Assembly: GCA_039962225.1 (NCBI GenBank)
Contig: JAMPKV010000003.1
Coordinates: 186,001-250,000, forward strand
From: Microcoleus sp. AS-A8
GTDB lineage: Bacteria; Cyanobacteriota; Cyanobacteriia; Cyanobacteriales; Coleofasciculaceae
DNA: 64,000 nucleotides
Reading direction: 5' to 3'
Made by a program: the position numbers and the translations under genes. The notes beneath the pieces were generated by a model. It was not told the DNA's origin and searched no databases. It saw nothing but the letters and a program-made list of their open reading frames with translations. Below, piece after piece: positions 1 through 64,000 of the stretch. Each line of letters begins with the position of its first letter. Position 1 is the first letter of the stretch.

Positions 1-2151
1 TAAGGAATTATTTTTAAACGACCGATGGGTTTGGTCGAGGAACCAGGTACCCAGCTTGATGTTGTCCTTGGGATTCTCTAGAGCATATTCGTCTAAATTC
101 AGGTTTTTAGCAGCCCAGGCTCCCGTACTGGGCATCATCTGCATTAAGCCAACGGCACCCGCCTTGGAACGAATATCGGGTTCAAATCGGGACTCTTGCC
201 GAATTAAAGCGGTCACGAGCAAGGGATTCAAATCGCGCTTTTGTGCCTGTTCTTCAATAACTTCCACAAAGGGAAAGGGATACAAGGCGTGCCAGTAAGC
301 GAGTTGTTGCTTGATTTCCTGGTACTGAGCTTGCTCTTCGGGGGTATCTCTATCCTCCAGTTTGGCAATTTTGGCAATTCCTTCTAGGTAGTCCCCTGCC
401 CCGACGCGCATGATGCCATCGGTAAACTGTTCGGCTACGGTTGGCTCTAGACGGTTTTGAAATTCGGCTTGCCAGAGAGTCCAAGCGTCCTGGTCTTGAC
501 CCAACTGGTAGAGTTCTTTCAACGCTGGAGAACCCACAGGCAGTTCAGGTCGTGTGGCAGGCAACACCACTTGAGGGTCGAACTTTCGCACGGTGCGGAA
601 GTCTCCTACATTCCAGCCTAGCTGCACAGCCGAGCGCCAAGCGTAGTAGGACTGGGGATATTTGGCAATCACCTGCTCAAACGCATGTTTCGCCTCCTGC
701 CTAAGCCCTAGCTTGCTAGCCCATTTCCCCGCCCAAAAACCCGCCTGACGAGCTGGCTCACTGTTGGGGTTGGATACCATAATCGGCTGTGCCCATTGCA
801 AGGCTGCTCGTATGTCTCCAGCCTTGGCTTTCACTTGAGCCATCTGCCAGCGATATTCGGCGGCGGCATCAGAATTTCCTTGTTGGGTGAGCAACAATTC
901 ACGAGCTTGGTTAGCCGCTCGGGTAATACCCAAGTGGTCTAGAATTTCAGCGCGTGCGAGCAAAGCCTCACCGGCTCGCTCTGGGAATTGCTGAATGACT
1001 TGGTCAAGTTTAGGGATTGTCTCTTCAGTGCGTTCAAGTTTGGCTAACTGAATGACGGCACTCGCTGCTTCTTCAGCTTTGGGAAAGTCACGCACCAGTT
1101 TTTTGTAGGCACGTTTAGCGGATTGCCCCTTGTGGGCATACTGAAGTGCTAGAGCCGATAGGTAGGCGTTGCGGGGGGTGTATTCGGCTTGGGCGTAAGC
1201 GGTACTGGCTTGAGTATATTTCCGGTCATTCCAGTAGCCGAGTGCGATCGCTTCCCAATCATCTGGCTTAATTTTGTCACGGTCTCTCTTTCTTGGGGAG
1301 CGACCGTATTGAGTAACGAGTCGATCTAATACTGGGGTAATTTCTGGTGAGTCAAAGGCATATCTAGCAACCAATACCATCAGTTGGGGCTGATTGGGAT
1401 TTTGCTGAAGCCGTTGTCTGGCGATTTCCAGAATGCGCGGGTGAGACGGAAATTTCTCCATTGCTCGCGCCCAATATTGGGGGTCGTCGGGCGAGAAGGA
1501 ATACCAGTGTCGTGAAATTTCCATCAGGGGATTCCTATAATACGCCTCGCTCGATTTTTCCCAATATTTGGGATTCCCTGAGGAGAGGGCATACAGGGCT
1601 TCAGCGGCGACTGGCTGATCCGGATAGCGTTTGAGTATATCTTCCCAAGCTGACCGAGCTTTGGCTTTATTGCCCGTGAGTTCGTAAGCTTGTGCGCGTT
1701 TGAGGGCAATATGCCCTGCCAATACAGGATAGTCCCACTCTAATCCTTCCAACCAACGAAGTGCTTTTTCCCCTTGTTTTTGCTCAATTAAATCCGCTGC
1801 TAACAGATAACGCGCACGAAGGTGGTCAAGGGATGGTGTGCCCACAGAGAAGGTGGGTTCCGCCTCCCGTTTCGCTAAGGCTTCCAGTTGTGCTGCACGC
1901 TTTTGTGGGGATAGCGATACGAGTTGCAGGACTGGAGTATTGATCGGTTTTCCCCGCAGTAAAGGGCTTTGTTCCTGGAACGGTAACCCGATTGTCCATT
2001 GGTGTATGTGCTTGTTATACTTCGTGCCTAAGAGGCTTACTCCAATCAGCAGCGCACAGAGTCCAGCACCAGAAGCAAGTGCCAGTTGTTTTCTCCGTTG
2101 CATGTGCCGTGAAGGATTGTAGCGGGAGAAAATCAGACGTGACTTTTGCAT
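1..2151 (-). CDS. Soluble lytic murein transglycosylase, 3' end outside window
   Basis: This minus-strand frame stays open for 717 codons to the window edge, so the C-terminus is missing. The start at 2151 has an AGAGG Shine-Dalgarno-like stretch just upstream. The protein begins with basic residues, then a hydrophobic segment (about residues 24-42) that would anchor or export it. Several hundred residues of TPR-like helical repeats follow, as in Slt-type enzymes. The catalytic region shows ALIRQESRFEPD with the presumed general acid Glu653, then AGAVGLMQMMPSTG, the signature of the lysozyme-like SLT domain. Such enzymes cleave peptidoglycan glycan strands to 1,6-anhydromuropeptides during wall turnover. 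Family assignment is strong; the precise physiological role is inferred. Confidence 0.93.
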   Translation of the reverse strand, partial: MQKSRLIFSRYNPSRHMQRRKQLALASGAGLCALLIGVSLLGTKYNKHIHQWTIGLPFQEQSPLLRGKPINTPVLQLVSLSPQKRAAQLEALAKREAEPTFSVGTPSLDHLRARYLLAADLIEQKQGEKALRWLEGLEWDYPVLAGHIALKRAQAYELTGNKAKARSAWEDILKRYPDQPVAAEALYALSSGNPKYWEKSSEAYYRNPLMEISRHWYSFSPDDPQYWARAMEKFPSHPRILEIARQRLQQNPNQPQLMVLVARYAFDSPEITPVLDRLVTQYGRSPRKRDRDKIKPDDWEAIALGYWNDRKYTQASTAYAQAEYTPRNAYLSALALQYAHKGQSAKRAYKKLVRDFPKAEEAASAVIQLAKLERTEETIPKLDQVIQQFPERAGEALLARAEILDHLGITRAANQARELLLTQQGNSDAAAEYRWQMAQVKAKAGDIRAALQWAQPIMVSNPNSEPARQAGFWAGKWASKLGLRQEAKHAFEQVIAKYPQSYYAWRSAVQLGWNVGDFRTVRKFDPQVVLPATRPELPVGSPALKELYQLGQDQDAWTLWQAEFQNRLEPTVAEQFTDGIMRVGAGDYLEGIAKIAKLEDRDTPEEQAQYQEIKQQLAYWHALYPFPFVEVIEEQAQKRDLNPLLVTALIRQESRFEPDIRSKAGAVGLMQMMPSTGAWAAKNLNLDEYALENPKDNIKLGTWFLDQTHRSFKNNSL

Positions 2152-2898
2152 AGGACCTCTTAGTGATGCATACCCATCTCAAATTTGACCCAGGATGGTG
2201 GGAGCATAGTTATGTAGGATACCAGTTGCCAGATCAAAAACCTTAGTCTCGGCGGGAACAGGTTCATTTTACTCCTTACTTATTAGGGGATGGGGTCTGT
2301 CCTTTACGGTCTGAGGAATAGCTCAAAAGACGCAGCTTTGGCTTACAGCGTCGGTCCACAGGTTTCGTTTAATCCGAACAAGGCATCAAGGGCGAAGGGC
2401 GACTGAAAAACCCTTGGTTACTTCCCATTACGTCTGAGAAATGAGTGTTCTGAGCGTCATATTTCTGTTTCCCATCAACTCAACTGGCAAACCGAAATTA
2501 TACAGTTTCCATACAAATAATAACAGCTACTTCGCAGTCCTTAAAGACAGGTTACACTCTGCAAAGAAAAATCCCAAACTCTATCCTTGAGGGGGTTACA
2601 GCTATACGAAGAATATTATTTACCATTTTATGTTCAAGATTTATAATACAATTCGGGAATTGCATCAACCTTAAGGCAGATTGGGAATGCCGAAAAATGA
2701 CTGGGATATAGAAGCCAGAGAGCAGGGTTTTTGATTATTCTTCACATCACCCCGAACTAAAATCTAAAATTACAACGTAAGTCAGTTTCTAATCCCCAAT
2801 CCCCCGCTCTCCCCGCCTCGGATGATCTCCAGCCCCAATCCCTCACTCTCCCCCTCCCCCTTCTTGGCACTCAGAGGTTTATGGAAACAGATTTGGTA
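2152..2898. other. Intergenic region, no gene seen
   Basis: No credible coding frame is visible in about 750 bases. A plus-strand frame running into the next gene from 2822 is low-complexity and lies antisense to the pentapeptide gene. At about 2790-2870 there is C-rich, roughly heptameric sequence (CCCCAATCCC-like), resembling the short tandem repeats of filamentous cyanobacteria. Confidence 0.5.
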
Positions 2899-4137
2899 TC
2901 AAAAGGGTGGGGGAGTTTCGGGTTTAGGTCGTCTTTTTTGTCCGAGTCGCCTAAACACATATTCATACTGGACTTTATCAAACTTCGTCTCATTCGTAAT
3001 CCCCCAGTCTTCAATACAGGCTGCTACAAGACGAGCTCCGGTTAGATCGGCTCCATCTAAGTGCGCTTGCATAAGCTTGGCTTTGGATAAATTGGCTGAC
3101 TGTAAATTGGCTTCAGTGAGATCGGCACCCACAAAGCTAGCTTCTACTAAGTTGGCTCCCCGCAAATTGATGCCTCGTAGGAAGCAATGGTCGAAGTTTT
3201 GATTCTGTCCTTCTCCTGTAACAACTAATTGCCGCACTTGTTCGTTCTCTAGGTAAGTCCCTCCCACACAAGCCAGAGATAGCTTTTGGGCCTGGAACCA
3301 ACAGGTACGAGTCAGAGTTGCTCGTCTAAAACTGGTGCTTTCGAGGGTGGCTTGAGTGAAATCGGCATCCGTTAAATTGGCTCCTCGAAAACAGGTACCA
3401 CCAATCGCGGCAAAGGTAATCGTGAGTTGGCGAAGGAATGTATATTTGGGGTCTCCCGCAAAGGCTTTCCAGCTCACAGAAGCCGACAATCCTGCCGCAG
3501 CCATTGCTATAGCCACACCCACAGCCGCCGCTACACTTCCCGTCACTGCGGTTGTTTCAGAAGACGTGATGGCCACACTCATACCCGCCGCCGTGGCAGC
3601 TGCTCCTGCTACAACCACAGCCGAACCCGCCCCGGCACCCGCCCCAGCCGCTGATGCCACCATGGCGATCGCAACAGCCCCAACGGCGGTAGCCAAGGCG
3701 GAGACAATCACAGTTCCCCCCCCCAGGGTTCCTAAAGCGGCGGCTGCCGTAACCCCCACGACTAATAGTATTGAGCCTGCGTTCACTAAACCTTGGCGGA
3801 GCGTTACTGTCATGCAAACTGCTAACGTCGTTAAGACAACGACACCTGCCAGGAGTTGAATGGGGTCTTGATGAGTTAACGCACCTCCTGTAATGACCCC
3901 CGCCCAGGCGGAAGCCCATCCTGATAGAGCCGATAGCAATAAGGAAACGCCGAGAAAAATAAGGGCCCAACCCGGTTCCCGCCCCGCTTGTGCCTGACTA
4001 AAGTTAGCCTCCACAAGAAGGGTGTTGGTAAAATCGGCTCCTCGGATATCAGCGTAACTAAAGTTGGCACCGGCAAGGTCTTTCCGTCCTTTGAAAGATC
4101 GACCTCGCAGATTTTGACCGGAGAAGTCCAAAGTCAT
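2899..4137 (-). CDS. Pentapeptide-repeat protein with a central membrane domain
   Basis: The 412-residue product starts with A(D/N)xxx pentapeptide repeats (FSGQN LRGRS FKGRK ... GANFS YADIR GADFT). It is then interrupted by a long Ala/Gly/Val-rich hydrophobic stretch, about residues 55-215, that should contain several transmembrane helices. Pentapeptides resume at about 255-375 (GANLT DADFT ... GANLV EASFV GADLT). The right-handed quadrilateral beta-helix formed by such repeats is a scaffold; membrane-anchored versions are common in cyanobacteria and mostly have no known function. The segment is very GC-rich and Ala-rich, which gives long spurious frames on other strands. The 3' end runs into C-rich sequence. 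Function is unknown. Confidence 0.88.
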   Translation of the reverse strand: MTLDFSGQNLRGRSFKGRKDLAGANFSYADIRGADFTNTLLVEANFSQAQAGREPGWALIFLGVSLLLSALSGWASAWAGVITGGALTHQDPIQLLAGVVVLTTLAVCMTVTLRQGLVNAGSILLVVGVTAAAALGTLGGGTVIVSALATAVGAVAIAMVASAAGAGAGAGSAVVVAGAAATAAGMSVAITSSETTAVTGSVAAAVGVAIAMAAAGLSASVSWKAFAGDPKYTFLRQLTITFAAIGGTCFRGANLTDADFTQATLESTSFRRATLTRTCWFQAQKLSLACVGGTYLENEQVRQLVVTGEGQNQNFDHCFLRGINLRGANLVEASFVGADLTEANLQSANLSKAKLMQAHLDGADLTGARLVAACIEDWGITNETKFDKVQYEYVFRRLGQKRRPKPETPPPF

Positions 4138-4210
4138 GTTGTAGATGCACTGAGCTATGGCACATTGGTTGATAAAGGCATACCATAAAACTTGTGTTTA
4201 GAGGGAACTG

Positions 4211-4435
4211 ATGGAGCGCTCAAAAATTGTAGCCATTCTTACAGGTGCGATTTCTGTACTGCTAGCGATCGCCTATCTTATTTTGGTTCAGCTATTAGAT
4301 TTTCGAGGCGAAATGATTCCAGCTCCCGTGGGTGAACTAGCGCCAACCGTGGAACTGGTGTCTCAAAACTCGCTTCATCTGCTTGCCTTTCATCCCCCAA
4401 CTCTTTTACCACTAGGAGCAACTGCGATCAAGTGA
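4211..4435 (+). CDS. Small membrane protein, function unknown
   Basis: A 74-residue protein with one N-terminal transmembrane helix (about residues 6-28, IVAILTGAISVLLAIAYLIL) and a short soluble tail rich in Pro and Leu. It lies divergent from the pentapeptide gene and 11 bases upstream of the likely PanE-like start, so the two may share a transcript. I recall similar small single-helix proteins in other cyanobacteria but assign no function. Confidence 0.6.
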   Translation: MERSKIVAILTGAISVLLAIAYLILVQLLDFRGEMIPAPVGELAPTVELVSQNSLHLLAFHPPTLLPLGATAIK

Positions 4436-4446
4436 ATTAATTGTGT

Positions 4447-5415
4447 ATGGTTTCTACGACTCGAAAAGGCGATCGCCGTTATGCCATCCTGGGGACGGGT
4501 GCGTTAGGTGGGTACTACGGTGCTTGCTTGCAACGAGTAGGTCTAGAGGTACACTTCCTGCTGCATCACGATTACCAACACGTTAGAGAGCAGGGTTTAG
4601 TAATTGAGTCACCCGATGGGTACTTCACTCTCCCCTACGTTAATGCTTATGGCGATGCCGCCAAAATGCCAGCTTGTGATGTGGCGATTGTGGCACTCAA
4701 GACCACACAAAATCATCTACTACCTGACATGCTGCCCCCTGTAGTCAAAGACGACGGTGTTGTTTTAGTGCTGCAAAATGGCATGGGGATAGAACAGGAA
4801 GTCGCCCAACTTGTCGGCTCACAACGGGTTATGGGGGGCTTGTGTTTTCTCTGTTCCAATAAGGTGGGGCCAGGATATATCCACCACCTGGATTACAAAC
4901 AAATTACCCTGGGCGAATATCTTCCAGACTATCAACCCGGTGGCTTAACACAGCGGATGCGTCAGGTTGCCGATGATTTTGAACGTGCAGGTATCCCCAT
5001 CACGTTGGCGGAAGACTTGCTGTTGGCTCGTTGGCAAAAATTGGTGTGGAATATTCCCTACAATGGGCTTTCTGTGGTACTCGATGCCACAACAAATGAG
5101 CTGATGGCCGATCAGTATACCCGATCGCTCGTTGAACAGCTCATGGGAGAAGTGGTTGCGGGTGCGGCGGCTACGAATCGTAAAATTAGCGATCGCTTTA
5201 TTCAAACAATGCTCGATTATACGGAAAAGATGACGCCGTATCGTACCAGCATGAAAATTGACTACGACGAAAGGCGTCCCTTAGAAGTAGAGGCAATTGT
5301 TGGTAATCCCTTACGGGTTGCCACAGCAGCCGGTACTGATTTGCCGCTCATTTCGATGCTTTACCGTCAACTCAAGTTTCTCGATGTGCAAAACCGCCGC
5401 TTGAATGCTGATTAG
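4447..5415 (+). CDS. PanE/ApbA-family ketopantoate reductase-like protein
   Basis: The product of about 322 residues opens with a Rossmann NAD(P)-binding motif, AILGTGALGGYYG, preceded by a short basic leader. It continues with VAIVALKTTQN and VLVLQNGMG, both typical of 2-dehydropantoate 2-reductases. A later ARWQKLVWNIPYNGLS segment contains the conserved Lys and Asn of the ApbA C-terminal domain. The family reduces ketopantoate to pantoate with NADPH for pantothenate and CoA synthesis, though many paralogs act on other 2-keto acids. A TTG two codons upstream (4441) is an alternative start; I prefer the ATG at 4447. Whether this is the housekeeping panE cannot be decided from sequence alone. 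Confidence 0.85.
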   Translation: MVSTTRKGDRRYAILGTGALGGYYGACLQRVGLEVHFLLHHDYQHVREQGLVIESPDGYFTLPYVNAYGDAAKMPACDVAIVALKTTQNHLLPDMLPPVVKDDGVVLVLQNGMGIEQEVAQLVGSQRVMGGLCFLCSNKVGPGYIHHLDYKQITLGEYLPDYQPGGLTQRMRQVADDFERAGIPITLAEDLLLARWQKLVWNIPYNGLSVVLDATTNELMADQYTRSLVEQLMGEVVAGAAATNRKISDRFIQTMLDYTEKMTPYRTSMKIDYDERRPLEVEAIVGNPLRVATAAGTDLPLISMLYRQLKFLDVQNRRLNAD

Positions 5416-5472
5416 CTTAAAATCTTGATTTAATCATTCATTTTCTCATTGAATAAATCACTTCAATTCGGC

Positions 5473-5955
5473 TCACTCTGCACAGGGTAATGAAAAGTTT
5501 TTCCACTGGCTAGAGGTTGAAAGGCTGGCGGTAAAAGCCACATTTGGATAACATTTGTATTCAATTAAAAAGGGGACGTAACTGATTTCCTTTTCGGGAG
5601 CGATAAAAACCGGTCGCGTTTGAGTTTCCTTCCAAGGGGAAACTTTTCCTGTTGCTGGTGTTGTATACCCCTTACCATCAACAACAAGTCTTATTTTCTG
5701 CGGTGGGACTAATTGGTTTGGCGGTGGAGTTTGATTTCCCCTAACCTTAACAGTGACGAGAATATCCATATCCATACCGTAGGGGTTGGGAAGTGGAGAG
5801 AGGGGAGATAGTTTATTAGTCGAACGGTCAAACACTTGAAGCGTAATGTCTTCAATTTTCAGCCGATTCTGATTTTGCTCCAAAGCGTAACCTGTTGATG
5901 CGATTAAGCCGATGAGCAACAATCCGATTATAAAAATTCGTAAGAATTTTATCAT
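5473..5955 (-). CDS. Secreted or lipid-anchored hypothetical protein
   Basis: A 160-residue protein with a clear signal peptide or anchor (about residues 4-24, LRIFIIGLLLIGLIASTGYA) ending in a plausible Ala-x-Ala-like cleavage site. The mature part is beta-rich with no motif I recognise; it resembles a small extracytoplasmic beta-sandwich. It converges with the reductase gene upstream on the map and diverges from the cyclase-family gene at 5994. No function is proposed. Confidence 0.65.
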   Translation of the reverse strand: MIKFLRIFIIGLLLIGLIASTGYALEQNQNRLKIEDITLQVFDRSTNKLSPLSPLPNPYGMDMDILVTVKVRGNQTPPPNQLVPPQKIRLVVDGKGYTTPATGKVSPWKETQTRPVFIAPEKEISYVPFLIEYKCYPNVAFTASLSTSSQWKNFSLPCAE

Positions 5956-5993
5956 TTATTCTAATTCCTTTTCTCCCCAATCAAGGGAACTTT

Positions 5994-6743
5994 ATGGACA
6001 GTCAATCACCCAATAACCTACCGACTAATACTCCTTTACCCTTAACCATTACCATCAGGCAAATCGTTCATCTTTCTCACATTATTGACCCCACCATTCC
6101 TCTTTGGCCTGGTGACCCACCTGTAGAATTTGAAACCGTCGCTGAGTTGGATCAACAGGGTTATAATCTGCGGCGTTTCTCACTTGGGGAACATAGCGGT
6201 ACGCACATGAATGCGCCTAATAGTTTCTATCCCCAAGGCATGAGCATTGACCAATACCCAGCCGAGTCATTGATAACCCAAGCAGTAGTTATTGATATTC
6301 GCCAGCAGGCAGCAACGAATCCTGATTATGTGCTTACAATATCTGATGTTCTGACATGGGAGCAACAATACGGTCAGATTCCGCCAAAAAGTGTGGTGTT
6401 GCTGTTCACGGGATGGCAGTCAAAGTGGTCTGATAAGGCAGCATTTTTCAATGAAGATGCTTCTGGAGGGATGCATTTCCCAGGTTTTGGCAGTGAGGCA
6501 ACTCAGTTTTTAGTTTCACAGCGCCAGATTGCTGGAGTAGGGATTGATACCCATGGTGTGGATTCCGGTCAGGATACAACTTTGGCTACCAATTATTTAG
6601 TTTTAGAACAGCCTCGCATCGTGCTAGAAAATTTGACGAATCTAGACCAATTACCTGCGATCGGTACAATATTAGTGATTGGTATTCTGCGTCTCTTGGG
6701 TGGTACTGGCTCCCCTGTTGCAGTGTTGGCATTGCTGCCTTAA
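5994..6743 (+). CDS. Cyclase-family (kynurenine formamidase-like) metal hydrolase
   Basis: The 249-residue protein carries the family's core: HIIDPTIPLWPGDPP near the N-terminus, then HSGTHMNAPNSF, the expected HxGTHxDxP metal-binding motif with Asn where most members have Asp. A later VGIDTHGVDSG segment matches the second conserved region. The family (PF04199) includes bacterial KynB and several cyclic-amide or ester hydrolases. Substrate is unknown; no tryptophan-catabolism genes lie nearby. The Asp-to-Asn change may shift metal use or activity. Confidence 0.85.
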   Translation: MDSQSPNNLPTNTPLPLTITIRQIVHLSHIIDPTIPLWPGDPPVEFETVAELDQQGYNLRRFSLGEHSGTHMNAPNSFYPQGMSIDQYPAESLITQAVVIDIRQQAATNPDYVLTISDVLTWEQQYGQIPPKSVVLLFTGWQSKWSDKAAFFNEDASGGMHFPGFGSEATQFLVSQRQIAGVGIDTHGVDSGQDTTLATNYLVLEQPRIVLENLTNLDQLPAIGTILVIGILRLLGGTGSPVAVLALLP

Positions 6744-6750
6744 TTTCATG

Positions 6751-6843
6751 TTAGGACTTACGCAAAGCCTCTATTTGTAGGGTGTGTTAGCGCAGCGTAA
6801 CGCACTCTAAGCGCTATAGATGGTGTAGCTGCGTAAGTCCTGA
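6751..6843. repeat. MITE-like element, copy 1, with terminal inverted repeats
   Basis: The left end TTAGGACTTACGC and right end GCGTAAGTCCTGA are inverted repeats with one mismatch, bounding 93 bases. The interior (from CTCTATTTGTAG through TGTGTTAGCGCAGCGTAACGCAC to CTATAGATGGTGTAGCTGCG) is nearly identical to bases 16595-16671, so this is a dispersed non-coding repeat. A shorter relative lies at 22219. The rest of the 6744-7111 gap shows no gene. Confidence 0.85.
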
Positions 6844-7111
6844 TGTGTCAGCTTCTATCAACAAGATAGTAGAAAGAAATATAAGCTGTGTTTTAAGCGG
6901 GGAGGACTAACTATCAAACGAGTCAATGCTATTGAGATTGAAACAGTTTGGTGAGACAAAACGTTTGGGCTTTATCCAGGGGACAGGACATCACTTCAAA
7001 GTACAAAATCCTTGACAAAAACATCTGAGCAGTTAGGCTGAAACTACCGTTGCACCAATTTTTTCCTGCGAAAGTTTTTCCTACTGATAGAAAATTGGCT
7101 CAGACAACCCC

Positions 7112-7708
7112 ATGCTCAAAAACGTTTTTGTTCCCGATCGCATTTTTACCGTATCAAACCTTCTATCTCCAGAAGAGTGCGCTGAGTATATCACCTTAAC
7201 CGAGAACATTGGCTACACCCCTGCGGGTCTTACCGTTGGCAAGGATGAATATATGATGGCTCCTAATGTTCGCAATAACGATCGCGTAATCCTGGATGAC
7301 GAACAACGTGCAGCAGACTTATGGTGTCGTATCGCGGAGTATGTTCCCACCCGAATCGATAACTGGACGGCAATCGGACTGAATGAACGTTTACGATTTT
7401 ACCGCTACGACCCCGGTCAGCGCTTTGCACCCCATGGGGATGGTTCTTATATGCGGAGAAATGGTGACCATAGCCGATTAACGTTTATGATTTACCTCAA
7501 TGATGGCTTTGAAGGGGGCGACACTCGCTTCTATCTGAACCACAACTACTTTGAATTACTCGATCCGAATGTGATACCTGATGTATCTGTAGTGCCTGAG
7601 ACAGGTATGGCTCTGTGTTTCCGCCATGAGCTACGGCATGAGGGTGCTCGCGTGATCCAGGGTAGAAAATACGTCCTACGCTCAGATGTAATGTACGCTG
7701 TGATGTGA
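7112..7708 (+). CDS. 2-oxoglutarate/Fe(II) oxygenase, prolyl 4-hydroxylase type
   Basis: The 198-residue protein has the facial triad of Fe(II)/2OG dioxygenases: His108 and Asp110 in APHGDGS, and His176 in RHEGARV. Lys184 in GRKYVLRSDVMY is the likely 2-oxoglutarate anchor. The length and the FYRYDPGQRFAPH lead-in fit the P4Hc group, which hydroxylates prolyl or other side chains, or free substrates. No substrate protein is evident nearby. The gene stands alone after a 368-base gap holding a MITE and converges with the GTPase gene. Confidence 0.87.
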   Translation: MLKNVFVPDRIFTVSNLLSPEECAEYITLTENIGYTPAGLTVGKDEYMMAPNVRNNDRVILDDEQRAADLWCRIAEYVPTRIDNWTAIGLNERLRFYRYDPGQRFAPHGDGSYMRRNGDHSRLTFMIYLNDGFEGGDTRFYLNHNYFELLDPNVIPDVSVVPETGMALCFRHELRHEGARVIQGRKYVLRSDVMYAVM

Positions 7709-7739
7709 CGCGGCAAGTGAGTTAAAGAAACAGAAATTT

Positions 7740-9290
7740 TTACCAATCACTGGGTTTATTGGGTTCTTCTTGTTCCGTCGATTGGCTTTCTAACGGTTTG
7801 ATAACTCGTGCGATCGCTTCTTGCACAAATGCCTTGATAAACTCATCCTTACGGTTGAGCTGAAATTGTCGCTGCACCACTTCAGTAATCCCCCCATCTC
7901 CCCAATCTTGATCGTTGCGGAAGTATTCAATAAAACTCTTCCCTGCAATTCGCGTCAGATAAGCGGCGGTAACTCCCTGAATTGCCTTTCCAATCACTAT
8001 CGTTGCCACATTCAATCGCAACGCCGTCGAAAGCAGCTCAATCGCACCTCGGACAATCCCCAAACTCACCATGGTTTTTCCCAAAGATAGCGCCAGTTCT
8101 TTGCCTCGCTCCATATTCAGTTCACAACCGTAAATTTTGCCAATTTCCACAACCATTTGGGCATTCACCGCAGCGGCGGCTAATAAATCCAATCCTGGTA
8201 AGGGGGTTACAGCAATTACCCCCGCGCTAATCCATTGGAAGCGTTCCACCACCTTCTCCGCTTGTCGTCTGCGCTGGTTGTCGATCAGGCGTCGAGCTTC
8301 TTCCCCTAAGCGCTGAGATTGCAGCAGAATATTGTCAGCGACTAAGTCTTCTCCTTCTGAGCGCAGCACCGCCGCAAGGCGTCGGATTAACGGCATCACA
8401 TCGGGTTCGGGTTGAAAGATTTCGCCATTTTCTAGACGAACCGCTTGGGGATTAGCGGCAATTGCCACCACATCCATCACAGCAATAAACCCCTTGACTC
8501 GCTGCCGCAACCGCGCCAGAATCGTTTCTTTATCGTCTTCAGAATACAGGTCTGTTTTGTTGAAGACTAGGATACTGCGCTTGCCAATCTCTGCCAAGCG
8601 GCGCAGGGGTTCATATTCCGACTGCCGCAAGTCATTATCGACCACAAACAGCAATAAATTGGCTTCGGTTGCCAGTTCTCGTGCTAATTGCTCTCGTTGG
8701 GTACCGACGACACCCGCTTCTAAAATTCCGGGTGTATCAGTAATCAAAATCTGACGTTCTAATCCCTTCAACTTCAGACTATACGTCTCTCCCTCCCCCG
8801 TCGTCCCCATGGGTGCACCCACTTTCCCCACCATCCGCCCCATCAAGGCATTCACCAGTGAGGTTTTACCCGCCGAACCTGTCCCAAATACCACCACTTG
8901 GATTTCTCCACGGGATAGGATGGATGCAATTTCCCGCGATCGCGCAATTAACTCTTGCCGCACCACCTCATCCTGAATCTGTGTTACCTGTTTTTGCACT
9001 GCCTTCAGGGTTTCTTCTGCCGCCTCAGTCTTCTCTTCTGGGACTCTTGGTGTTCTGCGGCGTTGGCGTGATTTCTGTTTGGAGCGCCCAAACAGCCCCA
9101 AATAATAGATAAAGGCAAAGATTAACAGCCCTAGCAGGACAATCACCACAAATAGCAGTAAATTGGCTAGCAGAGGGGATGTCCACGAAATTTGGGTATA
9201 TAGGCTGCTAAGAGAATAAATCAGCCATAGTATTAGCACCAGAATTAGGCTAATACCAATAATGAGCGTCAATAAGCGCGACAGAGGCAT
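7740..9290 (-). CDS. Membrane-anchored GTPase with DUF697 domain (YcjF-like)
   Basis: Two N-terminal transmembrane helices (about residues 5-30 and 40-66) precede a basic linker and an Era-like GTPase domain. That domain has a P-loop GTGSAGKTSLVNAL (about 136-149), G3 DTPGIL, and G4 NKTD. The C-terminal part (about 345-500) includes PLPGLDLLAAAAVNAQM and a Gly/Ala-rich segment typical of DUF697. Such proteins are common in cyanobacteria and are thought to act at membranes, possibly in stress response; the role is not established. An unusual G1 (GSAGKTS) still fits nucleotide binding. Confidence 0.87.
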   Translation of the reverse strand: MPLSRLLTLIIGISLILVLILWLIYSLSSLYTQISWTSPLLANLLLFVVIVLLGLLIFAFIYYLGLFGRSKQKSRQRRRTPRVPEEKTEAAEETLKAVQKQVTQIQDEVVRQELIARSREIASILSRGEIQVVVFGTGSAGKTSLVNALMGRMVGKVGAPMGTTGEGETYSLKLKGLERQILITDTPGILEAGVVGTQREQLARELATEANLLLFVVDNDLRQSEYEPLRRLAEIGKRSILVFNKTDLYSEDDKETILARLRQRVKGFIAVMDVVAIAANPQAVRLENGEIFQPEPDVMPLIRRLAAVLRSEGEDLVADNILLQSQRLGEEARRLIDNQRRRQAEKVVERFQWISAGVIAVTPLPGLDLLAAAAVNAQMVVEIGKIYGCELNMERGKELALSLGKTMVSLGIVRGAIELLSTALRLNVATIVIGKAIQGVTAAYLTRIAGKSFIEYFRNDQDWGDGGITEVVQRQFQLNRKDEFIKAFVQEAIARVIKPLESQSTEQEEPNKPSDW

Positions 9291-9452
9291 GAATCAGTTC
9301 GGCTGTTTGTTCATATTCTAAAACGCAGCCGTCAGAGCGACCCTCTTTACTGAGGCTGGGAATTGACGCAGATGAATTTGAGTTCAAGCTCTTTAAAGCC
9401 GAGGATTAGCTATACTCTGTAGTTGGCAGTTGGCGAAAACAAAGGAAATATC

Positions 9453-9974
9453 ATGAGCTTGTTCGACCAAATCCTCGGCGCGATCGACAATCCCTCTCAA
9501 CAAGCGAGTCCTGGTCAGCTAGGGGAGATTCTCAGTACCGTTCAGCAGTTAAGCAATAATGCTAATACTGACCCCTCAACGATTCAATCTGTATTATCCG
9601 TTGTGGGAAGCTATGCTCGTTCTGCTCTGCAACAAAAGCGAGCCAATGAGGGTGAGCAGCAGACTCAATCATTTGTTAACCAATTCGGCGGTACTCAGCC
9701 TAGCAATCAAGCCGTCCAATTGCTATTTGGTGCGCCTCAAATCCAGCAGATCGTTCAGGAAGTCGAACGCCGGACGGGGCTAAGTTCGGGTACGGTTCAA
9801 GCCATGTTACCCATCTTGGTTCCCATCGTGTTAAAGTTCCTGCAAACGGGTAGCAGTACTGCACAATCCCAAGGGTCAAATCCCGTTTTGAATACGTTCT
9901 TAGATGCGGATGGCGATGGCGATGTCGATATCGCGGATGCCTTAGGGATGGCAGGACGCTATTTCGGACAATGA
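9453..9974 (+). CDS. DUF937-like protein with a terminal calcium-loop-like repeat
   Basis: The start is set by AAAGGAAA a few bases before ATG 9453; an upstream GTG-type frame to 9423 is less likely. The 173-residue protein is Gln/Ser-rich and helical, with a mid-section (VQAMLPILVPIVLKFLQTG) typical of the DUF937 family. The C-terminus DADGDGDVDIADALG matches an EF-hand or dockerin-type Ca2+ loop. Function is unknown. Confidence 0.75.
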   Translation: MSLFDQILGAIDNPSQQASPGQLGEILSTVQQLSNNANTDPSTIQSVLSVVGSYARSALQQKRANEGEQQTQSFVNQFGGTQPSNQAVQLLFGAPQIQQIVQEVERRTGLSSGTVQAMLPILVPIVLKFLQTGSSTAQSQGSNPVLNTFLDADGDGDVDIADALGMAGRYFGQ

Positions 9975-9983
9975 GGAGACTGG

Positions 9984-10016
9984 GTTGAAGGTTGGAAGGC
10001 TAGAAGGTTGAAGGTT
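9984..10016. repeat. Short tandem repeat of GAAGGTT-like heptamers
   Basis: Several imperfect AAGGTTG / GAAGGCT / GAAGGTT units run in tandem in the gap between two convergent genes. This resembles the STRR heptamers known from filamentous cyanobacteria. Confidence 0.5.
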
Positions 10017-10085
10017 CTCTCCAAGTCTTCTAATTTGCTCACTCGCCAACTTTCTAACTTACCTCTTCTGCCCCAGCCTTTATGA

Positions 10086-11162
10086 TCAGCCGCGAGTCGC
10101 TTGAGCAAGTAACTTAACCAATTGCACCAGTTGCGGCTTGTCAAACGCTTTAACAAGCAGCTTGGCAGCAGCTTTGGGTTCCAGTGGTAAGGTAATTTGT
10201 TTGGGGGTGGTAGTTGTCTGTTTGGGGGTGGTAGTCGTCGCTTTTGTTGCAGCCGGTGGTTTCTCCTTCTCCTTACCGGGAGTAGGCGTTGGTGCAGAAG
10301 AAGTAGCCGCAGCTACCATGGCGAGTTTTTGTAATTGGGGAGTTGGTGTTAATTCATTGGCTTTTCCTTGTTGTAATTTATCGCTAGCTTGCTTGAGTTC
10401 CTTGATCACTATGGGGGCTAGCGCTGGATAGGAATTCTTGGGATTCGCCATGGCTTTATAGGAGATTTGGATCAGCGATTGCCAAGGTTTAATCCCCGCC
10501 CCTAGCTGTAATAACCGCTTGCACATCGCCTGAAGTTGTTGGCGACTGGCGGGTGTGTCCTGTTGTTTAAATAGCTGCAACATCTGCCTCAAAATTTCTG
10601 TTACCTGAGGCACAAAATTCGGAGGAAGCGACCCTGACTTTTTAGCTTCTGGAGGCGACGCTCCACCACCCTGCGATAAGCTGTTGAGGTAATCCTGTAA
10701 TTTGGCAAAATCGGGTTCTGCCGCTTGCATCTTTTTCTCAGCATCCTCTTCCCGCAAGCCAAAAGGTCCTTGTAGCTGTTCGATTAAGTCTTTGAGTGTG
10801 TCGTATCCCTGTAAAAATAAAGTCTCTAGCTTTTGGTCAACCGGGATGGAATTCTCTTTGAGAATTTTAAACGAATCCTCGAAACGGTGGGCTGTTTTTT
10901 GAATACTGGCAAAGCCTAGCATTGCCGCCCCTCCTTTGAGTGAATGGGCGGCACGAAACATTTCATTCACCCGCTCCGGATCTTGCACCACCGTGCGTAG
11001 ATCTAATAGCCCTTTTTCCAGGGTGTCGAGGTGTTCTTTTGCTTCTTCAATGAAATAACCTAAAATCCTTTGCTGGTTACCGGCATCCACGGCAGTGTTT
11101 CCTAGATTAGAACGGTTATGTGTACTCAGGTCTGGAAGGACTACCTCGGTCGATGTTGGCAC
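10086..11162 (-). CDS. Stand-alone Hpt (histidine phosphotransfer) protein
   Basis: Residues about 30-140 form an Hpt four-helix bundle; the phospho-accepting His73 lies in FRAAHSLKGGAAMLGF. The rest is helical, followed by a Thr/Lys/Pro-rich linker with a duplicated TTTTPKQ and a short C-terminal helix (about residues 325-357). No kinase or receiver domain is present, unlike CheA, so it presumably shuttles phosphate between separate proteins. The start is GTG at 11162 with no clear ribosome site, so the true start could be slightly downstream. No two-component partner lies next to it. Confidence 0.82.
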   Translation of the reverse strand: MPTSTEVVLPDLSTHNRSNLGNTAVDAGNQQRILGYFIEEAKEHLDTLEKGLLDLRTVVQDPERVNEMFRAAHSLKGGAAMLGFASIQKTAHRFEDSFKILKENSIPVDQKLETLFLQGYDTLKDLIEQLQGPFGLREEDAEKKMQAAEPDFAKLQDYLNSLSQGGGASPPEAKKSGSLPPNFVPQVTEILRQMLQLFKQQDTPASRQQLQAMCKRLLQLGAGIKPWQSLIQISYKAMANPKNSYPALAPIVIKELKQASDKLQQGKANELTPTPQLQKLAMVAAATSSAPTPTPGKEKEKPPAATKATTTTPKQTTTTPKQITLPLEPKAAAKLLVKAFDKPQLVQLVKLLAQATRG

Positions 11163-11410
11163 CGGGCAGTATCAAGTGTAAGCTTTGCCAAATCTACCAG
11201 TCAGACTCTATTTTTTAGAGTACCTCCAAACCGGCTAATGATTGTTCCTAGCAACCAGAGTTTTGCTTTCTTAGGAAGAAGCTGTTACCACAAATATTCT
11301 TAATAGTCAATGCTTAAACCGTGGACAAGCATGGCGAAGCGCATGAACCTAAACTTTCGCGGCTCTGGAAAAGCTCTAGGACGCTAGACGCCAGCACCAG
11401 CCATATCGAT

Positions 11411-11439
11411 AAAAAACCCCCAGCAGCAAGCTGAGGGGA
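11411..11439 (-). terminator. Intrinsic terminator for the hydrolase gene
   Basis: Read on the minus strand, CCCCTCAGC and GCTGGGGG form a stem around TTGCT and are followed directly by six T residues. It lies 140 bases past the stop of the alpha/beta hydrolase. The remainder of the 11163-11577 gap shows no gene. Confidence 0.75.
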
Positions 11440-11577
11440 AACTCGAAGGAGCTTTTATGTCTTTCTATATTCGGTGAAGTTCTCGCTATATCCGCACAAA
11501 TTGAACACAGAGGACTCTGACAAAACTTGGGTCTATTTCTGTACAAAAGCTGATTGAAGATGAGAAAAACACAAAAT

Positions 11578-12438
11578 CTATCTCCCCAAGAACTCGCGCA
11601 TATACTGATTGACTAACTCCGGCTTTTCCTGCTGCACCCAGTGGCTACAGTTGGGAATATAGCGGATTTGAAAATCTCTAACGAATTCTTGTGTCCCGTA
11701 AGTCAACTCCTTACCCAAGGCCGTGTCCTCCTCACCCCAAATCATTAACGTTGGCACATCGAGTAAACTCCAATCCTGGGGTCGCGCACTCGTAAAAATA
11801 TTGCGGTAATAGTTAACCATCGCCGTCAGTGCACCGCGCTTCGCCGCCGCATTTTTATAGGCTTCTATATCTGCTGGGGTGAAGGTGCTTTTATCAATCG
11901 CCATATTCACGAGCGCATTGCCTAACGCTTCGTAGTCGAAGGCTTGTAACCATAGTTCTGGTAGGATTGGGATTTGGAAGAAGAAGACATACCAACTCCG
12001 CATCAACTGCTGAGGATTCCGCAAGCCTTCCACAAATTTGGCGGGATGAGGAATGTTCAGCACAATCAGCCGCTCTACCATGTCTGGATGAGCATAGGCA
12101 AAGTTCCAGGCGATCACACCACCCCAGTCATGAGCCACTAACACGCAGCGCTCATATCCCAATCCTTTAATTACACCCTCAACATCTTTCATCAGCTCAC
12201 TCATTACATAAGCCGATTGCTCTGGTGGCTTGTCGCTATCGTTGTAACCGCGCAGATCGACCGCAACCACCTTATAATCTTTCGCAAATTCTGGGATTTG
12301 GTGACGCCACGAGTACCAAAACTCTGGAAATCCATGCAACATGAGCATCAGCGGCCCTTCACCTTGGGTGACATAATGCAGCCTCACGCCATTGCTGACA
12401 ATATAGTCGTGTTGCCACGTTCCTTCGATTACAGCCAT
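11578..12438 (-). CDS. Alpha/beta hydrolase, epoxide hydrolase/haloalkane dehalogenase-like
   Basis: The 286-residue protein has the oxyanion motif HGFPEFWYSWRHQ near residue 35. The nucleophile elbow VAHDWGGVIAW carries Asp104, the acid used by epoxide hydrolases and dehalogenases rather than the usual Ser. WGEEDTALG is the likely acid region, and His266 lies in CSHWVQQEKPELVN. An Asp nucleophile with the HGFP motif points to epoxide hydrolase-type chemistry; the natural substrate is unknown. A terminator follows it at 11411-11439. Confidence 0.85.
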   Translation of the reverse strand: MAVIEGTWQHDYIVSNGVRLHYVTQGEGPLMLMLHGFPEFWYSWRHQIPEFAKDYKVVAVDLRGYNDSDKPPEQSAYVMSELMKDVEGVIKGLGYERCVLVAHDWGGVIAWNFAYAHPDMVERLIVLNIPHPAKFVEGLRNPQQLMRSWYVFFFQIPILPELWLQAFDYEALGNALVNMAIDKSTFTPADIEAYKNAAAKRGALTAMVNYYRNIFTSARPQDWSLLDVPTLMIWGEEDTALGKELTYGTQEFVRDFQIRYIPNCSHWVQQEKPELVNQYMREFLGR

Positions 12439-12733
12439 TAGTATCTCCTCAATATTTTCGGTAATCCTATCAACTTTATTTATTGTTGTTTAACACGCTG
12501 CTTGCAGGTGAGGACTCTGTAAAACAGGGGGGATCGCTTCAGGAATGGTCATTTGTCTAAAAGTAGGATTTTTGACTCTCTTCATTTAGACAGACGAGTT
12601 GATTAGTTTTTCTATCTCCTCAGTGCCAGCAACAGGGGTTTAGGGTTTATAGCTAAAGATTGATTGAACTAATCTTGGCAAAGCTTAAGCTAGTGAGCAT
12701 TAGAAACAGCTTAAAACAAAAGGAGATTAACAC

Positions 12734-13042
12734 ATGAAGCTTTCTAATCTATCGAAAGTTGTTAGTGCTGGTGCGATCGCTGCAAGTTTAGCCATTGTGC
12801 CTTTAACGGCTCCTGTACAAGCCCAAACCCAAGATACAGCTCCTAACACTAACACCTACAACCAGGGAACTACTGGAGATGTAAACAGCACTGATACTAA
12901 CAATGATTTTGATTGGGGCTGGTTAGGTCTACTCGGTTTGGCCGGATTAGCGGGTTTACTTCCTAAAAAGCGTCAAGAAAGTGTTCATTACACCACCCAA
13001 GACCCGGATGTAGTGGCTCGTTCTCGCTCTGATTTTCGGTAG
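12734..13042 (+). CDS. WGxxGxxG-type small exported protein, copy 1
   Basis: A 102-residue precursor. The signal peptide (about 1-31) ends at PVQAQTQ; a Thr/Asn/Asp-rich linker follows. WGWLGLLGLAGLAGLLPKKRQ then makes a short C-terminal transmembrane helix with a basic tail. This C-terminal pattern is the WGxxGxxG signature, probably a sorting or anchoring signal. An AAAGGAG ribosome site precedes the start. The next gene is a close paralog of the same length. Confidence 0.82.
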   Translation: MKLSNLSKVVSAGAIAASLAIVPLTAPVQAQTQDTAPNTNTYNQGTTGDVNSTDTNNDFDWGWLGLLGLAGLAGLLPKKRQESVHYTTQDPDVVARSRSDFR

Positions 13043-13073
13043 TCCAGTTGGTTGAATAGAGGAGAATGTCATC

Positions 13074-13382
13074 ATGAATATTTCTAGTGTTTCCAAATTG
13101 ATTAGTGCTGGTGCGCTCGCCGCAAGTTTAGCTGTTGTACCTTTGGCTGTTCCCGCACAAGCTCAAACACAAGATACAGCTCCGGATACGACTTCCAGTC
13201 AGCGAACTGGTGATGTGGATAGTACCAATACTAACGACGACTTTAACTGGGGTTGGTTAGGTCTGTTGGGTTTAGCGGGATTAGGCGGTTTGGCGCGGAA
13301 GAATCATAGAGAAACCGTTCATACTCATCCTATCAATAACCCTGATTTAGGAGTCCGTTCCGGTTCTGACTATCGACGGTAA
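13074..13382 (+). CDS. WGxxGxxG-type small exported protein, copy 2
   Basis: A tandem paralog of the preceding gene, 31 bases downstream and most likely cotranscribed. It has the same signal peptide pattern (SAGALAASLAVVPL...AQAQTQDTAP), the same DFNWGWLGLLGLAGLGGL helix, and a divergent His/Arg-rich tail. A ribosome site (AGAGGAGAA) precedes the ATG. Near-identical ends with a divergent linker suggest a recent duplication. Function unknown. Confidence 0.82.
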   Translation: MNISSVSKLISAGALAASLAVVPLAVPAQAQTQDTAPDTTSSQRTGDVDSTNTNDDFNWGWLGLLGLAGLGGLARKNHRETVHTHPINNPDLGVRSGSDYRR

Positions 13383-13526
13383 TCTCATTAGGCTTCAGGT
13401 ATGGGGCTAGCGCTACGAACCAAATAGTAGTTGTTTCCTAAAACTTTAAAGGTTCACTACTCTTTATGGATGCGGGTGTAGTAGTTACCCACCTTGAAAA
13501 CAAGTAAACATCTACTTGCCCCATAA

Positions 13527-13577
13527 GGCAACAGTACCTCTCAGAATATAGGTAAGGGAGGTACTGTTGCTTGTTTA
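13527..13577. terminator. Bidirectional hairpin terminator
   Basis: GCAACAGTACCTC (13528-13540) pairs perfectly with GAGGTACTGTTGC (13558-13570), followed by TTGTTT. It sits between the WGxxGxxG pair and convergent trpF and probably ends both transcripts. Confidence 0.75.
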
Positions 13578-13580
13578 TTG

Positions 13581-14219
13581 CTAATGAAGGCTTCCCAATC
13601 GCTGGAATAGCAAGGCAACTTGAGCTAAATCTTTATCTCCAGGCGATCGCTCCACGCCACTGGATAAGTCAATCCCACTGGGTTGCAACTGCTTTAAAGC
13701 ATCTAAGATGTTATCTGGCGTCAAACCACCCGCGAGTAACCAGGGAATGCTAGGCTGAAATTCTCGCAGAATCGCCCAATCTAAGGTTTTCCCCGTACCG
13801 CCCAGCAATTGAGGATGATAAGCATCCAGCAGCAGTGTATCTACACAATGGGTATAAGTCACCGCTGTGTCTAAACATTCTGGAGTCTTCACCCTCAGGG
13901 CTTTGATAATTTCTATCTCAGGCAGAGCATAGCGTAACTTTTCGCAAAATCCCGGGGATTCATTGCCATGCAGTTGCACAGCCGTCAAACCGGCGTCGGC
14001 AACAATTTGACAGATTTCCTCCCAATCCGCATTAGCAAATACACCAATACAGTCTATGGATGACTTTAAGGAATCCACGACTGCCCGGATTTGACTGGGC
14101 GTCACATAACGTGGGGAAGCTTGTACGCAGATAAAGCCGAGGGCTGTTGCTCCCAGTTGGGCGATCGCTTGACCTTGCTCTGGTTTGGTAATACCACAAA
14201 TTTTGACCCGCATGGACAT
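13581..14219 (-). CDS. trpF: Phosphoribosylanthranilate isomerase TrpF
   Basis: The 212-residue TIM-barrel protein opens with [12 protein letters not shown], which carries the catalytic Cys of the family. It continues with [13 protein letters not shown], the Gln/His-rich VQLHGNES strand, [20 protein letters not shown] with the catalytic Asp, and the phosphate-binding LAGGLTPDN and [16 protein letters not shown]. It converts N-(5'-phosphoribosyl)anthranilate to CdRP in tryptophan synthesis. It is not next to other trp genes, as is usual in cyanobacteria. Length and motifs are complete. Confidence 0.96.
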
Positions 14220-14371
14220 CCTTCATTAATCTTTGCTAATTCTTGAATTTTGTTGAGTTTTATATCAAAAATGAGGGTGAAAGTGTTAATTCTTAAAACA
14301 AGTTGTGAAATTGTAACTAAAGCTTTTTATGATTTTTTTGTTTGTATCGAACTTATCAAGCAAGGAAATCA

Positions 14372-14650
14372 ATGTTTATTAACTCACTTTTATTGACCCT
14401 CCAAGCTACTGTGCCATCGACACCCCAATGGAGTCCTAGCGTAGGGCTAGTCATGATTTTGTGCAACCTGTTTGCCTTCGCCATTGGTCGCTTCGCGATT
14501 CAGAAAAAAGGCGTAGGCCCAGATTTACCGGGTTCCAAGCCTGCTATTTTGAACAAATTTGGTATTCCTGAACTTTTGGCAACCGCCAGCTTTGGTCACA
14601 TTCTGGGGGTTGGTGTGATCTTGGGACTGAGCAACGCCGGTGTTCTCTAG
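14372..14650 (+). CDS. psaK: Photosystem I subunit PsaK (first copy)
   Basis: The ATG at 14372 follows AAGGAAA, giving a 92-residue product; an in-frame TTG at 14342 is less likely. Two transmembrane helices (about 23-44 and 66-88) flank a positively charged loop (GRFAIQKKGVGPDLPG). The C-terminal GIPELLATASFGHILGVGVILGLSN matches PsaK closely. PsaK sits at the edge of PSI, binds chlorophyll, and is needed in state transitions or in IsiA/phycobilisome coupling. A second psaK follows 150 bases downstream. Confidence 0.95.
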   Translation: MFINSLLLTLQATVPSTPQWSPSVGLVMILCNLFAFAIGRFAIQKKGVGPDLPGSKPAILNKFGIPELLATASFGHILGVGVILGLSNAGVL

Positions 14651-14800
14651 AAGCCTACTATTGTTGATGAAGTTGTCTAAAACATCCTTGGCGTGAACCG
14701 TAATCATTCCCAAGGGAGACGGGAGAACGGCTGTTACTCGGTAGCCTTCTGGTATTGGACTTATGTTTAGTTTAGGTTGATCACGAAAGGAGAGGACATC

Positions 14801-15079
14801 TTGATTCATTCAATAATACTTGCAGCAGTACAGGAAACCGTTCCCGCCACACCTGCCGCGACCGGTAATCAGTTTTTGGTGATGGGTATTTGCATCATCC
14901 TTGGCCTGATCATTGCCCGTGTTGGTATTCAGAACAAGGGCAAGGGGCCTTCCCTACCCTTACTAGAGCCTGTTTTGGGTAAAAATTTTGGTCTCCCGGA
15001 ATTACTCGCGGGTATCAGCTTCGGTCATATCTTGGGAGTGGGTTCCATTTTAGGGTTGACCAACACCGGCCTGTTTTAA
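14801..15079 (+). CDS. psaK: Photosystem I subunit PsaK (second copy), TTG start
   Basis: A second PsaK of 92 residues, with the same fold (ARVGIQNKGKGPSLPLLEP loop, then GLPELLAGISFGHILGVGSILGLTN). No ATG fits; a strong AAAGGAGAGG lies 4-5 bases upstream of TTG 14801, which I take as the start. An upstream in-frame TTG at 14777 has no such site. In other cyanobacteria psaK1 and psaK2 are distinct genes with different light regulation; here the two copies are tandem and diverged, so this may be the inducible form. Expression is inferred. Confidence 0.92.
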   Translation: MIHSIILAAVQETVPATPAATGNQFLVMGICIILGLIIARVGIQNKGKGPSLPLLEPVLGKNFGLPELLAGISFGHILGVGSILGLTNTGLF

Positions 15080-15120
15080 ACAACACTTCCCGTTGAGGAA
15101 AATAAAATAGTCTCGAACAG

Positions 15121-15170
15121 ACGCCCAACACTTGGGCAGCTTGCTGCTCAACCTGGGCGTTTTAATTTTG
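15121..15170 (+). terminator. Terminator after psaK pair
   Basis: ACGCCCA at 15121 pairs with TGGGCGT ending at 15161, with an inner GGGCAGC/GCTGCTC stem, followed by TTTAATTTT. It is well placed to end the psaK transcript. Confidence 0.7.
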
Positions 15171-15321
15171 GTCGTATCCTGGTAATTAGAGGCACGATAA
15201 CGATTGGGGAGGATGGGAGAAATTTTCAATATGTTTCTTTGCTCCACAACGGGTTCGTAAGCGCAGGTGAATCGCTCACCTCTAAAATCGGGTTCAAACG
15301 TCGAAGGGAGGGGAAAAGCTG

Positions 15322-16521
15322 ATGCAGGCAAACTGGCGAATTGGCTCTTTATTCGGAATCCCGCTGTTTTTAGATCCATCGTGGTTTTTGGTGTTAGGGT
15401 TAGTCACCCTACTGAACGCCTTGGATTTTTCTCGCCGCTTTGAGTTGGTTTGGGCTTGGAGTGCTGGGTTGGCGATGGCGCTACTGTTGTTTGCCTCGGT
15501 TGTGTTGCATGAACTGGGTCATAGTTTAGTGGCGCGATCGCAGGGCATCAAAGTTAACTCGATTACCCTGTTTATCTTTGGTGGGGTAGCCTCGATTGAT
15601 CGGGAATCCAAAACGCCTGGGCAAGCCTTTCAAGTGGCGATCGCTGGCCCCGGTGTGAGCTTACTGCTGTCTGGACTGCTTTATGGGGTGGCTCAGGTCG
15701 TGGCGAGTAATAGCATAGGACAGGTTTTAGCCCTGGATCTGGCGCATATTAATTTGATTTTAGCGATATTTAATTTAATTCCGGGACTGCCCCTGGATGG
15801 GGGACAAGTGTTGAAAGCCGCGATTTGGAAGCTGACGGGAAGTCGCTTTCAGGGGGTGCGATGGGCGGCTCAAACGGGTAAATTTTTGGGGGGATTGGCG
15901 ATCGCGATCGGGCTGTACTGGATACTCAAGGAGGGTCAGCTATTGGCGCTGTGGCTGGTGTTGATTGGTGGGTTTGTGTTTCGCAATGCCAGCGCCTACC
16001 AGCGATTAACGACTCTACAAGAAGCCTTACTTCAGATTACGGCATCAGAAACAATGACCCACGAATTTCGTGTGGTGGATGCCAATCAAACCCTGCGTTC
16101 CTTTGCCGAAGATTATATCCTGGCAGACATTCAGGCGATGATGCCTTACTACGGGGCGGCTAATGGACGTTATCGTGGCTTGGTGGCGATTGAGGATTTA
16201 CAGATTATTGAGCGCAGCCAATGGGAAATCCAGACTCTCGAAAGGATTGTGCATCCCTTATCCGAAATTGCCACTGTGGAGGAGAAGACTCCGTTAGCTG
16301 AAGTGATTCAGCGCTTGGAAACCGAACCGCGTAATCACTTGACGGTTCTCTCTCCCGCTGGTGCCGTTTCGGGTGTGATTGATCGGGGTGATATTGTTCG
16401 CGCTGTTGGCAAAAAGCTGAATATGCTGATTGCCGAGGCAGATATCAAACGGATTAAAGCGGAACATAGCTATCCTCCAGGATTACAACTCCCAGCGATC
16501 GCACAAGCCATCAATAATTAG
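15322..16521 (+). CDS. Site-2 protease family zinc metalloprotease with CBS pair
   Basis: The 399-residue membrane protein has the HExxH motif in LHELGHSLVARSQG (His63, Glu64, His67) and the third ligand Asp159 in LPLDGGQVLKA, the two signatures of intramembrane M50 proteases. About six hydrophobic segments span residues 15-220. The C-terminal half (about 245-375) contains two CBS-like regions. This Rip/SpoIVFB-type layout fits regulated proteolysis of a membrane-bound anti-sigma or transcription factor, with CBS sensing adenine nucleotides; the target is unknown. The next gene is separated by a MITE and a Uma2 remnant. Confidence 0.9.
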   Translation: MQANWRIGSLFGIPLFLDPSWFLVLGLVTLLNALDFSRRFELVWAWSAGLAMALLLFASVVLHELGHSLVARSQGIKVNSITLFIFGGVASIDRESKTPGQAFQVAIAGPGVSLLLSGLLYGVAQVVASNSIGQVLALDLAHINLILAIFNLIPGLPLDGGQVLKAAIWKLTGSRFQGVRWAAQTGKFLGGLAIAIGLYWILKEGQLLALWLVLIGGFVFRNASAYQRLTTLQEALLQITASETMTHEFRVVDANQTLRSFAEDYILADIQAMMPYYGAANGRYRGLVAIEDLQIIERSQWEIQTLERIVHPLSEIATVEEKTPLAEVIQRLETEPRNHLTVLSPAGAVSGVIDRGDIVRAVGKKLNMLIAEADIKRIKAEHSYPPGLQLPAIAQAINN

Positions 16522-16570
16522 CCTTTCCAAGAGATGAGAGGGGGAGTGGGGGAATGGGAGAGTGGGAGTC

Positions 16571-16682
16571 TAAGATTACGACTTACTGAAAGCCTCTATT
16601 TGTAGCCTCCATTTGTAGGGTGTGTTAGCGCAGCGTAACGCACCATAAATGCTATAGATGGTGTAGCTGCGTAAGTCCTAAT
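16571..16682. repeat. MITE-like element, copy 2, next to a Uma2 fragment
   Basis: The same internal sequence as the element at 6751-6843 is present, from CTCTATTTGTAG to GTGTAGCTGCG, and the right end GCGTAAGTCCTAA is intact. The left end (TAAGATTACGACTTACTG) is degenerate. A short internal duplication (CCTCTATTTGTAG / CCTCCATTTGTAG) has added bases. The copy ends just before a reading-frame remnant of a Uma2 gene. Confidence 0.82.
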
Positions 16683-16817
16683 ATTTTGATTAATCCCCAA
16701 CAGCAGCAAGTGGAAGTTTATCGCCCAAGACAAGACGTAGAAGTACGAAATTTGCCTACAGCATTATCGGGTGAAAATATATTGCCTGGATTTAGCTTGA
16801 GTCTTTCCGGGTATTAA
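16683..16817 (+). pseudogene. C-terminal remnant of a Uma2-family gene
   Basis: An in-frame stretch ending at TAA 16817 reads LINPQQQQVEVYRPRQDVEV...PTALSGENILPGFSLSLSGY. This strongly resembles the C-terminus of cyanobacterial Uma2 (DUF820) proteins. There is no start, and the MITE ends directly upstream, so the MITE insertion or associated deletion has probably removed the front of the gene. Not expected to be functional. Confidence 0.75.
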
Positions 16818-16866
16818 GACTTTTAGCGGATGCCAAATCTCCACGGGTGCATTCCAGGAATTAGCG

Positions 16867-17637
16867 TTATACAGCTAAAGGAGGCACTGTCAGAATCTCT
16901 TGCCACTCTATCTCCGATAAAGGCTGCGTCACCAACTCAATGCCAAAACACCGACAGGCAGACTCCGTTAACGCTTCTATGACAGTGGGAATTACGTTGT
17001 TTCCCTCCATCTGCATGGGGAGTTGGACGGGCGGGGGTACGGGTTCAGCAAAAACTTGGGTAAATAACTCGGAGTTTCTTGACAAAACCATCGAGCCATG
17101 CTGTAAGATAGCTTTTCCCCGTTGCAATTGGGCACTACCAATCAGCTTATAACCTTCAGATGAAAGTAAATCGGCACCTGTAGCTGTGCCAAAACAGTTG
17201 GGATTGTGAATATAGTCTCGTCCGGCTGCACCATAGTGGAGTTCTATACCTAGCGATCGCCAACCTTGAATCAAAAACTCACAAATCGCTTGATAGATGT
17301 CCTGGCGTTTCCCGGTCAATCCAGACGTAACCACCATGTAAGTTAAATCCCCTTGATGCAACACCGCTCGTCCCCCGGTGGGACGACGCACCAAAGGAAC
17401 TGGTTGTCCTGCCCAAGTTAGTTGCTGCCAGGATGCAGGCCATCGACGTTGATGATAGCCTAATGAAATCGTGGGTGAAGCCCAAGTGTAAAACCGCAAC
17501 ACGGGCGGCTGCTTTCCCGCTTGGTGCTGCTCCAACAGCCAACGGTCAATTGCCATCTGAACTTGTCCCGACGCCTGCAATAAGGGAATCAAACGCCAAG
17601 ATGGTTGAGGATTTGACATTGAGTCGTCTGGAGGCAT
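16867..17637 (-). CDS. Lipoate-protein ligase A / octanoyltransferase-like protein
   Basis: The 256-residue BPL/LplA/LipB-fold protein has the substrate-binding motif VRRPTGGRAVLHQGDLTYMVV, and KLIGSAQLQRGKAILQHGSMVL, in which the conserved Lys and Gly fit the LplA/LipM type. These enzymes attach lipoyl or octanoyl groups to the E2 and GcvH lipoyl domains. Start is at 17637; an in-frame Met at 17619 is a fair alternative. Cyanobacteria often have LipB plus such a paralog, so the exact step (lipoate ligase or octanoyl transfer) is not settled. Confidence 0.85.
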   Translation of the reverse strand: MPPDDSMSNPQPSWRLIPLLQASGQVQMAIDRWLLEQHQAGKQPPVLRFYTWASPTISLGYHQRRWPASWQQLTWAGQPVPLVRRPTGGRAVLHQGDLTYMVVTSGLTGKRQDIYQAICEFLIQGWRSLGIELHYGAAGRDYIHNPNCFGTATGADLLSSEGYKLIGSAQLQRGKAILQHGSMVLSRNSELFTQVFAEPVPPPVQLPMQMEGNNVIPTVIEALTESACRCFGIELVTQPLSEIEWQEILTVPPLAV

Positions 17638-17742
17638 CCAATCTGATTCTGTTCTCCCCGCACTGCCCTACGCGGACAGTGGGGATTTCTCGGCAAAAAG
17701 GGTTAAAAATTCAATAAGTAAAACATCTTTTGCCTCTGGAAT

Positions 17743-18249
17743 TTATGAGGCGGCACCAAACTCAGCCTGTAAGGCGTCATCGTTGTCATCGGCAATGGTG
17801 GCTACAACCGTAATGGCGCGAGAAATTTCCCCAGCCGATAACTCGGCAACCGTTCGGGAAGATAACACGACCACTTGGCTATTGACAATTGCAAAATGGG
17901 CTTCAAACGTATCAGACCAGTTCATTTCTAGCAGCTTACGCATCAACTGTGGCTCCTTGTTCGCGGGAAGCGGAAGCACGGAAGACCAAACCGTGAAGGT
18001 GTCATCATCGCTGGAACCCGTCAATTGCACAAATACTTCAACGCTACCGTATCTAAATTTCCACATGTAGCCCTCTTCATTTTGGCTCACCATCGCCGTG
18101 TTTTCTTGATCGAGGCTGGAAATCACGGTTTCAATGATTTCCACATGATTGACGGTAGCACTATCCTGCACTAACTCAGTGGCAACGATTTCTTCGGTTG
18201 ATAAGGTTTCGGTGGAAAGCGTTTCGGGGTTTGGCTCTTGGGTAGTCAT
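17743..18249 (-). CDS. YbjN domain-containing protein
   Basis: A 168-residue acidic protein. After a Glu/Thr-rich tail, the region from about residue 38 (VEIIETVISSLDQ...WKFRYGSVEVFVQLT...LPLPANKEPQLMRKLLEMNWS...FAIVNSQVVVLSSRTVAELSAGEISRAI) matches the YbjN/type III chaperone-like fold common in cyanobacteria. Such proteins are proposed stress or chaperone-like factors. No partner is evident. Confidence 0.8.
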   Translation of the reverse strand: MTTQEPNPETLSTETLSTEEIVATELVQDSATVNHVEIIETVISSLDQENTAMVSQNEEGYMWKFRYGSVEVFVQLTGSSDDDTFTVWSSVLPLPANKEPQLMRKLLEMNWSDTFEAHFAIVNSQVVVLSSRTVAELSAGEISRAITVVATIADDNDDALQAEFGAAS

Positions 18250-18412
18250 AAGCGTCAGTGGTTTCCTCCGATTGGGATTTGCTCAAAACCCAGTATCCCC
18301 CGTGAGTGAACTTCTTGGTAGATGGGAGTTTGCCTTAATCTGAGAAAAAATTAAGGCGATCGCACTTTTTGGCTCTTATTTAGGCTTGTAAATTGATTAA
18401 CCTCCAATTTTG

Positions 18413-18444
18413 CGTAGGGGCATGGCATTGCCATGCCCCTGTAG
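18413..18444. repeat. GTAGGGGC palindromic repeat, intergenic copy
   Basis: CGTAGGGGCATGGCA and TGCCATGCCCCTGTAG form an imperfect palindrome. It belongs to the family with outer half-site GTAGGGGC found inside NRPS genes (32846-32873, 35117-35144). Here it lies just past the ferritin-like gene and may also act as its transcript end. Confidence 0.7.
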
Positions 18445-18463
18445 AAATTCTCAATTCAGGAGG

Positions 18464-19366
18464 TTATGACGCTTCTACCTTCTTCTTCGGGTTCTGCGTG
18501 CGATTGAATCCGTTTAAGAACATCGGCACAAACTTCTCCATAAACGCCTGTGGATCACGCTGCCAAGCTCTCTGTGCTGCTGTAATTCGCGTCATCTGTA
18601 GCTCTGGGGCTATCAATGTTTGCGGTAAGCGTTCCATTAAGTACTGTGGACGCTCCCAAACTGGCATGGTGTTAGCAATTTCCAGCAGATGATTCATCCG
18701 CCGCAGTTCGGCACCTGCCATAATATCCATGCCCGACTCAAAAGCCGCCTGTTCAATTGCAATATACTTGCGCTTTGCCTGTTCTACCTTCTGCCGATGT
18801 TCTGGGCTTTTCTTGGCGATTTGAGCCAACCAACGGTTCCCCCAGCGCACATGACCGGCTTCTTCGGGGAAAATCCGCTCGATGGTTTCCCTGATTTTAA
18901 TGTTTTCCTCAGTTTGCGGTGCTTCTTTCAACGCCTGAATGTGACCCGAGAAATACTCACAACCCCGCTTTTCGGTGACATTAATGGCTGCCAAAGCTGC
19001 AATAATAGCCTCTTCCCTTTGATGTTCTTGCTGATATTTCTCTTGGTCTAGGAGTCGCTCAAATTCGCCAATATATGATACTCCAGGCGGTGTGCCAATG
19101 TCTGCGCCCAACTCCACCAGCAGATCTGTTAGCCACACAGCATGACGCGCTTCGTCACACACATGATGAGACAAGTCACGCACCAATTCCACCGGCTTAC
19201 CATCCAATTTTTCAATGACATCGGTGAGGTCTATGCAGCTATGTTGCTCGTTGAATCGATAGCGGTTGAGGGTGATCAGGTGGATTTCGCGATCGCGCAC
19301 CACGTTCCTCATGATGTCACGCGCACTCATCGAATTGTTGAATTTGCGGGGATAAGCAACTGTCAT
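18464..19366 (-). CDS. Ferritin-like diiron protein
   Basis: The 300-residue helical protein has two paired metal-ligand motifs: HHVCDEARHAVWL in the first helix pair and IFPEEAGHVRWG in the second, the E-x-x-H type of ferritin-like diiron carboxylate proteins. A C-terminal basic region follows. Diiron proteins of this class include oxidases, hydroxylases and desaturases; I cannot name the reaction. It diverges from no near neighbour and ends at a palindromic repeat. Confidence 0.8.
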   Translation of the reverse strand: MTVAYPRKFNNSMSARDIMRNVVRDREIHLITLNRYRFNEQHSCIDLTDVIEKLDGKPVELVRDLSHHVCDEARHAVWLTDLLVELGADIGTPPGVSYIGEFERLLDQEKYQQEHQREEAIIAALAAINVTEKRGCEYFSGHIQALKEAPQTEENIKIRETIERIFPEEAGHVRWGNRWLAQIAKKSPEHRQKVEQAKRKYIAIEQAAFESGMDIMAGAELRRMNHLLEIANTMPVWERPQYLMERLPQTLIAPELQMTRITAAQRAWQRDPQAFMEKFVPMFLNGFNRTQNPKKKVEAS

Positions 19367-19771
19367 CTGTATTATGTGTCGTTTTGTAAATCTATTTATC
19401 TGATCGTAACGTGATTTTCCGCAAATGGAGGCGTTTAAATTCAGCCATAGGTAAGGTTTTTAACCCAATTTAATGCGCTAAAATTACATCAATCACCCCT
19501 TCATTTCTCACTCATTTTTGGCACCAAGGCTCATGACCTGTTTTTTCTCAGGAAAAGGCTATTTTAGAGGCACTTGAGAGTGCTACTCATCGCTCAATTG
19601 CTGAGTCAGCTTTACAATCTGTTACTCAAGGACCATCAATAATTGTGAACTAGGGACACAAAAAAACCACCCCTAAAGGTGGTTAATTGGGTCTTTTTTA
19701 CCGAACGCTACCCAACTTCAAACTCAAGGATATTAAAGTTGAGCGTTCGGCCAATCAGCTAAAGGTTGAAA
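19367..19771. other. Intergenic region with a minus-strand terminator for glnA
   Basis: Read on the minus strand, AACCACC (19684-19678) pairs with GGTGGTT (19671-19665) followed by TTTTTTGTG, an intrinsic terminator 88 bases after the glnA stop. At 19548-19652 a short plus frame reads through about 35 codons to a TAG; it has no start and no recognisable homology, so I do not call it. Confidence 0.75.
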
Positions 19772-21193
19772 CTAGACATCGTAGTAAAGAGAGAACTCAT
19801 AAGGATGAGGACGCAGCCGCATCGGGTTGACCTCATTATCGAGTTTGTAGCTGATCCAATTTTCGATGAAGTCTTCGGTGAACACACCAGTGCTGGTCAA
19901 GAACCCATGGTCTTTCTCCAAGCTCTCTAAGGCATCTTCCAAAGAACCAGGGGTAGAAGGAATCTTGCTCAATTCCTCTGGGCTGAGGTCATAGATATCC
20001 ACATCCAGTGGCTCGCCCGGTTCGATTTCATTCTTAATCCCATCAATACCAGCACAAAGCATCGCAGCAAAGGCGAGATAGGGATTGCAAGTCGCGTCAG
20101 GGCAACGGAACTCTAAGCGCTTCGCCTTGGGATTTGTACCGGACAAGGGAATCCGAATCGAAGCCGAACGGTTACCTTGAGAGTAAGCCAAGTTCACGGG
20201 AGCTTCAAACCCAGGCACCAGGCGCTTGTAAGAGTTAGTCGTCGGGTTCGTTAAGGCCAACAGTGCCGGGGCGTGCTTGAGAATACCGCCGATGTAATTC
20301 AACGCCATCTTACTCAGGTTGGCGTAGCCATCACCCCAGAATAGGGGTTGCCCATCTTTCCAAATGGACTGGTGGGTGTGCATCCCGGAACCGTTATCGT
20401 TAAACAGCGGTTTGGGCATGAAGGTAACGGTTTTGCCATATTTTTTGGCAACGTTTTTGATGACATACTTATAAGTCATCAAATAATCAGCCGCCTCAAC
20501 GAGGGTGGCAAAACGGAAACCCAACTCGTTTTGTCCGCCTGTCGCCACTTCATGGTGATGCTTTTCAATGGGTACGCCGCACTCTGCCATCGTCAGCAGC
20601 ATTTCGGTACGCATATCTTGCATCGTATCTGTTGGGGCGACGGGGAAATAACCTTCCTTATAGCGAGGCTTATATCCCAGGTTGCCGCCGATTTCTTCCC
20701 GACCCGAATTCCAGCGTCCTTCGATGCTGTCTACGTAGTAGTAGGCTTTGCTCTCGGTTTGGTCAAAGCGCACATCATCAAAAACGAAGAATTCGGCTTC
20801 TGGGCCGATGAATACCGTATCTCCAAGCCCTGTTGACATGAGGAAGTCAATGGCTTTCTGAGCGATGGTACGAGGGTCGCGGTTGTACCATTCCCCGGTA
20901 CGCGGCTCTTTAATGCTACAAATCATGCTCAGGGTTTTTTCTTGCATGAAGGGGTCGATCCAAGCGGTTTTTGGATCGGGCACCATGCACATGTCCGATT
21001 CGTTGATGGCTTTCCAACCCCGAATACTGGAACCGTCGAAGGGAACGCCTTCTGTGAAGGAACTCTCATCGATTTGATTGTAGTAGAACGAGCAGTGCTG
21101 CCAGATCCCTGGCATGTCAATGAATTTCAGGTCAATGATTTTGATGTCTTGGTCTTGAATCAGCTTTAAGACATCTTGCGGGGTTTCTGGCAT
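19772..21193 (-). CDS. glnA: Glutamine synthetase type I GlnA
   Basis: The 473-residue protein has the beta-grasp FDGSSIRGW near residue 52, [16 protein letters not shown], the metal ligands in ETxHxxxE-like segments ([15 protein letters not shown]), the ATP-binding [16 protein letters not shown], and [13 protein letters not shown] with [13 protein letters not shown] matches the C-terminal loop that carries Tyr397 in enterobacterial enzymes. GS adds ammonia to glutamate in nitrogen assimilation. In cyanobacteria it is normally controlled by NtcA and by inactivating factors; I see no convincing NtcA site upstream. AGGAG lies six bases before ATG 21193. Complete. Confidence 0.97.
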
Positions 21194-21819
21194 GAAAGAC
21201 TCCTATTGTTAGTTGGATTTTCGTTTAAAAAGGGCACAAATAATTTAACGATATTGCTAGGTAGAGGATTACTTAGTCAAGCTCTGCGTCACTCAAAATC
21301 GGGTTGATCAGGGAACGGTTATTGGCGGCTTGGTTTTTGACACGACTCCTCTACGGTTATCCAAGGAATAGAAAGTATCCATCCATTCGTTGGTGCGTTT
21401 GACCTAACTGGATGTCCGGCCTTCTATGTAGATTAGATAACGGATGGTTGAGACTATTTCGGGTTTCTTCACGCTGGAATTCAGAATTGCTGAATGCACC
21501 CTAATCAACCAGGGATAGCCCTGTTAATTTTGCATTTATATAGCATCCTTGTTTCCATCCCCTAGCTTTAGACACGGGGTGGTTGGAGCATTCATCATTC
21601 ATCATTCATTGTTCCCCCTTAACTCTCTCTCTCCAATGCACCTGACTCATCCTAGGGAGAGAGTGTGGGAGCTTTTGTATCCTACACTACAGAATCTCTA
21701 GTGCGAGTTCTGCGTATTCCCATAAAAGTTAAAAAATGTAGCAAAATTAACCAAAAATCCTAAGGTTCATTACTCTTAGAATAATGCTGTATCAAAAACT
21801 ACATTTTTTTTTAGGACCT
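21194..21819. other. glnA upstream region, no gene seen
   Basis: This is the divergent space between glnA and the plus-strand gene at 21820. It is AT-rich. CTCTCTCTCC at about 21625 can pair with GGGAGAGAG at about 21655, forming a weak hairpin. GTT-N8-TAC and GAA-N8-TAC sequences occur on the minus strand at about 21425 and 21375, each one mismatch from the NtcA consensus, but neither is followed by a good -10 box at the expected spacing. Confidence 0.4.
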
Positions 21820-22140
21820 ATGAACTTTTACTTTAATACTCCAAGTTTTGACCAGGAAGAGGCACTCAGATACCAACCGGGACAGCGCGTAGAGTTAAAA
21901 GCTCGCCCTGGAATGGTGGACGTGATTGCTGAATATGATCCGATGATGGTACCACCCATCTGGTTAGCGAATGATCCAAAACCCCGATATCCCCACGAAT
22001 TGAATGTGCTGCCAAAAGCCGTGGTAGGCAATGCTTGGTTAAGAGTATCTAGGCGTAATCAGCTCAAGCCTCTAGCACAACCGCCTCGCTGCCACTTGAC
22101 CCCTGCCGGTCGGGTGCGTTGTGGCAGCGCTCACGGCTAG
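21820..22140 (+). CDS. Hypothetical protein, possibly cyanobacterium-specific
   Basis: From ATG 21820 (AGGA five bases upstream) the frame gives a 106-residue basic protein. It starts with MNFYFNTPSFDQEEALRYQ and continues with RPGMVDVIAEYDPMMVPPIWLANDP and a Pro/Arg-rich tail. No transmembrane segment or known motif is visible. An upstream in-frame ATG at 21784 lacks a ribosome site. Function unknown. Confidence 0.6.
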   Translation: MNFYFNTPSFDQEEALRYQPGQRVELKARPGMVDVIAEYDPMMVPPIWLANDPKPRYPHELNVLPKAVVGNAWLRVSRRNQLKPLAQPPRCHLTPAGRVRCGSAHG

Positions 22141-22218
22141 GGCGAGTTCTGCTTCCTAAAAAGTTGCTTTGTATTTGACGCATTTGCGGGTCAAGCCTGT
22201 GTGATGATTAATAAATGC

Positions 22219-22253
22219 AGGACTTATGCGATTGAAAAGGGTGTGTAAGTCCT
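22219..22253. repeat. Short MITE-like hairpin, related to TTAGGACTTACGC elements
   Basis: AGGACTTATGCG and the right arm TAAGTCCT face each other across about 15 bases, matching the ends of the 93-bp element at 6751. It sits 46 bases upstream of apcF and could be a decayed or minimal member of the family. Confidence 0.6.
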
Positions 22254-22298
22254 ATAAATCTATAAATATAAGCAGATTGTTGTTGGGAGAATAATTTA

Positions 22299-22808
22299 AT
22301 GCGGGATGCAGTCACAAGCCTGATTAGGAGGTATGACGGCACAGGTCGTTACCTGGATCGGAATGCGATTGATTCACTCAAGTCCTACTTTGAAACCGGT
22401 ACGGGACGGATTGCGGCAGCAGCGGTAATTAATGGCAATGCGGCAGCGATTGTCAAACAGGCCGGCTCACAGTTATTTGATGAATTGCCCGAACTGATCC
22501 GTCCTGGTGGAAATGCCTATACGACTCGTCGCTATGCGGCTTGTTTGCGGGACATGGACTATTACTTGCGCTATGCCAGTTATGCCTTAGTGGCGGGTGA
22601 CATGAATGTGTTAGATGAGCGGGTGCTGCAAGGGTTGCGGGAAACCTACAACTCTTTGGGAGTGCCCATTGCTCCAACCGTTCGCGGTGTTCAGCTCATG
22701 AAAGACATTGTTAAGGACATGGCAGCGGAAGCTGGGGTGCAAAATACTGGGTTTATCGATCAGCCGTTTGACCACCTGACTCGCGAGTTGAGCGAACAGG
22801 ATCTCTAG
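22299..22808 (+). CDS. apcF: Allophycocyanin beta-18 subunit ApcF
   Basis: The 169-residue protein begins MRDAVTSLIRRYDGTGRYLDRNAID, as in ApcF, and has the chromophore-binding Cys in RRYAACLRDMDYYLRYASYAL. The C-terminal half (DERVLQGLRETYNSLGVPIAPTVRGVQLMK) matches beta-type allophycocyanin. ApcF sits in the two bottom cylinders of the phycobilisome core with the linker ApcE and terminal emitter. Unlike apcA/B/C, apcF is often transcribed alone, as here. Confidence 0.95.
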   Translation: MRDAVTSLIRRYDGTGRYLDRNAIDSLKSYFETGTGRIAAAAVINGNAAAIVKQAGSQLFDELPELIRPGGNAYTTRRYAACLRDMDYYLRYASYALVAGDMNVLDERVLQGLRETYNSLGVPIAPTVRGVQLMKDIVKDMAAEAGVQNTGFIDQPFDHLTRELSEQDL

Positions 22809-22841
22809 GCTTTACATAACAAAAACACGGACAAAACAACA

Positions 22842-22887
22842 TAAGCGATCGTGACTTGAAGCCATCAAGAGCGATCGCTTAATTTTT
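22842..22887 (+). terminator. HIP1-containing terminator after apcF
   Basis: TAAGCGATCG (22842-22851) pairs perfectly with CGATCGCTTA (22872-22881), followed by ATTTTT. The stem holds a HIP1 octamer. Confidence 0.7.
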
Positions 22888-22974
22888 GGGTTTGACCGAT
22901 TTGTGCATAAGTTCTCCCCTCTCAGAGGTAGATGAAATCGATGAGATGAAAGCGGTTAAGCGAGGACTGATTCA

Positions 22975-23820
22975 ATGCAACTCAAGTCAATGGGATTGAT
23001 AGCAGTGGTTACGCTATTGGCGGGTATCTCGACCCCAGTTTCAGCCCTGACAGTCAACAGACATACCCCACAAGCGCAACAAACGGAACTTTTGGCAATG
23101 TCTGGCCCCCAGTTGGCACAAACCCAATCCGCTGAGTTTGAGCAGTGGTTTAACCAGGGGAGTTCCCTTTTAAAACAGGAAACCTATGCAGAAGCCCTGA
23201 AAGCCTTTGCACAAGCCATCCGGCTCAATCCCAATAGTGCTGAGGCGTGGGAAGGGCAAGGCGCGGCGCTGTATGGGTTAGAGCAGTATCAAGAGGCGAG
23301 TGTGGCTTTTCAAAAAGCCGTTGAACTCGATCCTAAGTTTATTGCAGCTTGGGTGGAACTGGGTAATGCGCTTGATGATGCAGGTCAGCCAGTGGAGGCG
23401 CTGAAAGCCTATGACGAAGCGCTGCGACTCGACCCCAACGACGAGAGTGCTTGGTACAATCGGGGAGTAACGCTGGGACGTTTAGAACGCTACGAAGAGT
23501 CTGTGGCGGCCTATGACCAAGCGGTTCGCATCAACCCCAACGATGAGAGTGCTTGGTACAATCGCGGCAATGACTTGGCGAAGTTGAAACGCTACGAAGA
23601 CGCGATCGCTTCTTATGACCGGGCGATTGAAATCAATTCTAAGATTGAGAAAGTTTGGTTTAATCGGGGAATTGCCCTGGCAAATTTGCAACGGTATCAG
23701 GATGCGATCGCGTCTTTTAATGAAGCCTTGCGAATTAACCCCAATAATGCTAGAGCGAGAGAGAATCGCGATCTGTTGCAGCAACAGGTCGGACAACATT
23801 CAGAATCTGAAGTCGTTTAA
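22975..23820 (+). CDS. Exported TPR-repeat protein
   Basis: A signal peptide (about 1-25, ending in VSALT) is followed by roughly six TPR units of 34 residues from about residue 55 (EAFAQAIRLNPNSAEAWEGQGAALYGLEQYQ... repeated NP[N/D]xxxAWYNRG). The conserved Trp, Leu, Gly, Tyr, Ala and Pro positions are clear. TPRs mediate protein-protein contacts; the export signal suggests a periplasmic or lumenal role. It lies upstream of the adenylate cyclase with a 135-base gap. Confidence 0.85.
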   Translation: MQLKSMGLIAVVTLLAGISTPVSALTVNRHTPQAQQTELLAMSGPQLAQTQSAEFEQWFNQGSSLLKQETYAEALKAFAQAIRLNPNSAEAWEGQGAALYGLEQYQEASVAFQKAVELDPKFIAAWVELGNALDDAGQPVEALKAYDEALRLDPNDESAWYNRGVTLGRLERYEESVAAYDQAVRINPNDESAWYNRGNDLAKLKRYEDAIASYDRAIEINSKIEKVWFNRGIALANLQRYQDAIASFNEALRINPNNARARENRDLLQQQVGQHSESEVV

Positions 23821-23955
23821 TGGCTATCCGAATTTGCCATCAAACGCAGAATATAAACATAAATAAAGTGGCTTTATAGGTCATAATCGCGATAGTCATC
23901 TACCGGGTGGCTGATATTCCTATCTCGCTACCTACTTGTGGGATAGCGCCTGACT

Positions 23956-25695
23956 ATGAACCTACGCCAGAAAACGCTGCTACTGATTGGTCTGACTCTT
24001 GCGGGTTTAATTGGAGTCCTTTACGCTAGTTTATCTACAATCTTTCGGGCTAGTTTTGCGGAACTAGAGGAACGAAACGTTCACCAGAATGTGCGACGGG
24101 TGCAGGAGGCTTTTTTCGATGAAGTTGAAACGTTAAACACCACAGCGGCAGATTATGCGAAGTGGGATGATACCTATACCTTTATTAATCAGTTCAATCA
24201 GGACTTTGTTCGAGCTAATTTATTAGATGAAAATTTTGTCCGCCTTCGGCTCAACATGGTTCTGTTGTTTAACACTCAAGGACAACAAGTTGTCGGCAAA
24301 GGTTTCAATCTGCAACAGGAGAAAGAAGCTCCTATTTCAGACAGCTTTCAAAAATACCTGAATCCCAATAGCTTGTTATTAAAGCACTCCAATCCCAGGA
24401 GCAACATTACGGGTATTGTGCTTCTGCCCGAAGGTTTTTTGATGATGTCTTCCCATCCCATTCTTAATAGCCAAGGCACGGGTTCGATTCGCGGTTCTCT
24501 GATCATGGGAAGCTACCTCAACGACAAGAGAATCAAAGAATTGGCTAAACGGACTCAATTATCTCTGAGTGTATACCGAGTAGATGATACTCAGTTGCCG
24601 CCCGATTTTCAAGCGGTGCGTTCTGCCCTGTTCGACTCTTCCCGCAGAACTCAAGCATCACAACTGAACAATCAACCAATACCGATTATTATCCGACCAC
24701 TCAGTGATGATGCGATCGCCGGCTACACCCTACTCCGAGATATTAATGACAAGCCTGCTTTATTGGTGCGGGCAGATATGCCCAGAGAAATTTATCAACA
24801 AGGACAAGTAAGCCTGCGTTATCTGATTTTTTCCCTTCTTGGCGTGGGTATTATCTTTAGCGTCGTCGCTTTATTCCTCTTAGAAAAAATGGTGCTGTCT
24901 CGGTTGGCAAATCTCAGCGCCAATGTTGAACAAATCGGCACCAGTACTGACTTATCGCTGCGTGTATTTGTAACGGGTAAGGATGAATTAACGACGCTGG
25001 GAAACACGATTAATTCCATGTTGGATGCCTTGGAATCTTCCGCCCAAAAAGTCGTAGCCGAACGGGAAAGGGCGGAGCGTCTGCTGCTGAATATTTTACC
25101 ACCATCGATCGCCAAGCGTTTGGGACAAAATCAGGATACGATTGCCGATAGCTTTGAGGAAGCCACTGTTTTATTTGCCGATATCGTTAATTTCACCAAT
25201 CTTTCCAGTCAGATATCGCCTACAGAAATTGTGAGCCTGCTGAATGAAATTTTTTCTAGATTCGATCGCTTGTTAGAACAATATGGTTTAGAAAAAATCA
25301 AGACAATTGGCGATTCTTACATGGTCGTAGGTGGCTTGCCCTTAATTCGCCCCGATCATGCTGAGGCGGTTGCAGGATTTGCCTTAGATATGCAACAGCA
25401 AATTCAGGAATTTAATGCGGAAAGAGGTCAAGCGTTCAGTATGCGAATTGGCATTAATACAGGACCTGTTGTCGCTGGAGTCATTGGTCTGAAAAAGTTT
25501 ATTTACGACCTTTGGGGCGATACGGTGAATACAGCCAGTCGTATGGAATCTCACGGTATTCCGGGCGCTATTCAGGTTTCCAGTGCCACTTATGAGCGAT
25601 TGAAGGATAAATATTTATTTGAAGAACGGGGCACTATTGATGTGAAAGGCAAGGGAGAGATGACCACGTATTTACTCAAGAGTAAGAAACTTTAA
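23956..25695 (+). CDS. Membrane class III adenylate cyclase (CHASE4-like, HAMP, cyclase)
   Basis: The 579-residue protein has an N-terminal transmembrane helix (about 7-28), an extracellular sensor region of about 235 residues that looks CHASE4-like, a second helix (about 283-305), a HAMP region, and a C-terminal catalytic domain. Metal ligands Asp409 (LFADIVNFTN) and Asp453 (TIGDSYM) are present. The base-selecting pair is Lys449 and Asp518 (YDLWGDTVN), the ATP-type combination; guanylyl cyclases have Glu and Cys. It should make cAMP from ATP in response to an external signal, as a dimer. Start ATG 23956. Confidence 0.9.
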   Translation: MNLRQKTLLLIGLTLAGLIGVLYASLSTIFRASFAELEERNVHQNVRRVQEAFFDEVETLNTTAADYAKWDDTYTFINQFNQDFVRANLLDENFVRLRLNMVLLFNTQGQQVVGKGFNLQQEKEAPISDSFQKYLNPNSLLLKHSNPRSNITGIVLLPEGFLMMSSHPILNSQGTGSIRGSLIMGSYLNDKRIKELAKRTQLSLSVYRVDDTQLPPDFQAVRSALFDSSRRTQASQLNNQPIPIIIRPLSDDAIAGYTLLRDINDKPALLVRADMPREIYQQGQVSLRYLIFSLLGVGIIFSVVALFLLEKMVLSRLANLSANVEQIGTSTDLSLRVFVTGKDELTTLGNTINSMLDALESSAQKVVAERERAERLLLNILPPSIAKRLGQNQDTIADSFEEATVLFADIVNFTNLSSQISPTEIVSLLNEIFSRFDRLLEQYGLEKIKTIGDSYMVVGGLPLIRPDHAEAVAGFALDMQQQIQEFNAERGQAFSMRIGINTGPVVAGVIGLKKFIYDLWGDTVNTASRMESHGIPGAIQVSSATYERLKDKYLFEERGTIDVKGKGEMTTYLLKSKKL

Positions 25696-25731
25696 AATTG
25701 CTCATGGCTGATTGAAAATCGATGGAAAAAT

Positions 25732-26148
25732 TTATCGAGATGCTCCCAAATATTTCTTGGGAAAAAAGAAACGGTGACCCGACTCTTCGATAAAAGTTAA
25801 ACCCTGAGCTGTCCATTCTACTTGAGACTTTTTGATATAGGTTTCTATATCTTCAACTATTGATATTGGCGTAAAGGAATATTCCTTATAATGTCCGTGA
25901 GTTGGAGTAAGACCAAGTACGAAATAATATCGTCTCTTTAAGGTATAAGGGAAACGTGACCAATCTAGATTCCCTTCACCGACAAATAGGCAATTGTAGG
26001 AACCATAATTCACGGATTCTGGTTGACAGGATTGCCAAAGCACTCGATCAGAAGCGCGATTTAAGAGTACAGTGAATATGAGAGCCAAGAGAAATGAAGC
26101 AACAAGAACTCCTAGCATCGAAATCAGAAATTTTGGCGTTCTAAGCAT
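25732..26148 (-). CDS. Hypothetical membrane-anchored protein, overlaps menE
   Basis: The 138-residue product has one N-terminal transmembrane helix (about 9-30) and a compact mixed soluble domain (SCQPESVNYGSYNCLFVG...) with no recognisable motif. Its start overlaps the 3' end of menE by 25 bases, so it is probably translationally coupled to the men genes. It converges with the cyclase gene. Function unknown. Confidence 0.65.
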   Translation of the reverse strand: MLRTPKFLISMLGVLVASFLLALIFTVLLNRASDRVLWQSCQPESVNYGSYNCLFVGEGNLDWSRFPYTLKRRYYFVLGLTPTHGHYKEYSFTPISIVEDIETYIKKSQVEWTAQGLTFIEESGHRFFFPKKYLGASR

Positions 26149-27551
26149 GTCATGACTAAGTTGTGAAGTTGCTCATAGTCCACTTTCCCCTGAGTATTGC
26201 GAGGTAGACTGGCAACGGGAACCCAATGTTTAGGTTGCTTGTACTTACTTAATTTATCTTTCAGCGCAGCTTGCAATAATGTTGTAGAAGTCGTTTCTGA
26301 GTGGGGAACATACACAGCGGTAACCGCTTCACCCCAATGTAAATCGGGAATAGCCGTTACGCAAACATCATTAACTAATTGTGTCGATTGAATAGCGGCT
26401 TCCACTTCAGCGGGGAAGACATTTTCGCCGCCCGTAATAATTTTACGGCTACTACGTCCGACAACATGTAAATAACCTTGGTCGTCAAAAAATCCTAAAT
26501 CATCCGATTTTAGATTTGGGATTGGGGATTTGGAATTAGGAAGATTCTTGCCCTGTCCCCATCTCTCACTCATCCTGATGGGATAGTAACCTAATGATAG
26601 AGAGTTGGTTTGGATGGAAATCATCCCAGTTTGGTTACTTGCCAATATTTCACCAGTGGAACTGCGAATGGTGACGTTAGCATGAGGCAGAACTTGACCA
26701 CAACTATTGTTACCTATGAGAAAATCTTTGGGCTTCAGCGTAACCACTTGAGAGGCTGTTTCTGTCATCCCATAAGTGGGGGCTAAAGGAATGTTGTGTT
26801 GTCTTGCCTGTTCTAACAGTGAATCCCAAGCGGGTGCACCGCCTAAAAGCACTGTCTGGAACTGAGATAACCAATGAGTTAACTCAGGACTTTGCAGACA
26901 ACGTTGTAGCTGGGTTGGAACTAAAGAGATGAAAAATTCAGCAGGATTCATCTTAAATTCCTCACCCGCTTCTACCTGTTTGAAGGATGTAATAATTAGT
27001 TGTCCGCTTGTCGTCAAGGAACGCAAAAATTGCATCAATCCGCTGACATGATATAACGGCAAGACACAGAATGAATTCACCTGATTGTTGCCAAAATATT
27101 GGTGAAATCCCTGCACCGATGCCATTAACGTCTCCCAAGTGTGAACAGCGAAGCGGATTTTTCCGGAGGTTCCTCCGGTGGGAATCATGATGTGATTGGG
27201 AGATGGGTAATGGGTAATGGGTAATGGGGTGTGGAGTGTGGGAATATTTGCTCCTTGCCCAAAAATTAAATCGGGTTGGATTAATTCAAATACTTGTTGC
27301 CATTCCTGTTCTACCCAGTTGGGATTGCATAAGAAAACGGGACAATTAGCTGCAACGGCAGCGAGGAAAGCGGCAAGAAATCTCTGGGGATTTTGTTCGG
27401 CTATCAGGATTCTGGGAGGGATTTTCCCCTGCGAGAATTGAGTTAAATGCTGGAATAATTCTTCAGTAAGGGTGTTCAATGAGTGACTGTCATCATCAAT
27501 GAACCAATCGTCATTAATACGTTGTTTGAGATACGCTAGAGGTTGTTCCAT
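26124..27551 (-). CDS. menE: 2-succinylbenzoate--CoA ligase MenE
   Basis: The 475-residue ANL-family ligase has the AMP-binding PTGGTSGKIRFAVHTW, the APTYGMTETASQVVTL motif, and GRSSRKIITGGENVFPAEVEAAI followed by KYKQPKHWVPVASLPRNTQGKVD with the catalytic C-terminal Lys. It activates o-succinylbenzoate to its CoA ester in phylloquinone synthesis. Two stretches of heptamer repeat add low-complexity linkers in frame: at 27205-27239 (HTPLPITHYPS region) and at 26514-26541. The gene overlaps menC by 16 bases. Confidence 0.93.
   Translation of the reverse strand: MEQPLAYLKQRINDDWFIDDDSHSLNTLTEELFQHLTQFSQGKIPPRILIAEQNPQRFLAAFLAAVAANCPVFLCNPNWVEQEWQQVFELIQPDLIFGQGANIPTLHTPLPITHYPSPNHIMIPTGGTSGKIRFAVHTWETLMASVQGFHQYFGNNQVNSFCVLPLYHVSGLMQFLRSLTTSGQLIITSFKQVEAGEEFKMNPAEFFISLVPTQLQRCLQSPELTHWLSQFQTVLLGGAPAWDSLLEQARQHNIPLAPTYGMTETASQVVTLKPKDFLIGNNSCGQVLPHANVTIRSSTGEILASNQTGMISIQTNSLSLGYYPIRMSERWGQGKNLPNSKSPIPNLKSDDLGFFDDQGYLHVVGRSSRKIITGGENVFPAEVEAAIQSTQLVNDVCVTAIPDLHWGEAVTAVYVPHSETTSTTLLQAALKDKLSKYKQPKHWVPVASLPRNTQGKVDYEQLHNLVMTCLERQNF
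26514..26541. repeat. In-frame ATTTGGG heptamer repeat in menE
   Basis: ATTTGGG, ATTGGGG, ATTTGGA and ATTAGGA follow each other in perfect seven-base steps. They encode a Pro/Asn/Ser/Lys-rich stretch in a linker of MenE. Confidence 0.7.
27205..27239. repeat. In-frame GGGTAAT heptamer repeat in menE
   Basis: Three exact GGGTAAT units (27205, 27212, 27219) are followed by GGGGTGT and GGAGTGT. They encode a Thr/Pro/His/Tyr-rich insert immediately before the nucleotide-binding loop of MenE. Confidence 0.8.
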
Positions 27552-28492
27552 AGATGCTTCAACCAGGTTTCATCGTCTTCGTTGAACCAATGATTCACCC
27601 CAAAACCGACAGCACGATTTGGGTTAGAGAGTTCAGCGGCTAGTTGGAGGGCGGATTGTCTGGCGATCGCACTTTCAAAAACCGATGAAAAAATCATATC
27701 AATTTCGTGTTGTTGGCAAAACTGACGTAGGCGTCTGGGAGAACCTGCGATCGCCGCCTTAATCACACAAATGCCCTGCCATCCTCTCTGGTAACAATCT
27801 TCCAATTGGTCAAGGGTTGCCACCGATTCATCTAAGGCAATCGGTGTCGAATATTGAGTACTCATCTGCAACATAGTGTCGAATTGTTCAGGCGGTAAGG
27901 GTTGTTCCAGAAACTCAACGATTCCCGCCGAATCCGTTACCCTCAGCCACTGATGTGCTTCTTCCGGAGTGAGTCCCCCATTAGCATCCAAGCGTAACTT
28001 TGCCGATGTGGGTAGCGCTTGAATTAACTGATGAAATACTTTAAGTTCTTCCTTAATGGAGGCAACGCCAATTTTCCATTTAAACGTTCGACTTCCCTGA
28101 TGCCAAGGAATTTGCCATAACTGTAACACCGTCTCCCCACTGGGTAAAAGATAACTAAAGGGGAGTTGAGATTTGGTAGTGGGAATATTCTCCCCATCGC
28201 CCCATATAAACGCTGATTCAAAGCCAAATTGACAAGCCGGAAGTTCAGGCGGAATGGAAAAAATATCGGTTGCTGTAATTTTCGCAGGTAATTGTTGACA
28301 AAAATCCAAAGCTTGTGCCAAAGTTTCAGAACCAAACCAGGGAATTGGAGCAATCTCGCCCCAACCGATTCGTCCCGTTTCATGGGTGAGGCGCAGAATA
28401 ATTCCCTCGCGGACATTCCAGTTCCCGTGATGGGTAGAAAGTACACGCTTAAAAGGACGTTGGTAAGGACGAAACTCAAATTGATAAGTCAT
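27536..28492 (-). CDS. menC: o-Succinylbenzoate synthase MenC
   Basis: I place the start at ATG 28492 (MTYQFEFRPYQRPFK), as the 14 upstream residues of the open frame do not fit the family. The enolase-superfamily protein shows FKWKIGV with the catalytic Lys, the metal ligands in LRLDANGGLT, EFLEQPL and ALDESVAT, and the second Lys in CVIKAAIAGSPRRL. It dehydrates SHCHC to o-succinylbenzoate. Overlap with menE supports an operon; 85 bases separate it from menA upstream. Confidence 0.92.
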   Translation of the reverse strand: MTYQFEFRPYQRPFKRVLSTHHGNWNVREGIILRLTHETGRIGWGEIAPIPWFGSETLAQALDFCQQLPAKITATDIFSIPPELPACQFGFESAFIWGDGENIPTTKSQLPFSYLLPSGETVLQLWQIPWHQGSRTFKWKIGVASIKEELKVFHQLIQALPTSAKLRLDANGGLTPEEAHQWLRVTDSAGIVEFLEQPLPPEQFDTMLQMSTQYSTPIALDESVATLDQLEDCYQRGWQGICVIKAAIAGSPRRLRQFCQQHEIDMIFSSVFESAIARQSALQLAAELSNPNRAVGFGVNHWFNEDDETWLKHLWNNL

Positions 28493-28577
28493 GAATGATT
28501 CAGTCAGGGTACGGCATTTCCAAGATTGAAACAAGATCCAAAATCTGATAATTACCGTACCCCTTGGTCGCCAACTA

Positions 28578-29477
28578 TTAACCCATCAAGAAGCCCAATC
28601 CCAACAGTAACCCGCTAAAAAAATGCATCCCTACCGCCAGAAATTTAGAATTACTCACCTTCTCCGGTTGGTCATGATGCTGATGGACATGCCAACCTAA
28701 CTTTAGCGCAACGGGTAAACTGGCAAATGTGAATAACGTCCAAATCGGGAAATTTCCCAACAGGACAAATAAACCCGTCAAAGCATAAACGCTTCCACCA
28801 AAGCCCCATAAGACTTGAGCACCGCGTTTTGTACCCAAACGGACAATGGGCGATCGCTTTCCGGCGGCGATGTCATCTTCTACCTGATGAAAATGGGAGC
28901 AAAATAAAATGATACTCGTAGCAATACCCACAACAACCGACGCCGCGAAACAGTTGATTGACCAACTTTGCGTCTGAGAGTAGTAAGCTGCTGCCACTGC
29001 CATGGGGCCAAAAGTGACAAAACAAATAATTTCCCCTAACCCCTGGTAACCAAAGCGAAAGGGCGGCCCTTGGTAGGTGTACCCTAACGCACAACACAGA
29101 AGGATAAGGCCAATTACAGTGAAATCTCGCTGCCACCACGCGATCGCCACAATGCCCAGGATACCAACGGCTAAAAATAAATTACTCAGCCCAAAAATTA
29201 GCTGTTTGTTTCCCGTCAAATTCACCAAAGAATGGGCTTTATTTTTATCAATCCCCGTTTCTGAATCAAACACATCATTGCTGCAATTGAGCCAAGCAAT
29301 AATCAAAATCGCTGACATTAAGAAGGTTGAAAAAATTGCACCATTAATGATTCGAGTTTCGGCATAAGCCACAGCCGTTCCTACCCAAATCGGGATGATA
29401 GCAACGCTGTACATGGGTGGCTTGATAGCCGCTAGCCATAATTTACTGTTTGACTGTTCAACCAGACTTGTAGTCAT
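28578..29477 (-). CDS. menA: 1,4-Dihydroxy-2-naphthoate phytyltransferase MenA
   Basis: The 299-residue UbiA-superfamily membrane protein has about eight hydrophobic segments. The two Asp-rich motifs are NCSNDVFDSETGIDKNKAHSLVNLTG and HFHQVEDDIAAGKRSPIVRLG, which bind Mg2+ and prenyl diphosphate. It attaches the phytyl chain to DHNA. It heads the minus-strand menA-menC-menE set and diverges from menF across a 425-base gap. Confidence 0.93.
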   Translation of the reverse strand: MTTSLVEQSNSKLWLAAIKPPMYSVAIIPIWVGTAVAYAETRIINGAIFSTFLMSAILIIAWLNCSNDVFDSETGIDKNKAHSLVNLTGNKQLIFGLSNLFLAVGILGIVAIAWWQRDFTVIGLILLCCALGYTYQGPPFRFGYQGLGEIICFVTFGPMAVAAAYYSQTQSWSINCFAASVVVGIATSIILFCSHFHQVEDDIAAGKRSPIVRLGTKRGAQVLWGFGGSVYALTGLFVLLGNFPIWTLFTFASLPVALKLGWHVHQHHDQPEKVSNSKFLAVGMHFFSGLLLGLGFLMG

Positions 29478-29902
29478 CAGACCGAATGAATAAACTGAAC
29501 TAAAAACAACTTGCTACAATTTTTAACGTTCTTTGTAAGGATGAAGTTCGGGTCGGAAGTCTGTCAAGTCCGTTACGTCCTCCTACCCTTGTGTGGCATG
29601 GGGAATCCATTGCACCATAGCCGTGGGACGGGCAACAGTCAGTATCATCCAGTATCAACGAGTGGGTGAGCCTTTCTTCGGTACGATAAGTAAGTCGGCA
29701 TTACAGAACTGCTCATCTGTGCTGTCGGTAGAGCCTTCAGCCACTCAGCCGCTTTGGGATGACTGGGTGGCAGTCGAGTCTAAATAAGTGTCAATTGACA
29801 CTAGGGGTTAGGTAAGGAGCAAGTATCTCCCTTTAGACATCCCACCATTGTTAATGAGACTTTAGAACAGAACTTCAAAAAACTTTACTATCTGAAGCTT
29901 CT
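29478..29902. other. Divergent intergenic region between menA and menF
   Basis: This space should hold promoters for both directions. A plus-strand frame at 29593-29787 codes for nothing recognisable and has no ribosome site; I do not call it. No hairpin or repeat stands out. Confidence 0.4.
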
Positions 29903-31354
29903 ATGCCAGTCACCCCCTATCGCACCAATCTCTTTCAAGACCGCAAAGAGCTGCATCAACTTCTCTTGACGGGAAAACAGCAGTCCCTTGTCAAAGGCTG
30001 TCCTCAGATTGTTAGTATCTCTCAAGAAATTGAACCCCTCGATCCACTAGCGGTGCTTCAAGCGATCGCTAAACCTGAGCAATTACAAGTTTATTTTGAG
30101 AAAGCCAGTAAACGAGAAGCGATAGCCGCCATTGACGCTACCCTTTGCCTCAAAACGGAAGGGGCAAATCGCTTCACAAAAGCACAACAATTTATCCAAG
30201 CAACACTGGATAATACCCTCCCCGGTGGGAATCTTAACTTACCCTTTTCTGGCCCCCATTTCTTTTGTAGCTTCACCTTTTTTGATAAAAAACAGGCCGT
30301 TCACTCTCCCTTTCCAGCCGCTACAATTTTCTTGCCTCGCTGGCAAATTTCTTGTGTCCAGGGTAGCTGTGTTGTTGTTGCCAACGTTGAAATCAATCCT
30401 CAGACCAATCTGCAATTATTAATAGAACGATTATGCAATCAACTCAGACGGATTAGCTGGTACGAACGCAGAGTTTCCAACATTTTCGAGATTTCCCCTC
30501 ATAAAATAATTAAGCAAGCCCCTAAAAATGCAGAGCGCTTCAAGTCATCCGTCTTATCTGCCTTAGAATCCATCCGAGCGAATCAATTGAGAAAAATTGT
30601 GCTGGCAAGCGCCATTGATGTCCTCTCGCCAGAGCCTTTTAATTTAGTTGATTCTTTGGATACCTTACGTAAACGTCATCCCGATTGTTACATCTTTTCC
30701 AGTAGTAACGGGAATGGACAAAACTTTATAGGGGCAAGTCCCGAACGCTTAATTAGTATTCGCCACCATCAGTTAGAAGTGGATTCCTTAGCGGGTTCTG
30801 CACCACGAGGCAGAACAATCACAGAGGATGAGGCGTTGGCTTACCAATTAATCAGTAGTGAAAAAGAGCGCAGAGAACATCAATTTGTGATTAATTTTAT
30901 TGTTGAACAGCTATCCGAATTGGGCTTAATTCCCCAAATGCTGCCAACTCCCCAACTCCTCAAACTTTCCAATATTCAACATTTGTGGACGCCGATTCAA
31001 GCTCAAATGTTGGGAGATATTCATCCCTTAGAAATCGTTGCCCAACTGCATCCCACTCCAGCCGTCGCCGGCGTTCCCACAAAGATGGCTCAAGAACAAA
31101 TTCGCCGCTACGAAACCTTTGATCGAACTCTCTATGCAGCACCTTTAGGTTGGGTGGATTATCAAGGAAATTGTGAATTTATTGTTGGTATCCGTTCGGC
31201 TTTAATTGAAAGCGAAAAACCAGCTAGACTTTTTGCCAATGCCTATCGCGCAAGACTATACGCGGGTGCGGGTATCGTCGCCGGTTCCGACCCGAACAAA
31301 GAATTCGCAGAAATTCAACTTAAATTACAGGCTCTCTTAAAAGCTTTGTTGTAA
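29903..31354 (+). CDS. menF: Isochorismate synthase MenF
   Basis: The 483-residue chorismate-binding enzyme has RKIVLASAIDV, FIGASPERLISI, the metal-binding LAGSAPRGRTITEDEALA, EKERREHQFV, LHPTPAVAGVPTKMA, and RLYAGAGIVAGSDPNKEFAEIQLK, all characteristic of the family. It converts chorismate to isochorismate, the first committed step to phylloquinone. It is followed within about 200 bases by the accessory region. Confidence 0.94.
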   Translation: MPVTPYRTNLFQDRKELHQLLLTGKQQSLVKGCPQIVSISQEIEPLDPLAVLQAIAKPEQLQVYFEKASKREAIAAIDATLCLKTEGANRFTKAQQFIQATLDNTLPGGNLNLPFSGPHFFCSFTFFDKKQAVHSPFPAATIFLPRWQISCVQGSCVVVANVEINPQTNLQLLIERLCNQLRRISWYERRVSNIFEISPHKIIKQAPKNAERFKSSVLSALESIRANQLRKIVLASAIDVLSPEPFNLVDSLDTLRKRHPDCYIFSSSNGNGQNFIGASPERLISIRHHQLEVDSLAGSAPRGRTITEDEALAYQLISSEKERREHQFVINFIVEQLSELGLIPQMLPTPQLLKLSNIQHLWTPIQAQMLGDIHPLEIVAQLHPTPAVAGVPTKMAQEQIRRYETFDRTLYAAPLGWVDYQGNCEFIVGIRSALIESEKPARLFANAYRARLYAGAGIVAGSDPNKEFAEIQLKLQALLKALL

Positions 31355-31486
31355 CTAGAGTTACCCCTTTCTTCAAGGTTAATTAGATGGTTTTGACTGA
31401 AAAAAGTAGGGATTGAGAATCTCGTCTCAATTTTTAAAGTTATACCATTTCTCTGCAACAATGCACTGAATTTATTACCCCCTGTA

Positions 31487-31507
31487 GTCCCCCTTAATAA
31501 GGGGGAC
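31487..31507. repeat. GTCCCCC palindrome, possible terminator after menF
   Basis: GTCCCCC and GGGGGAC form a perfect seven-base stem around TTAATAA, inside a C/G-rich block of a kind that recurs in cyanobacterial genomes. It lies between convergent menF and the first NRPS gene. Confidence 0.6.
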
Positions 31508-31538
31508 GGCGATAGCCGGGGGTTCAAAAAAGGCAATT

Positions 31539-34500
31539 TTATAGAGAATTGATATTCGCTATCCGTGCCTGTTCAAGGCATACTTTGAGCTGGTTGGCAA
31601 GAATTTTAACATGGGGTTTTCTCAACATCGTTAGGTGATTACCAGGAACCTGATGAATTTCCACTTTTCCTCCAGCTAATTGACTCCAGCCTAAGCTTGA
31701 GTCTTGATCAGCCATACTAGACTGAACGCTTGTTTTTAGCAGAGTAATCGAGTTCGGATAAACTTGCGGCACATAGCTGAGAGTTGCTTGACTGTTAGCT
31801 TGGTAAATACGCAGCATCGGGCGAATGTTGAGTTCGCTCAATATCTGCTTTCTAGATGACTGAGGTAGGGTATTGGCTAAAACCGCTTCTCCCAAAATAG
31901 ACTGCCAAAATTGTTTGTTTCTCAACCTGTGAAGTAGCTTATTTATATTAGCCAAATGAAAGGGTAAATGATTAGCTTGGGGTTGGCTAGGAGTGGTTAT
32001 TAAATAGAAATAATCGAGTAAAAATGACCAAATATATCGCGCTGCGGCGGTGAACATAAATTTTAAACTATCCCCAAAATTAGGTAGATTACCGGGAATA
32101 GGTGCAAGCGTGTCAAATATAGCGAGTAGAGCCACTTGATGCCCTGCACTAAGGAGTTGTTGAGCCATTTCAAAAGCAACCAAACCTCCAAAAGACCAAC
32201 CTCCTAGAAAGTAAGGGCCAGACGGTTGAACCTGACGTAGCGCCTCGATGTAGTGAGCCGCCATCTCTTCAATGCGAGTGAATGGAGATTGTTTTCCATC
32301 CAATCCTAGGGGTTGCAGTCCATAAAAGGGTTGATCAAACCCCAACGAATAAGCCAATTCGTAATAAGGAAAGACAACACCGAGGATTGGATGAACACAG
32401 AAAAAGGGTGGCTTGGAGCCAGATGGTTGAATCGGAACTAAGGGCGACCAAGACAGAGAATCAGTTTGTTGCGCTAGAATCTTGGCTAAACCTTCAACCG
32501 TTGGATTTAAGAAGAGAGTTGATAAGGGTATCTCCCGCTCAAACTGCTGATGAATTTGAGCCATAAGTCGCACGGCGAGGAGGGAATCACCTCCTACTTC
32601 AAAGAAGTTATCTTGAATTCCTACACGATCATAGTTCAGAAGCTTTGCCCAAATTTTTGCGATCGCTTCCTCTATGGGTGTACGAGGAGCCATGTAGTTT
32701 TCTGTTAGTTCGGTCTTATCTACATCAAAAACTTTTAGGTTACGACGGTCTACTTTTCCATTTGGCAAGTGCGGTAACGCGTCCAGCATTACAAAAGCTG
32801 AGGGAATCATGTACTCTGGCAGCTTCTCTTTTAAGAAACAGCCTAGTAAGGGGGCAAAGCCTTGCGCCCCTACCCTCATTAACTGCTCTTGGTTTGGGAC
32901 AATATAAGTTACTAGGCGCTTGTTACCTGATACGTCTTCTTTCGCCATCACAACCGCCTCTTTCACAACCGGATGTTGCTTCAGTCGCGCCTCAATTTCG
33001 CCCAACTCAATGCGAAAGCCACGAATTTTTACCTGTTGATCAATTCGACCTAAAAATTCAATGTTTCCATCCGGTTGATAACGTGCTAAATCCCCAGTTT
33101 TGTACAGACGTTCACTAGCAGACAATCGGCTATCACTATCAACAAAAGGATTAGAAATAAATGCCACAGCCGTTAATTCAGGTTGATTAAGATAACCCCG
33201 TGCCACTCCCTCACCGCCGATGTACAACTCTCCGGAAATACCAATCGGTACAGGTTTTAGGTGGGAATCTAAAATATAAACTTGTGTATTAGTAATGGGG
33301 CGACCTATTGATGGCTTCTCGCTGTCATCAGTCTCTGCGACAGTAGACCAAACCGTTGCTTCAGTTGGCCCGTAAGCATTGAAAAACTGACGATTGGAAG
33401 CCCAACATTTTACAATATCCATCGAGCAGGCTTCTCCGGCAGAAATAATTGTCTGTAGTGCCGGAAGTTCTGGTGCAGGTAGAACCGCCAACACCGATGG
33501 CGGCAGGGTGACGTGAGTAATGGCTTTATCACGCAGCAGATGGATCAGATTTTGTCCGGGTAAAAGAGATTCTTTCTGGGCTAAATAGAGTGTGGCTCCT
33601 GTTCCCAATGCCATGACAATTTCAAAGATTGAGGCATCGAAGCTCAGTGAGGCGAATTGTAAGATGCGGTTACTTGGCTGTAAGTTGAAAGTCTGAATTT
33701 GAGCTTCGGATAAATTGCACAATCCTCGATGTTCAATTAGAACGCCTTTGGGCTTTCCTGTGGAACCAGAGGTGTAGATGACATAAGCCAGATTTTCAGG
33801 TGTTACGCTTACGCTGCTGATTGGGTTTTCCTTATTCTGGGAAGCGATCGCATCTGCCTCTTTGTCCACACAAACTACAGACAAACCATGCTGGCGAGCG
33901 CTGCATTGGGTTCGATCCCCCCAACCCCCCTCATCCTCACTAAAGTCCTCGTATGAGCTTTGGCAGTCGCTCCGGTTAAAAAGAGGGGCTAAAACAGAAT
34001 GAGTTAGCAAAATGGATACTTGTGCGTCTTCAATCATGAAATGAAGTCGCTCTTGCGGATAAGTGGGATCTAAAGGGACATAGGCTCCACCCGCTTTAAG
34101 AATGCCCAACACTCCCACAATCATTTCCACAGAACGCTCTAAGCAGATACCGACTAAAACTTCTGCTTCTACCCCTAGTTTTTGCAGGTGATGTGCTAAT
34201 TGATTGCTGCGATGATTCAACTCACGGTAGGTTAGTTGTTGGTCTTCAAACACGAGAGCGAGCGCATCGGGTGTCTGCTCTACTTGCTGTTCAAACAACT
34301 GATGAAAGCACGACTTGATTGGGGATGGATTCGGATTGAAATCTACCAATAATTGATGCTGCTCCGCCTGGGTTAAAATGGGTAATTCACAAAGGCGTTG
34401 CTGAGGATTAACGATAATACCTTGTAGCAGCATTTGGAAATGTCCCAGCATCCGGGTAATGGTGGTGTCATCCCATAAATCGCGGCTGTAGATGATTTGT

Positions 34501-35726
34501 CCTCTCAAACCCTCCGGGGATTCCCACAGGTGGAACTCTAAGTCAAATTTAGCGCTGGGGCGATCGAAGTCCAGTGGCGAAAGGCTTAACCCAGGCAAGG
34601 CTAGTGCCTCAATCGGCGTGTTTTGCAGACTGAACACCACCTGGAACAAGGGATGATGGCTCAGGTTGCGCTCTGGATGCAGTTCCTCCACGAGCTTCTC
34701 AAAGGGTAAGTCTTGATGGGCATAGGCTCCTAATGCAACCTCCCGTACTCGATCTAGCAGTTCTAGGAATGTTGGATTACCTGATAAATCAGTACGCAGT
34801 ACCAAACTATTGACAAAAAAGCCAATTAACCATTCTATTTCGTGACGATTGCGATTGGCGATCGCAGAACCCACGACAATATCCTCTTGCTGGGTGTAGC
34901 GGTAGAGTAAAGTCTGAAATGCCGCTAAGAGTGTCATAAACAGAGTCACCCCATGGCGCTGCGAGAGTGCCTCTAGTTGCTCACTCAGACTTTTCGGCAA
35001 CTCTAGAAATTGCGTTGCCCCTCGGTAGGTTGGAGTCGCAGGGCGGGGGTAATCCGTGGGTAAATTCAGCAGGGGAAGATTGTCTAGTTGCTGCTTCCAG
35101 TAAGCTAGTTGCATCTGTAGGGGCGACTCATGAGTCGCCCCTACCCCTTGTAACCACTCGCGTTGCCAGTGGGCAAAGTCTGCATATTGGATGGGCAAAT
35201 CCGGCAGGGGCGATCGCTGGTTGTTGGCAAAAGCTGTGTAAAGTGTGCCGAGTTCCCGAAGTAGCACGCCAATCGACCAGCCATCGCAAATAATGTGGTG
35301 TAGATTCAGTAGGAGTATGTGTTCTGACGAGTCTACCTGTAGCAGCATGACTCGCAGTAAGGGTTCAGATGATAAATCGAAAGGATGCGATCGCGCCTCA
35401 GTCGCTATTCGTCGAATTTCAGTTTCCTGTTCCGCTGCTGGTAAAATCCGCAAATCTACCACTGGCAGGGGTAGGGTTAAGGCGGGAGCAATTACCTGAA
35501 CGAGTTGCTCTTCCAGCATCCTAAAGGTAGTACGCAACGCTTCATGGCGACGCACGATTTCGTTGAACGTTTGCTCTAGTGCAGCTAGGTTGAGCAAACC
35601 TGTCAGGCGAAGTGCAGCCGCAACGTTATAGAAGGGATTGCCTGGGAATAGGCGATCGAGAAACCACAACCTCTGCTGGGCAAAGGATGCAGGGAAGACG
35701 AAAACTTCTGCTTCTTCAGCTTTCAT
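31539..35726 (-). CDS. NRPS module C-A-PCP-TE, terminal; predicted aromatic residue
   Basis: I start at ATG 35726 (MKAEEAEVFVFPASFAQQ), which matches the other NRPS in the window; the longer frame uses a TTG. The product is 1395 residues. The C domain (about 10-450) has HHIICDGWS (His143-144, Asp148). The A domain (about 470-980) has YTSGSTGKPKG, FDASIF, NAYGPTEATVW and YKTGDLARY. The PCP has GGDSLLA (Ser1048). The TE has GWSFGG (Ser1178) and His1364. Reading the specificity positions by eye gives D-A-F-T-I-A-A-V-W-K, closest to Phe-type codes. A TE at the end marks it as the last module. Three repeat-derived insertions lie inside. Confidence 0.92.
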   Translation of the reverse strand: MKAEEAEVFVFPASFAQQRLWFLDRLFPGNPFYNVAAALRLTGLLNLAALEQTFNEIVRRHEALRTTFRMLEEQLVQVIAPALTLPLPVVDLRILPAAEQETEIRRIATEARSHPFDLSSEPLLRVMLLQVDSSEHILLLNLHHIICDGWSIGVLLRELGTLYTAFANNQRSPLPDLPIQYADFAHWQREWLQGVGATHESPLQMQLAYWKQQLDNLPLLNLPTDYPRPATPTYRGATQFLELPKSLSEQLEALSQRHGVTLFMTLLAAFQTLLYRYTQQEDIVVGSAIANRNRHEIEWLIGFFVNSLVLRTDLSGNPTFLELLDRVREVALGAYAHQDLPFEKLVEELHPERNLSHHPLFQVVFSLQNTPIEALALPGLSLSPLDFDRPSAKFDLEFHLWESPEGLRGQIIYSRDLWDDTTITRMLGHFQMLLQGIIVNPQQRLCELPILTQAEQHQLLVDFNPNPSPIKSCFHQLFEQQVEQTPDALALVFEDQQLTYRELNHRSNQLAHHLQKLGVEAEVLVGICLERSVEMIVGVLGILKAGGAYVPLDPTYPQERLHFMIEDAQVSILLTHSVLAPLFNRSDCQSSYEDFSEDEGGWGDRTQCSARQHGLSVVCVDKEADAIASQNKENPISSVSVTPENLAYVIYTSGSTGKPKGVLIEHRGLCNLSEAQIQTFNLQPSNRILQFASLSFDASIFEIVMALGTGATLYLAQKESLLPGQNLIHLLRDKAITHVTLPPSVLAVLPAPELPALQTIISAGEACSMDIVKCWASNRQFFNAYGPTEATVWSTVAETDDSEKPSIGRPITNTQVYILDSHLKPVPIGISGELYIGGEGVARGYLNQPELTAVAFISNPFVDSDSRLSASERLYKTGDLARYQPDGNIEFLGRIDQQVKIRGFRIELGEIEARLKQHPVVKEAVVMAKEDVSGNKRLVTYIVPNQEQLMRVGAQGFAPLLGCFLKEKLPEYMIPSAFVMLDALPHLPNGKVDRRNLKVFDVDKTELTENYMAPRTPIEEAIAKIWAKLLNYDRVGIQDNFFEVGGDSLLAVRLMAQIHQQFEREIPLSTLFLNPTVEGLAKILAQQTDSLSWSPLVPIQPSGSKPPFFCVHPILGVVFPYYELAYSLGFDQPFYGLQPLGLDGKQSPFTRIEEMAAHYIEALRQVQPSGPYFLGGWSFGGLVAFEMAQQLLSAGHQVALLAIFDTLAPIPGNLPNFGDSLKFMFTAAARYIWSFLLDYFYLITTPSQPQANHLPFHLANINKLLHRLRNKQFWQSILGEAVLANTLPQSSRKQILSELNIRPMLRIYQANSQATLSYVPQVYPNSITLLKTSVQSSMADQDSSLGWSQLAGGKVEIHQVPGNHLTMLRKPHVKILANQLKVCLEQARIANINSL
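32846..32873. repeat. GTAGGGGC-family palindrome, in frame inside NRPS
   Basis: GTAAGGGGGCAA and TTGCGCCCCTAC are near-inverted repeats. On the coding strand the element contributes VGAQGFAPLLG in the A-domain C-terminal subdomain, just before the conserved LKEKLPEYMIPSAFV. These residues have no counterpart in the other two NRPSs here. Confidence 0.75.
33911..33990. repeat. CCCCCCAACCCCCC-type element, in frame inside NRPS
   Basis: Bases TCGATCCCCCCAACCCCCC lead into about 50 bases that end TTAAAAAGAGGGGC. They resemble the widespread cyanobacterial repeat of that form. They add about 29 residues (FNRSDCQSSYEDFSEDEGGW and on to GDRTQ) between A-domain motifs A2 and A3 and split LAPLL from QHGLSVV. 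Confidence 0.7.
35117..35144. repeat. Perfect 28-bp palindrome, in frame inside NRPS C domain
   Basis: The half-site GTAGGGGCGACTCA is followed directly by its exact reverse complement, with no loop. On the coding strand it encodes VGATHESPLQ, an insert in the C domain between the WLQ and LAYWKQQL segments. The other two NRPS C domains lack it. Confidence 0.85.
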
Positions 35727-35736
35727 TTTGTTGCTC

Positions 35737-36065
35737 TTACTGTTCGGGAAGTGCCCCAACCCTAAAAACCTGTTCAGCAGTCAAGTTTAACTCTGGAAAC
35801 GCTGGCGACTCAATGCAATCAGTACCTCTAAACTGACTCACCTGGTACTCCTCCTCAACTAATGAGTAAACCGAGATAGTTGGTTGCTTGGGGTTGCCAA
35901 TAAATCGCCTACCGCCCAAACCCAGATAATCAACAATCCAGTATTCAGGAACACCAATTTCTTCATAATCTGCAACTTTGAGCAGGTAATCATCCCGCCA
36001 ATTGGTACTGACTACTTCTATTACTAAGGGGATTGACGCACCTTGAGTGGCTTCTGCTTTCCCAG
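35737..36065 (-). pseudogene. Decayed Uma2-family gene fragment
   Basis: A minus-strand frame ending at TAA 35737-35739 translates to PLVIEVVSTNWRDDYLLKVA, then DYEEIGVPEYWIVDYLGLGG, then RRFIGNPKQPTISVYSLVEE, and ends with FPELNLTAEQVFRV. This is the catalytic half of a Uma2 protein including the EVVSTNWRDDY motif. No start is found; further upstream homology shifts frame near 36060 and decays. The fragment ends 11 bases upstream of the NRPS start. Confidence 0.78.
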
Positions 36066-36346
36066 AATCAATGTTGTTCTGATTTTAGGGTATGGGTGCT
36101 GCGGGGGCTGATTGAAAGAGGGGCGATCAAAAGGATATATCGCTCCTCGGCAGCTAGTCGTCGCCGACACTAGGGCTTGGAGTAGTTCAGCAATGATCCC
36201 AACCATGTCTCCTTTGACATTTGCTTAGAAATCGGCTAACGTCTATTACCTAAGTGCACTGATGAACTTACAAGTCTCCCTGAGCTTGTGAGTCAGCGCA
36301 CGTAAAGGCAGCGATTTTGTGTCACTGCTAAAAACAAGGAAAAAAA

Positions 36347-37582
36347 ATGACAAAACAAGAATTTCTGCTTAAAGCAGACGAATTTCGTTCGCTTCCAGTA
36401 CCGTTTTCTGGAAGGCAAATTAAGTTATGCACTTGCTTCGTCAAAGTGAACGAAGTGCCGGAAGAGTGGTGCGACTGGCTTGAAGTTAACCCGCGAACGC
36501 CGCAGCGAAAAAAGTCGGGAGAGCTGAAGGGGACTGTTGTAAACGGGATGATCGATACCCTGAGTGACGAACCAGAGATGTTTGCTCTCAAGAACCAGGG
36601 TATATTTGTTACTGCCGAAACCGTTCAGTTTGAAAAGGAGACTGGTGGGCAAGGCGTTGTCAAGATTGTAATGACTGACCCTAAGAAGCACGGTGTCGTC
36701 AACGGAGGTCACACCACACAGGTGCTTATGCAGGCTCGGAGTGAGGCTGATTCGTTTCCGAGACTGGATGAAGCCTTTGTGCGTTTGCACATGTACATGG
36801 CTGAGGATGTGAATCCAGCTTTTATTGCAAGCCTTGCTGAGGGTCTAAATCGTTCTCTACAGGTGAATGATCCTAGCTTGGAGAACCTAAAGGGCACATT
36901 CAACAAAATTAAAGATTCCCTCCGAGGCAAGAGAGGAGAAGATCAGATTGCCTACCGTCAAGGGGATAGTGGAGATGTTGATATTACGCAGGTGTTGACA
37001 TGCCTCGCGATGTTCAACTTGGACTTATTTCCAGACCGCAGCACCCATCCTAATAAAATCTTTGGTCAGACAAAGGAAGTGCTGAGAATTTTCACGGACG
37101 ATCAAATGGATTCTAAAACATTGATTTTTGATCGTATAATTCCTCACACCCACGAAATCCTTATGCTGTCTGACCACATTATGCAGAGGGGAATCAGTAA
37201 TCTCGGTAAGCTAAAGGTCAGTAACGCGAAAAAAGGAAACAGAGCTCGGTCGCCAAAAAATCTAAATCGACCAGCTCACTTTGCTGGAGGTAGTATTGAT
37301 GGTCGCTTTCACTTGGGGTGGCTTTATCCTCCTCTAGCTGCATTTCGAGCTAATCTTTCTAAAGAAGCTTGGGATAAGGGTGAATTTAGCTGGCTTTATG
37401 ATCCGTTCACGCTTCTCGATAACACAATCGACGAAATGATAGAAATCGTGAAGCAGGAACACGCTGATAACAACAGAAAACCTGCCGAAGTTGGACGCAA
37501 AGAAGCAGCCTATCGAGGCTGCTACAGCGTAGCGATGATGGAGCTAGCTAAGCTTGGAAAGCTAGAGTTAGCCAAAGTGTAA
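36347..37582 (+). CDS. AIPR-family protein, putative abortive phage infection factor
   Basis: The 411-residue protein carries FALKNQGIFV followed by KHGVVNGGHTTQVLMQA, which matches the AIPR (abortive infection phage resistance) core, usually NxGI and VNGxQT; here the second motif has Gly-His. SLEGLN-like and DLFPDRSTHPNKIFGQ segments follow. Family members occur in phage-defence islands, alone or with restriction genes; the biochemical activity is not well known. AAGGAAAAAAA precedes the ATG. It stands alone, with a terminator after it. Base composition is more balanced than its NRPS neighbours, consistent with transfer. Confidence 0.7.
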   Translation: MTKQEFLLKADEFRSLPVPFSGRQIKLCTCFVKVNEVPEEWCDWLEVNPRTPQRKKSGELKGTVVNGMIDTLSDEPEMFALKNQGIFVTAETVQFEKETGGQGVVKIVMTDPKKHGVVNGGHTTQVLMQARSEADSFPRLDEAFVRLHMYMAEDVNPAFIASLAEGLNRSLQVNDPSLENLKGTFNKIKDSLRGKRGEDQIAYRQGDSGDVDITQVLTCLAMFNLDLFPDRSTHPNKIFGQTKEVLRIFTDDQMDSKTLIFDRIIPHTHEILMLSDHIMQRGISNLGKLKVSNAKKGNRARSPKNLNRPAHFAGGSIDGRFHLGWLYPPLAAFRANLSKEAWDKGEFSWLYDPFTLLDNTIDEMIEIVKQEHADNNRKPAEVGRKEAAYRGCYSVAMMELAKLGKLELAKV

Positions 37583-37613
37583 TCTAAGATTCCGCTATTT
37601 TTTTAGTTACTTT

Positions 37614-37646
37614 GCCGCCTGGTGCATGACATCGGGCGGATTTTTT
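37614..37646 (+). terminator. Terminator after the AIPR gene
   Basis: CCGCC (37615-37619) pairs with GGCGG (37635-37639), followed by A and six T residues. It lies about 35 bases after the AIPR stop. Confidence 0.6.
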
Positions 37647-37765
37647 GCAAACTGAGTAAGGCACAACGATCGCTAGTTCTTCCTGCCAAATATCCAAGCT
37701 TGGCTGTCCATGACGTTTGATCGCTCGAACTTGCGATCGCACCGACAAGTTGCCTCTGCTATTGT

Positions 37766-40318
37766 TTACTTACTGCTACCTCTAATGAGCGTTGCAACCA
37801 TCGTAATTAATTCGGCTGGCTCTACAGGCTTAGCTAGATGTCTCTGAAAACCTGCCGAGACAGCCTGCTTGGAGTCACTCTCACCAGCATAGGCAGTCAA
37901 GGCGATCGCTGGAATCTGTCCTCCTTGCTCTGGCGGCATGGCTCTGATTTCACGCATCAACATATAGCCATCTTTTTCGGGCATTCCAATATCACTCACC
38001 AGTAAATCTGGCTTCAAGAGAGCTAGTGCTGCTAGTGCCTCTCCTGCCGATGCCACTGCTGTCACCACTGCCCCACACTCTTCAAGTGCGAACGTGACAA
38101 ATTCCCGTGAATCAACATCATCATCTACAACCAGAATCTTTAGCTCACTTAAATCTAGGGGACAATCGGGCTGAGTGCCGTCCTCTTGTGTCTGAGAGGG
38201 AATCCTCTGGAGCGGTAGCCTGAGGGTAAAAATTGCCCCCTGATCTTCTCCAGGACTCTCTGCCCAAACAGTCCCGCCGTGGAGTTCTACCAAGTGACGG
38301 ACGATCGCTAAGCCCAATCCCAATCCACCAAATACCCTTGTAATACTGCTATCCGACTGACGGAAGTAATCAAAGACATGGGGCAGAAAATCCGGGCTAA
38401 TCCCTTTTCCTGTATCAATAACTTGAATTTGAGCCTGAGAGTCAACGCACTCCAATCGCACTTCCACTCGACCTCCATCGGGTGTGAATTTAACGGCGTT
38501 GGAGAGCAAATTCCAGACCACTTGCTGCAAACGGTTTGGATCGCCTGCAACCAGCCCCACAGAGGAGTCAATCACACTCTGAATCTGAATCGACTTAGCT
38601 TGAGCTGCCAAGCGCACCGTTTCCATCGCCGCTTCAATTGTGGTTGTCAGAGCAACCGGACAGACATTCAAACTGAGCTTGCCTCGCAGAATCCGAGAAA
38701 CATCCAGCAAGTCTTCAATCAGTTGAATCTGCAACTTAGCATTGCGCTCGATGGTTTCTAGAGCGCGATCGGCAGTTTTCTGATCAAATGTGCGCGATCG
38801 CAGAAGTTTTGCCCAGCCGAGTATGGGATTGAGTGGCGTTCGCAACTCATGGGAGAGGACAGCGAGAAACTCATCTTTGATGCGATTTGCCGCTTCTGCT
38901 TGTGCGCGTGCCTCCTGTTCGCGAGCGAGTAGTTGGTTGCGTTCGTCTTCCGCTTGCTTGTGCTTAGTAACGTCGCGCATGATTTTCGCAAACCCCCGCA
39001 GCTTTCCCCTCTCATCTCGTAGAGGTGTGACGATGCCACTCCCCCAGAAACGGGAACCGTCTTTCCGCACATGCCAGCGTTCATTCTCAGCCCGACCTTC
39101 TGCCTCTGCCTTGTCTATTTCCCGCTTGTCTTCGCCCTGCTCCCGGTCTTCAGGTGTAAAGATAATGGAGCCAGATTGACCCAATATCTCGGCTTCCTGA
39201 TAGCCTAAAATGCGTTCTGCTCCTAAATTCCAACGGGTAATACGCCTCTGGGTATCGAGGAAGAAAATGGCGTAATCTTTGACATTCTCCAACAACAGGT
39301 GGAACCGCTCTTCACTTATCCGCAGCGCCTCTTCTGACTGCTTGCGATTGCTGATATCCCGAAAATAAATCGAAAGCCCTTCTGCACAGGGATAGGCGTG
39401 AATTTCAAACCATTTATTTAACGGCGGGTATAACTGTTCAAAATCAACCGTGACCCGACCTACCATCGCTTGCTGAAATTTTCGCTCAAACGCCGTCCCC
39501 ACCGCCTCTGGAAACGCCTCCTGCCAAACCTGCTTGCCAAGCAGTTCTTCACGAGGTGTCTGCAAAAGCCGTCCTGCTTCTTCATTGACGTAGGTGAAGT
39601 ACCAATTGCGATCGACAGTGGTGAAGCCGTCAGTAATACTTTCGAGAATGCTTGTGATTCTCTCCTGTGCCTGATGTGCTTCATCGCGTGCCCTTGCCAA
39701 TTCCTCATTGGCGGCTTGTAGCTGTCTATTGACCTCCTGTAACTCTTGCGCCCTCATATAGATGTCGGCTTCCATGTGCTCGGTACGTTTTTGCAACGCT
39801 TCGCTGAGCTTGTGTTCCTTGATTTCCTGCTGCTTGAGGCGGATGAACTCCGTTACGTCCTCGACACGATGGATGATATAGGTGAGCTGTCCGTCCGTTC
39901 CAAAGACCGGTGAATTCACGGGACTCCAATATCGTTCTTCAAATCCACCCCCCTCGGATTCGGGGCGAGGAATGTCGTACTTCTGCACTGCCATTGTATG
40001 CGACGCCCGATTTTGCCGCACGCTCTCCAGTGAGGCTCGCAGGTTACGAACTCCCGTAGCAGTTGGTTCGTCAGGATTATTAGGGAAGACATCAAAAAGG
40101 CTACGTCCCAGAATCTCCTCACGTTTCGTCATCGTTGCCCACAAGTAAGCATTACTCGCCGCCACGATTGTAAAATCTGGTGTCAATACAAGATATGAGC
40201 CTGGTGCTGACTCAAACAGAGCTTGAAAGTCAGGTGTTGGCACAGAAGTTGAGCTGTCGGTCATGGTTGACTGAGCATTGCTTCTACTTGCTTTCTTTGT
40301 TAAGGAGAATAGCTTCAT
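37766..40318 (-). CDS. Hybrid sensor histidine kinase (PAS x3, HisKA, HATPase, REC)
   Basis: The 850-residue protein has three PAS regions (about 30-150, 225-340 and 350-465), a coiled-coil (about 160-220), HisKA with FLAVLSHELRTPLNP (His490), an ATPase N-box (RLQQVVWNLLSNAVKF), and G1/G2 boxes DTGKGI and GGLGLGLAIV. A C-terminal receiver follows, with VSDIGMP (Asp776). No transmembrane segment is visible, so sensing is cytoplasmic. The phosphate would go from His490 to Asp776 or on to another partner; no separate regulator is nearby. PAS ligands are unknown. Confidence 0.93.
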   Translation of the reverse strand: MKLFSLTKKASRSNAQSTMTDSSTSVPTPDFQALFESAPGSYLVLTPDFTIVAASNAYLWATMTKREEILGRSLFDVFPNNPDEPTATGVRNLRASLESVRQNRASHTMAVQKYDIPRPESEGGGFEERYWSPVNSPVFGTDGQLTYIIHRVEDVTEFIRLKQQEIKEHKLSEALQKRTEHMEADIYMRAQELQEVNRQLQAANEELARARDEAHQAQERITSILESITDGFTTVDRNWYFTYVNEEAGRLLQTPREELLGKQVWQEAFPEAVGTAFERKFQQAMVGRVTVDFEQLYPPLNKWFEIHAYPCAEGLSIYFRDISNRKQSEEALRISEERFHLLLENVKDYAIFFLDTQRRITRWNLGAERILGYQEAEILGQSGSIIFTPEDREQGEDKREIDKAEAEGRAENERWHVRKDGSRFWGSGIVTPLRDERGKLRGFAKIMRDVTKHKQAEDERNQLLAREQEARAQAEAANRIKDEFLAVLSHELRTPLNPILGWAKLLRSRTFDQKTADRALETIERNAKLQIQLIEDLLDVSRILRGKLSLNVCPVALTTTIEAAMETVRLAAQAKSIQIQSVIDSSVGLVAGDPNRLQQVVWNLLSNAVKFTPDGGRVEVRLECVDSQAQIQVIDTGKGISPDFLPHVFDYFRQSDSSITRVFGGLGLGLAIVRHLVELHGGTVWAESPGEDQGAIFTLRLPLQRIPSQTQEDGTQPDCPLDLSELKILVVDDDVDSREFVTFALEECGAVVTAVASAGEALAALALLKPDLLVSDIGMPEKDGYMLMREIRAMPPEQGGQIPAIALTAYAGESDSKQAVSAGFQRHLAKPVEPAELITMVATLIRGSSK

Positions 40319-40770
40319 AGGACGAGTCTCACGAGAAACGGGTACTAAAGCTAGAGCTTTAGTTTTAGCACGGCTGGCTTTTACGCTTTTAATTACTCTA
40401 GATAATTGTGCGAGCGCCTTCCCAACGCCAGGAACTACCGTTGGATAGGAAACGGGTTCTCGTCCAAGACTTCCTACCTGCGTTCCTCAGATACGGGTTC
40501 TGCTCCGCACTAGGGAGACCCTTTTGCTACAAGTTGAATTATCAATCCCTAGGCTCCTGAATTTGAGGCAGCAATGCATCCTCCAGACGCGAATTGCTTT
40601 CCTATAACAGAAAAACGATTAAGTTACTGTATTCCTTTACACAATTTGCATTAACAGAATAGCACATCTCCAGATAGATAGGTGGAAAGGATCAGGAATG
40701 GTAAATTTGGATACATATACAAGAGAAATGCCTATTTATTCATTTGGTGAAGATTAGTTAAGAAATAGAA
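40319..40770. other. Intergenic region upstream of the histidine kinase
   Basis: No gene is seen. GGAAACGGGTTCTCG and CAGATACGGGTTCTGC near 40450 and 40495 are loose repeats. The promoters of the kinase (minus) and the DUF1816 gene (plus) must be here. Confidence 0.35.
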
Positions 40771-41154
40771 ATGATCATGCTCAACGCCAAACCATCAAAA
40801 GAACACTTGCAATTAGGCTCTTCAATACCAAATTTAAAGCTGTTGCAAGCCATTATTAACAAATTTTTAGAAAATACCGAAGAGTTTTTTACGTCTTACT
40901 TGGAGAAGACGGGAAAGGCTTGGTGGGTTGAAATTGTCACCAAAAAGCCCGACTGCACTTACTACTTCGGACCGTTTGCTTCTCACAGGGAGGCTCAAGT
41001 TTCTCAACTCGGCTACATTGAAGACTTAGAACGGGAAAGACCCCAATTAATTGCGATCGAAATTAAGCAGTGTCAGCCAAAATATCTCACGATTTTTGAC
41101 GATGAAGGGAGAGAGAAAATTGACAGGAATATTTCACGAGACATTAGCGCTTAG
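40771..41154 (+). CDS. DUF1816 domain protein
   Basis: A 127-residue protein whose middle (AWWVEIVTKKPDCTYYFGPFASHREAQVSQLGYIEDLERER) matches DUF1816, a small cyanobacterial domain also found beside CpcD-like linkers. An in-frame ATG at 40777 is an equally good start. The N-terminal 40 residues are unmatched. Function unknown. Confidence 0.75.
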   Translation: MIMLNAKPSKEHLQLGSSIPNLKLLQAIINKFLENTEEFFTSYLEKTGKAWWVEIVTKKPDCTYYFGPFASHREAQVSQLGYIEDLERERPQLIAIEIKQCQPKYLTIFDDEGREKIDRNISRDISA

Positions 41155-41159
41155 TTAAT

Positions 41160-41195
41160 TTATGGCGGAGGTGGCAAACTCCTAATCCGCCATAA
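41160..41195. terminator. Hairpin between convergent genes
   Basis: TTATGGCGGA and TCCGCCATAA form a perfect ten-base stem between the DUF1816 gene and the GCS2-type gene. There is no clear T tract on either side, so termination is likely but not certain. Confidence 0.5.
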
Positions 41196-41227
41196 TATGA
41201 ACTAGCCTAAAATCCTCTTTTCTAGAC

Positions 41228-42343
41228 TCACGCTACCTCTTTTGCGGTTTCTTGGACGATGAAATCGACGACATCCTCTAAACGCCCTGTTCGCTTATAA
41301 ACTTCACGCTGCCGTGTTGCGCCCGTCCCGCGCTGCATCGTTTCACGCACAAGAGACGAAACTTCCTCCCATTCTCCATACTCCTCAAGCGCTGGTCGCA
41401 CAAAGGTGAGAAAGCTCTCAACCAGCTCACGCGATGGGACAGTTTTCATAGTGCCAACGTCGATTAAATCCTCATCTAATCCATACCGTGCCGCACGCCA
41501 GTGAGCAGCGCGGATCAGCTCGTGGCGCACAGCGGGAAACGGTTTATCATGCATCGCTTGTTCGTAACACGTTCGTGCTAAAGCACGCACAAGCCCCGCC
41601 ACCATTACCGCTTCGTCCACTGTCTGGCAGACATCCGTGACTCGAAACTCTACTGTCGGGAAGCGCTCTGACATACGCACGTCCCAGTAAATCTTCGTCG
41701 CCTCCTCTACACTTTTCGTCTCCACCAGAGCTTTTACAATCGCTTCGTACTCGGCTATTGACTCAAAAATGAGCGGCGGTCCGGATAGGGGCCATCGGCT
41801 CCAAATCTCGGTACGATAACTTGCATAGCCTGTATCCGTACCCAACCAGAAAGGTGAGGATGCCGACAGCGCCAGGAGTGGGGAGAGCCACACACGGGAA
41901 CGGTTCATCACCTGGATGGCTAATTCGCGATCGCTTATTCCCACATGCACATGACAGCCAAAGATGACCAGCTCGCGTGTAAGTTGTTGATAATCTCGCA
42001 TCAACGTGACATAACGTTCTTTGGATGTGATCTGCTGTTCATCCCAGTGCGAGAACGGGTGCGTCCCGGCAGCCGCGATTTGGTTTCCGTCTTTTTCGGC
42101 TGCCGCAATCACTTCCCGCCGCAAACGGACTAGCTCAGAACGCACCTCTGCTAGTGTTTTACAGATTGGTGTACCAATTTCAATTTGCGATCGCTGAGCT
42201 TCCGGCTGCACTTCTTCACCCAGTGCTTTCTGGGCTAGAGGGAGAACTTTTTCTACACGCGAACACAACTCACGCGTCACGGGGTTGATAATTTGATATT
42301 CTTCTTCGACACCAATGGTGAATTCTTCAGTCTGGGATGACAT
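41228..42343 (-). CDS. Carboxylate-amine ligase, GCS2 (YbdK) type
   Basis: The 371-residue protein starts with FTIGVEEEYQIINPVTRELC, the GCS2 hallmark, and has GTHPFSHW, FGCHVHVGISDRELAI, and TVEFRVTDVCQTVDEAVMVAGLVRAL. The family makes weak gamma-glutamyl bonds (e.g. glutamate-cysteine) in some bacteria; in cyanobacteria the main GSH pathway gene is of a related class. The exact amine is not predictable. Confidence 0.87.
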   Translation of the reverse strand: MSSQTEEFTIGVEEEYQIINPVTRELCSRVEKVLPLAQKALGEEVQPEAQRSQIEIGTPICKTLAEVRSELVRLRREVIAAAEKDGNQIAAAGTHPFSHWDEQQITSKERYVTLMRDYQQLTRELVIFGCHVHVGISDRELAIQVMNRSRVWLSPLLALSASSPFWLGTDTGYASYRTEIWSRWPLSGPPLIFESIAEYEAIVKALVETKSVEEATKIYWDVRMSERFPTVEFRVTDVCQTVDEAVMVAGLVRALARTCYEQAMHDKPFPAVRHELIRAAHWRAARYGLDEDLIDVGTMKTVPSRELVESFLTFVRPALEEYGEWEEVSSLVRETMQRGTGATRQREVYKRTGRLEDVVDFIVQETAKEVA

Positions 42344-42571
42344 GCCTGGTGTCTCCTTTGCTTAGAAAGCGAACCCTGTCTACCGGGAGCCGCAACTCTT
42401 GTGTCAATGGCAGCTATCCTACCCTCGAATTCTCCACGGCTTCCTTATGCTTAAGTTAATCGCTACTACAGAGCATTCACATATACCGGATGACATAAAG
42501 CGAGATCGCTTTTAGGGCGGAAGCACTTACTCAACTGATAACCTGATTGGAAGTGAAGTTCGTTCACCCCC

Positions 42572-43492
42572 ATGAACTCAGAACATCCTGCATCTAGAGC
42601 CTTACTCGCCTTCCTTGAATCAGAACTATCTCAGAATCGCGCTCTTGGCGATTACCAAACCATGCTGAGGGCGCTATGGAACAAACGAGAAAATCCCGCC
42701 TTAACTCAGACTCCAACAAAATTGCCAGTGGGGTATCGGAGTCTTGCTGTACGAGAGTATGTGCGCCAAAACTTCGGCGCTTTACTGCCGTACTGGGGGC
42801 CAACTGCCATTCGGGGCGATCTAACCGAGAAGAAAGCGCATATCAGTACTTTTATTAGCCTTGTCAACGAATTACCTAACGATGCTGCTGAAATTAATAG
42901 AGTATTCGAGTCGGCTGCGAAAAGGGTGGCAGATCACATTAATGCCAAGTCTCCCATTATCCAATTACCAACGGCTGGTAAACCGCAACAGATATTGACC
43001 CAGTTGCTTGCTACAAAAAGCCGAGGCAGAGTTCAGCAAGGCGTCGTATATGCACTGCTAAAATTTTTATACGATGGAGTTCCTAATATCACCGTGCGTA
43101 CAAAAGCAGTATTTGCTGGCGACGCCCAAAGCGGACCAAGAGGTGATGTTGAGGTAATTGAAAATGACGGTAAAATTCGGTCGGTATTCGAGGTTAAAGC
43201 TCAACGGCTTAATCTATCTATTTATGAAGAAGTTGTCCGCACCCATAGCGTCACTGGAGAGCGCGATTACCCGGTTTTTATTCTGGCTGATAATTTTCAA
43301 GCTGATTTGTTTGAAGAATACCAAGACGTTTTTATTATCAGGCTTCGAGACTTCTGTCTCACTATCTTGGCAGAGATTGTTTCATCCAAGGGCTTGTCCT
43401 CGGATGAATCAATTCGCCGTGTATTAGACGTTTACAACAGCGATTTTTGCGACCTGATTCAACAAGACAGAACGCTGCGAGTTGACTACTAA
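42572..43492 (+). CDS. Type II restriction endonuclease (possibly SacI-like)
   Basis: The 306-residue protein contains a PD-(D/E)xK-type core: SGPRGDVEV with Asp192 and, 15 residues later, FEVKAQ with Glu207 and Lys209. The early part is helical, with a LLPYWGPTAIRGDLTEKKAHISTF segment I recall from SacI-type endonucleases; that sub-family is a tentative call. It is convergent with a C5 methyltransferase, and their coding ends overlap by 69 bases. Without the partner the host would be cut. Confidence 0.8.
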   Translation: MNSEHPASRALLAFLESELSQNRALGDYQTMLRALWNKRENPALTQTPTKLPVGYRSLAVREYVRQNFGALLPYWGPTAIRGDLTEKKAHISTFISLVNELPNDAAEINRVFESAAKRVADHINAKSPIIQLPTAGKPQQILTQLLATKSRGRVQQGVVYALLKFLYDGVPNITVRTKAVFAGDAQSGPRGDVEVIENDGKIRSVFEVKAQRLNLSIYEEVVRTHSVTGERDYPVFILADNFQADLFEEYQDVFIIRLRDFCLTILAEIVSSKGLSSDESIRRVLDVYNSDFCDLIQQDRTLRVDY

Positions 43493-44677
43493 ATGGCGCT
43501 TGATTTCGTGACCAACCCAAGCGACAACAGGCACTGCAACAGCATCCCCAAAAGCATAGCGACCAACGCTCTGGTTTTCTGGAATCCAAAAGCTATCTTC
43601 GACTCCTTGAAGGCGTCCATACTCTCGCGCTGTCATATATCGCATTTTGATTTGAACGGGTGACACAACGATGAGAATTTGCCGACTGCTACCACCCGAT
43701 CCAGTTCGCAAGCAACCAGCAATTCCGTCGTCTCGTGTCTCCAGGCAAACTAAACCTTTACGCATCCGGCGGTAAGCCGTTAAGTACACAGTTTTTCCGC
43801 TTGTTCGCGCCAATTGCTTTGCGTTCTCTAAGCGCTTTTTGCTGTTGTCCCTGATGTAGGATAACTCTCGTATCAGCTCAGTATCCTTAAACCACTTCTG
43901 GTGGTCGTTTGTCTCCACTAAGTCGGCTAAAATTGTCTTCCTTGTTGGTAAGGGCGATAGCTCCAAAAAGTTCCAAGATAAATCTGGGTTAGCGATAATC
44001 AGCTTTTGAACAGCTAGCGGACGGCAAGGATGCTGGAAATAAACACTGTGATTATCCTCCAGGGTCTGAGTTACTCTTCTAGATTCAGATGTGTTCAAAC
44101 CGATAATGAAAACACGCGGACGGCTTTGCGGTACGAAGTAGACCGCATTAATAATCAGAACATCACATGAATAGCCTAATTTGTTAAGTGAAAAAATAAC
44201 TTCTCGAATATCCTTTCCGTTACCTGAGTTCAAAAGACCAGTAACGTTCTCGATCAATACTGCTTGCGGCAGTCGTTTCTCAGTGGCAAGCTCATTTAGG
44301 ATACGAATGAATTTAAAGAAGGTGGTGCTGCGATCGCCTGTCAAACCTTGACGGTTGCCTGCTAAGGACAAGTCTTGGCAAGGAAATGAGGCTGTTACCA
44401 GCGTGACATCTGGAATATTACTGCCGTGAAGATTGGCTATATCGTCAATCTGAAGGTGAACATTGCCGAAGTTTTTGGCGTATATTTCACCTTTAACTTG
44501 ATTAATATCATTGGCAAACACGCAGTTAAAGCCAACCTGCTCAAGCCCCTTACGCACTAAACCTATGCCTGCAAAAAATTCAGCAAATTGCAGGTGGTTT
44601 TGACGGGTGGCTGATTGCAAAGTTTCAATCACTAGGAAATCTTCTGCTCGGTTTCCATACAGTATCACAAGCGCCAT
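43424..44677 (-). CDS. DNA (cytosine-5-)-methyltransferase
   Basis: The start is at ATG 44677; one codon earlier is a TTG. The protein has motif I (FAEFFAGIGLVRKGLEQ), motif IV with the catalytic Cys100 (SFPCQDLSLAGN), motif VI (IENVTGL), motif VIII (QSRPRVFIIG), motif IX (REYGRLQGV) and motif X (FGDAVAVPVVAWVG). A target-recognition stretch lies at about residues 195-340. It is the modification partner of the convergent endonuclease. It starts only 43 bases after the stop of the NRPS upstream, on the same strand, so read-through expression is possible. Confidence 0.92.
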   Translation of the reverse strand: MALVILYGNRAEDFLVIETLQSATRQNHLQFAEFFAGIGLVRKGLEQVGFNCVFANDINQVKGEIYAKNFGNVHLQIDDIANLHGSNIPDVTLVTASFPCQDLSLAGNRQGLTGDRSTTFFKFIRILNELATEKRLPQAVLIENVTGLLNSGNGKDIREVIFSLNKLGYSCDVLIINAVYFVPQSRPRVFIIGLNTSESRRVTQTLEDNHSVYFQHPCRPLAVQKLIIANPDLSWNFLELSPLPTRKTILADLVETNDHQKWFKDTELIRELSYIRDNSKKRLENAKQLARTSGKTVYLTAYRRMRKGLVCLETRDDGIAGCLRTGSGGSSRQILIVVSPVQIKMRYMTAREYGRLQGVEDSFWIPENQSVGRYAFGDAVAVPVVAWVGHEIKRHLVVNSQRSVLLNQVAKIAVVNV

Positions 44678-44720
44678 CAACTGCTCACTTGACTAAAGCA
44701 GTTGTCACAAAGATTCTGGC

Positions 44721-47700
44721 TCATCTTTGTTTATCCTCTTTGTTCAGAGACGATAACTTCATGCGCCGACTCTCGCGAGAAATGGGCACCAAGGCTGGGG
44801 CTTGACTTTCAGGCTTACTTTCTTTCAAACTGACAACGACCTGTGAAAGTTGTGCGATCGCAGGAGCCTCAAATACACTACGCAAAGGTAACTCTACCCC
44901 AAAAGCATCGCGCACCCTAGAAACAAGCTGAGTCGCCAGTAAGGAATGCCCCCCTAATTCAAAGAAATTGTCGTGGATACCCACCCGCTTCAATCCCAAA
45001 ACAGAAGCAAAAATTTTCACTAGCACTTCCTCAACAGCCGTCCGAGGCGCAACATAACTTCCTGCTAATTCTGATTTAATCGGCTCAGGTGTCGGTAAGG
45101 CTCGTCGGTCTACTTTACCATTCGGCGTCAGTGGCAACGCCTCCAGCACCACAAAAGCGGAAGGCACCATGTACTCAGGCAGCTTTTGCGCGAGATAAGC
45201 CTGTAACTGCGGCACCAACTTCCGCATTGCCTTCGCTTGCAAGGGATTATTGGCATAGGATTCCCACGGACGTAACTGTTCCTCTGGGTGGGATGGGGAG
45301 ATGAGGGGCGAATTTTCCCACTCTTCCTGTTTCCTCGTGTGACAGCTTACAAATAGAACATCGTAGCGTCCTTCCGTACCGGAATCAGACCAGCGTATAT
45401 CAACGCTGTAGGGTAATTCTTGACCCATCGCCCGCCAATCCTCTGGTTCCACTCCCCAATCTGGGAGTTCGCGCAATGCTCTGTGAAACTGAGCTACTGT
45501 TTTAAATTCTTCTGCACCGGAGAGCCATTGTGCCGCCTTAACGGCTGTCATCACCCGCGCATTAGGGATATGAGTAATGCCTAATATCTCTGGTTGGTTT
45601 TCCACTAATAACTGATGTACAGCAGATACGGTTAAGTTATTTTCGTACCAGTCTAGCCACTCAATAGAATCCCTCCCCAGCCCTCCCCGCAACGGGGAGG
45701 GAGCCGGAGTCTTCTGACTTTCTGGTGTTTCGGGAGGATTGAGCTGGAGTTTTAGGGAGGAGGTTTTTCTAGAATTTGTTTCAGTCCCAATATGAAGAAT
45801 CACATTGTACCGAAACTGAGTCATCTCATTTTGCGCTCGGCCCCGCATTAACTGAAGTTGTACATCGCTAATTTGGGGAAAATTCTGTTTTAATGCCTTG
45901 AAGAAAGCGGGATCAATCACTAATTCCGTCTCTTGGAACACTTGCATTTGTACCTGTTGCTGCAACTGTTCGCGGGTGAGAGAAGATTCTGCTTGATGCA
46001 GTTGCACGCCGGCATGAAACGCTGATAACAAGGGGAGACTCCGCACATCGCCAATGAAGATAAAGCCACCGGGAGCTAACACCTTCACAGCACCTTCCAG
46101 GACATTCATCAGATAGTCAATACTGGGAAAATATTGGACAACAGAGTTCAAAATCACCGCATCAAAGGCTGCTGCCTCCACTCCCTCAAAGTCAGTTGCC
46201 ATCCTCTGAAGTAGCCTTACTTGGGGTAGGGGTACGGCATGTTCCCTGACATGGTGTTGGATATACTCAAGTGACGCCCGTGAGAAATCCGTTGCCCAAT
46301 ATTGAGTGCAGTGAGGGGCAATTTGGTATAATAATAAACCCGTGCCGCACCCAATTTCTAGCACTCGCTTTGGTTGTAAAGCCAGAATCTGCGCGGATTG
46401 GTTGTTCACCCATTCACGCATCTGCTCTGCTGGAATCGGTTGACCGGTGTAGCTGCTATTCCAACCTACAATGTTGAATGTTGAGTCGGCCTCAGCCGTC
46501 GATTGCTCATAAGTCTCGTTGTACAGCATCTGCCATTGCAACACTTGTTCATCCTGCAATTGGCTTTCTTGGGTCTGCTGTTGAATATCTTCAGCCTTGA
46601 GTACAACATAAGCCACTAAACGCTTTTCCTCTGCATCTTCACGAGTGGTCACTACGTTTTGTTGCACGGCTGGATGCTGAGTTAAGACTGACTCAATTTC
46701 ACCTAATTCGATGCGATAACCGCGAATCTTGACTTGCTCATCGAGGCGACCTACAAATTGAATATTACCATTGGGTTGATAGCGAACTAAATCGCCTGTT
46801 TTATAAAGACGATATTCTGAGTTATGGCTAAAAGGATGAGGAATAAATCGTTCAATTGTTAAATCGGAATGATTGAGATAACCTCGCGCCAGTCCATCAC
46901 CACTAATGTACAATTCACCCATAACGCCAATCGGTACAGGGTGTAAATATTGATCCAAAACGTAAATTTGTGTGTTGGCAATGGGGCGACCCAATACAGG
47001 TATTACGGGCATATTGCCATACGCCCCCACTGTCTCTTTAACAGGAACAATGCCGGATGTGGCAACAACTGTAGCCTCCGTAGGGCCATAGTTATTCACA
47101 ACCTGAAAGGGGTGGGAAGCGGAAGGATAATGATGAAGCTTGTCTCCTCCTGTGAGTAAGAGTCGTAAAGCGGTATTATTCAACCCATCTAATAACAGAA
47201 ATTTCTCGGCTAAAGGGGTTGGTAAAAAACTAATTGTGATGGCTTGGGATACGAATTCATCCCGTAATCGCTCAGGGGAGCGTCGAATTTCTTCATTCGG
47301 AAAATAAATACTCGCGCCTATGCTGAGATAAGGCCAAATTTCCCACCCACAAGCATCAAACGCAAATCCTGCAATCTGGGTGGCTCGATCAATTGCTGAA
47401 ATGGCAAATGCTTGTTGATGCCAAAAGACCAGATTTAACAATCCACGATGTTCAATTTGAACTCCTTTCGGCTTGCCTGTGGTGCCAGAAGTGTAAATAA
47501 CATAAACGAGGTTATTTAATGTAACGCGGTGGGTTAGATTATCTGCATTTTCTTGGGCAATCCTTTCCCTATCTGTGTCGAAACAAATAACTTGTGGCTG
47601 ATTCTTGCCAATCCGCTCAACCCACTGCTGCTGAGTTAATAAAACTGGCAATTGGGCATCTTCTAGCATCACGCTCAATCGCTCAGCCGGATAGCTAGGG

Positions 47701-49592
47701 TCTAAAGGTAAATAAGCTCCTCCTGCCTTGAGAATGCCTAATATCCCGACAACCATTTCTGGTGAATGATCTAGACAAAGTCCGACTAAAACCTCCGCCC
47801 CAACCCCTTGTTTTTGTAGGTAATGAGCTAGCTGATTACTCCGATTATTCAACTCCCGATAACTGATTTCTTGGTCTGCAAAAACCAAGGCTACAGCATC
47901 AGGTGTTTTTTCGACTTGAGCTTCAAATAATTGATGAACGCATCTATCTTTGGGATACTCTATTTGAGTATTATTCCATTCCACTAATAATTGATGCCAC
48001 TCCGCTTCATTTAATAGCGGTAAGTCTGCCAGTCGCTGTTCGGAATTGGCAACAATACCCTCTAGCAAGGTTTGGAAATGGCCTAGCATTCGGGTAATCG
48101 TGGCTGCATCAAATAAATCAGTGCTATACACCACAAAACCACTGATGCCTTCTGAGGTATTAGCTCCTAGACCCTGATTTGGCTTTCGCTCCCACAGATG
48201 AAATTCCAAATCAAATCGCGTTGTTCCTGTATCCACAAATTGCAGTGGGCTTAGGGTTAATCCGGGTAACTCTAGGGTTTCCATGGGTGCATTTTGCAGG
48301 GCAAACACCACTTGAAATAGGGGATTTTGGTTTAAACTCCGCTCCGGATGCAGTTCTTCCACCAACTTTTCAAAAGGTAAGTCTTGGTGAGCATACGCTC
48401 CTAGTGCCACTTCTCGCACTCGACTCAACAATTCCCGAAAGGTGGGGTTACCGGTTAGGTCAGTCCGCAACACTAAGCTATTCACAAAAAAGCCAATTAA
48501 CCCTTCAATTTCACTCCGGTTACGATTGGCAATGGGCGAACCTACAGCAATATCTTCCTGTTGCGTGTAGCGATAGAGTAAGGTTTGAAACGCCGCCAAT
48601 AAAGTCATGAACAAGGTGACTCCTTCCCGTTGGCTCAAGGCTTCGAGTGCCTCGCTCAGATTTTTCGGTAATTGCAGAAATTGCGTCGCACCTTGGTAAG
48701 TTTGCACTGCGGGTTTTGGTCGGTCACTCGGCATATTTAGCACAGAAATGCCGTCTAACTGCTGCCGCCAATAAGCCAGTTGAGTGGCTAAGATTTCCCC
48801 TTGCAAGCATTCACGTTGCCAGTAGGCAAAGTCTACATACTGAATGGGTAATTCAGGCAGGATGAAGGATGACGAAGAGTTGGTTTGACCTTCCCTCTCT
48901 AGATAGGCACTGTAGAGTGCGGCTATTTCCCGAATCAGCACCCCCATCGACCAACCATCGGAGACAATGTGGTGCAAAATCATCAATAGCACATACTCGG
49001 CTTCATCCAATTGCAGTACTGTTACTCGCAGCAGTGGACTTTTGGATAAATCGAAAGGGCGCTGAGCTTCTTGGGTGATTCGTCGTCGTACTTCATTCTC
49101 GCGTTCGGTTTGGGGGTGCGATCGCAAATCGATTACAGGTAAGGATAAGGTTAAGGTGGGTGCGACTACCTGAACCGGTTGCCCTTGCACCGTGACAAAA
49201 GTAGTGCGTAACGCTTCGTGACGCCGCACAATTTCGTTAAATGTCTCCTCCAGCGCTGCTAAATTGAGCGAACCGCTGAGACGTACTGCGGCTGGGGTGT
49301 TATAGAAGGCATTGTTAGGGACTAACTGGTCGAGAAACCAAAGTCGCTGTTGAGCAAAGGAGAGGGGAAGCGTGCCTTCCCGCGAGATGGGAACAAGGGG
49401 GGTAGAAGAGTTGCTGCTAGTACGATTAGCGGCTCTTAGAAATGTAATAATTTCTGCTTTATGCTTTTGTATTTCTGCACGAATTTCTGGTGTTAGAGTT
49501 CCTTCAGGGGCGTTGCAGCGCAGGCGGTCACTCTCAACAAAAACCTGAATGTCTAAGCCACGAAGGTAAGATAAGAACTCAACTGTTTTCAA
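44721..49592 (-). CDS. NRPS module TubC-C-A-methyltransferase-PCP; predicted N-Me-Leu
   Basis: The 1623-residue protein has a TTG start (an in-frame stop is just upstream). Residues 1-55 match a TubC-type docking domain (VEFLSYLRGLDIQV, LTPEIRAEIQKHKAEII). Then come C (about 70-505; LHHIVSDGWS), A (about 525-1030 plus its C-terminal part at about 1440-1490) and a methyltransferase inserted in the A domain (VLEIGCGTGLLL at about 1105). The PCP holds Ser1550 (GGHSLLATQL). The specificity positions read D-A-W-F-L-G-N-V-V-K, the known Leu code. The methyltransferase position is that of N-methylation domains. A C-rich palindrome adds a short insert before the second A part. Confidence 0.92.
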   Translation of the reverse strand: MKTVEFLSYLRGLDIQVFVESDRLRCNAPEGTLTPEIRAEIQKHKAEIITFLRAANRTSSNSSTPLVPISREGTLPLSFAQQRLWFLDQLVPNNAFYNTPAAVRLSGSLNLAALEETFNEIVRRHEALRTTFVTVQGQPVQVVAPTLTLSLPVIDLRSHPQTERENEVRRRITQEAQRPFDLSKSPLLRVTVLQLDEAEYVLLMILHHIVSDGWSMGVLIREIAALYSAYLEREGQTNSSSSFILPELPIQYVDFAYWQRECLQGEILATQLAYWRQQLDGISVLNMPSDRPKPAVQTYQGATQFLQLPKNLSEALEALSQREGVTLFMTLLAAFQTLLYRYTQQEDIAVGSPIANRNRSEIEGLIGFFVNSLVLRTDLTGNPTFRELLSRVREVALGAYAHQDLPFEKLVEELHPERSLNQNPLFQVVFALQNAPMETLELPGLTLSPLQFVDTGTTRFDLEFHLWERKPNQGLGANTSEGISGFVVYSTDLFDAATITRMLGHFQTLLEGIVANSEQRLADLPLLNEAEWHQLLVEWNNTQIEYPKDRCVHQLFEAQVEKTPDAVALVFADQEISYRELNNRSNQLAHYLQKQGVGAEVLVGLCLDHSPEMVVGILGILKAGGAYLPLDPSYPAERLSVMLEDAQLPVLLTQQQWVERIGKNQPQVICFDTDRERIAQENADNLTHRVTLNNLVYVIYTSGTTGKPKGVQIEHRGLLNLVFWHQQAFAISAIDRATQIAGFAFDACGWEIWPYLSIGASIYFPNEEIRRSPERLRDEFVSQAITISFLPTPLAEKFLLLDGLNNTALRLLLTGGDKLHHYPSASHPFQVVNNYGPTEATVVATSGIVPVKETVGAYGNMPVIPVLGRPIANTQIYVLDQYLHPVPIGVMGELYISGDGLARGYLNHSDLTIERFIPHPFSHNSEYRLYKTGDLVRYQPNGNIQFVGRLDEQVKIRGYRIELGEIESVLTQHPAVQQNVVTTREDAEEKRLVAYVVLKAEDIQQQTQESQLQDEQVLQWQMLYNETYEQSTAEADSTFNIVGWNSSYTGQPIPAEQMREWVNNQSAQILALQPKRVLEIGCGTGLLLYQIAPHCTQYWATDFSRASLEYIQHHVREHAVPLPQVRLLQRMATDFEGVEAAAFDAVILNSVVQYFPSIDYLMNVLEGAVKVLAPGGFIFIGDVRSLPLLSAFHAGVQLHQAESSLTREQLQQQVQMQVFQETELVIDPAFFKALKQNFPQISDVQLQLMRGRAQNEMTQFRYNVILHIGTETNSRKTSSLKLQLNPPETPESQKTPAPSPLRGGLGRDSIEWLDWYENNLTVSAVHQLLVENQPEILGITHIPNARVMTAVKAAQWLSGAEEFKTVAQFHRALRELPDWGVEPEDWRAMGQELPYSVDIRWSDSGTEGRYDVLFVSCHTRKQEEWENSPLISPSHPEEQLRPWESYANNPLQAKAMRKLVPQLQAYLAQKLPEYMVPSAFVVLEALPLTPNGKVDRRALPTPEPIKSELAGSYVAPRTAVEEVLVKIFASVLGLKRVGIHDNFFELGGHSLLATQLVSRVRDAFGVELPLRSVFEAPAIAQLSQVVVSLKESKPESQAPALVPISRESRRMKLSSLNKEDKQR
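45681..45701. repeat. CCCTCCCCG palindrome, in frame inside NRPS
   Basis: CCCTCCCCG and CGGGGAGGG pair perfectly around CAA, preceded by CCCTCCCCAG. On the coding strand the element encodes APSPLRGGLGRDSI, an insertion in the linker after the methyltransferase. Confidence 0.75.
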
Positions 49593-49811
49593 AACTAAAT
49601 CTCACTCACTAGCAAGATAACTTGCCACTTCCAGAAAACTTAGTCATCCTCCATGAGGAAGAAGCTATTTACGGCTCCCTCTTGAGGCTTTTGCCCATCA
49701 ACCAGGATGCGATCGCTTACTCCTCTTCCAGCTTTACCTCTCCGCCGCAAGAAGGCTCCCGTCATAATCTCCGATTTGGCGGGGAGATGAATTGCGGTCA
49801 GGATATATGGT

Positions 49812-49842
49812 ATGATTACGCTAATTATACCAGCGTAATCAT
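49812..49842. repeat. Perfect hairpin overlapping the TnpB start codon
   Basis: ATGATTACGCT (49812-49822) and AGCGTAATCAT (49832-49842) are perfect inverted repeats around AATTATACC. The second arm ends within the presumed tnpB start codon (ATG from 49841). It may be the element's left-end hairpin or a translation block. Confidence 0.7.
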
Positions 49843-51058
49843 GCTTGTATTTGAGGCAAAACTTGAGGGACAAAAAGGGCAGTATGAGCGGCTTGATGAA
49901 GCTATTCGTACTGCTCGTTTTGTTCGTAATAGCTGCATCAGATACTGGATGGACAACAAGGGAACTGGCAAATACGAACTGAGTGCGTATTGCGCTGTTC
50001 TTGGTAAAGAGTTCCCTTGGGCTAGCAAACTCAACTCCCAGGCTCGACAAGCATCGGCTGAACGAGCTTGGTCTGCTATTTCTCGCTTCTACGACAACTG
50101 TAAGAGAGGTAAGCCAGGAAAGAAGGGGTTCCCACGCTTTAAGAAGCATCAAACTCACGGCTCTGTTGAATACAAAACAACAGGTTGGAAGCTGTCGGAG
50201 GATAGACGAACTATCACTTTTAGTGATGGGTTTGAAGCTGGAAGCTTTAAGATGTGGGGTACTCGTGACTTGCATTTTTACCAGTTGAAGCAGATTAAGC
50301 GCGTTCGGGTTGTTCGTCGCGCTGACGGGTACTATGTTCAGTTTTGCCTTGATGTTGAACGGGTGGAGAAGCGGGAACCAACAGGGAAGACCATTGGGTT
50401 GGATGTTGGGTTGACTCATTTCTACACTGATTCTGATGGGCAAACAATTGACAATCCTCGGCACTTGAGGAAGTCCGAGAAAGCACTCAAGCGTCTTAGC
50501 CGTCAGATGTCTAGAACTCAGAAGGGTTCTAACAACAGGGCTAAGAAAAGAAATCGCTTGAGCAGAAAGCACCTCAAGGTAAGTAGGCAGCGTAAAGATT
50601 TTGCTGTGAAATTGGCAAGATGCGTTATCCAGTCTAACGACTTGGTTGCCTACGAGGACTTGATGGTGCGGAATATGGTCAGAAATCGAAAACTGGCTAA
50701 GTCCATTTCTGATGCTGCATGGTCTAACTTCCGTAACTGGTTGGAATATTTCGGCAAGGTGTTTGGGGTGGCGACCGTTGCTGTCCCTCCCTACAACACC
50801 AGCCAGGACTGTTCTAGCTGTGGGGAAGAAGTTAAGAAGTCTTTGAGTACAAGAACTCATCAATGTCAGCATTGTGGGTTTGTTTTAGACAGAGACTGGA
50901 ACGCAGCTATCAACATACTTGAAATTGCACTTCGTACCGTGGGGCACACGGGAACTAACGCCTCTGGAGACATCGACCTCTACTTAGGTGAGGAAATCCT
51001 CACTAAAGCTCCGGCTCTAAGCAAGCCGAGTCGAAGAAAGAGGAAAGCCAAGAAGTAA
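49841..51058 (+). CDS. tnpB: TnpB (IS605 OrfB-type) RNA-guided nuclease
   Basis: I start at ATG 49841 (MLVFEAKLEGQKGQ); 73 residues of longer frame upstream do not fit the family. The 405-residue protein has the N-terminal OrfB_IS605 helical domain. The RuvC-like acidic residues lie in IGLDVGLTHFYTD, AYEDLMV and DRDWNAAINILE. A zinc ribbon CSSCG...CQHCG is present. TnpB is a transposon-encoded nuclease guided by an RNA from the element's 3' end. No tnpA is adjacent, so mobility would need an outside transposase. Confidence 0.9.
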   Translation: MLVFEAKLEGQKGQYERLDEAIRTARFVRNSCIRYWMDNKGTGKYELSAYCAVLGKEFPWASKLNSQARQASAERAWSAISRFYDNCKRGKPGKKGFPRFKKHQTHGSVEYKTTGWKLSEDRRTITFSDGFEAGSFKMWGTRDLHFYQLKQIKRVRVVRRADGYYVQFCLDVERVEKREPTGKTIGLDVGLTHFYTDSDGQTIDNPRHLRKSEKALKRLSRQMSRTQKGSNNRAKKRNRLSRKHLKVSRQRKDFAVKLARCVIQSNDLVAYEDLMVRNMVRNRKLAKSISDAAWSNFRNWLEYFGKVFGVATVAVPPYNTSQDCSSCGEEVKKSLSTRTHQCQHCGFVLDRDWNAAINILEIALRTVGHTGTNASGDIDLYLGEEILTKAPALSKPSRRKRKAKK

Positions 51059-51149
51059 TTCTTGGAATCCCCCACTATATTGCGTTAGCAATTAGCGGTA
51101 GGAGGATGTCAAACTATGAACGAATAGTACAAAGTCGTTTGGCAGAAGG

Positions 51150-51662
51150 ATGCTTGACTTAGCCAAAATCGAAGCGATTGCGAAATCCTACTCTCCTCAA
51201 GAACTCTTTGCGGCACTGGTTTGGCAACGTCAGTTCAATGAGTTTGATGGCGAGGAAGTGATTACTGACCTTTCTAACCATCCTTCTTTATGGGCTAGCT
51301 TTCTGTTTACCAAACCCATCTTTGCACCCGATGAAAATGGTCTGAGCTTTGGTGGCGTAATCGATACACTTCTGGCAATGGCAAACTATCGTCCTATGCC
51401 TGAGACGAGCATCATCCATTTCATCCCCTATCCTGCGGATACGCTATACATCCTGACAGAGAACCAGGACACAGCCGTGTCTCAGCTTTTGGACTTGGGC
51501 AAAAAGTGGCGGGCTGACTCGGTAGAGGTGAGTGATGGTTCAAATGAGGAGTATGGTTTGCGGCTCAAACGTCGATTGAGGGCGCGATTGGAAGGAGCGT
51601 TATGGGGTGAGGACGTGCAACAAGACCGCGATGCCGTTGTGATTTCCTACTGGTGGGATTGA
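51150..51662 (+). CDS. Hypothetical soluble protein
   Basis: A 170-residue acidic protein starting MLDLAKIEAIAKSYSPQELF, with an HFIPYPADTLYILTENQ strand-like region and an Arg-rich helix (RLKRRLRARLEGALWG). No motif is recognised. It begins about 37 bases after the presumed end of the TnpB element and may have been shifted from its own promoter by the insertion. Confidence 0.6.
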   Translation: MLDLAKIEAIAKSYSPQELFAALVWQRQFNEFDGEEVITDLSNHPSLWASFLFTKPIFAPDENGLSFGGVIDTLLAMANYRPMPETSIIHFIPYPADTLYILTENQDTAVSQLLDLGKKWRADSVEVSDGSNEEYGLRLKRRLRARLEGALWGEDVQQDRDAVVISYWWD

Positions 51663-51882
51663 AGGATACTGCTGTTTGAAAGAGTAGATTATTAGTGATT
51701 GGGGTGATTGCAAGCGCGGTTAGCTGAGAATAGGGCAAGTTATAACCTTTAAAGATGGGTTAGACGTGGGAGCGATCGCCTGCGCTAAGTTGAAATGACA
51801 GGAAAAGAAGATACGTTCCCAACAAGTAGAGAGAGTAAGCTAAAAGTATTGACTCAGGCAAGGATAGCCGGAGGTGAACGCC

Positions 51883-52461
51883 ATGCCCCCACTACTGAAC
51901 AAAACCACCGACCAACGCATTGTTCATCATGGAACGTGGGAACAGTTCAAGTTCATCCAAAAGGGCTTTGATGGTTCTCCTGGGGTGCGGCTGTTTTACT
52001 ATGATGGGGCGATTGAGATTCTCATGCCCGGACAAGACCACGAAACTTTTGCTCGCGTCATTGGTTACTTAGTAACTACCTTTCTGGTCGAGCAGGGAAT
52101 CTTCTTTAAGCCCACAGGGGCAATGACTCAGGAAAAATCAGGAGTTGTCTCGGTTCAAGCAGACGAGTCATACTGCATCGGGAGCGTAAAGCCAATTCCA
52201 GATTTGTCGATCGAAGTTGTCTTCACCAGTGGTGACATCAGTAAGTTGGAACGCTATAAAGCTTTGGGTGTTCCAGAGGTTTGGTTCTGGGAAGATGGAT
52301 TGCTGAAGCTCTATCATCTTCAAGGCAATAGCTATGAACCCATTGATCGCAGCCAGCTACCCGGACTCAGTGAACTCGACCTTGATTTGCTCAGACGCTG
52401 CATTTTGATGGCGGAGACTGACGCGGGAGAAGCCATTAGAGCATTCCGCAAAGAGATTTAG
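51883..52461 (+). CDS. Uma2-family protein (DUF820)
   Basis: A GGAGGT ribosome site seven bases before ATG 51883 fixes the start. The 192-residue protein has the Uma2 fold signature: LFYYDGAIEILMPGQDHE, then an EKSGVVSVQADESYCIGSVK stretch, IPDLSIEVVFTSGDISKLERYKALGVPEVWFWEDGLLKLY and SELDLDLLRRCI. The acidic PDLSIEV and VFWEDG positions fit a PD-(D/E)xK-like nuclease. Uma2 genes are highly multiplied in cyanobacteria. Two decayed relatives lie at 16683 and 35737. Confidence 0.85.
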   Translation: MPPLLNKTTDQRIVHHGTWEQFKFIQKGFDGSPGVRLFYYDGAIEILMPGQDHETFARVIGYLVTTFLVEQGIFFKPTGAMTQEKSGVVSVQADESYCIGSVKPIPDLSIEVVFTSGDISKLERYKALGVPEVWFWEDGLLKLYHLQGNSYEPIDRSQLPGLSELDLDLLRRCILMAETDAGEAIRAFRKEI

Positions 52462-52526
52462 CGCGATTTGAAGCCAAGAATTCTAGCAGAGGCGCTTCCT
52501 ATGACGATTCTTTGAAAGTGCGATCT

Positions 52527-52557
52527 GCGCTAGGCTAACGCCTCGCTAGGCTAACGC
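52527..52557. repeat. GCTAGGCTAACGC direct repeat
   Basis: GCTAGGCTAACGC occurs at 52529-52541 and again at 52545-52557, with a GC-rich joint. It is close to a related GCTTCGCTATCGCG sequence that reappears inverted at about 54750. Confidence 0.55.
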
Positions 52558-52619
52558 AGCAGCGCTTCGCTATCGCGTTTTGACAGGATGAGAGGGTGTA
52601 ATGGTGTTAGAGGGTCAGC

Positions 52620-52833
52620 ATGAAAGTTAGGGAAGTGATTAAGCTAATAGAAGAGGATGGTTGGTATCTAGCATGAACTAGGGGCAACCATCGTCAGTTC
52701 AAGCATCCAACCAAGTCTGGTTTAGTCACAATTGCAGGGAAACCATCTGATGATGCGAACACCTGGCACGTTAAACAGCATCTTGAAGCAAGCTCAACTC
52801 AAGGAACACAAGAAAGCAGGAGAAGAAGAGTAA
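52620..52833 (+). pseudogene. hicA: hicA toxin, broken by a stop and a frameshift
   Basis: From ATG 52620 the frame reads MKVREVIKLIEEDGWYLA and then meets TGA at 52674-52676, where HicA proteins have Arg; one C-to-T change of CGA explains it. Past it the frame continues TRGNHRQFKHPTKSGLVTIAGKPSDD, the HicA dsRNA-binding fold including the catalytic His. Near 52755 homology moves to the next frame (TPGTLNSILKQAQLKEHKK) and ends with TAA overlapping the hicB start. The toxin is inactive unless both lesions are sequencing errors. Confidence 0.85.
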
Positions 52834-53042
52834 TGCGCTATGCGATTGTGATTGAAAAGCTAGAGAGCAACTATTCAGCTTATGTTCCAGATTTGCCTGA
52901 ATGTGTCGCAACAGGTGCAACGATTGAGGAGATAGAACAACAGATAAAAGAAGCGATCGCTTTTCATTTAGATGGTTTGCGAGAAGAGGGTTTACCCATT
53001 CCCGAACCAACTATTCTGTATGAATATGTTGAAGCTTGCTGA
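52833..53042 (+). CDS. hicB: HicB-type antitoxin, intact
   Basis: The 69-residue protein (MRYAIVIEKLESNYSAYVPD, then LPECVATGATIEEIEQQI, then REEGLPIPEPTIL) is a HicB-type N-terminal domain without a DNA-binding tail. It overlaps the broken hicA in the TAATG arrangement. HicB neutralises HicA mRNA interferase; here the antitoxin seems to have outlived its toxin. Confidence 0.87.
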   Translation: MRYAIVIEKLESNYSAYVPDLPECVATGATIEEIEQQIKEAIAFHLDGLREEGLPIPEPTILYEYVEAC

Positions 53043-53230
53043 AACACTTGCGAAATAACCCTAGAGACTAATGTACCGTCTCAGTCTAATAAGTAGTTAG
53101 GTTGCTTTAGTTCTCGGTTAGGAGAGTACTTGCGTGGTATTGGTGATTAGCCAGAAACCAGGTTGTTTAGAATATTTTTTCTACTCCTAGATCTGAAAGT
53201 TTAACTGTTTGCACTATCAGCAGTAATTTT

Positions 53231-54649
53231 ATGCCTAATAAAATACATGAGATTTTTGAAGTCTCTGAGGAAGCTCTAAAAAAAGAGGGAGTGTTCAACG
53301 GATTTATAGATATTGACTCAAAGTTTTATATTGATCCACATCTTCTTGAATCTACAAAGGTTCCAGAACTTGAGAACTCATACCAGAGCTTCAAAAACCA
53401 CTTCACAAAAATCATTCATCTTCTACAAAAAATAAAGAGTGATGAAGATAGATTCTTTCGTGCTGCTCACAAAGAATTGATATTTCCAGAATTGCCATTT
53501 GTGTCTTTAGGATATTCCACAGAGGGCACGTCAGGTAGTGGCATTGGATCAGGGATAGCTTTAAATCTAACCAAGACAGCTTGGGAAATCGTACAAGCAG
53601 GCATAACTGATCCAGTTGTCTTTGAGCTAGTCGGACTTATTGAAGAAAATATTGGCGCAGATCGAATCAGCGACATGACGCTCCACATCATCTATTTAGA
53701 TTTGCTAGCTTACTCAGAGCGAGTTGCTAAGAATCTCAATTTAAATACTTGTTATAAAAAAGTACGCAATAGGGAATTTTGGCTTCCAACAGTTCCAGGT
53801 AGTAGTCCTACCGTATTTATTCCCCACGAAATTCTAAATGATCTTCCCGTTGCGTATGATTTAGGGGATATTGACCGTGTTTGTGCTCATAACGAAGAAT
53901 TACGTAATCGTGTTAATGAGATTATTGGGGATTCGTGGAAAGATGCCACAGGGAAAAGAAGAAGAAGAATAACGAAACGTGAGTTGAAGCATATTCTCCT
54001 CCATTGCCCTGAAGTGCTGCGGGATTTAATTGAACAATACAAGAAAAAAACCGCTTATGACTTTGATAGAGATCCATCGGGGCAGCTTATATGGTACGAC
54101 ATTGCGAAAAAGTATGCCAATCTATTTCCACTCTTGTTAGATGTGGAGAAAGTGACACCTGACAACATTCTTCAGGTGGTTCTCAAGATATGTAATCACT
54201 TTAAAGCCTTGGTTGAGGCTAATGGATTAGCTGTACATTTCTGGAATGACTCAAAAAGCTTAAGAAATGAACGCTTTGCACAACTGCTTTTCTTTGGCAT
54301 AGCAGATGCCTACTGTAATGCTCACAATCTAGATTTAAGTAGAGAACCTAATGCAGGTAGAGGGCCTGTTGACTTCAAAATCTCTAGCGGTTATAACACA
54401 CGAGTAAATGTTGAGATCAAGTACACCTCAAATGACATCAGCTCAGGTTATAAGAAGCAACTTCCTATATATAATGCTGCTGAACGAACACAATACAGCA
54501 TTTTTTTGATTATCAAAACCACTGAGTCTACCAAAGCTTTAGACGCTCTAATCAAGTTTAGGCAAAATGAAGTGACTAGTGGTAAGAGAGCACCAGAGAT
54601 ATTTGTTGTTGATGGAAGAATTTATCCCTCTGCAAGTAAAGTAAAGTAG
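53231..54649 (+). CDS. Uncharacterised protein with PD-(D/E)xK-like C-terminus
   Basis: The 472-residue protein falls in two parts. Residues about 1-330 are mixed helical, with IGADRISDMTLHIIYLDLL and LFELVG-like elements I recall from uncharacterised proteins in defence islands. Residues about 370-460 carry GRGPVDFKIS (Asp381) and VNVEIKYTS (Glu395, Lys397), spaced as in a nuclease core, followed by IFLIIKTT. It is AT-rich relative to neighbours, single-gene, and flanked by toxin-antitoxin remnants. I infer a candidate defence nuclease; there is no proof. Confidence 0.55.
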   Translation: MPNKIHEIFEVSEEALKKEGVFNGFIDIDSKFYIDPHLLESTKVPELENSYQSFKNHFTKIIHLLQKIKSDEDRFFRAAHKELIFPELPFVSLGYSTEGTSGSGIGSGIALNLTKTAWEIVQAGITDPVVFELVGLIEENIGADRISDMTLHIIYLDLLAYSERVAKNLNLNTCYKKVRNREFWLPTVPGSSPTVFIPHEILNDLPVAYDLGDIDRVCAHNEELRNRVNEIIGDSWKDATGKRRRRITKRELKHILLHCPEVLRDLIEQYKKKTAYDFDRDPSGQLIWYDIAKKYANLFPLLLDVEKVTPDNILQVVLKICNHFKALVEANGLAVHFWNDSKSLRNERFAQLLFFGIADAYCNAHNLDLSREPNAGRGPVDFKISSGYNTRVNVEIKYTSNDISSGYKKQLPIYNAAERTQYSIFLIIKTTESTKALDALIKFRQNEVTSGKRAPEIFVVDGRIYPSASKVK

Positions 54650-54969
54650 CAGCAGCAACCTCAACTGATGCTTCTCACACCCTACCGTTGACTTAAACTG
54701 CCACTCCATCCGATGGCAGGGTGACTCGGCATCAGGAGAAGCGTGAAGCGAAGCTATCGCGCTAGCGAATCGCTCATTCATTCCCTCCCAACTTTTCCAG
54801 CAACGCTTGCCACGCCTCAATCTGCTGCTGCAACTGCTGGATGCGATCGCGCTTGCAGGATAAAGGGATGCGATCGCGTCCGACAGGATAACCTCACCCA
54901 ACAAGCTACAAAGAGTAAGCTAAAAATTAAACAACTTTACTAAAGACAACCGGAATCAGTAAAAGAGTT
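54650..54969. other. Intergenic region with HIP1 sites, no gene seen
   Basis: About 320 bases contain several HIP1-like octamers (GCGATCGC at about 54844 and 54870) and an inverted copy of a GCTATCGCG motif. Frames here look like shadows. No gene is called. Confidence 0.4.
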
Positions 54970-55227
54970 ATGACCCCGCTGAATATTTCGCTTCCTGAGA
55001 CCATTCAATCGTTTGTCGAGCAACAAGTCGCTAAAGGAGGTTACAGCAATGTATCCGAATACATCCTGCACCTGATTCTCCAAGAACAAGCTAAAGCTGC
55101 ACGAGTTGAGGCATTATTACTGGAAGGCTTGGATAGTGGCGAACCGATAGAAGTAACCGATGATTGGTGGGAGCAAAAACGCATTCAGTTAATGCAAGGA
55201 CTTCAACAGACTCAGGAATGCGAATAA
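54970..55227 (+). CDS. ParD-type ribbon-helix-helix antitoxin
   Basis: The 85-residue protein starts LNISLPETIQSFVEQQVAKG and continues YSNVSEYILHLILQEQAKA, the RHH DNA-binding fold of ParD/CC2985 antitoxins, with an acidic tail (IEVTDDWWEQKR) for toxin binding. No ParE toxin follows. It appears to be an orphan antitoxin, or its partner is elsewhere. Confidence 0.75.
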   Translation: MTPLNISLPETIQSFVEQQVAKGGYSNVSEYILHLILQEQAKAARVEALLLEGLDSGEPIEVTDDWWEQKRIQLMQGLQQTQECE

Positions 55228-55240
55228 ATACGACAGTGCT

Positions 55241-55330
55241 GCGATCGCGTTTTGGCATGAGGTGAGGAGATGCGATCGCATTTGGTATGAGGTGAAGCTG
55301 CGATCAGGGATGTTAGGAAGGGCGATCGCA
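55241..55330. repeat. HIP1 tandem array, short form
   Basis: Three copies of GCGATCGC or GCGATC appear at 55241, 55272 and 55300, each followed by a TTTGGCATGAGGTGAAG-like stretch. They match the array at 55946 and add to the tandem-repeat density around the toxin-antitoxin genes. Confidence 0.75.
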
Positions 55331-55370
55331 GGAATAATAATGGGTGACAGAAACCGCTAATCATGAACCA

Positions 55371-55646
55371 ATGCCTGAGATTATCTGGACATCCTATCTT
55401 CGTTACCGTGCAACCCAAAGAGATTTTGACCTTGACCTGATTGAAAATATCCTACGGTTCTCTAGCGAACGATATTATGATGTAGAAACAGATCGGGCGA
55501 TCGCAGTTGGAAAGCATCGTGAGCAGCTAGTTTTAATTCCTTATGAACAAAGCGAAGACACGATTACACCGATTACAATTCACACCACAACCCGGCAGCA
55601 AATTCGATTTCGTCTAAAAACTGGGCGGTTTATCACAAATGTCTGA
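55371..55646 (+). CDS. Small protein, DUF4258-like putative toxin
   Basis: From ATG 55371 (GTG 55344 possible) the 91-residue protein reads EIIWTSYLRYRATQRDFDLD and further IAVGKHREQLVLIPYEQ. The W-x-S/H...R-A...R pattern and the small beta-sheet layout resemble DUF4258, often the toxin-like half of a pair with DUF2283. It overlaps the next gene by eight bases. Activity is inferred from pairing only. Confidence 0.6.
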   Translation: MPEIIWTSYLRYRATQRDFDLDLIENILRFSSERYYDVETDRAIAVGKHREQLVLIPYEQSEDTITPITIHTTTRQQIRFRLKTGRFITNV

Positions 55647-55884
55647 CAACAAGCAACCATTGCCACAAATGAACTACTTCAAAGAAGAGGATATTCTTCA
55701 TCTGCTAATCTCCGAAGAACCAGAATCAGCAAGTGTTGAAATCAGTCCAAATATTACGGCTGAACTCAATGCAGACGGGGAGTTGATTGGTGTGGAAATT
55801 CTCAATGCCAGTGCTTACATCCGAGATTCTATTTTAGAATCTGTTCACGGTAAGTTGTTGAACTTGGTTCGCAGTGAAGTATAG
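55639..55884 (+). CDS. DUF2283-domain protein, putative antitoxin
   Basis: The 81-residue acidic protein (MNYFKEEDILHLLISEEPES, then TAELNADGELIGVEILNAS) matches DUF2283. It overlaps the upstream gene by eight bases, which implies translational coupling. The pair looks like a toxin-antitoxin module, but no mechanism is established. Confidence 0.7.
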   Translation: MSDNKQPLPQMNYFKEEDILHLLISEEPESASVEISPNITAELNADGELIGVEILNASAYIRDSILESVHGKLLNLVRSEV

Positions 55885-55945
55885 TGCGATCGCCATTTTA
55901 TAGAGTGCGATCGCATTACCAAATAATCTGGTTGTTAGCTAAAGT

Positions 55946-56076
55946 GCGATCGCGTTTGGCATGAGGTGAAGCTGCGATCGCGTTTGGCATGAGGTGAAGC
56001 TGCGATCGCATTTAGGATGAGGTGAAGCTGCGATCGCGTTTTGGCATGAGGTGAGGATGCGATCGCATTTAGGATT
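55946..56076. repeat. HIP1 tandem array of 28-29 base units
   Basis: Five repeats, each starting GCGATCGC, at 55946, 55974, 56002, 56030 and 56059. The common unit has GTTTGGCATGAGGTGAAGCT after the octamer. The spacing is 28, 28, 28 and 29 bases. The array lies between a toxin-antitoxin pair and the NRPS stop, in non-coding sequence. Confidence 0.88.
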
Positions 56077-56156
56077 AATGTCACTGACTTAAGAGCCTTG
56101 AAATAAATTTCAGGCTCAAAGCTCAAGTAAGCTAAAGCTTACTGGATGAGCTTTTT

Positions 56157-56188
56157 AACCCGTTTTAACCCGTTTTAACGGGTTTTAG
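56157..56188. terminator. AACCCGTT hairpin, likely bidirectional terminator
   Basis: AACCCGTT is repeated, and the second copy pairs with AACGGGTT, followed by TTTT on the plus strand. It lies between convergent genes and would stop plus-strand transcripts before the NRPS. Confidence 0.6.
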
Positions 56189-56232
56189 CTTTGACGCCGA
56201 ACTTTAGTTCAGGGTTTATCTGTACCTTTCTA

Positions 56233-59200
56233 TCAAAACTCCACATCTTCTCGCTCATTCCTTGTAGAATTAGCCGTATCCTGACCTTGAGCCGCCCAAC
56301 AAATTGTTTCAATATGCTTAGCTAAACTCGCCACAGTTGGAGCCTCAAACAAAATACGTACAGATAACTCCACTTGAAAGGCATCACGTATCCGAGAAGT
56401 TAGTTGAGTTGCCAGCAGAGAATGACCCCCTAATTCAAAGAAATTATCGTAGATACCGACCTGTTGTTTTCCCAAAATCTGACGCCAAATTCTCGCTAAT
56501 TCTTCCTCGATGCCAGTCCCCGGTGCCACATAATTTTGTTCCGTATCCAGATTAAATGTATCGACCTCTGGTAGCAGACGACGATTGACTTTACCATTTG
56601 GTGTCAGTGGCAGAGAGTCTAGCATCACGTAGGCTGAAGGCACCATATATTGTGGTAACTTCTCGTTCAAAAATTGGCGCAACTCACTCGATTTTGGATT
56701 GTTCACTTGCTCGTTAAAGACAATGTAGGCGACCAAGTGTTTATCATCCGGTACGTCCTGCTGAACTATCACCACTGCCTCTCTCACGGCGGGATGCTGA
56801 TTGAGTACGGATTCAATTTCTCCCAACTCGATACGGAAACCGCGAATCTTGACTTGATTATCAATTCGACCTAAAAACTCGATGTTGCCATCTGCTCGAT
56901 AGCGGGCTAAATCACCTGTTTTATAAAGGCGCGTTCCTGGCTGGGCACCCATTGTAAGGGCACCCATAAAGGGTGCCCTGGGAATGAATCGTTGAGATGT
57001 TAACTCAGGACGGTTGAGATAGCCTCGCGCCAGTCCATCACCACTGATGTACAACTCTCCTGGAATGCCGATGGGTACAGGCTGAAGCTGCTCATCGAGT
57101 AGATAAATTTGCGTGTTTGTAATGGGGCGACCTATGGGGATAGATGTTGCTTCTTCCGACACATCTTGCACCTGATAAAAAGAAGAAAAAGTTGTCCCCT
57201 CTGTTGGCCCATAAACATGAATTAATTGCTGTGGCGCTCCCTTTTTTTGAACCTTTCTTACCCATCTAGGATCGACCGATTCACCTCCAAATAACAAATA
57301 TCGCAATGAAGCAAAAGCATGGGGAACATCTCTGACAATCTGTTGGAATAAAGCGGTGGTTAAAAATAGAACAGTAATGCCTTGTTGTTGGAGTTGTAAG
57401 GCAAAGTCGTGGGACGAAAGCAGGACATCTCGGCTAATTCCCACAAGCTGAGCGCCATGAAGCAGTGCGCCCCAAATCTCAAAGGTTGCAGCATCAAAGG
57501 AAGTATTCGAGACTTGGGCAATTTTATCGGAAGAGTCTAACTTTATATAGTTCGTATTGCACACCAATCGATTCACCGCTTTGTGCGGGATAGCCACTCC
57601 CTTGGGTTTTCCGGTTGAGCCAGAAGTGTAAATAACGTAAGCTAAATTGTCACTTGTCACGCCGCTGCTTGGGTTTTCTGAACTTTCTTGGATAACACGA
57701 TTCCAATCTGTATCTATACCAATAACTTGTAATTTTTGTGTGCCAAGACGCTCAACTAAATGCTGTTGTGTTAATAACACTGAAGCTTGAGCATCCTCAA
57801 GCATAAAATTCAGGCGTTCTTGGGGATAATTGGGGTCTAAGGGTAAATAGGCTCCTCCAGCTTTCAGGATAGCCAACATGCCCACAATCATCTCTACAGA
57901 ACGCTCTACACAAAGTCCCACTAAAACATCCGAACTGACACCCTGTTTTTGCAAGTAATGTGCTAACTGGTTACTACGGCTATTCAGTTCTTGATAAGTC
58001 AATGACTTATCATCAAAGATAACTGCGATCGCATTAGGATTGTGTTCGACTTGCTCCTCAAATAACTGATGGATACAGCGATTTTGGGGATAATCTGCAA
58101 CGGTATCATTCCATTCCCCTAATAACTGCTGCCGCTCCGCGTCCAACAGGAGTGGTAAACTGGCAACCCTCGTTTGGGGATTCGCCACAATCCCTTCTAG
58201 CAGTGTTGTAAAATGTCCTACCATTCGCGTAATCGTGGCTGCATCGAATAAATCCGTGTTGTACACCACCACGCCTCTAATTCCTTCGGAGTGTTTCCAT
58301 TCCTCCCCCCACAGACTTCTGAACCCTCCTGAAGCATCCCAAAGGTGAAACTCCAAGTCAAAGCGCGTTGTTTTAAAGTCAATCGTCAGAGGACTCAGGG
58401 TTAATCCCGGCAATTCCAGCGCCTCCATGGGTGCATTCTCAAAACCAAACACCACTTGGAATAGGGGATGGCGGCTTAAAGCCCGTTGGGGATGCAATTC
58501 CTCGACAAGCTTCTCAAATGGCAAATCTTGGTGAGCATACGCTCCCAATGTAGCTTCCCGTACTCTACCGAGCAATTCTTGGAAGGTTGGGTTGCCCGAT
58601 AAGTCGGTACGCAGGACTAATGTATTGACAAAAAAACCAATTAACCCTTCAATCTCGCTGCGGTTGCGATTGGCGATGGGCGAACCGACGACAATGTCCT
58701 CTTGCTGGGTGTAGCGGTACAGTAGGGTTTGGAATGCTGCCAGCAACGTCATAAACAGAGTCACCCCTTGTTGTTGGCAGAGTTTCTCTAATCCCTGACT
58801 TAAACTTGGGGCGAACTCTAGAAATTGAGTCGCCCCTCGATAACTGGGTACAGTAGGGTTCGGTCGATCCGTGGGCAGATTCAGTCGGGGAATACCATCC
58901 AATTGTTGCCGCCAGTAGGTTAACTGAGTTTCCAGGACTTCTGTTTGCAACCATTCGCGCTGCCAATGGGCAAAATCGGCATATTGGAGAGGCAGTTCTG
59001 CCAGAGGAGAAGGCTGATTTTGAGCAAAGGCGGTGTAGATAGCGCTTAATTCCCGAATCAGCACTCCGATAGACCAATCGTCGCAGATAATATGGTGCAG
59101 ATTGAGCAATAGCACATGGTCTGTCTCCTCCAGCTTCAACAGGAATACTCGCAGCAACGGGCCAGTGGCAAGATCGAAAGGACGTTGAGATTCCTCGCTC

Positions 59201-59568
59201 ACCCATTGCTTGGCTTGGAGTTCCCGTTCCCCGGCGGGACAATGCTGTAGGTCGATGACTGGCAAATTTAGGGTGAATCGGGCGGCACAACTGCCCAAGG
59301 GAGAGGCTGACGCATTCGCGAAACTGTCGGCAGGAATCATCTGAACGAGTTGCTCTTGGGCTATCCCAAAGCGGGTGCGTAAAGCTTCGTGCCGACGTAC
59401 AATTTCGTGGAACGTCTGCGCCAAGGCACTGAAGTTGAGTGAGCCGGTCAAACGCAGCGCTGTTGGAACATTATAGAAGGTATTGCCCGGTACTAATTGG
59501 TCAATGAACCACAGCCGCTGCTGGGCAAACGAGGCGGGGAAAATAAAGACTTCTTCTTCCTGCTCCAT
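56233..59568 (-). CDS. NRPS module C-A-PCP; predicted Ile/Val residue
   Basis: The 1111-residue protein begins MEQEEEVFIFPASFAQQRLW and has a C domain (about 7-460; HHIICDDWS, where the usual final Gly is Asp), an A domain (about 480-985; YTSGSTGKPKG, FDAATF, VYGPTEGTTF, YKTGDLARY) and a PCP with GGHSLLATQL (Ser1050). By eye the specificity positions read D-A-F-F-L-G-V-T-F-K, of the Ile/Val class. No epimerase, methyltransferase or TE. A C domain at the front means an upstream acyl or aminoacyl donor must exist, or the domain acts as a starter. Two repeat-derived insertions are present. Confidence 0.92.
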   Translation of the reverse strand: MEQEEEVFIFPASFAQQRLWFIDQLVPGNTFYNVPTALRLTGSLNFSALAQTFHEIVRRHEALRTRFGIAQEQLVQMIPADSFANASASPLGSCAARFTLNLPVIDLQHCPAGERELQAKQWVSEESQRPFDLATGPLLRVFLLKLEETDHVLLLNLHHIICDDWSIGVLIRELSAIYTAFAQNQPSPLAELPLQYADFAHWQREWLQTEVLETQLTYWRQQLDGIPRLNLPTDRPNPTVPSYRGATQFLEFAPSLSQGLEKLCQQQGVTLFMTLLAAFQTLLYRYTQQEDIVVGSPIANRNRSEIEGLIGFFVNTLVLRTDLSGNPTFQELLGRVREATLGAYAHQDLPFEKLVEELHPQRALSRHPLFQVVFGFENAPMEALELPGLTLSPLTIDFKTTRFDLEFHLWDASGGFRSLWGEEWKHSEGIRGVVVYNTDLFDAATITRMVGHFTTLLEGIVANPQTRVASLPLLLDAERQQLLGEWNDTVADYPQNRCIHQLFEEQVEHNPNAIAVIFDDKSLTYQELNSRSNQLAHYLQKQGVSSDVLVGLCVERSVEMIVGMLAILKAGGAYLPLDPNYPQERLNFMLEDAQASVLLTQQHLVERLGTQKLQVIGIDTDWNRVIQESSENPSSGVTSDNLAYVIYTSGSTGKPKGVAIPHKAVNRLVCNTNYIKLDSSDKIAQVSNTSFDAATFEIWGALLHGAQLVGISRDVLLSSHDFALQLQQQGITVLFLTTALFQQIVRDVPHAFASLRYLLFGGESVDPRWVRKVQKKGAPQQLIHVYGPTEGTTFSSFYQVQDVSEEATSIPIGRPITNTQIYLLDEQLQPVPIGIPGELYISGDGLARGYLNRPELTSQRFIPRAPFMGALTMGAQPGTRLYKTGDLARYRADGNIEFLGRIDNQVKIRGFRIELGEIESVLNQHPAVREAVVIVQQDVPDDKHLVAYIVFNEQVNNPKSSELRQFLNEKLPQYMVPSAYVMLDSLPLTPNGKVNRRLLPEVDTFNLDTEQNYVAPGTGIEEELARIWRQILGKQQVGIYDNFFELGGHSLLATQLTSRIRDAFQVELSVRILFEAPTVASLAKHIETICWAAQGQDTANSTRNEREDVEF
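56941..56980. repeat. GGGCACCC palindromes, in frame inside NRPS
   Basis: GGGCACCC at 56958-56965 pairs with GGGTGCCC at 56971-56978 around ATAAA; another GGGCACCC starts at 56943. It encodes FMGALTMGAQPG inside the A domain, just before RLYKTGDLARY. The other A domains here lack these residues. Confidence 0.8.
59278..59332. repeat. Repeat-like insertion in NRPS C domain
   Basis: About 55 bases encode DSFANASASPLGSCAARF between PAD and TLNLPVIDL. The sibling C domains go directly from VQVVAPTLTL to VIDL. It resembles a repeat known in cyanobacterial genomes (GCGAATGCGTCAGCCTCTCC on the coding strand). Confidence 0.6.
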
Positions 59569-59606
59569 AAAACTGATACAAAACCGGACATAACCGGATA
59601 TGAGGT

Positions 59607-60794
59607 TTACTTACTGCTTCGTCCAGGGCTGTCGGCAGCTTCCTGTCCACAGTCGTTAAGTTCCGGAGAAGCCCTCCGTACTTTTTCAGGGGGTGCATAT
59701 TCCAGATTTAGTGAGGCGTTGAAATCGCGACACTTCACCGAGCCGCACCCTTGGCAATGAAAAACCCTATCGCTTAACTTCATCGGCTGAACGTGTCCAC
59801 ATTCTGAACAAGTCTTTGATGAAGGGAACCAACGGTCTACTAACTCAACAACTGTGCCAAACATGGATTGCTTGTAGGTCAGTTGTCGCCTAAATTCGTA
59901 CAATCCCAAATTACTGATTGCATCAGCTAGTTTTGAATTAGCCATCATCCCCCTGACATTCAGGTCTTCAACCCTAATACGGTGGTATTTCTGGCTTATT
60001 TCGGTTGTTAGATTTTGCAAGAAATCACGTCGAATATTAGCGATTCTGGCGTGAAGTTTAGCTACTTGCTTGTAGTACTTTTTGGCGCTGTTAGAGGCGG
60101 GTATTCCCTGCTTTTTATTGCCTAGTTGTTTGTTGCGATTACGCCACTGCAATTTGGCAAGCTTGATTTTCGCTTGTTTGATGGATGCAGGGGCTTCTCT
60201 GGTTGTCCCGTCGCTAAAAGTGGCGAATGTCTTCACTCCTAAATCAATGCCGACTTTCTCCACTTCATGCAGTAAAGGGGGGACTTTTTCGGCGTGGATG
60301 GCAAACGACACATACCACTTATCCGCTTGACGGGACACCGTGAAAGTTTGGCTGGCACAGGTGAATGGAACGGGTTCATACAGTCTAAATGTTCCTAGTG
60401 TAGGGATTTTGATTTTGTGAAGAGCGCTAACGGTGACCAGCCCGTTTGATGAATCGACGGTAAAGGAATCTCTGTCTTTTTTGCGCTTGAAGGTTGGGAA
60501 TTTTCCTAAACCCTTAAAAAATCGATTTAGTCCATTTTTCAATGCAATCAAAGCGTTTTGGTAAACACGAGATGAAAGTTGATTCATCCAGGCAAAATCA
60601 GGCTTCTTTTTGGTTAGATTGGTTAGAACCTTGCGAATGGCTGAAAGTTTTTTGGTCAAACCTCCTTTGATGTCCATCACTTGCTTGTACAGACCTAGCC
60701 CGTAGTTGTAGACAAACCTGGAAAAGCCAGCATGTTTCGCCATCAAAGTGCGTTCTTGGTTATTTAGTTTGAGTTCGAGCTTAATGGCATACAT
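59607..60794 (-). CDS. tnpB: TnpB (IS605 OrfB-type), second element
   Basis: The 395-residue protein has the OrfB N-terminal helices (MYAIKLELKLNNQERTLMAK). The acidic RuvC residues are in VGIDLGVKTFATFSD, RVEDLNVRGM and KCRDFNASLNLEY, and a zinc ribbon CSECG...CQGCG is present. The third motif has the D but is otherwise weaker than the usual DRDxNAA. No tnpA is adjacent. Its 3' end lies 38 bases from the start of the NRPS at 59568, and it diverges from menD. Confidence 0.9.
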   Translation of the reverse strand: MYAIKLELKLNNQERTLMAKHAGFSRFVYNYGLGLYKQVMDIKGGLTKKLSAIRKVLTNLTKKKPDFAWMNQLSSRVYQNALIALKNGLNRFFKGLGKFPTFKRKKDRDSFTVDSSNGLVTVSALHKIKIPTLGTFRLYEPVPFTCASQTFTVSRQADKWYVSFAIHAEKVPPLLHEVEKVGIDLGVKTFATFSDGTTREAPASIKQAKIKLAKLQWRNRNKQLGNKKQGIPASNSAKKYYKQVAKLHARIANIRRDFLQNLTTEISQKYHRIRVEDLNVRGMMANSKLADAISNLGLYEFRRQLTYKQSMFGTVVELVDRWFPSSKTCSECGHVQPMKLSDRVFHCQGCGSVKCRDFNASLNLEYAPPEKVRRASPELNDCGQEAADSPGRSSK

Positions 60795-60923
60795 GGCTGG
60801 AACGTCCTAGCTTGTCTTGAAATTTATGGAGAATCGATTTACTAGGGCTTACTCCCTACCCCCAAAAAACCTTAACATCTTAAAGTACGGGAATCTTGTT
60901 TTTCCGAGACGCGATCGCTAGCA

Positions 60924-62834
60924 ATGCCCATTGATTTTCGTAACATTAACACCGTCTGGGCTTCCATCCTGACGGAAACCCTGAAACGCTTAGGATTGAC
61001 CACCGCCGTCATCTGTCCAGGGTCACGTTCAGCCCCTCTCGCTGTCGCTTTTGCTCAACAAAACGAGATAGAATCGATACCGGTTCTGGATGAACGTTCA
61101 GCTGCTTTCTTGGCCTTGGGAATCGCTAAGGCCACTCAACGCCCGGTTGTCCTCGTGTGTACCTCTGGCACAGCCGGGGCGAACTTCTACCCCGCGGTGA
61201 TTGAAGCCAGGGAAAGTCGGGTTCCGTTGCTCATCTTAACTGCTGACCGTCCCCCGGAACTGCGAGATTGCCATTCTGGGCAAACCATTGACCAACTCAA
61301 GCTATATGGTCATTACCCCAACTGGCAAACTGAGTTATCGTTGCCTTCTGTGGGAATTGGTCGATTGAGATATCTACGGCAAACCCTGGTTCATGCCTGG
61401 GAACGCGCCCTATTTCCGACTCCTGGCCCCGTTCACCTGAATATACCTTTCCGCGACCCCCTCGCGCCCTTACAGCAACTTGATCCGGATACCCTCCCCT
61501 CCCCGTTTGAACTCGAAGAGTTTTTCACGGATTTATCCCATTCCCCATTACCGATTACCCCTTCCCCATACCCCAGTCCCCACTCAGAATGGCAACAATG
61601 CGATCGCGGTATCATCATCGCGGGTGTAGCCCAACCTCAGCATCCCAAAAACTATTGTGATGCGATCGCACATTTATCCCAAACTCTAGGATGGCCTGTA
61701 CTCGCGGAAGGACTCTCACCCGTGAGAAACAATGCAGACATCAACCCTTATCTGATTTCTACCTACGACTTCATCCTGCGTAACCCGAAACTGACGCAAC
61801 CCCTCACACCTAAAATGGTGATTCAAATCGGGGAACTCCCAACGAGTAAGGAACTGCGTACCTGGTTAGATCAAACCCAACCCCAACGTTGGATCATTGA
61901 CCCCAGTCATCATAACCTTGACCCCCTGCACGGCAAAACCACCCACCTGCGGACAACAATTGAACAACTGGTTACGACTCTTCCCCCCATTCAAAAAGCG
62001 AGGGATACTGTTGGCGAATTAACTGACGGGTCAGACCCCTCCCCAACCCCTCCCCTAAGAGGAGATGGGCTTTCCGGCACCCCCTTCCCTTGCAGGGAAG
62101 GGGGCAGGGGGGTTAGGTTTTCCGAATTCGCCAATAACATCGGGAAGTTATGGGAACATCCAACCTCTGGCTACCTAAAGCAGTGGTGTGAACTTGAAAC
62201 CCAAGTTAGGTCAGCGGTTGACCAGAAAATGGCTACGATGACGCAATTATTTGAAGGAAAAGTCGCCTGGTTACTCTCTCAAATTCTCCCACCGGAAACA
62301 CCCTTATTCATTGCCAATAGTATGCCGGTGCGGGATGTCGAATTCTTTTGGAAACCCAACAAGAGAAGGATTCAACCCTTTTTTAATCGAGGTGCTAACG
62401 GGATTGATGGCACCTTGTCCACCGCTTTGGGTATGGCTCACCGGAATCAAAGTAGTGTCATGCTCACGGGGGATTTAGCCTTGTTGCATGATACCAATGG
62501 TTTCTTACTGAGAAATAAATTTGTCGGTCATTTAACCATTGTTTTAATCAACAACAATGGCGGGGGTATTTTTGAGATGTTGCCGATTTCCAAATTTGAC
62601 CCACCGTTTGAAGAATTCTTTGCCACACCCCAAAACATCAACTTTGCACAATTGTGTGTGACTTATGGGGTAGAACACCAATTGATTGAATCTTGGGAGC
62701 AGTTTAAGGAATTGTTAAACCCACTTCCGGCGGAGGGAATTCGAGTTTTGGAGTTGCAAACTAACCGCAACGCTGACGCTAAATGGCGCAAAGAGTATCT
62801 CGTAAAGTTGGCATCGGGTCTTAAAATCATCTAG
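60924..62834 (+). CDS. menD: SEPHCHC synthase MenD
   Basis: The 636-residue ThDP enzyme has ICPGSRSAPLAVAF, the catalytic-type Glu in VLDERSAAFLALG, TSGTAGANFYPAV, DRPPELRDCHSGQTIDQ, and in the C-terminal part NRGANGIDGTLSTALGM and TGDLALLHDTNG with the cofactor-binding GDG-like sequence. It adds 2-oxoglutarate to isochorismate. Two low-complexity inserts, at residues about 207-220 and 369-399, come from repeats. Position across the island from menF, menA, menC and menE is notable. Confidence 0.94.
   Translation: MPIDFRNINTVWASILTETLKRLGLTTAVICPGSRSAPLAVAFAQQNEIESIPVLDERSAAFLALGIAKATQRPVVLVCTSGTAGANFYPAVIEARESRVPLLILTADRPPELRDCHSGQTIDQLKLYGHYPNWQTELSLPSVGIGRLRYLRQTLVHAWERALFPTPGPVHLNIPFRDPLAPLQQLDPDTLPSPFELEEFFTDLSHSPLPITPSPYPSPHSEWQQCDRGIIIAGVAQPQHPKNYCDAIAHLSQTLGWPVLAEGLSPVRNNADINPYLISTYDFILRNPKLTQPLTPKMVIQIGELPTSKELRTWLDQTQPQRWIIDPSHHNLDPLHGKTTHLRTTIEQLVTTLPPIQKARDTVGELTDGSDPSPTPPLRGDGLSGTPFPCREGGRGVRFSEFANNIGKLWEHPTSGYLKQWCELETQVRSAVDQKMATMTQLFEGKVAWLLSQILPPETPLFIANSMPVRDVEFFWKPNKRRIQPFFNRGANGIDGTLSTALGMAHRNQSSVMLTGDLALLHDTNGFLLRNKFVGHLTIVLINNNGGGIFEMLPISKFDPPFEEFFATPQNINFAQLCVTYGVEHQLIESWEQFKELLNPLPAEGIRVLELQTNRNADAKWRKEYLVKLASGLKII
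61543..61584. repeat. In-frame CCCCATT heptamer repeat in menD
   Basis: CCCCATT, ACCGATT, ACCCCTT, CCCCATA, CCCCAGT and CCCCACT follow in seven-base register. They encode SPLPITPSPYPSPH in a linker of MenD. Confidence 0.8.
62028..62118. repeat. C-rich palindromic element, in frame inside menD
   Basis: CCCCTTCCCT (62081-62090) pairs with AGGGAAGGGG (62094-62103) around TGC, with further C-rich flanks. It adds about 30 residues (GSDPSPTPPLRGDGLSGTP, FPCREGGRGVRF) to the linker between the middle and C-terminal domains. The reading frame is kept. Confidence 0.85.
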
Positions 62835-63532
62835 AGCGACGAGCCGAAACTTATTAGACCTCTTGCAAAAGTCTAATTTCCCTCCTTGTATGAGTTCCCG
62901 CTCAATCTCTCTGATATGAAGGAATATTTCTTGCTCCCTGGTGTTAAGGATTGATGCCAGAGGTCTATTAATAGACCTCTCCGATAATTAACCTGAAAGC
63001 CTTCTAGCAAGGTCGCTGAATCTTAATGTCCGGAAATGTCGAATGAATATAGGCAGATCCTGAATCAATAGAAGTAACCTCTGTAGGTAGCCAGGTATTT
63101 GCAGAGCCTATCAAAGGTACTTAACTCAACCTTAACCAGGGCTGACCCCTTCGAGGGCTATGATCTGGACAGGGTGCCGTGTAACTTAATTTCAAAAATA
63201 TTCTCTATCATTCAGCTAAAAATTGCCCTTTAAAGTGGAGAGAAACCGCTAATAGACTTTTAGTCGGCGGCGAAACCCCAGAAGATTTTAATCAACTCAA
63301 ATGAGGCTAAAAAACTCAATATTTTTTAGGCTGTGTAGGCTGAAGTAGAAATTAAAATTTATCGATTTAAGCCGTAACCATGGATTCGGGGAAAGTCCAA
63401 ATTTTAAAAATTAATTGCCGTCATTTTTATCAAAGTTTTCTGATTCTCAAGCCTCCAAATTTATCGTTGGGAGCGGTCAACTATCTATTCTGAGTCATCG
63501 CTTAATTACGTTCTGTAATAACCACCCCAGCC
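62835..63532. other. Intergenic region with IS-end-like palindrome
   Basis: TTAGACCTCTTGCAAAAGTCTAA starts near 62855, and a perfect 22-base palindrome (half-site AGAGGTCTATT) lies at 62959-62980. The shared TAGACCTCT suggests the ends of a lost insertion sequence. No reading frame between them is credible. The rest, to 63532, shows nothing further. Confidence 0.5.
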
Positions 63533-63745
63533 ATGAAAGATCCGGTATTAAAACAAGCGAAATCTTGGGGGTTTGTTTGTCAAGAAGATAATCAGGGTAC
63601 CTGGCAAATCTTACCCCAACAACTCAAAGAAAGATGGAAGATGAGGTTAGTACAAGACAGATGGTTACTGATCGTTGGTGATATCCCTCAAATTCATCTT
63701 TATTCACACGAAGCGATTACTTTTTTAGATCGCCGTCGCCTTTAA
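63533..63745 (+). CDS. Small hypothetical protein
   Basis: A 70-residue protein, MKDPVLKQAKSWGFVCQEDN followed by TWQILPQQLKERWKM and a beta-rich end (WLLIVGDIPQIHLYSHEAIT). No transmembrane segment or signal. I do not recognise a family; similar short proteins occur in cyanobacteria. Function unknown. Confidence 0.6.
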   Translation: MKDPVLKQAKSWGFVCQEDNQGTWQILPQQLKERWKMRLVQDRWLLIVGDIPQIHLYSHEAITFLDRRRL

Positions 63746-63772
63746 ATAAATTCTCTCGAATTCTAGAGAGGG

Positions 63773-63800
63773 CTTTTCCCTAGCTTAAGCTAGGGAAAAG
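63773..63800. repeat. Perfect 28-bp palindrome
   Basis: The half-site CTTTTCCCTAGCTT is followed by its exact reverse complement. There is no T tract after it, so it is not clearly a terminator. A second, shorter CTCT/AGAG inverted pair is directly upstream. Confidence 0.75.
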
Positions 63801-63872
63801 AATCAAAGCTCTCGCTACATCATCCTACACCCCTATTTTTAGACACCAGGGTAGTTTTTTAATATTTAATTT

Positions 63873-64000
63873 TTAATTAGATCGAAGTGATTTAAGTTGT
63901 TTAGACTCATTCGTAGGAATTTCATTTGAACTCGTGGCTTTTTTTTGCAGCGCTGCTAGCAATTGAGCTCTTACCTCTCGTGCCCAGCACTCAAAGTCAA
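63873..64000 (-). CDS. Partial hypothetical protein, 5' part outside window
   Basis: A minus-strand frame enters from the window edge and ends at TAA 63875-63873. It gives DFECWAREVRAQLLAALQKK and a polar tail. It is open over all 42 codons and looks like the C-terminal helix and tail of a longer protein. The family cannot be named. Confidence 0.45.
   Translation of the reverse strand, partial: DFECWAREVRAQLLAALQKKATSSNEIPTNESKQLKSLRSN

What the first reader, a model, noticed from the sequence alone, without database searches (positions are those of the whole stretch)
35117..35144. Perfect 28-bp palindrome inserted in frame in an NRPS condensation domain
The half-site GTAGGGGCGACTCA and its exact reverse complement sit inside the C domain and encode VGATHESPLQ, absent from the two sibling C domains. 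An intergenic relative is at 18413 and another in-frame one at 32846. A palindrome that keeps the frame and lands in a surface linker looks like a mobile element selected for tolerance inside genes, analogous to the Rickettsia palindromic elements.
Basis: partly seen in the sequence, partly recalled or inferred. Interest (0 to 1): 0.8.

Follow-up and report, generated by a model that had tools for sequence, protein, structure and literature searches.

The report
Mobile palindrome inserted inside proteins
A 28-letter DNA palindrome has settled in frame inside a peptide-synthetase gene of a cyanobacterium, close copies sit in more than ten other unrelated genes of the same genome, and near-identical palindromes occur in bacteria of many phyla, so a tiny mobile sequence seems to add nearly the same ten-residue tag to protein loops again and again.

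Summary
In detail: 35117-35144 is a perfect 28-bp palindrome in frame in the condensation domain of an NRPS gene. Four orthologs, one of the same genus, lack it, so it was gained. It is not a clean insertion: about 10 nt are replaced (net +18 nt). A fifth ortholog (G006) carries almost the same palindrome at the same site.

At least 75 related hairpins are in the genome (lower bound). Those of the GTAGGGGCGA sub-type lie in large ORFs in 16 of 20 cases and encode VGATHxSPLQ-like peptides, 14 of 16 in one frame. The other sub-type is mostly intergenic, partly inside MITEs. Exact GTAGGGGCGAC...GTCGCCCCTAC palindromes occur in 118 stretches whose titles name about 20 phyla (scan truncated), some in frame in genes such as valyl-tRNA synthetase.

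Best reading: a short mobile palindrome of the GTAG-REP/SDR kind, kept where a protein loop tolerates it. It works like Rickettsia RPEs but is not a member. The mobilising enzyme is unknown; no REP-type transposase was found beside copies. New variant of a known kind.

The parts
35117..35144 (.). Perfect 28-bp palindrome, sub-type A, in frame in the NRPS C domain
   Evidence: absent from orthologs in G001, G004, G008, G021, nearly identical in G006
35115..35144 (-). 30-nt coding unit VGATHESPLQ (palindrome plus AG)
31539..35759 (-). Host gene: NRPS, C-A-PCP-TE, 1406 aa
   Evidence: Pfam
34347..35696 (-). Condensation domain, aa 22-471; the insert is a predicted loop between helices 192-204 and 213-225
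32846..32873 (.). Second, older, imperfect palindrome of the family, in frame (VGAQGFAPLL) in the AMP-binding_C domain
   Evidence: shared with G001, ten residues missing in G021
18414..18441 (.). Intergenic relative GTAGGGGCATGGCATTGCCATGCCCCTG

Best explanation
A very small mobile palindromic repeat (28-29 bp, ends GTAG/CTAC, a hairpin with hardly any loop) that spreads as dispersed copies and is kept inside genes where it leaves the frame open and falls in a tolerant loop or linker. Shown: dispersed related copies; paired changes that keep the hairpin; gain in the NRPS, CofG-like, M1-peptidase and FtsK-like genes relative to orthologs; a nearly constant peptide in one preferred frame. Inferred: that it moves as a hairpin-forming single strand, perhaps handled by a HUH (Y1/RAYT-like) nuclease acting in trans or by short-patch replacement, with about 10 nt of target lost in the three clearest cases; and that its stay in proteins is near-neutral.
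For: 23 exact GTAGGGGC-N2-30-GCCCCTAC hits against 0 for the reversed control; about 75 places with the covariance model. Inner pairs: 83% paired against 56% in shuffles, 32 two-sided changes, 0 of 500 shuffles as high. Empty orthologous sites. Sub-type A in ORFs of 130 aa or more in 12 of 16 sites against 7 of 62 for the rest, and 4 of 4 decayed copies in phase 0 of ORFs of 498-993 aa. Ten host ORFs of sub-type A have Pfam domains. Predicted loop in the C domain.
Against: No movement seen directly. No linked transposase. G006 has nearly the same palindrome at the same NRPS site, so a transferred tract is possible there. Net length differs among sites (+9, +15, +18, +30) and loops vary, so the replacement size is uncertain. 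For the Rieske oxidase the gain is not clear. In other phyla genes are avoided.
Confidence: 0.7

Rival explanations
1. Canonical GTAG REP moved by a RAYT of this genome.
For: GTAG ends, hairpin, dispersed copies; the genome has four Y1_Tnp matches.
Against: GTAG is paired with CTAC at the other end; no GTAGGGGC...GCCCCTAC hairpin in the four 4.5-5 kb Y1 loci, only one exact half-site, in L032; three of the four proteins resemble by motif subclasses listed without REP structures in PMC6006769, the fourth has a stop. No RAYT-like ORF in the 118 stretches from other phyla (phmmer with the four proteins).
Confidence: 0.2
2. At the NRPS site the palindrome came by homologous transfer of a short tract from a relative such as G006, not by transposition.
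For: G006 has a one-mismatch copy at the same site. Own against G001 falls to 0.69 in the 15-codon stretch beginning at aa 212, overall 0.90.
Against: Next to the element own and G006 are 0.75 and 0.79 identical, hardly above 0.73 overall. It would not explain copies in other genes.
Confidence: 0.25
3. Copies are relics of MITEs that carried the palindrome.
For: Palindromes sit in the middle of MITE-like units in G004 and in this genome.
Against: 0 of 19 in-gene sites have the MITE ends on both sides; 6 of 59 others do.
Confidence: 0.08
4. A functional regulatory hairpin under selection.
For: Strong RNA fold, -38.3 kcal/mol, z -4.5 for an 88-nt stretch; paired changes.
Against: Unrelated host genes and varied positions; orthologs lack it.
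Confidence: 0.05
5. Chance or assembly artefact.
For: Some copies in fragmented assemblies lie near contig ends.
Against: 0 control hits; most copies of this genome lie well inside contigs with different flanks; two records with strain names also hold the palindrome (L182, L223).
Confidence: 0.01

Closest known systems
GTAG-tagged REPs (Di Nocera et al. 2013, PMC3733652)
   Same: Short dispersed hairpins with GTAG, paired changes, known in cyanobacteria (GTAG-12, -15, -16), some inside ORFs of other species (abstract, sections 5 and 15, passages seen).
   Different: There the tag is unpaired and at one end; here GTAG pairs with CTAC. Consensus figures are not held, so identity with a named family could not be checked.
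Rickettsia palindromic elements (RPE)
   Same: Palindromes in frame inside unrelated protein genes.
   Different: RPEs of R. conorii end in CGTC (PMC3733652, passage seen); other host; these are shorter than RPE-1 (recalled).
Small dispersed repeats of filamentous cyanobacteria (Elhai et al. 2008; recalled, not held)
   Same: As recalled: 21-27 nt hairpins with compensatory changes, found in mini-transposons and heptamer repeats; similar settings here.
   Different: Sequence could not be compared; in this genome in-frame protein copies are the main setting of sub-type A.

Membership tests
GTAG REP | GTAG tetranucleotide at an end | tested here: met
   GTAG/CTAC ends
GTAG REP | Tag unpaired, at one end only | tested here: not met
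   GTAG pairs with CTAC in the symmetrical copies
GTAG REP | Hairpin kept by paired changes | tested here: met
GTAG REP | RAYT gene flanked by copies (not present in every species with REPs) | tested here: not met
   four Y1_Tnp loci of this genome without such hairpins
Rickettsia palindromic element | Palindrome in frame in protein genes | tested here: met
Rickettsia palindromic element | CGTC end | tested here: not met
   ends are GTAG/CTAC
Small dispersed repeat (SDR) | Sequence of one of the eight published families (number recalled) | not testable with these tools
   paper not held
MITE | Inverted repeats of an IS on both sides | tested here: not met
   0 of 19 in-gene sites, 6 of 59 others

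The most novel reading that the evidence does not exclude
One and the same 28-29 bp palindrome (arms GTAGGGGCGAC) is a self-standing mobile element shared across some 20 bacterial phyla, moving by short single-strand replacement of about 10 nt without a linked transposase, and acting as a recurrent source of a VGATxxSPLQ-like peptide in the loops of conserved proteins.
Probability: 0.25. Interest if true: 0.85.

Novelty: new variant of a known kind. Interest (0 to 1): 0.6.

Why it matters
It offers pairs of genes with and without a ten-residue mobile tag (NRPS, CofG-like, M1 peptidase, FtsK-like; Cas6 for the other sub-type), so how palindromes enter and survive inside proteins can be tested outside Rickettsia. 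The same palindrome in far-apart phyla, without an obvious transposase nearby, asks for a shared mobilising agent. For NRPS work it marks a C-domain loop that accepts foreign residues.

Tried and rejected
Chance or low complexity: rejected. RAYT linkage: sought in four Y1_Tnp loci and in ORFs of the stretches held then; two RAYT-like ORFs turned up, in L321 (2.4 kb from a palindrome) and L268, none in the 118 stretches from other phyla. One search used wrong frames for three of the four proteins and was repeated. Gene conversion from a G001 paralog as the cause of the empty G001 site: no matching tract in the stretch looked at. In one search the G006 row came from a wrong frame; the right reading is; the G004 and G008 rows end before the second element. 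Literature strings for arms and peptides gave only papers that look unrelated by title (20 of 995 and 9 of 9 listed). Rfam was not searched. The viral-contig copies were not followed.

Rows left out: C1:208533 (27-nt loop) and four 3-mismatch copies L101-L104 are not among the 78 classed sites; the four were classed apart. The split into sub-types A and B was made after seeing the data.

Full report
The window is part of an unnamed 7.75 Mb genome in 54 contigs (G000:C3:186001-250000).

Observation. At 35117-35144 lies GTAGGGGCGACTCATGAGTCGCCCCTAC, a perfect palindrome, in the NRPS gene 31539-35759 on the minus strand, a C-A-PCP-TE protein. It encodes VGATHESPLQ together with two following bases. 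Both sibling C domains in the window lack it.

Orthologs. G001 of the same genus (91% aa identity), G004 (84%), G008 (79%) and G021 (69%) have EVLET, EVLET, EVLED and EVLST at this place and no palindrome. Against G001 and G004 the ten bases GAAGTTCTAG are replaced by the 28, net +18 nt; another split of the alignment is possible. Against a simple story: G006 (76%) has GTAGGGGCAACTCATGAGTCGCCCCTAC at the same site. Next to the element own and G006 are 0.75 and 0.79 identical, 0.73 overall, which does not point to a tract from G006; own and G001 fall to 0.69 in the 15 codons from aa 212 on, 0.90 overall, so a tract from an unseen donor is not excluded. The second element is shared with G001 and missing from G021 by ten residues, so it is older.

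Structure. An AlphaFold2 model of the C domain (17 sequences, mean pLDDT 85.3) puts the insert in the loop between helices 192-204 and 213-225, pLDDT 68 for residues 201-210 and 86 for 211-220. Solved C domains 6p1j and 6oyf have a six-residue gap there; 5u89 has a loop of nearly the same length as ours.

Family in the genome. GTAGGGGC-N2-30-GCCCCTAC has 23 hits, the reversed control none. A covariance model from 20 elements (18 of those 23, and 2 from the mismatch search) finds 139 strand-wise matches at E<=1, by my count 75 places (150 of 2619 candidates scored). In the five inner pairs 83% of cells pair against 56% in shuffles, with 32 two-sided changes. Of 78 classed sites (75 from the model, one from the pattern, two from the window) 19 lie in ORFs of 130 aa or more: GTAGGGGCGA-like (A) 12 of 16, others (B) 7 of 62, Fisher p 1.4e-6; the split was made after seeing the data. 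Two of the 7 type B cases begin within the first five residues of an ORF and may be outside the gene. Random 28-mers in the same loci are in such ORFs in 2737 of 3600 draws (76%), so type A does not avoid genes here. Four further decayed type A copies are all in phase 0 of ORFs of 498-993 aa. Together 14 of 16 in-gene type A copies are in phase 0, two in phase 1; phase 2 would meet TAG (sequence).

Host genes. Type A, ten ORFs with Pfam domains: AAA/NACHT-like, exonuclease/FtsK-like fusion, radical SAM protein (two copies; CofG by my reading), WD40 protein (two copies), Rieske/amine oxidase, PMT-TPR, M1 peptidase with HEAT repeats, CHAT-TPR, a glycosyltransferase/TPS ORF cut by the locus end, and the NRPS. 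The ORFs of L101-L104 were not searched. Type B: Cas6, another CHAT-TPR protein and the second NRPS site, among others. In the FtsK-like, Rieske, M1 and PMT-TPR proteins the element lies outside the domain matches, between domains; at both NRPS sites, in Cas6, in the CHAT protein of L082 and in the AAA lid it lies inside a match.

More before/after pairs. CofG-like: 9 of 9 relatives looked at lack a GTAGGGGC palindrome there; in 7 of 9 the loop is six residues shorter (+18 nt in own), G001 has a different short repeat (GGHPQGGHPQ) at the same loop, four residues shorter, and G007 another, longer stretch. M1 peptidase: G001 (96%) and G003 are six residues shorter; 5 other relatives differ in length. 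FtsK-like: 0 of 6 spanning relatives have it; 4 of 6, among them G004 (82%), are three residues shorter. AAA protein: 7 of 8 homologs, all at 38-52% identity, are five residues shorter. Rieske: G001 has a similar, degraded stretch of equal length, three others are two residues shorter, so the gain is not clear. Cas6: own and G012 have different palindromes of this kind in the same loop, G001 another repeat there, the other eight sequences none of these.

MITEs. In G004, 12 and 13 copies of two palindrome variants sit in the middle of units of about 90 bp with ends like CAGGACTTACGCA/TGCGTAAGTCCTG; a third such unit is seen in this genome. Here 6 of 78 sites have both ends, none of them in ORFs of 130 aa or more, against 5 of 4000 random positions. 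So some intergenic copies ride in MITEs; the in-gene ones do not show this.

Other genomes. Bin labels can err. Cores are few: CGGCCG 24, GCATGC 23, CCGCCGG 17 of 119 palindromes, and flanks near random except T or C preferred just outside. 46 of 119 are in ORFs of 150 aa or more, 33 in phase 0 and 13 in phase 1 (p 0.005 against even), against 6008 of 7080 (85%) for random 28-mers. Of ten of these ORFs given to Pfam, six had domains: valyl-tRNA synthetase (element between tRNA-synt_1 and Anticodon_1), an iron-sulfur CCG-domain protein with two elements, a cyclase/AAA protein, a type ISP methylase, a membrane protein and a TPR protein; four had none and may be spurious. Of 20 genomes searched with the model, the window's own included, 15 have hits at E<=1e-4, G004 most (119 strand-wise). 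The exact type A pattern was in 1 of 37 genomes, the window's own; G001 has a near copy in phase 0 of a 1337-aa ORF.

Mechanism. A hairpin-forming single strand handled by a HUH nuclease is the likeliest class by analogy with REPs (established knowledge and PMC3733652), but no linked RAYT was found. Of the four Y1_Tnp matches, L018 and L020 resemble subclass 1.2 and L021 subclass 2.1 by motif, listed without REP structures as I read the table passage of PMC6006769; L019 has a stop. Net +18 nt against the nearest relatives without any repeat in three genes fits 10 nt replaced by 28; other in-frame values would be allowed, so it is a hint only. Retention is best explained by tolerant loops.

Literature seen: PMC3733652 (outline with abstract, sections 5 and 15, passages); PMC6006769, PMC3116915, PMC4390886 (passages only). 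Elhai 2008 and the first RPE papers are recalled. Searches for arm or peptide strings showed no paper on this repeat among those listed. That does not show that it is unpublished.

Noticed in passing
L272-L293: The type A palindrome pattern also occurs in 22 stretches of the viral contig collection.
   Followed up: no
L296-L329 (G004): MITE-like units of about 90 bp with ends CAGGACTTACGCA/TGCGTAAGTCCTG carry a GTAGGGGC palindrome in the middle.
   Followed up: partly
L383 (G001 Cas6), L339 (G001 CofG-like): Different short repeats sit in the same protein loops that hold the palindrome in the window genome.
   Followed up: partly
L086:2-3910: One ORF joins a glycosyltransferase and a TPS secretion domain across a palindrome read in phase 1.
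   Followed up: no
L085 (C10:180976), L102-L104: Several in-gene copies are followed by AGGAGTC-like or ES-coding stretches resembling heptamer repeats.
   Followed up: no
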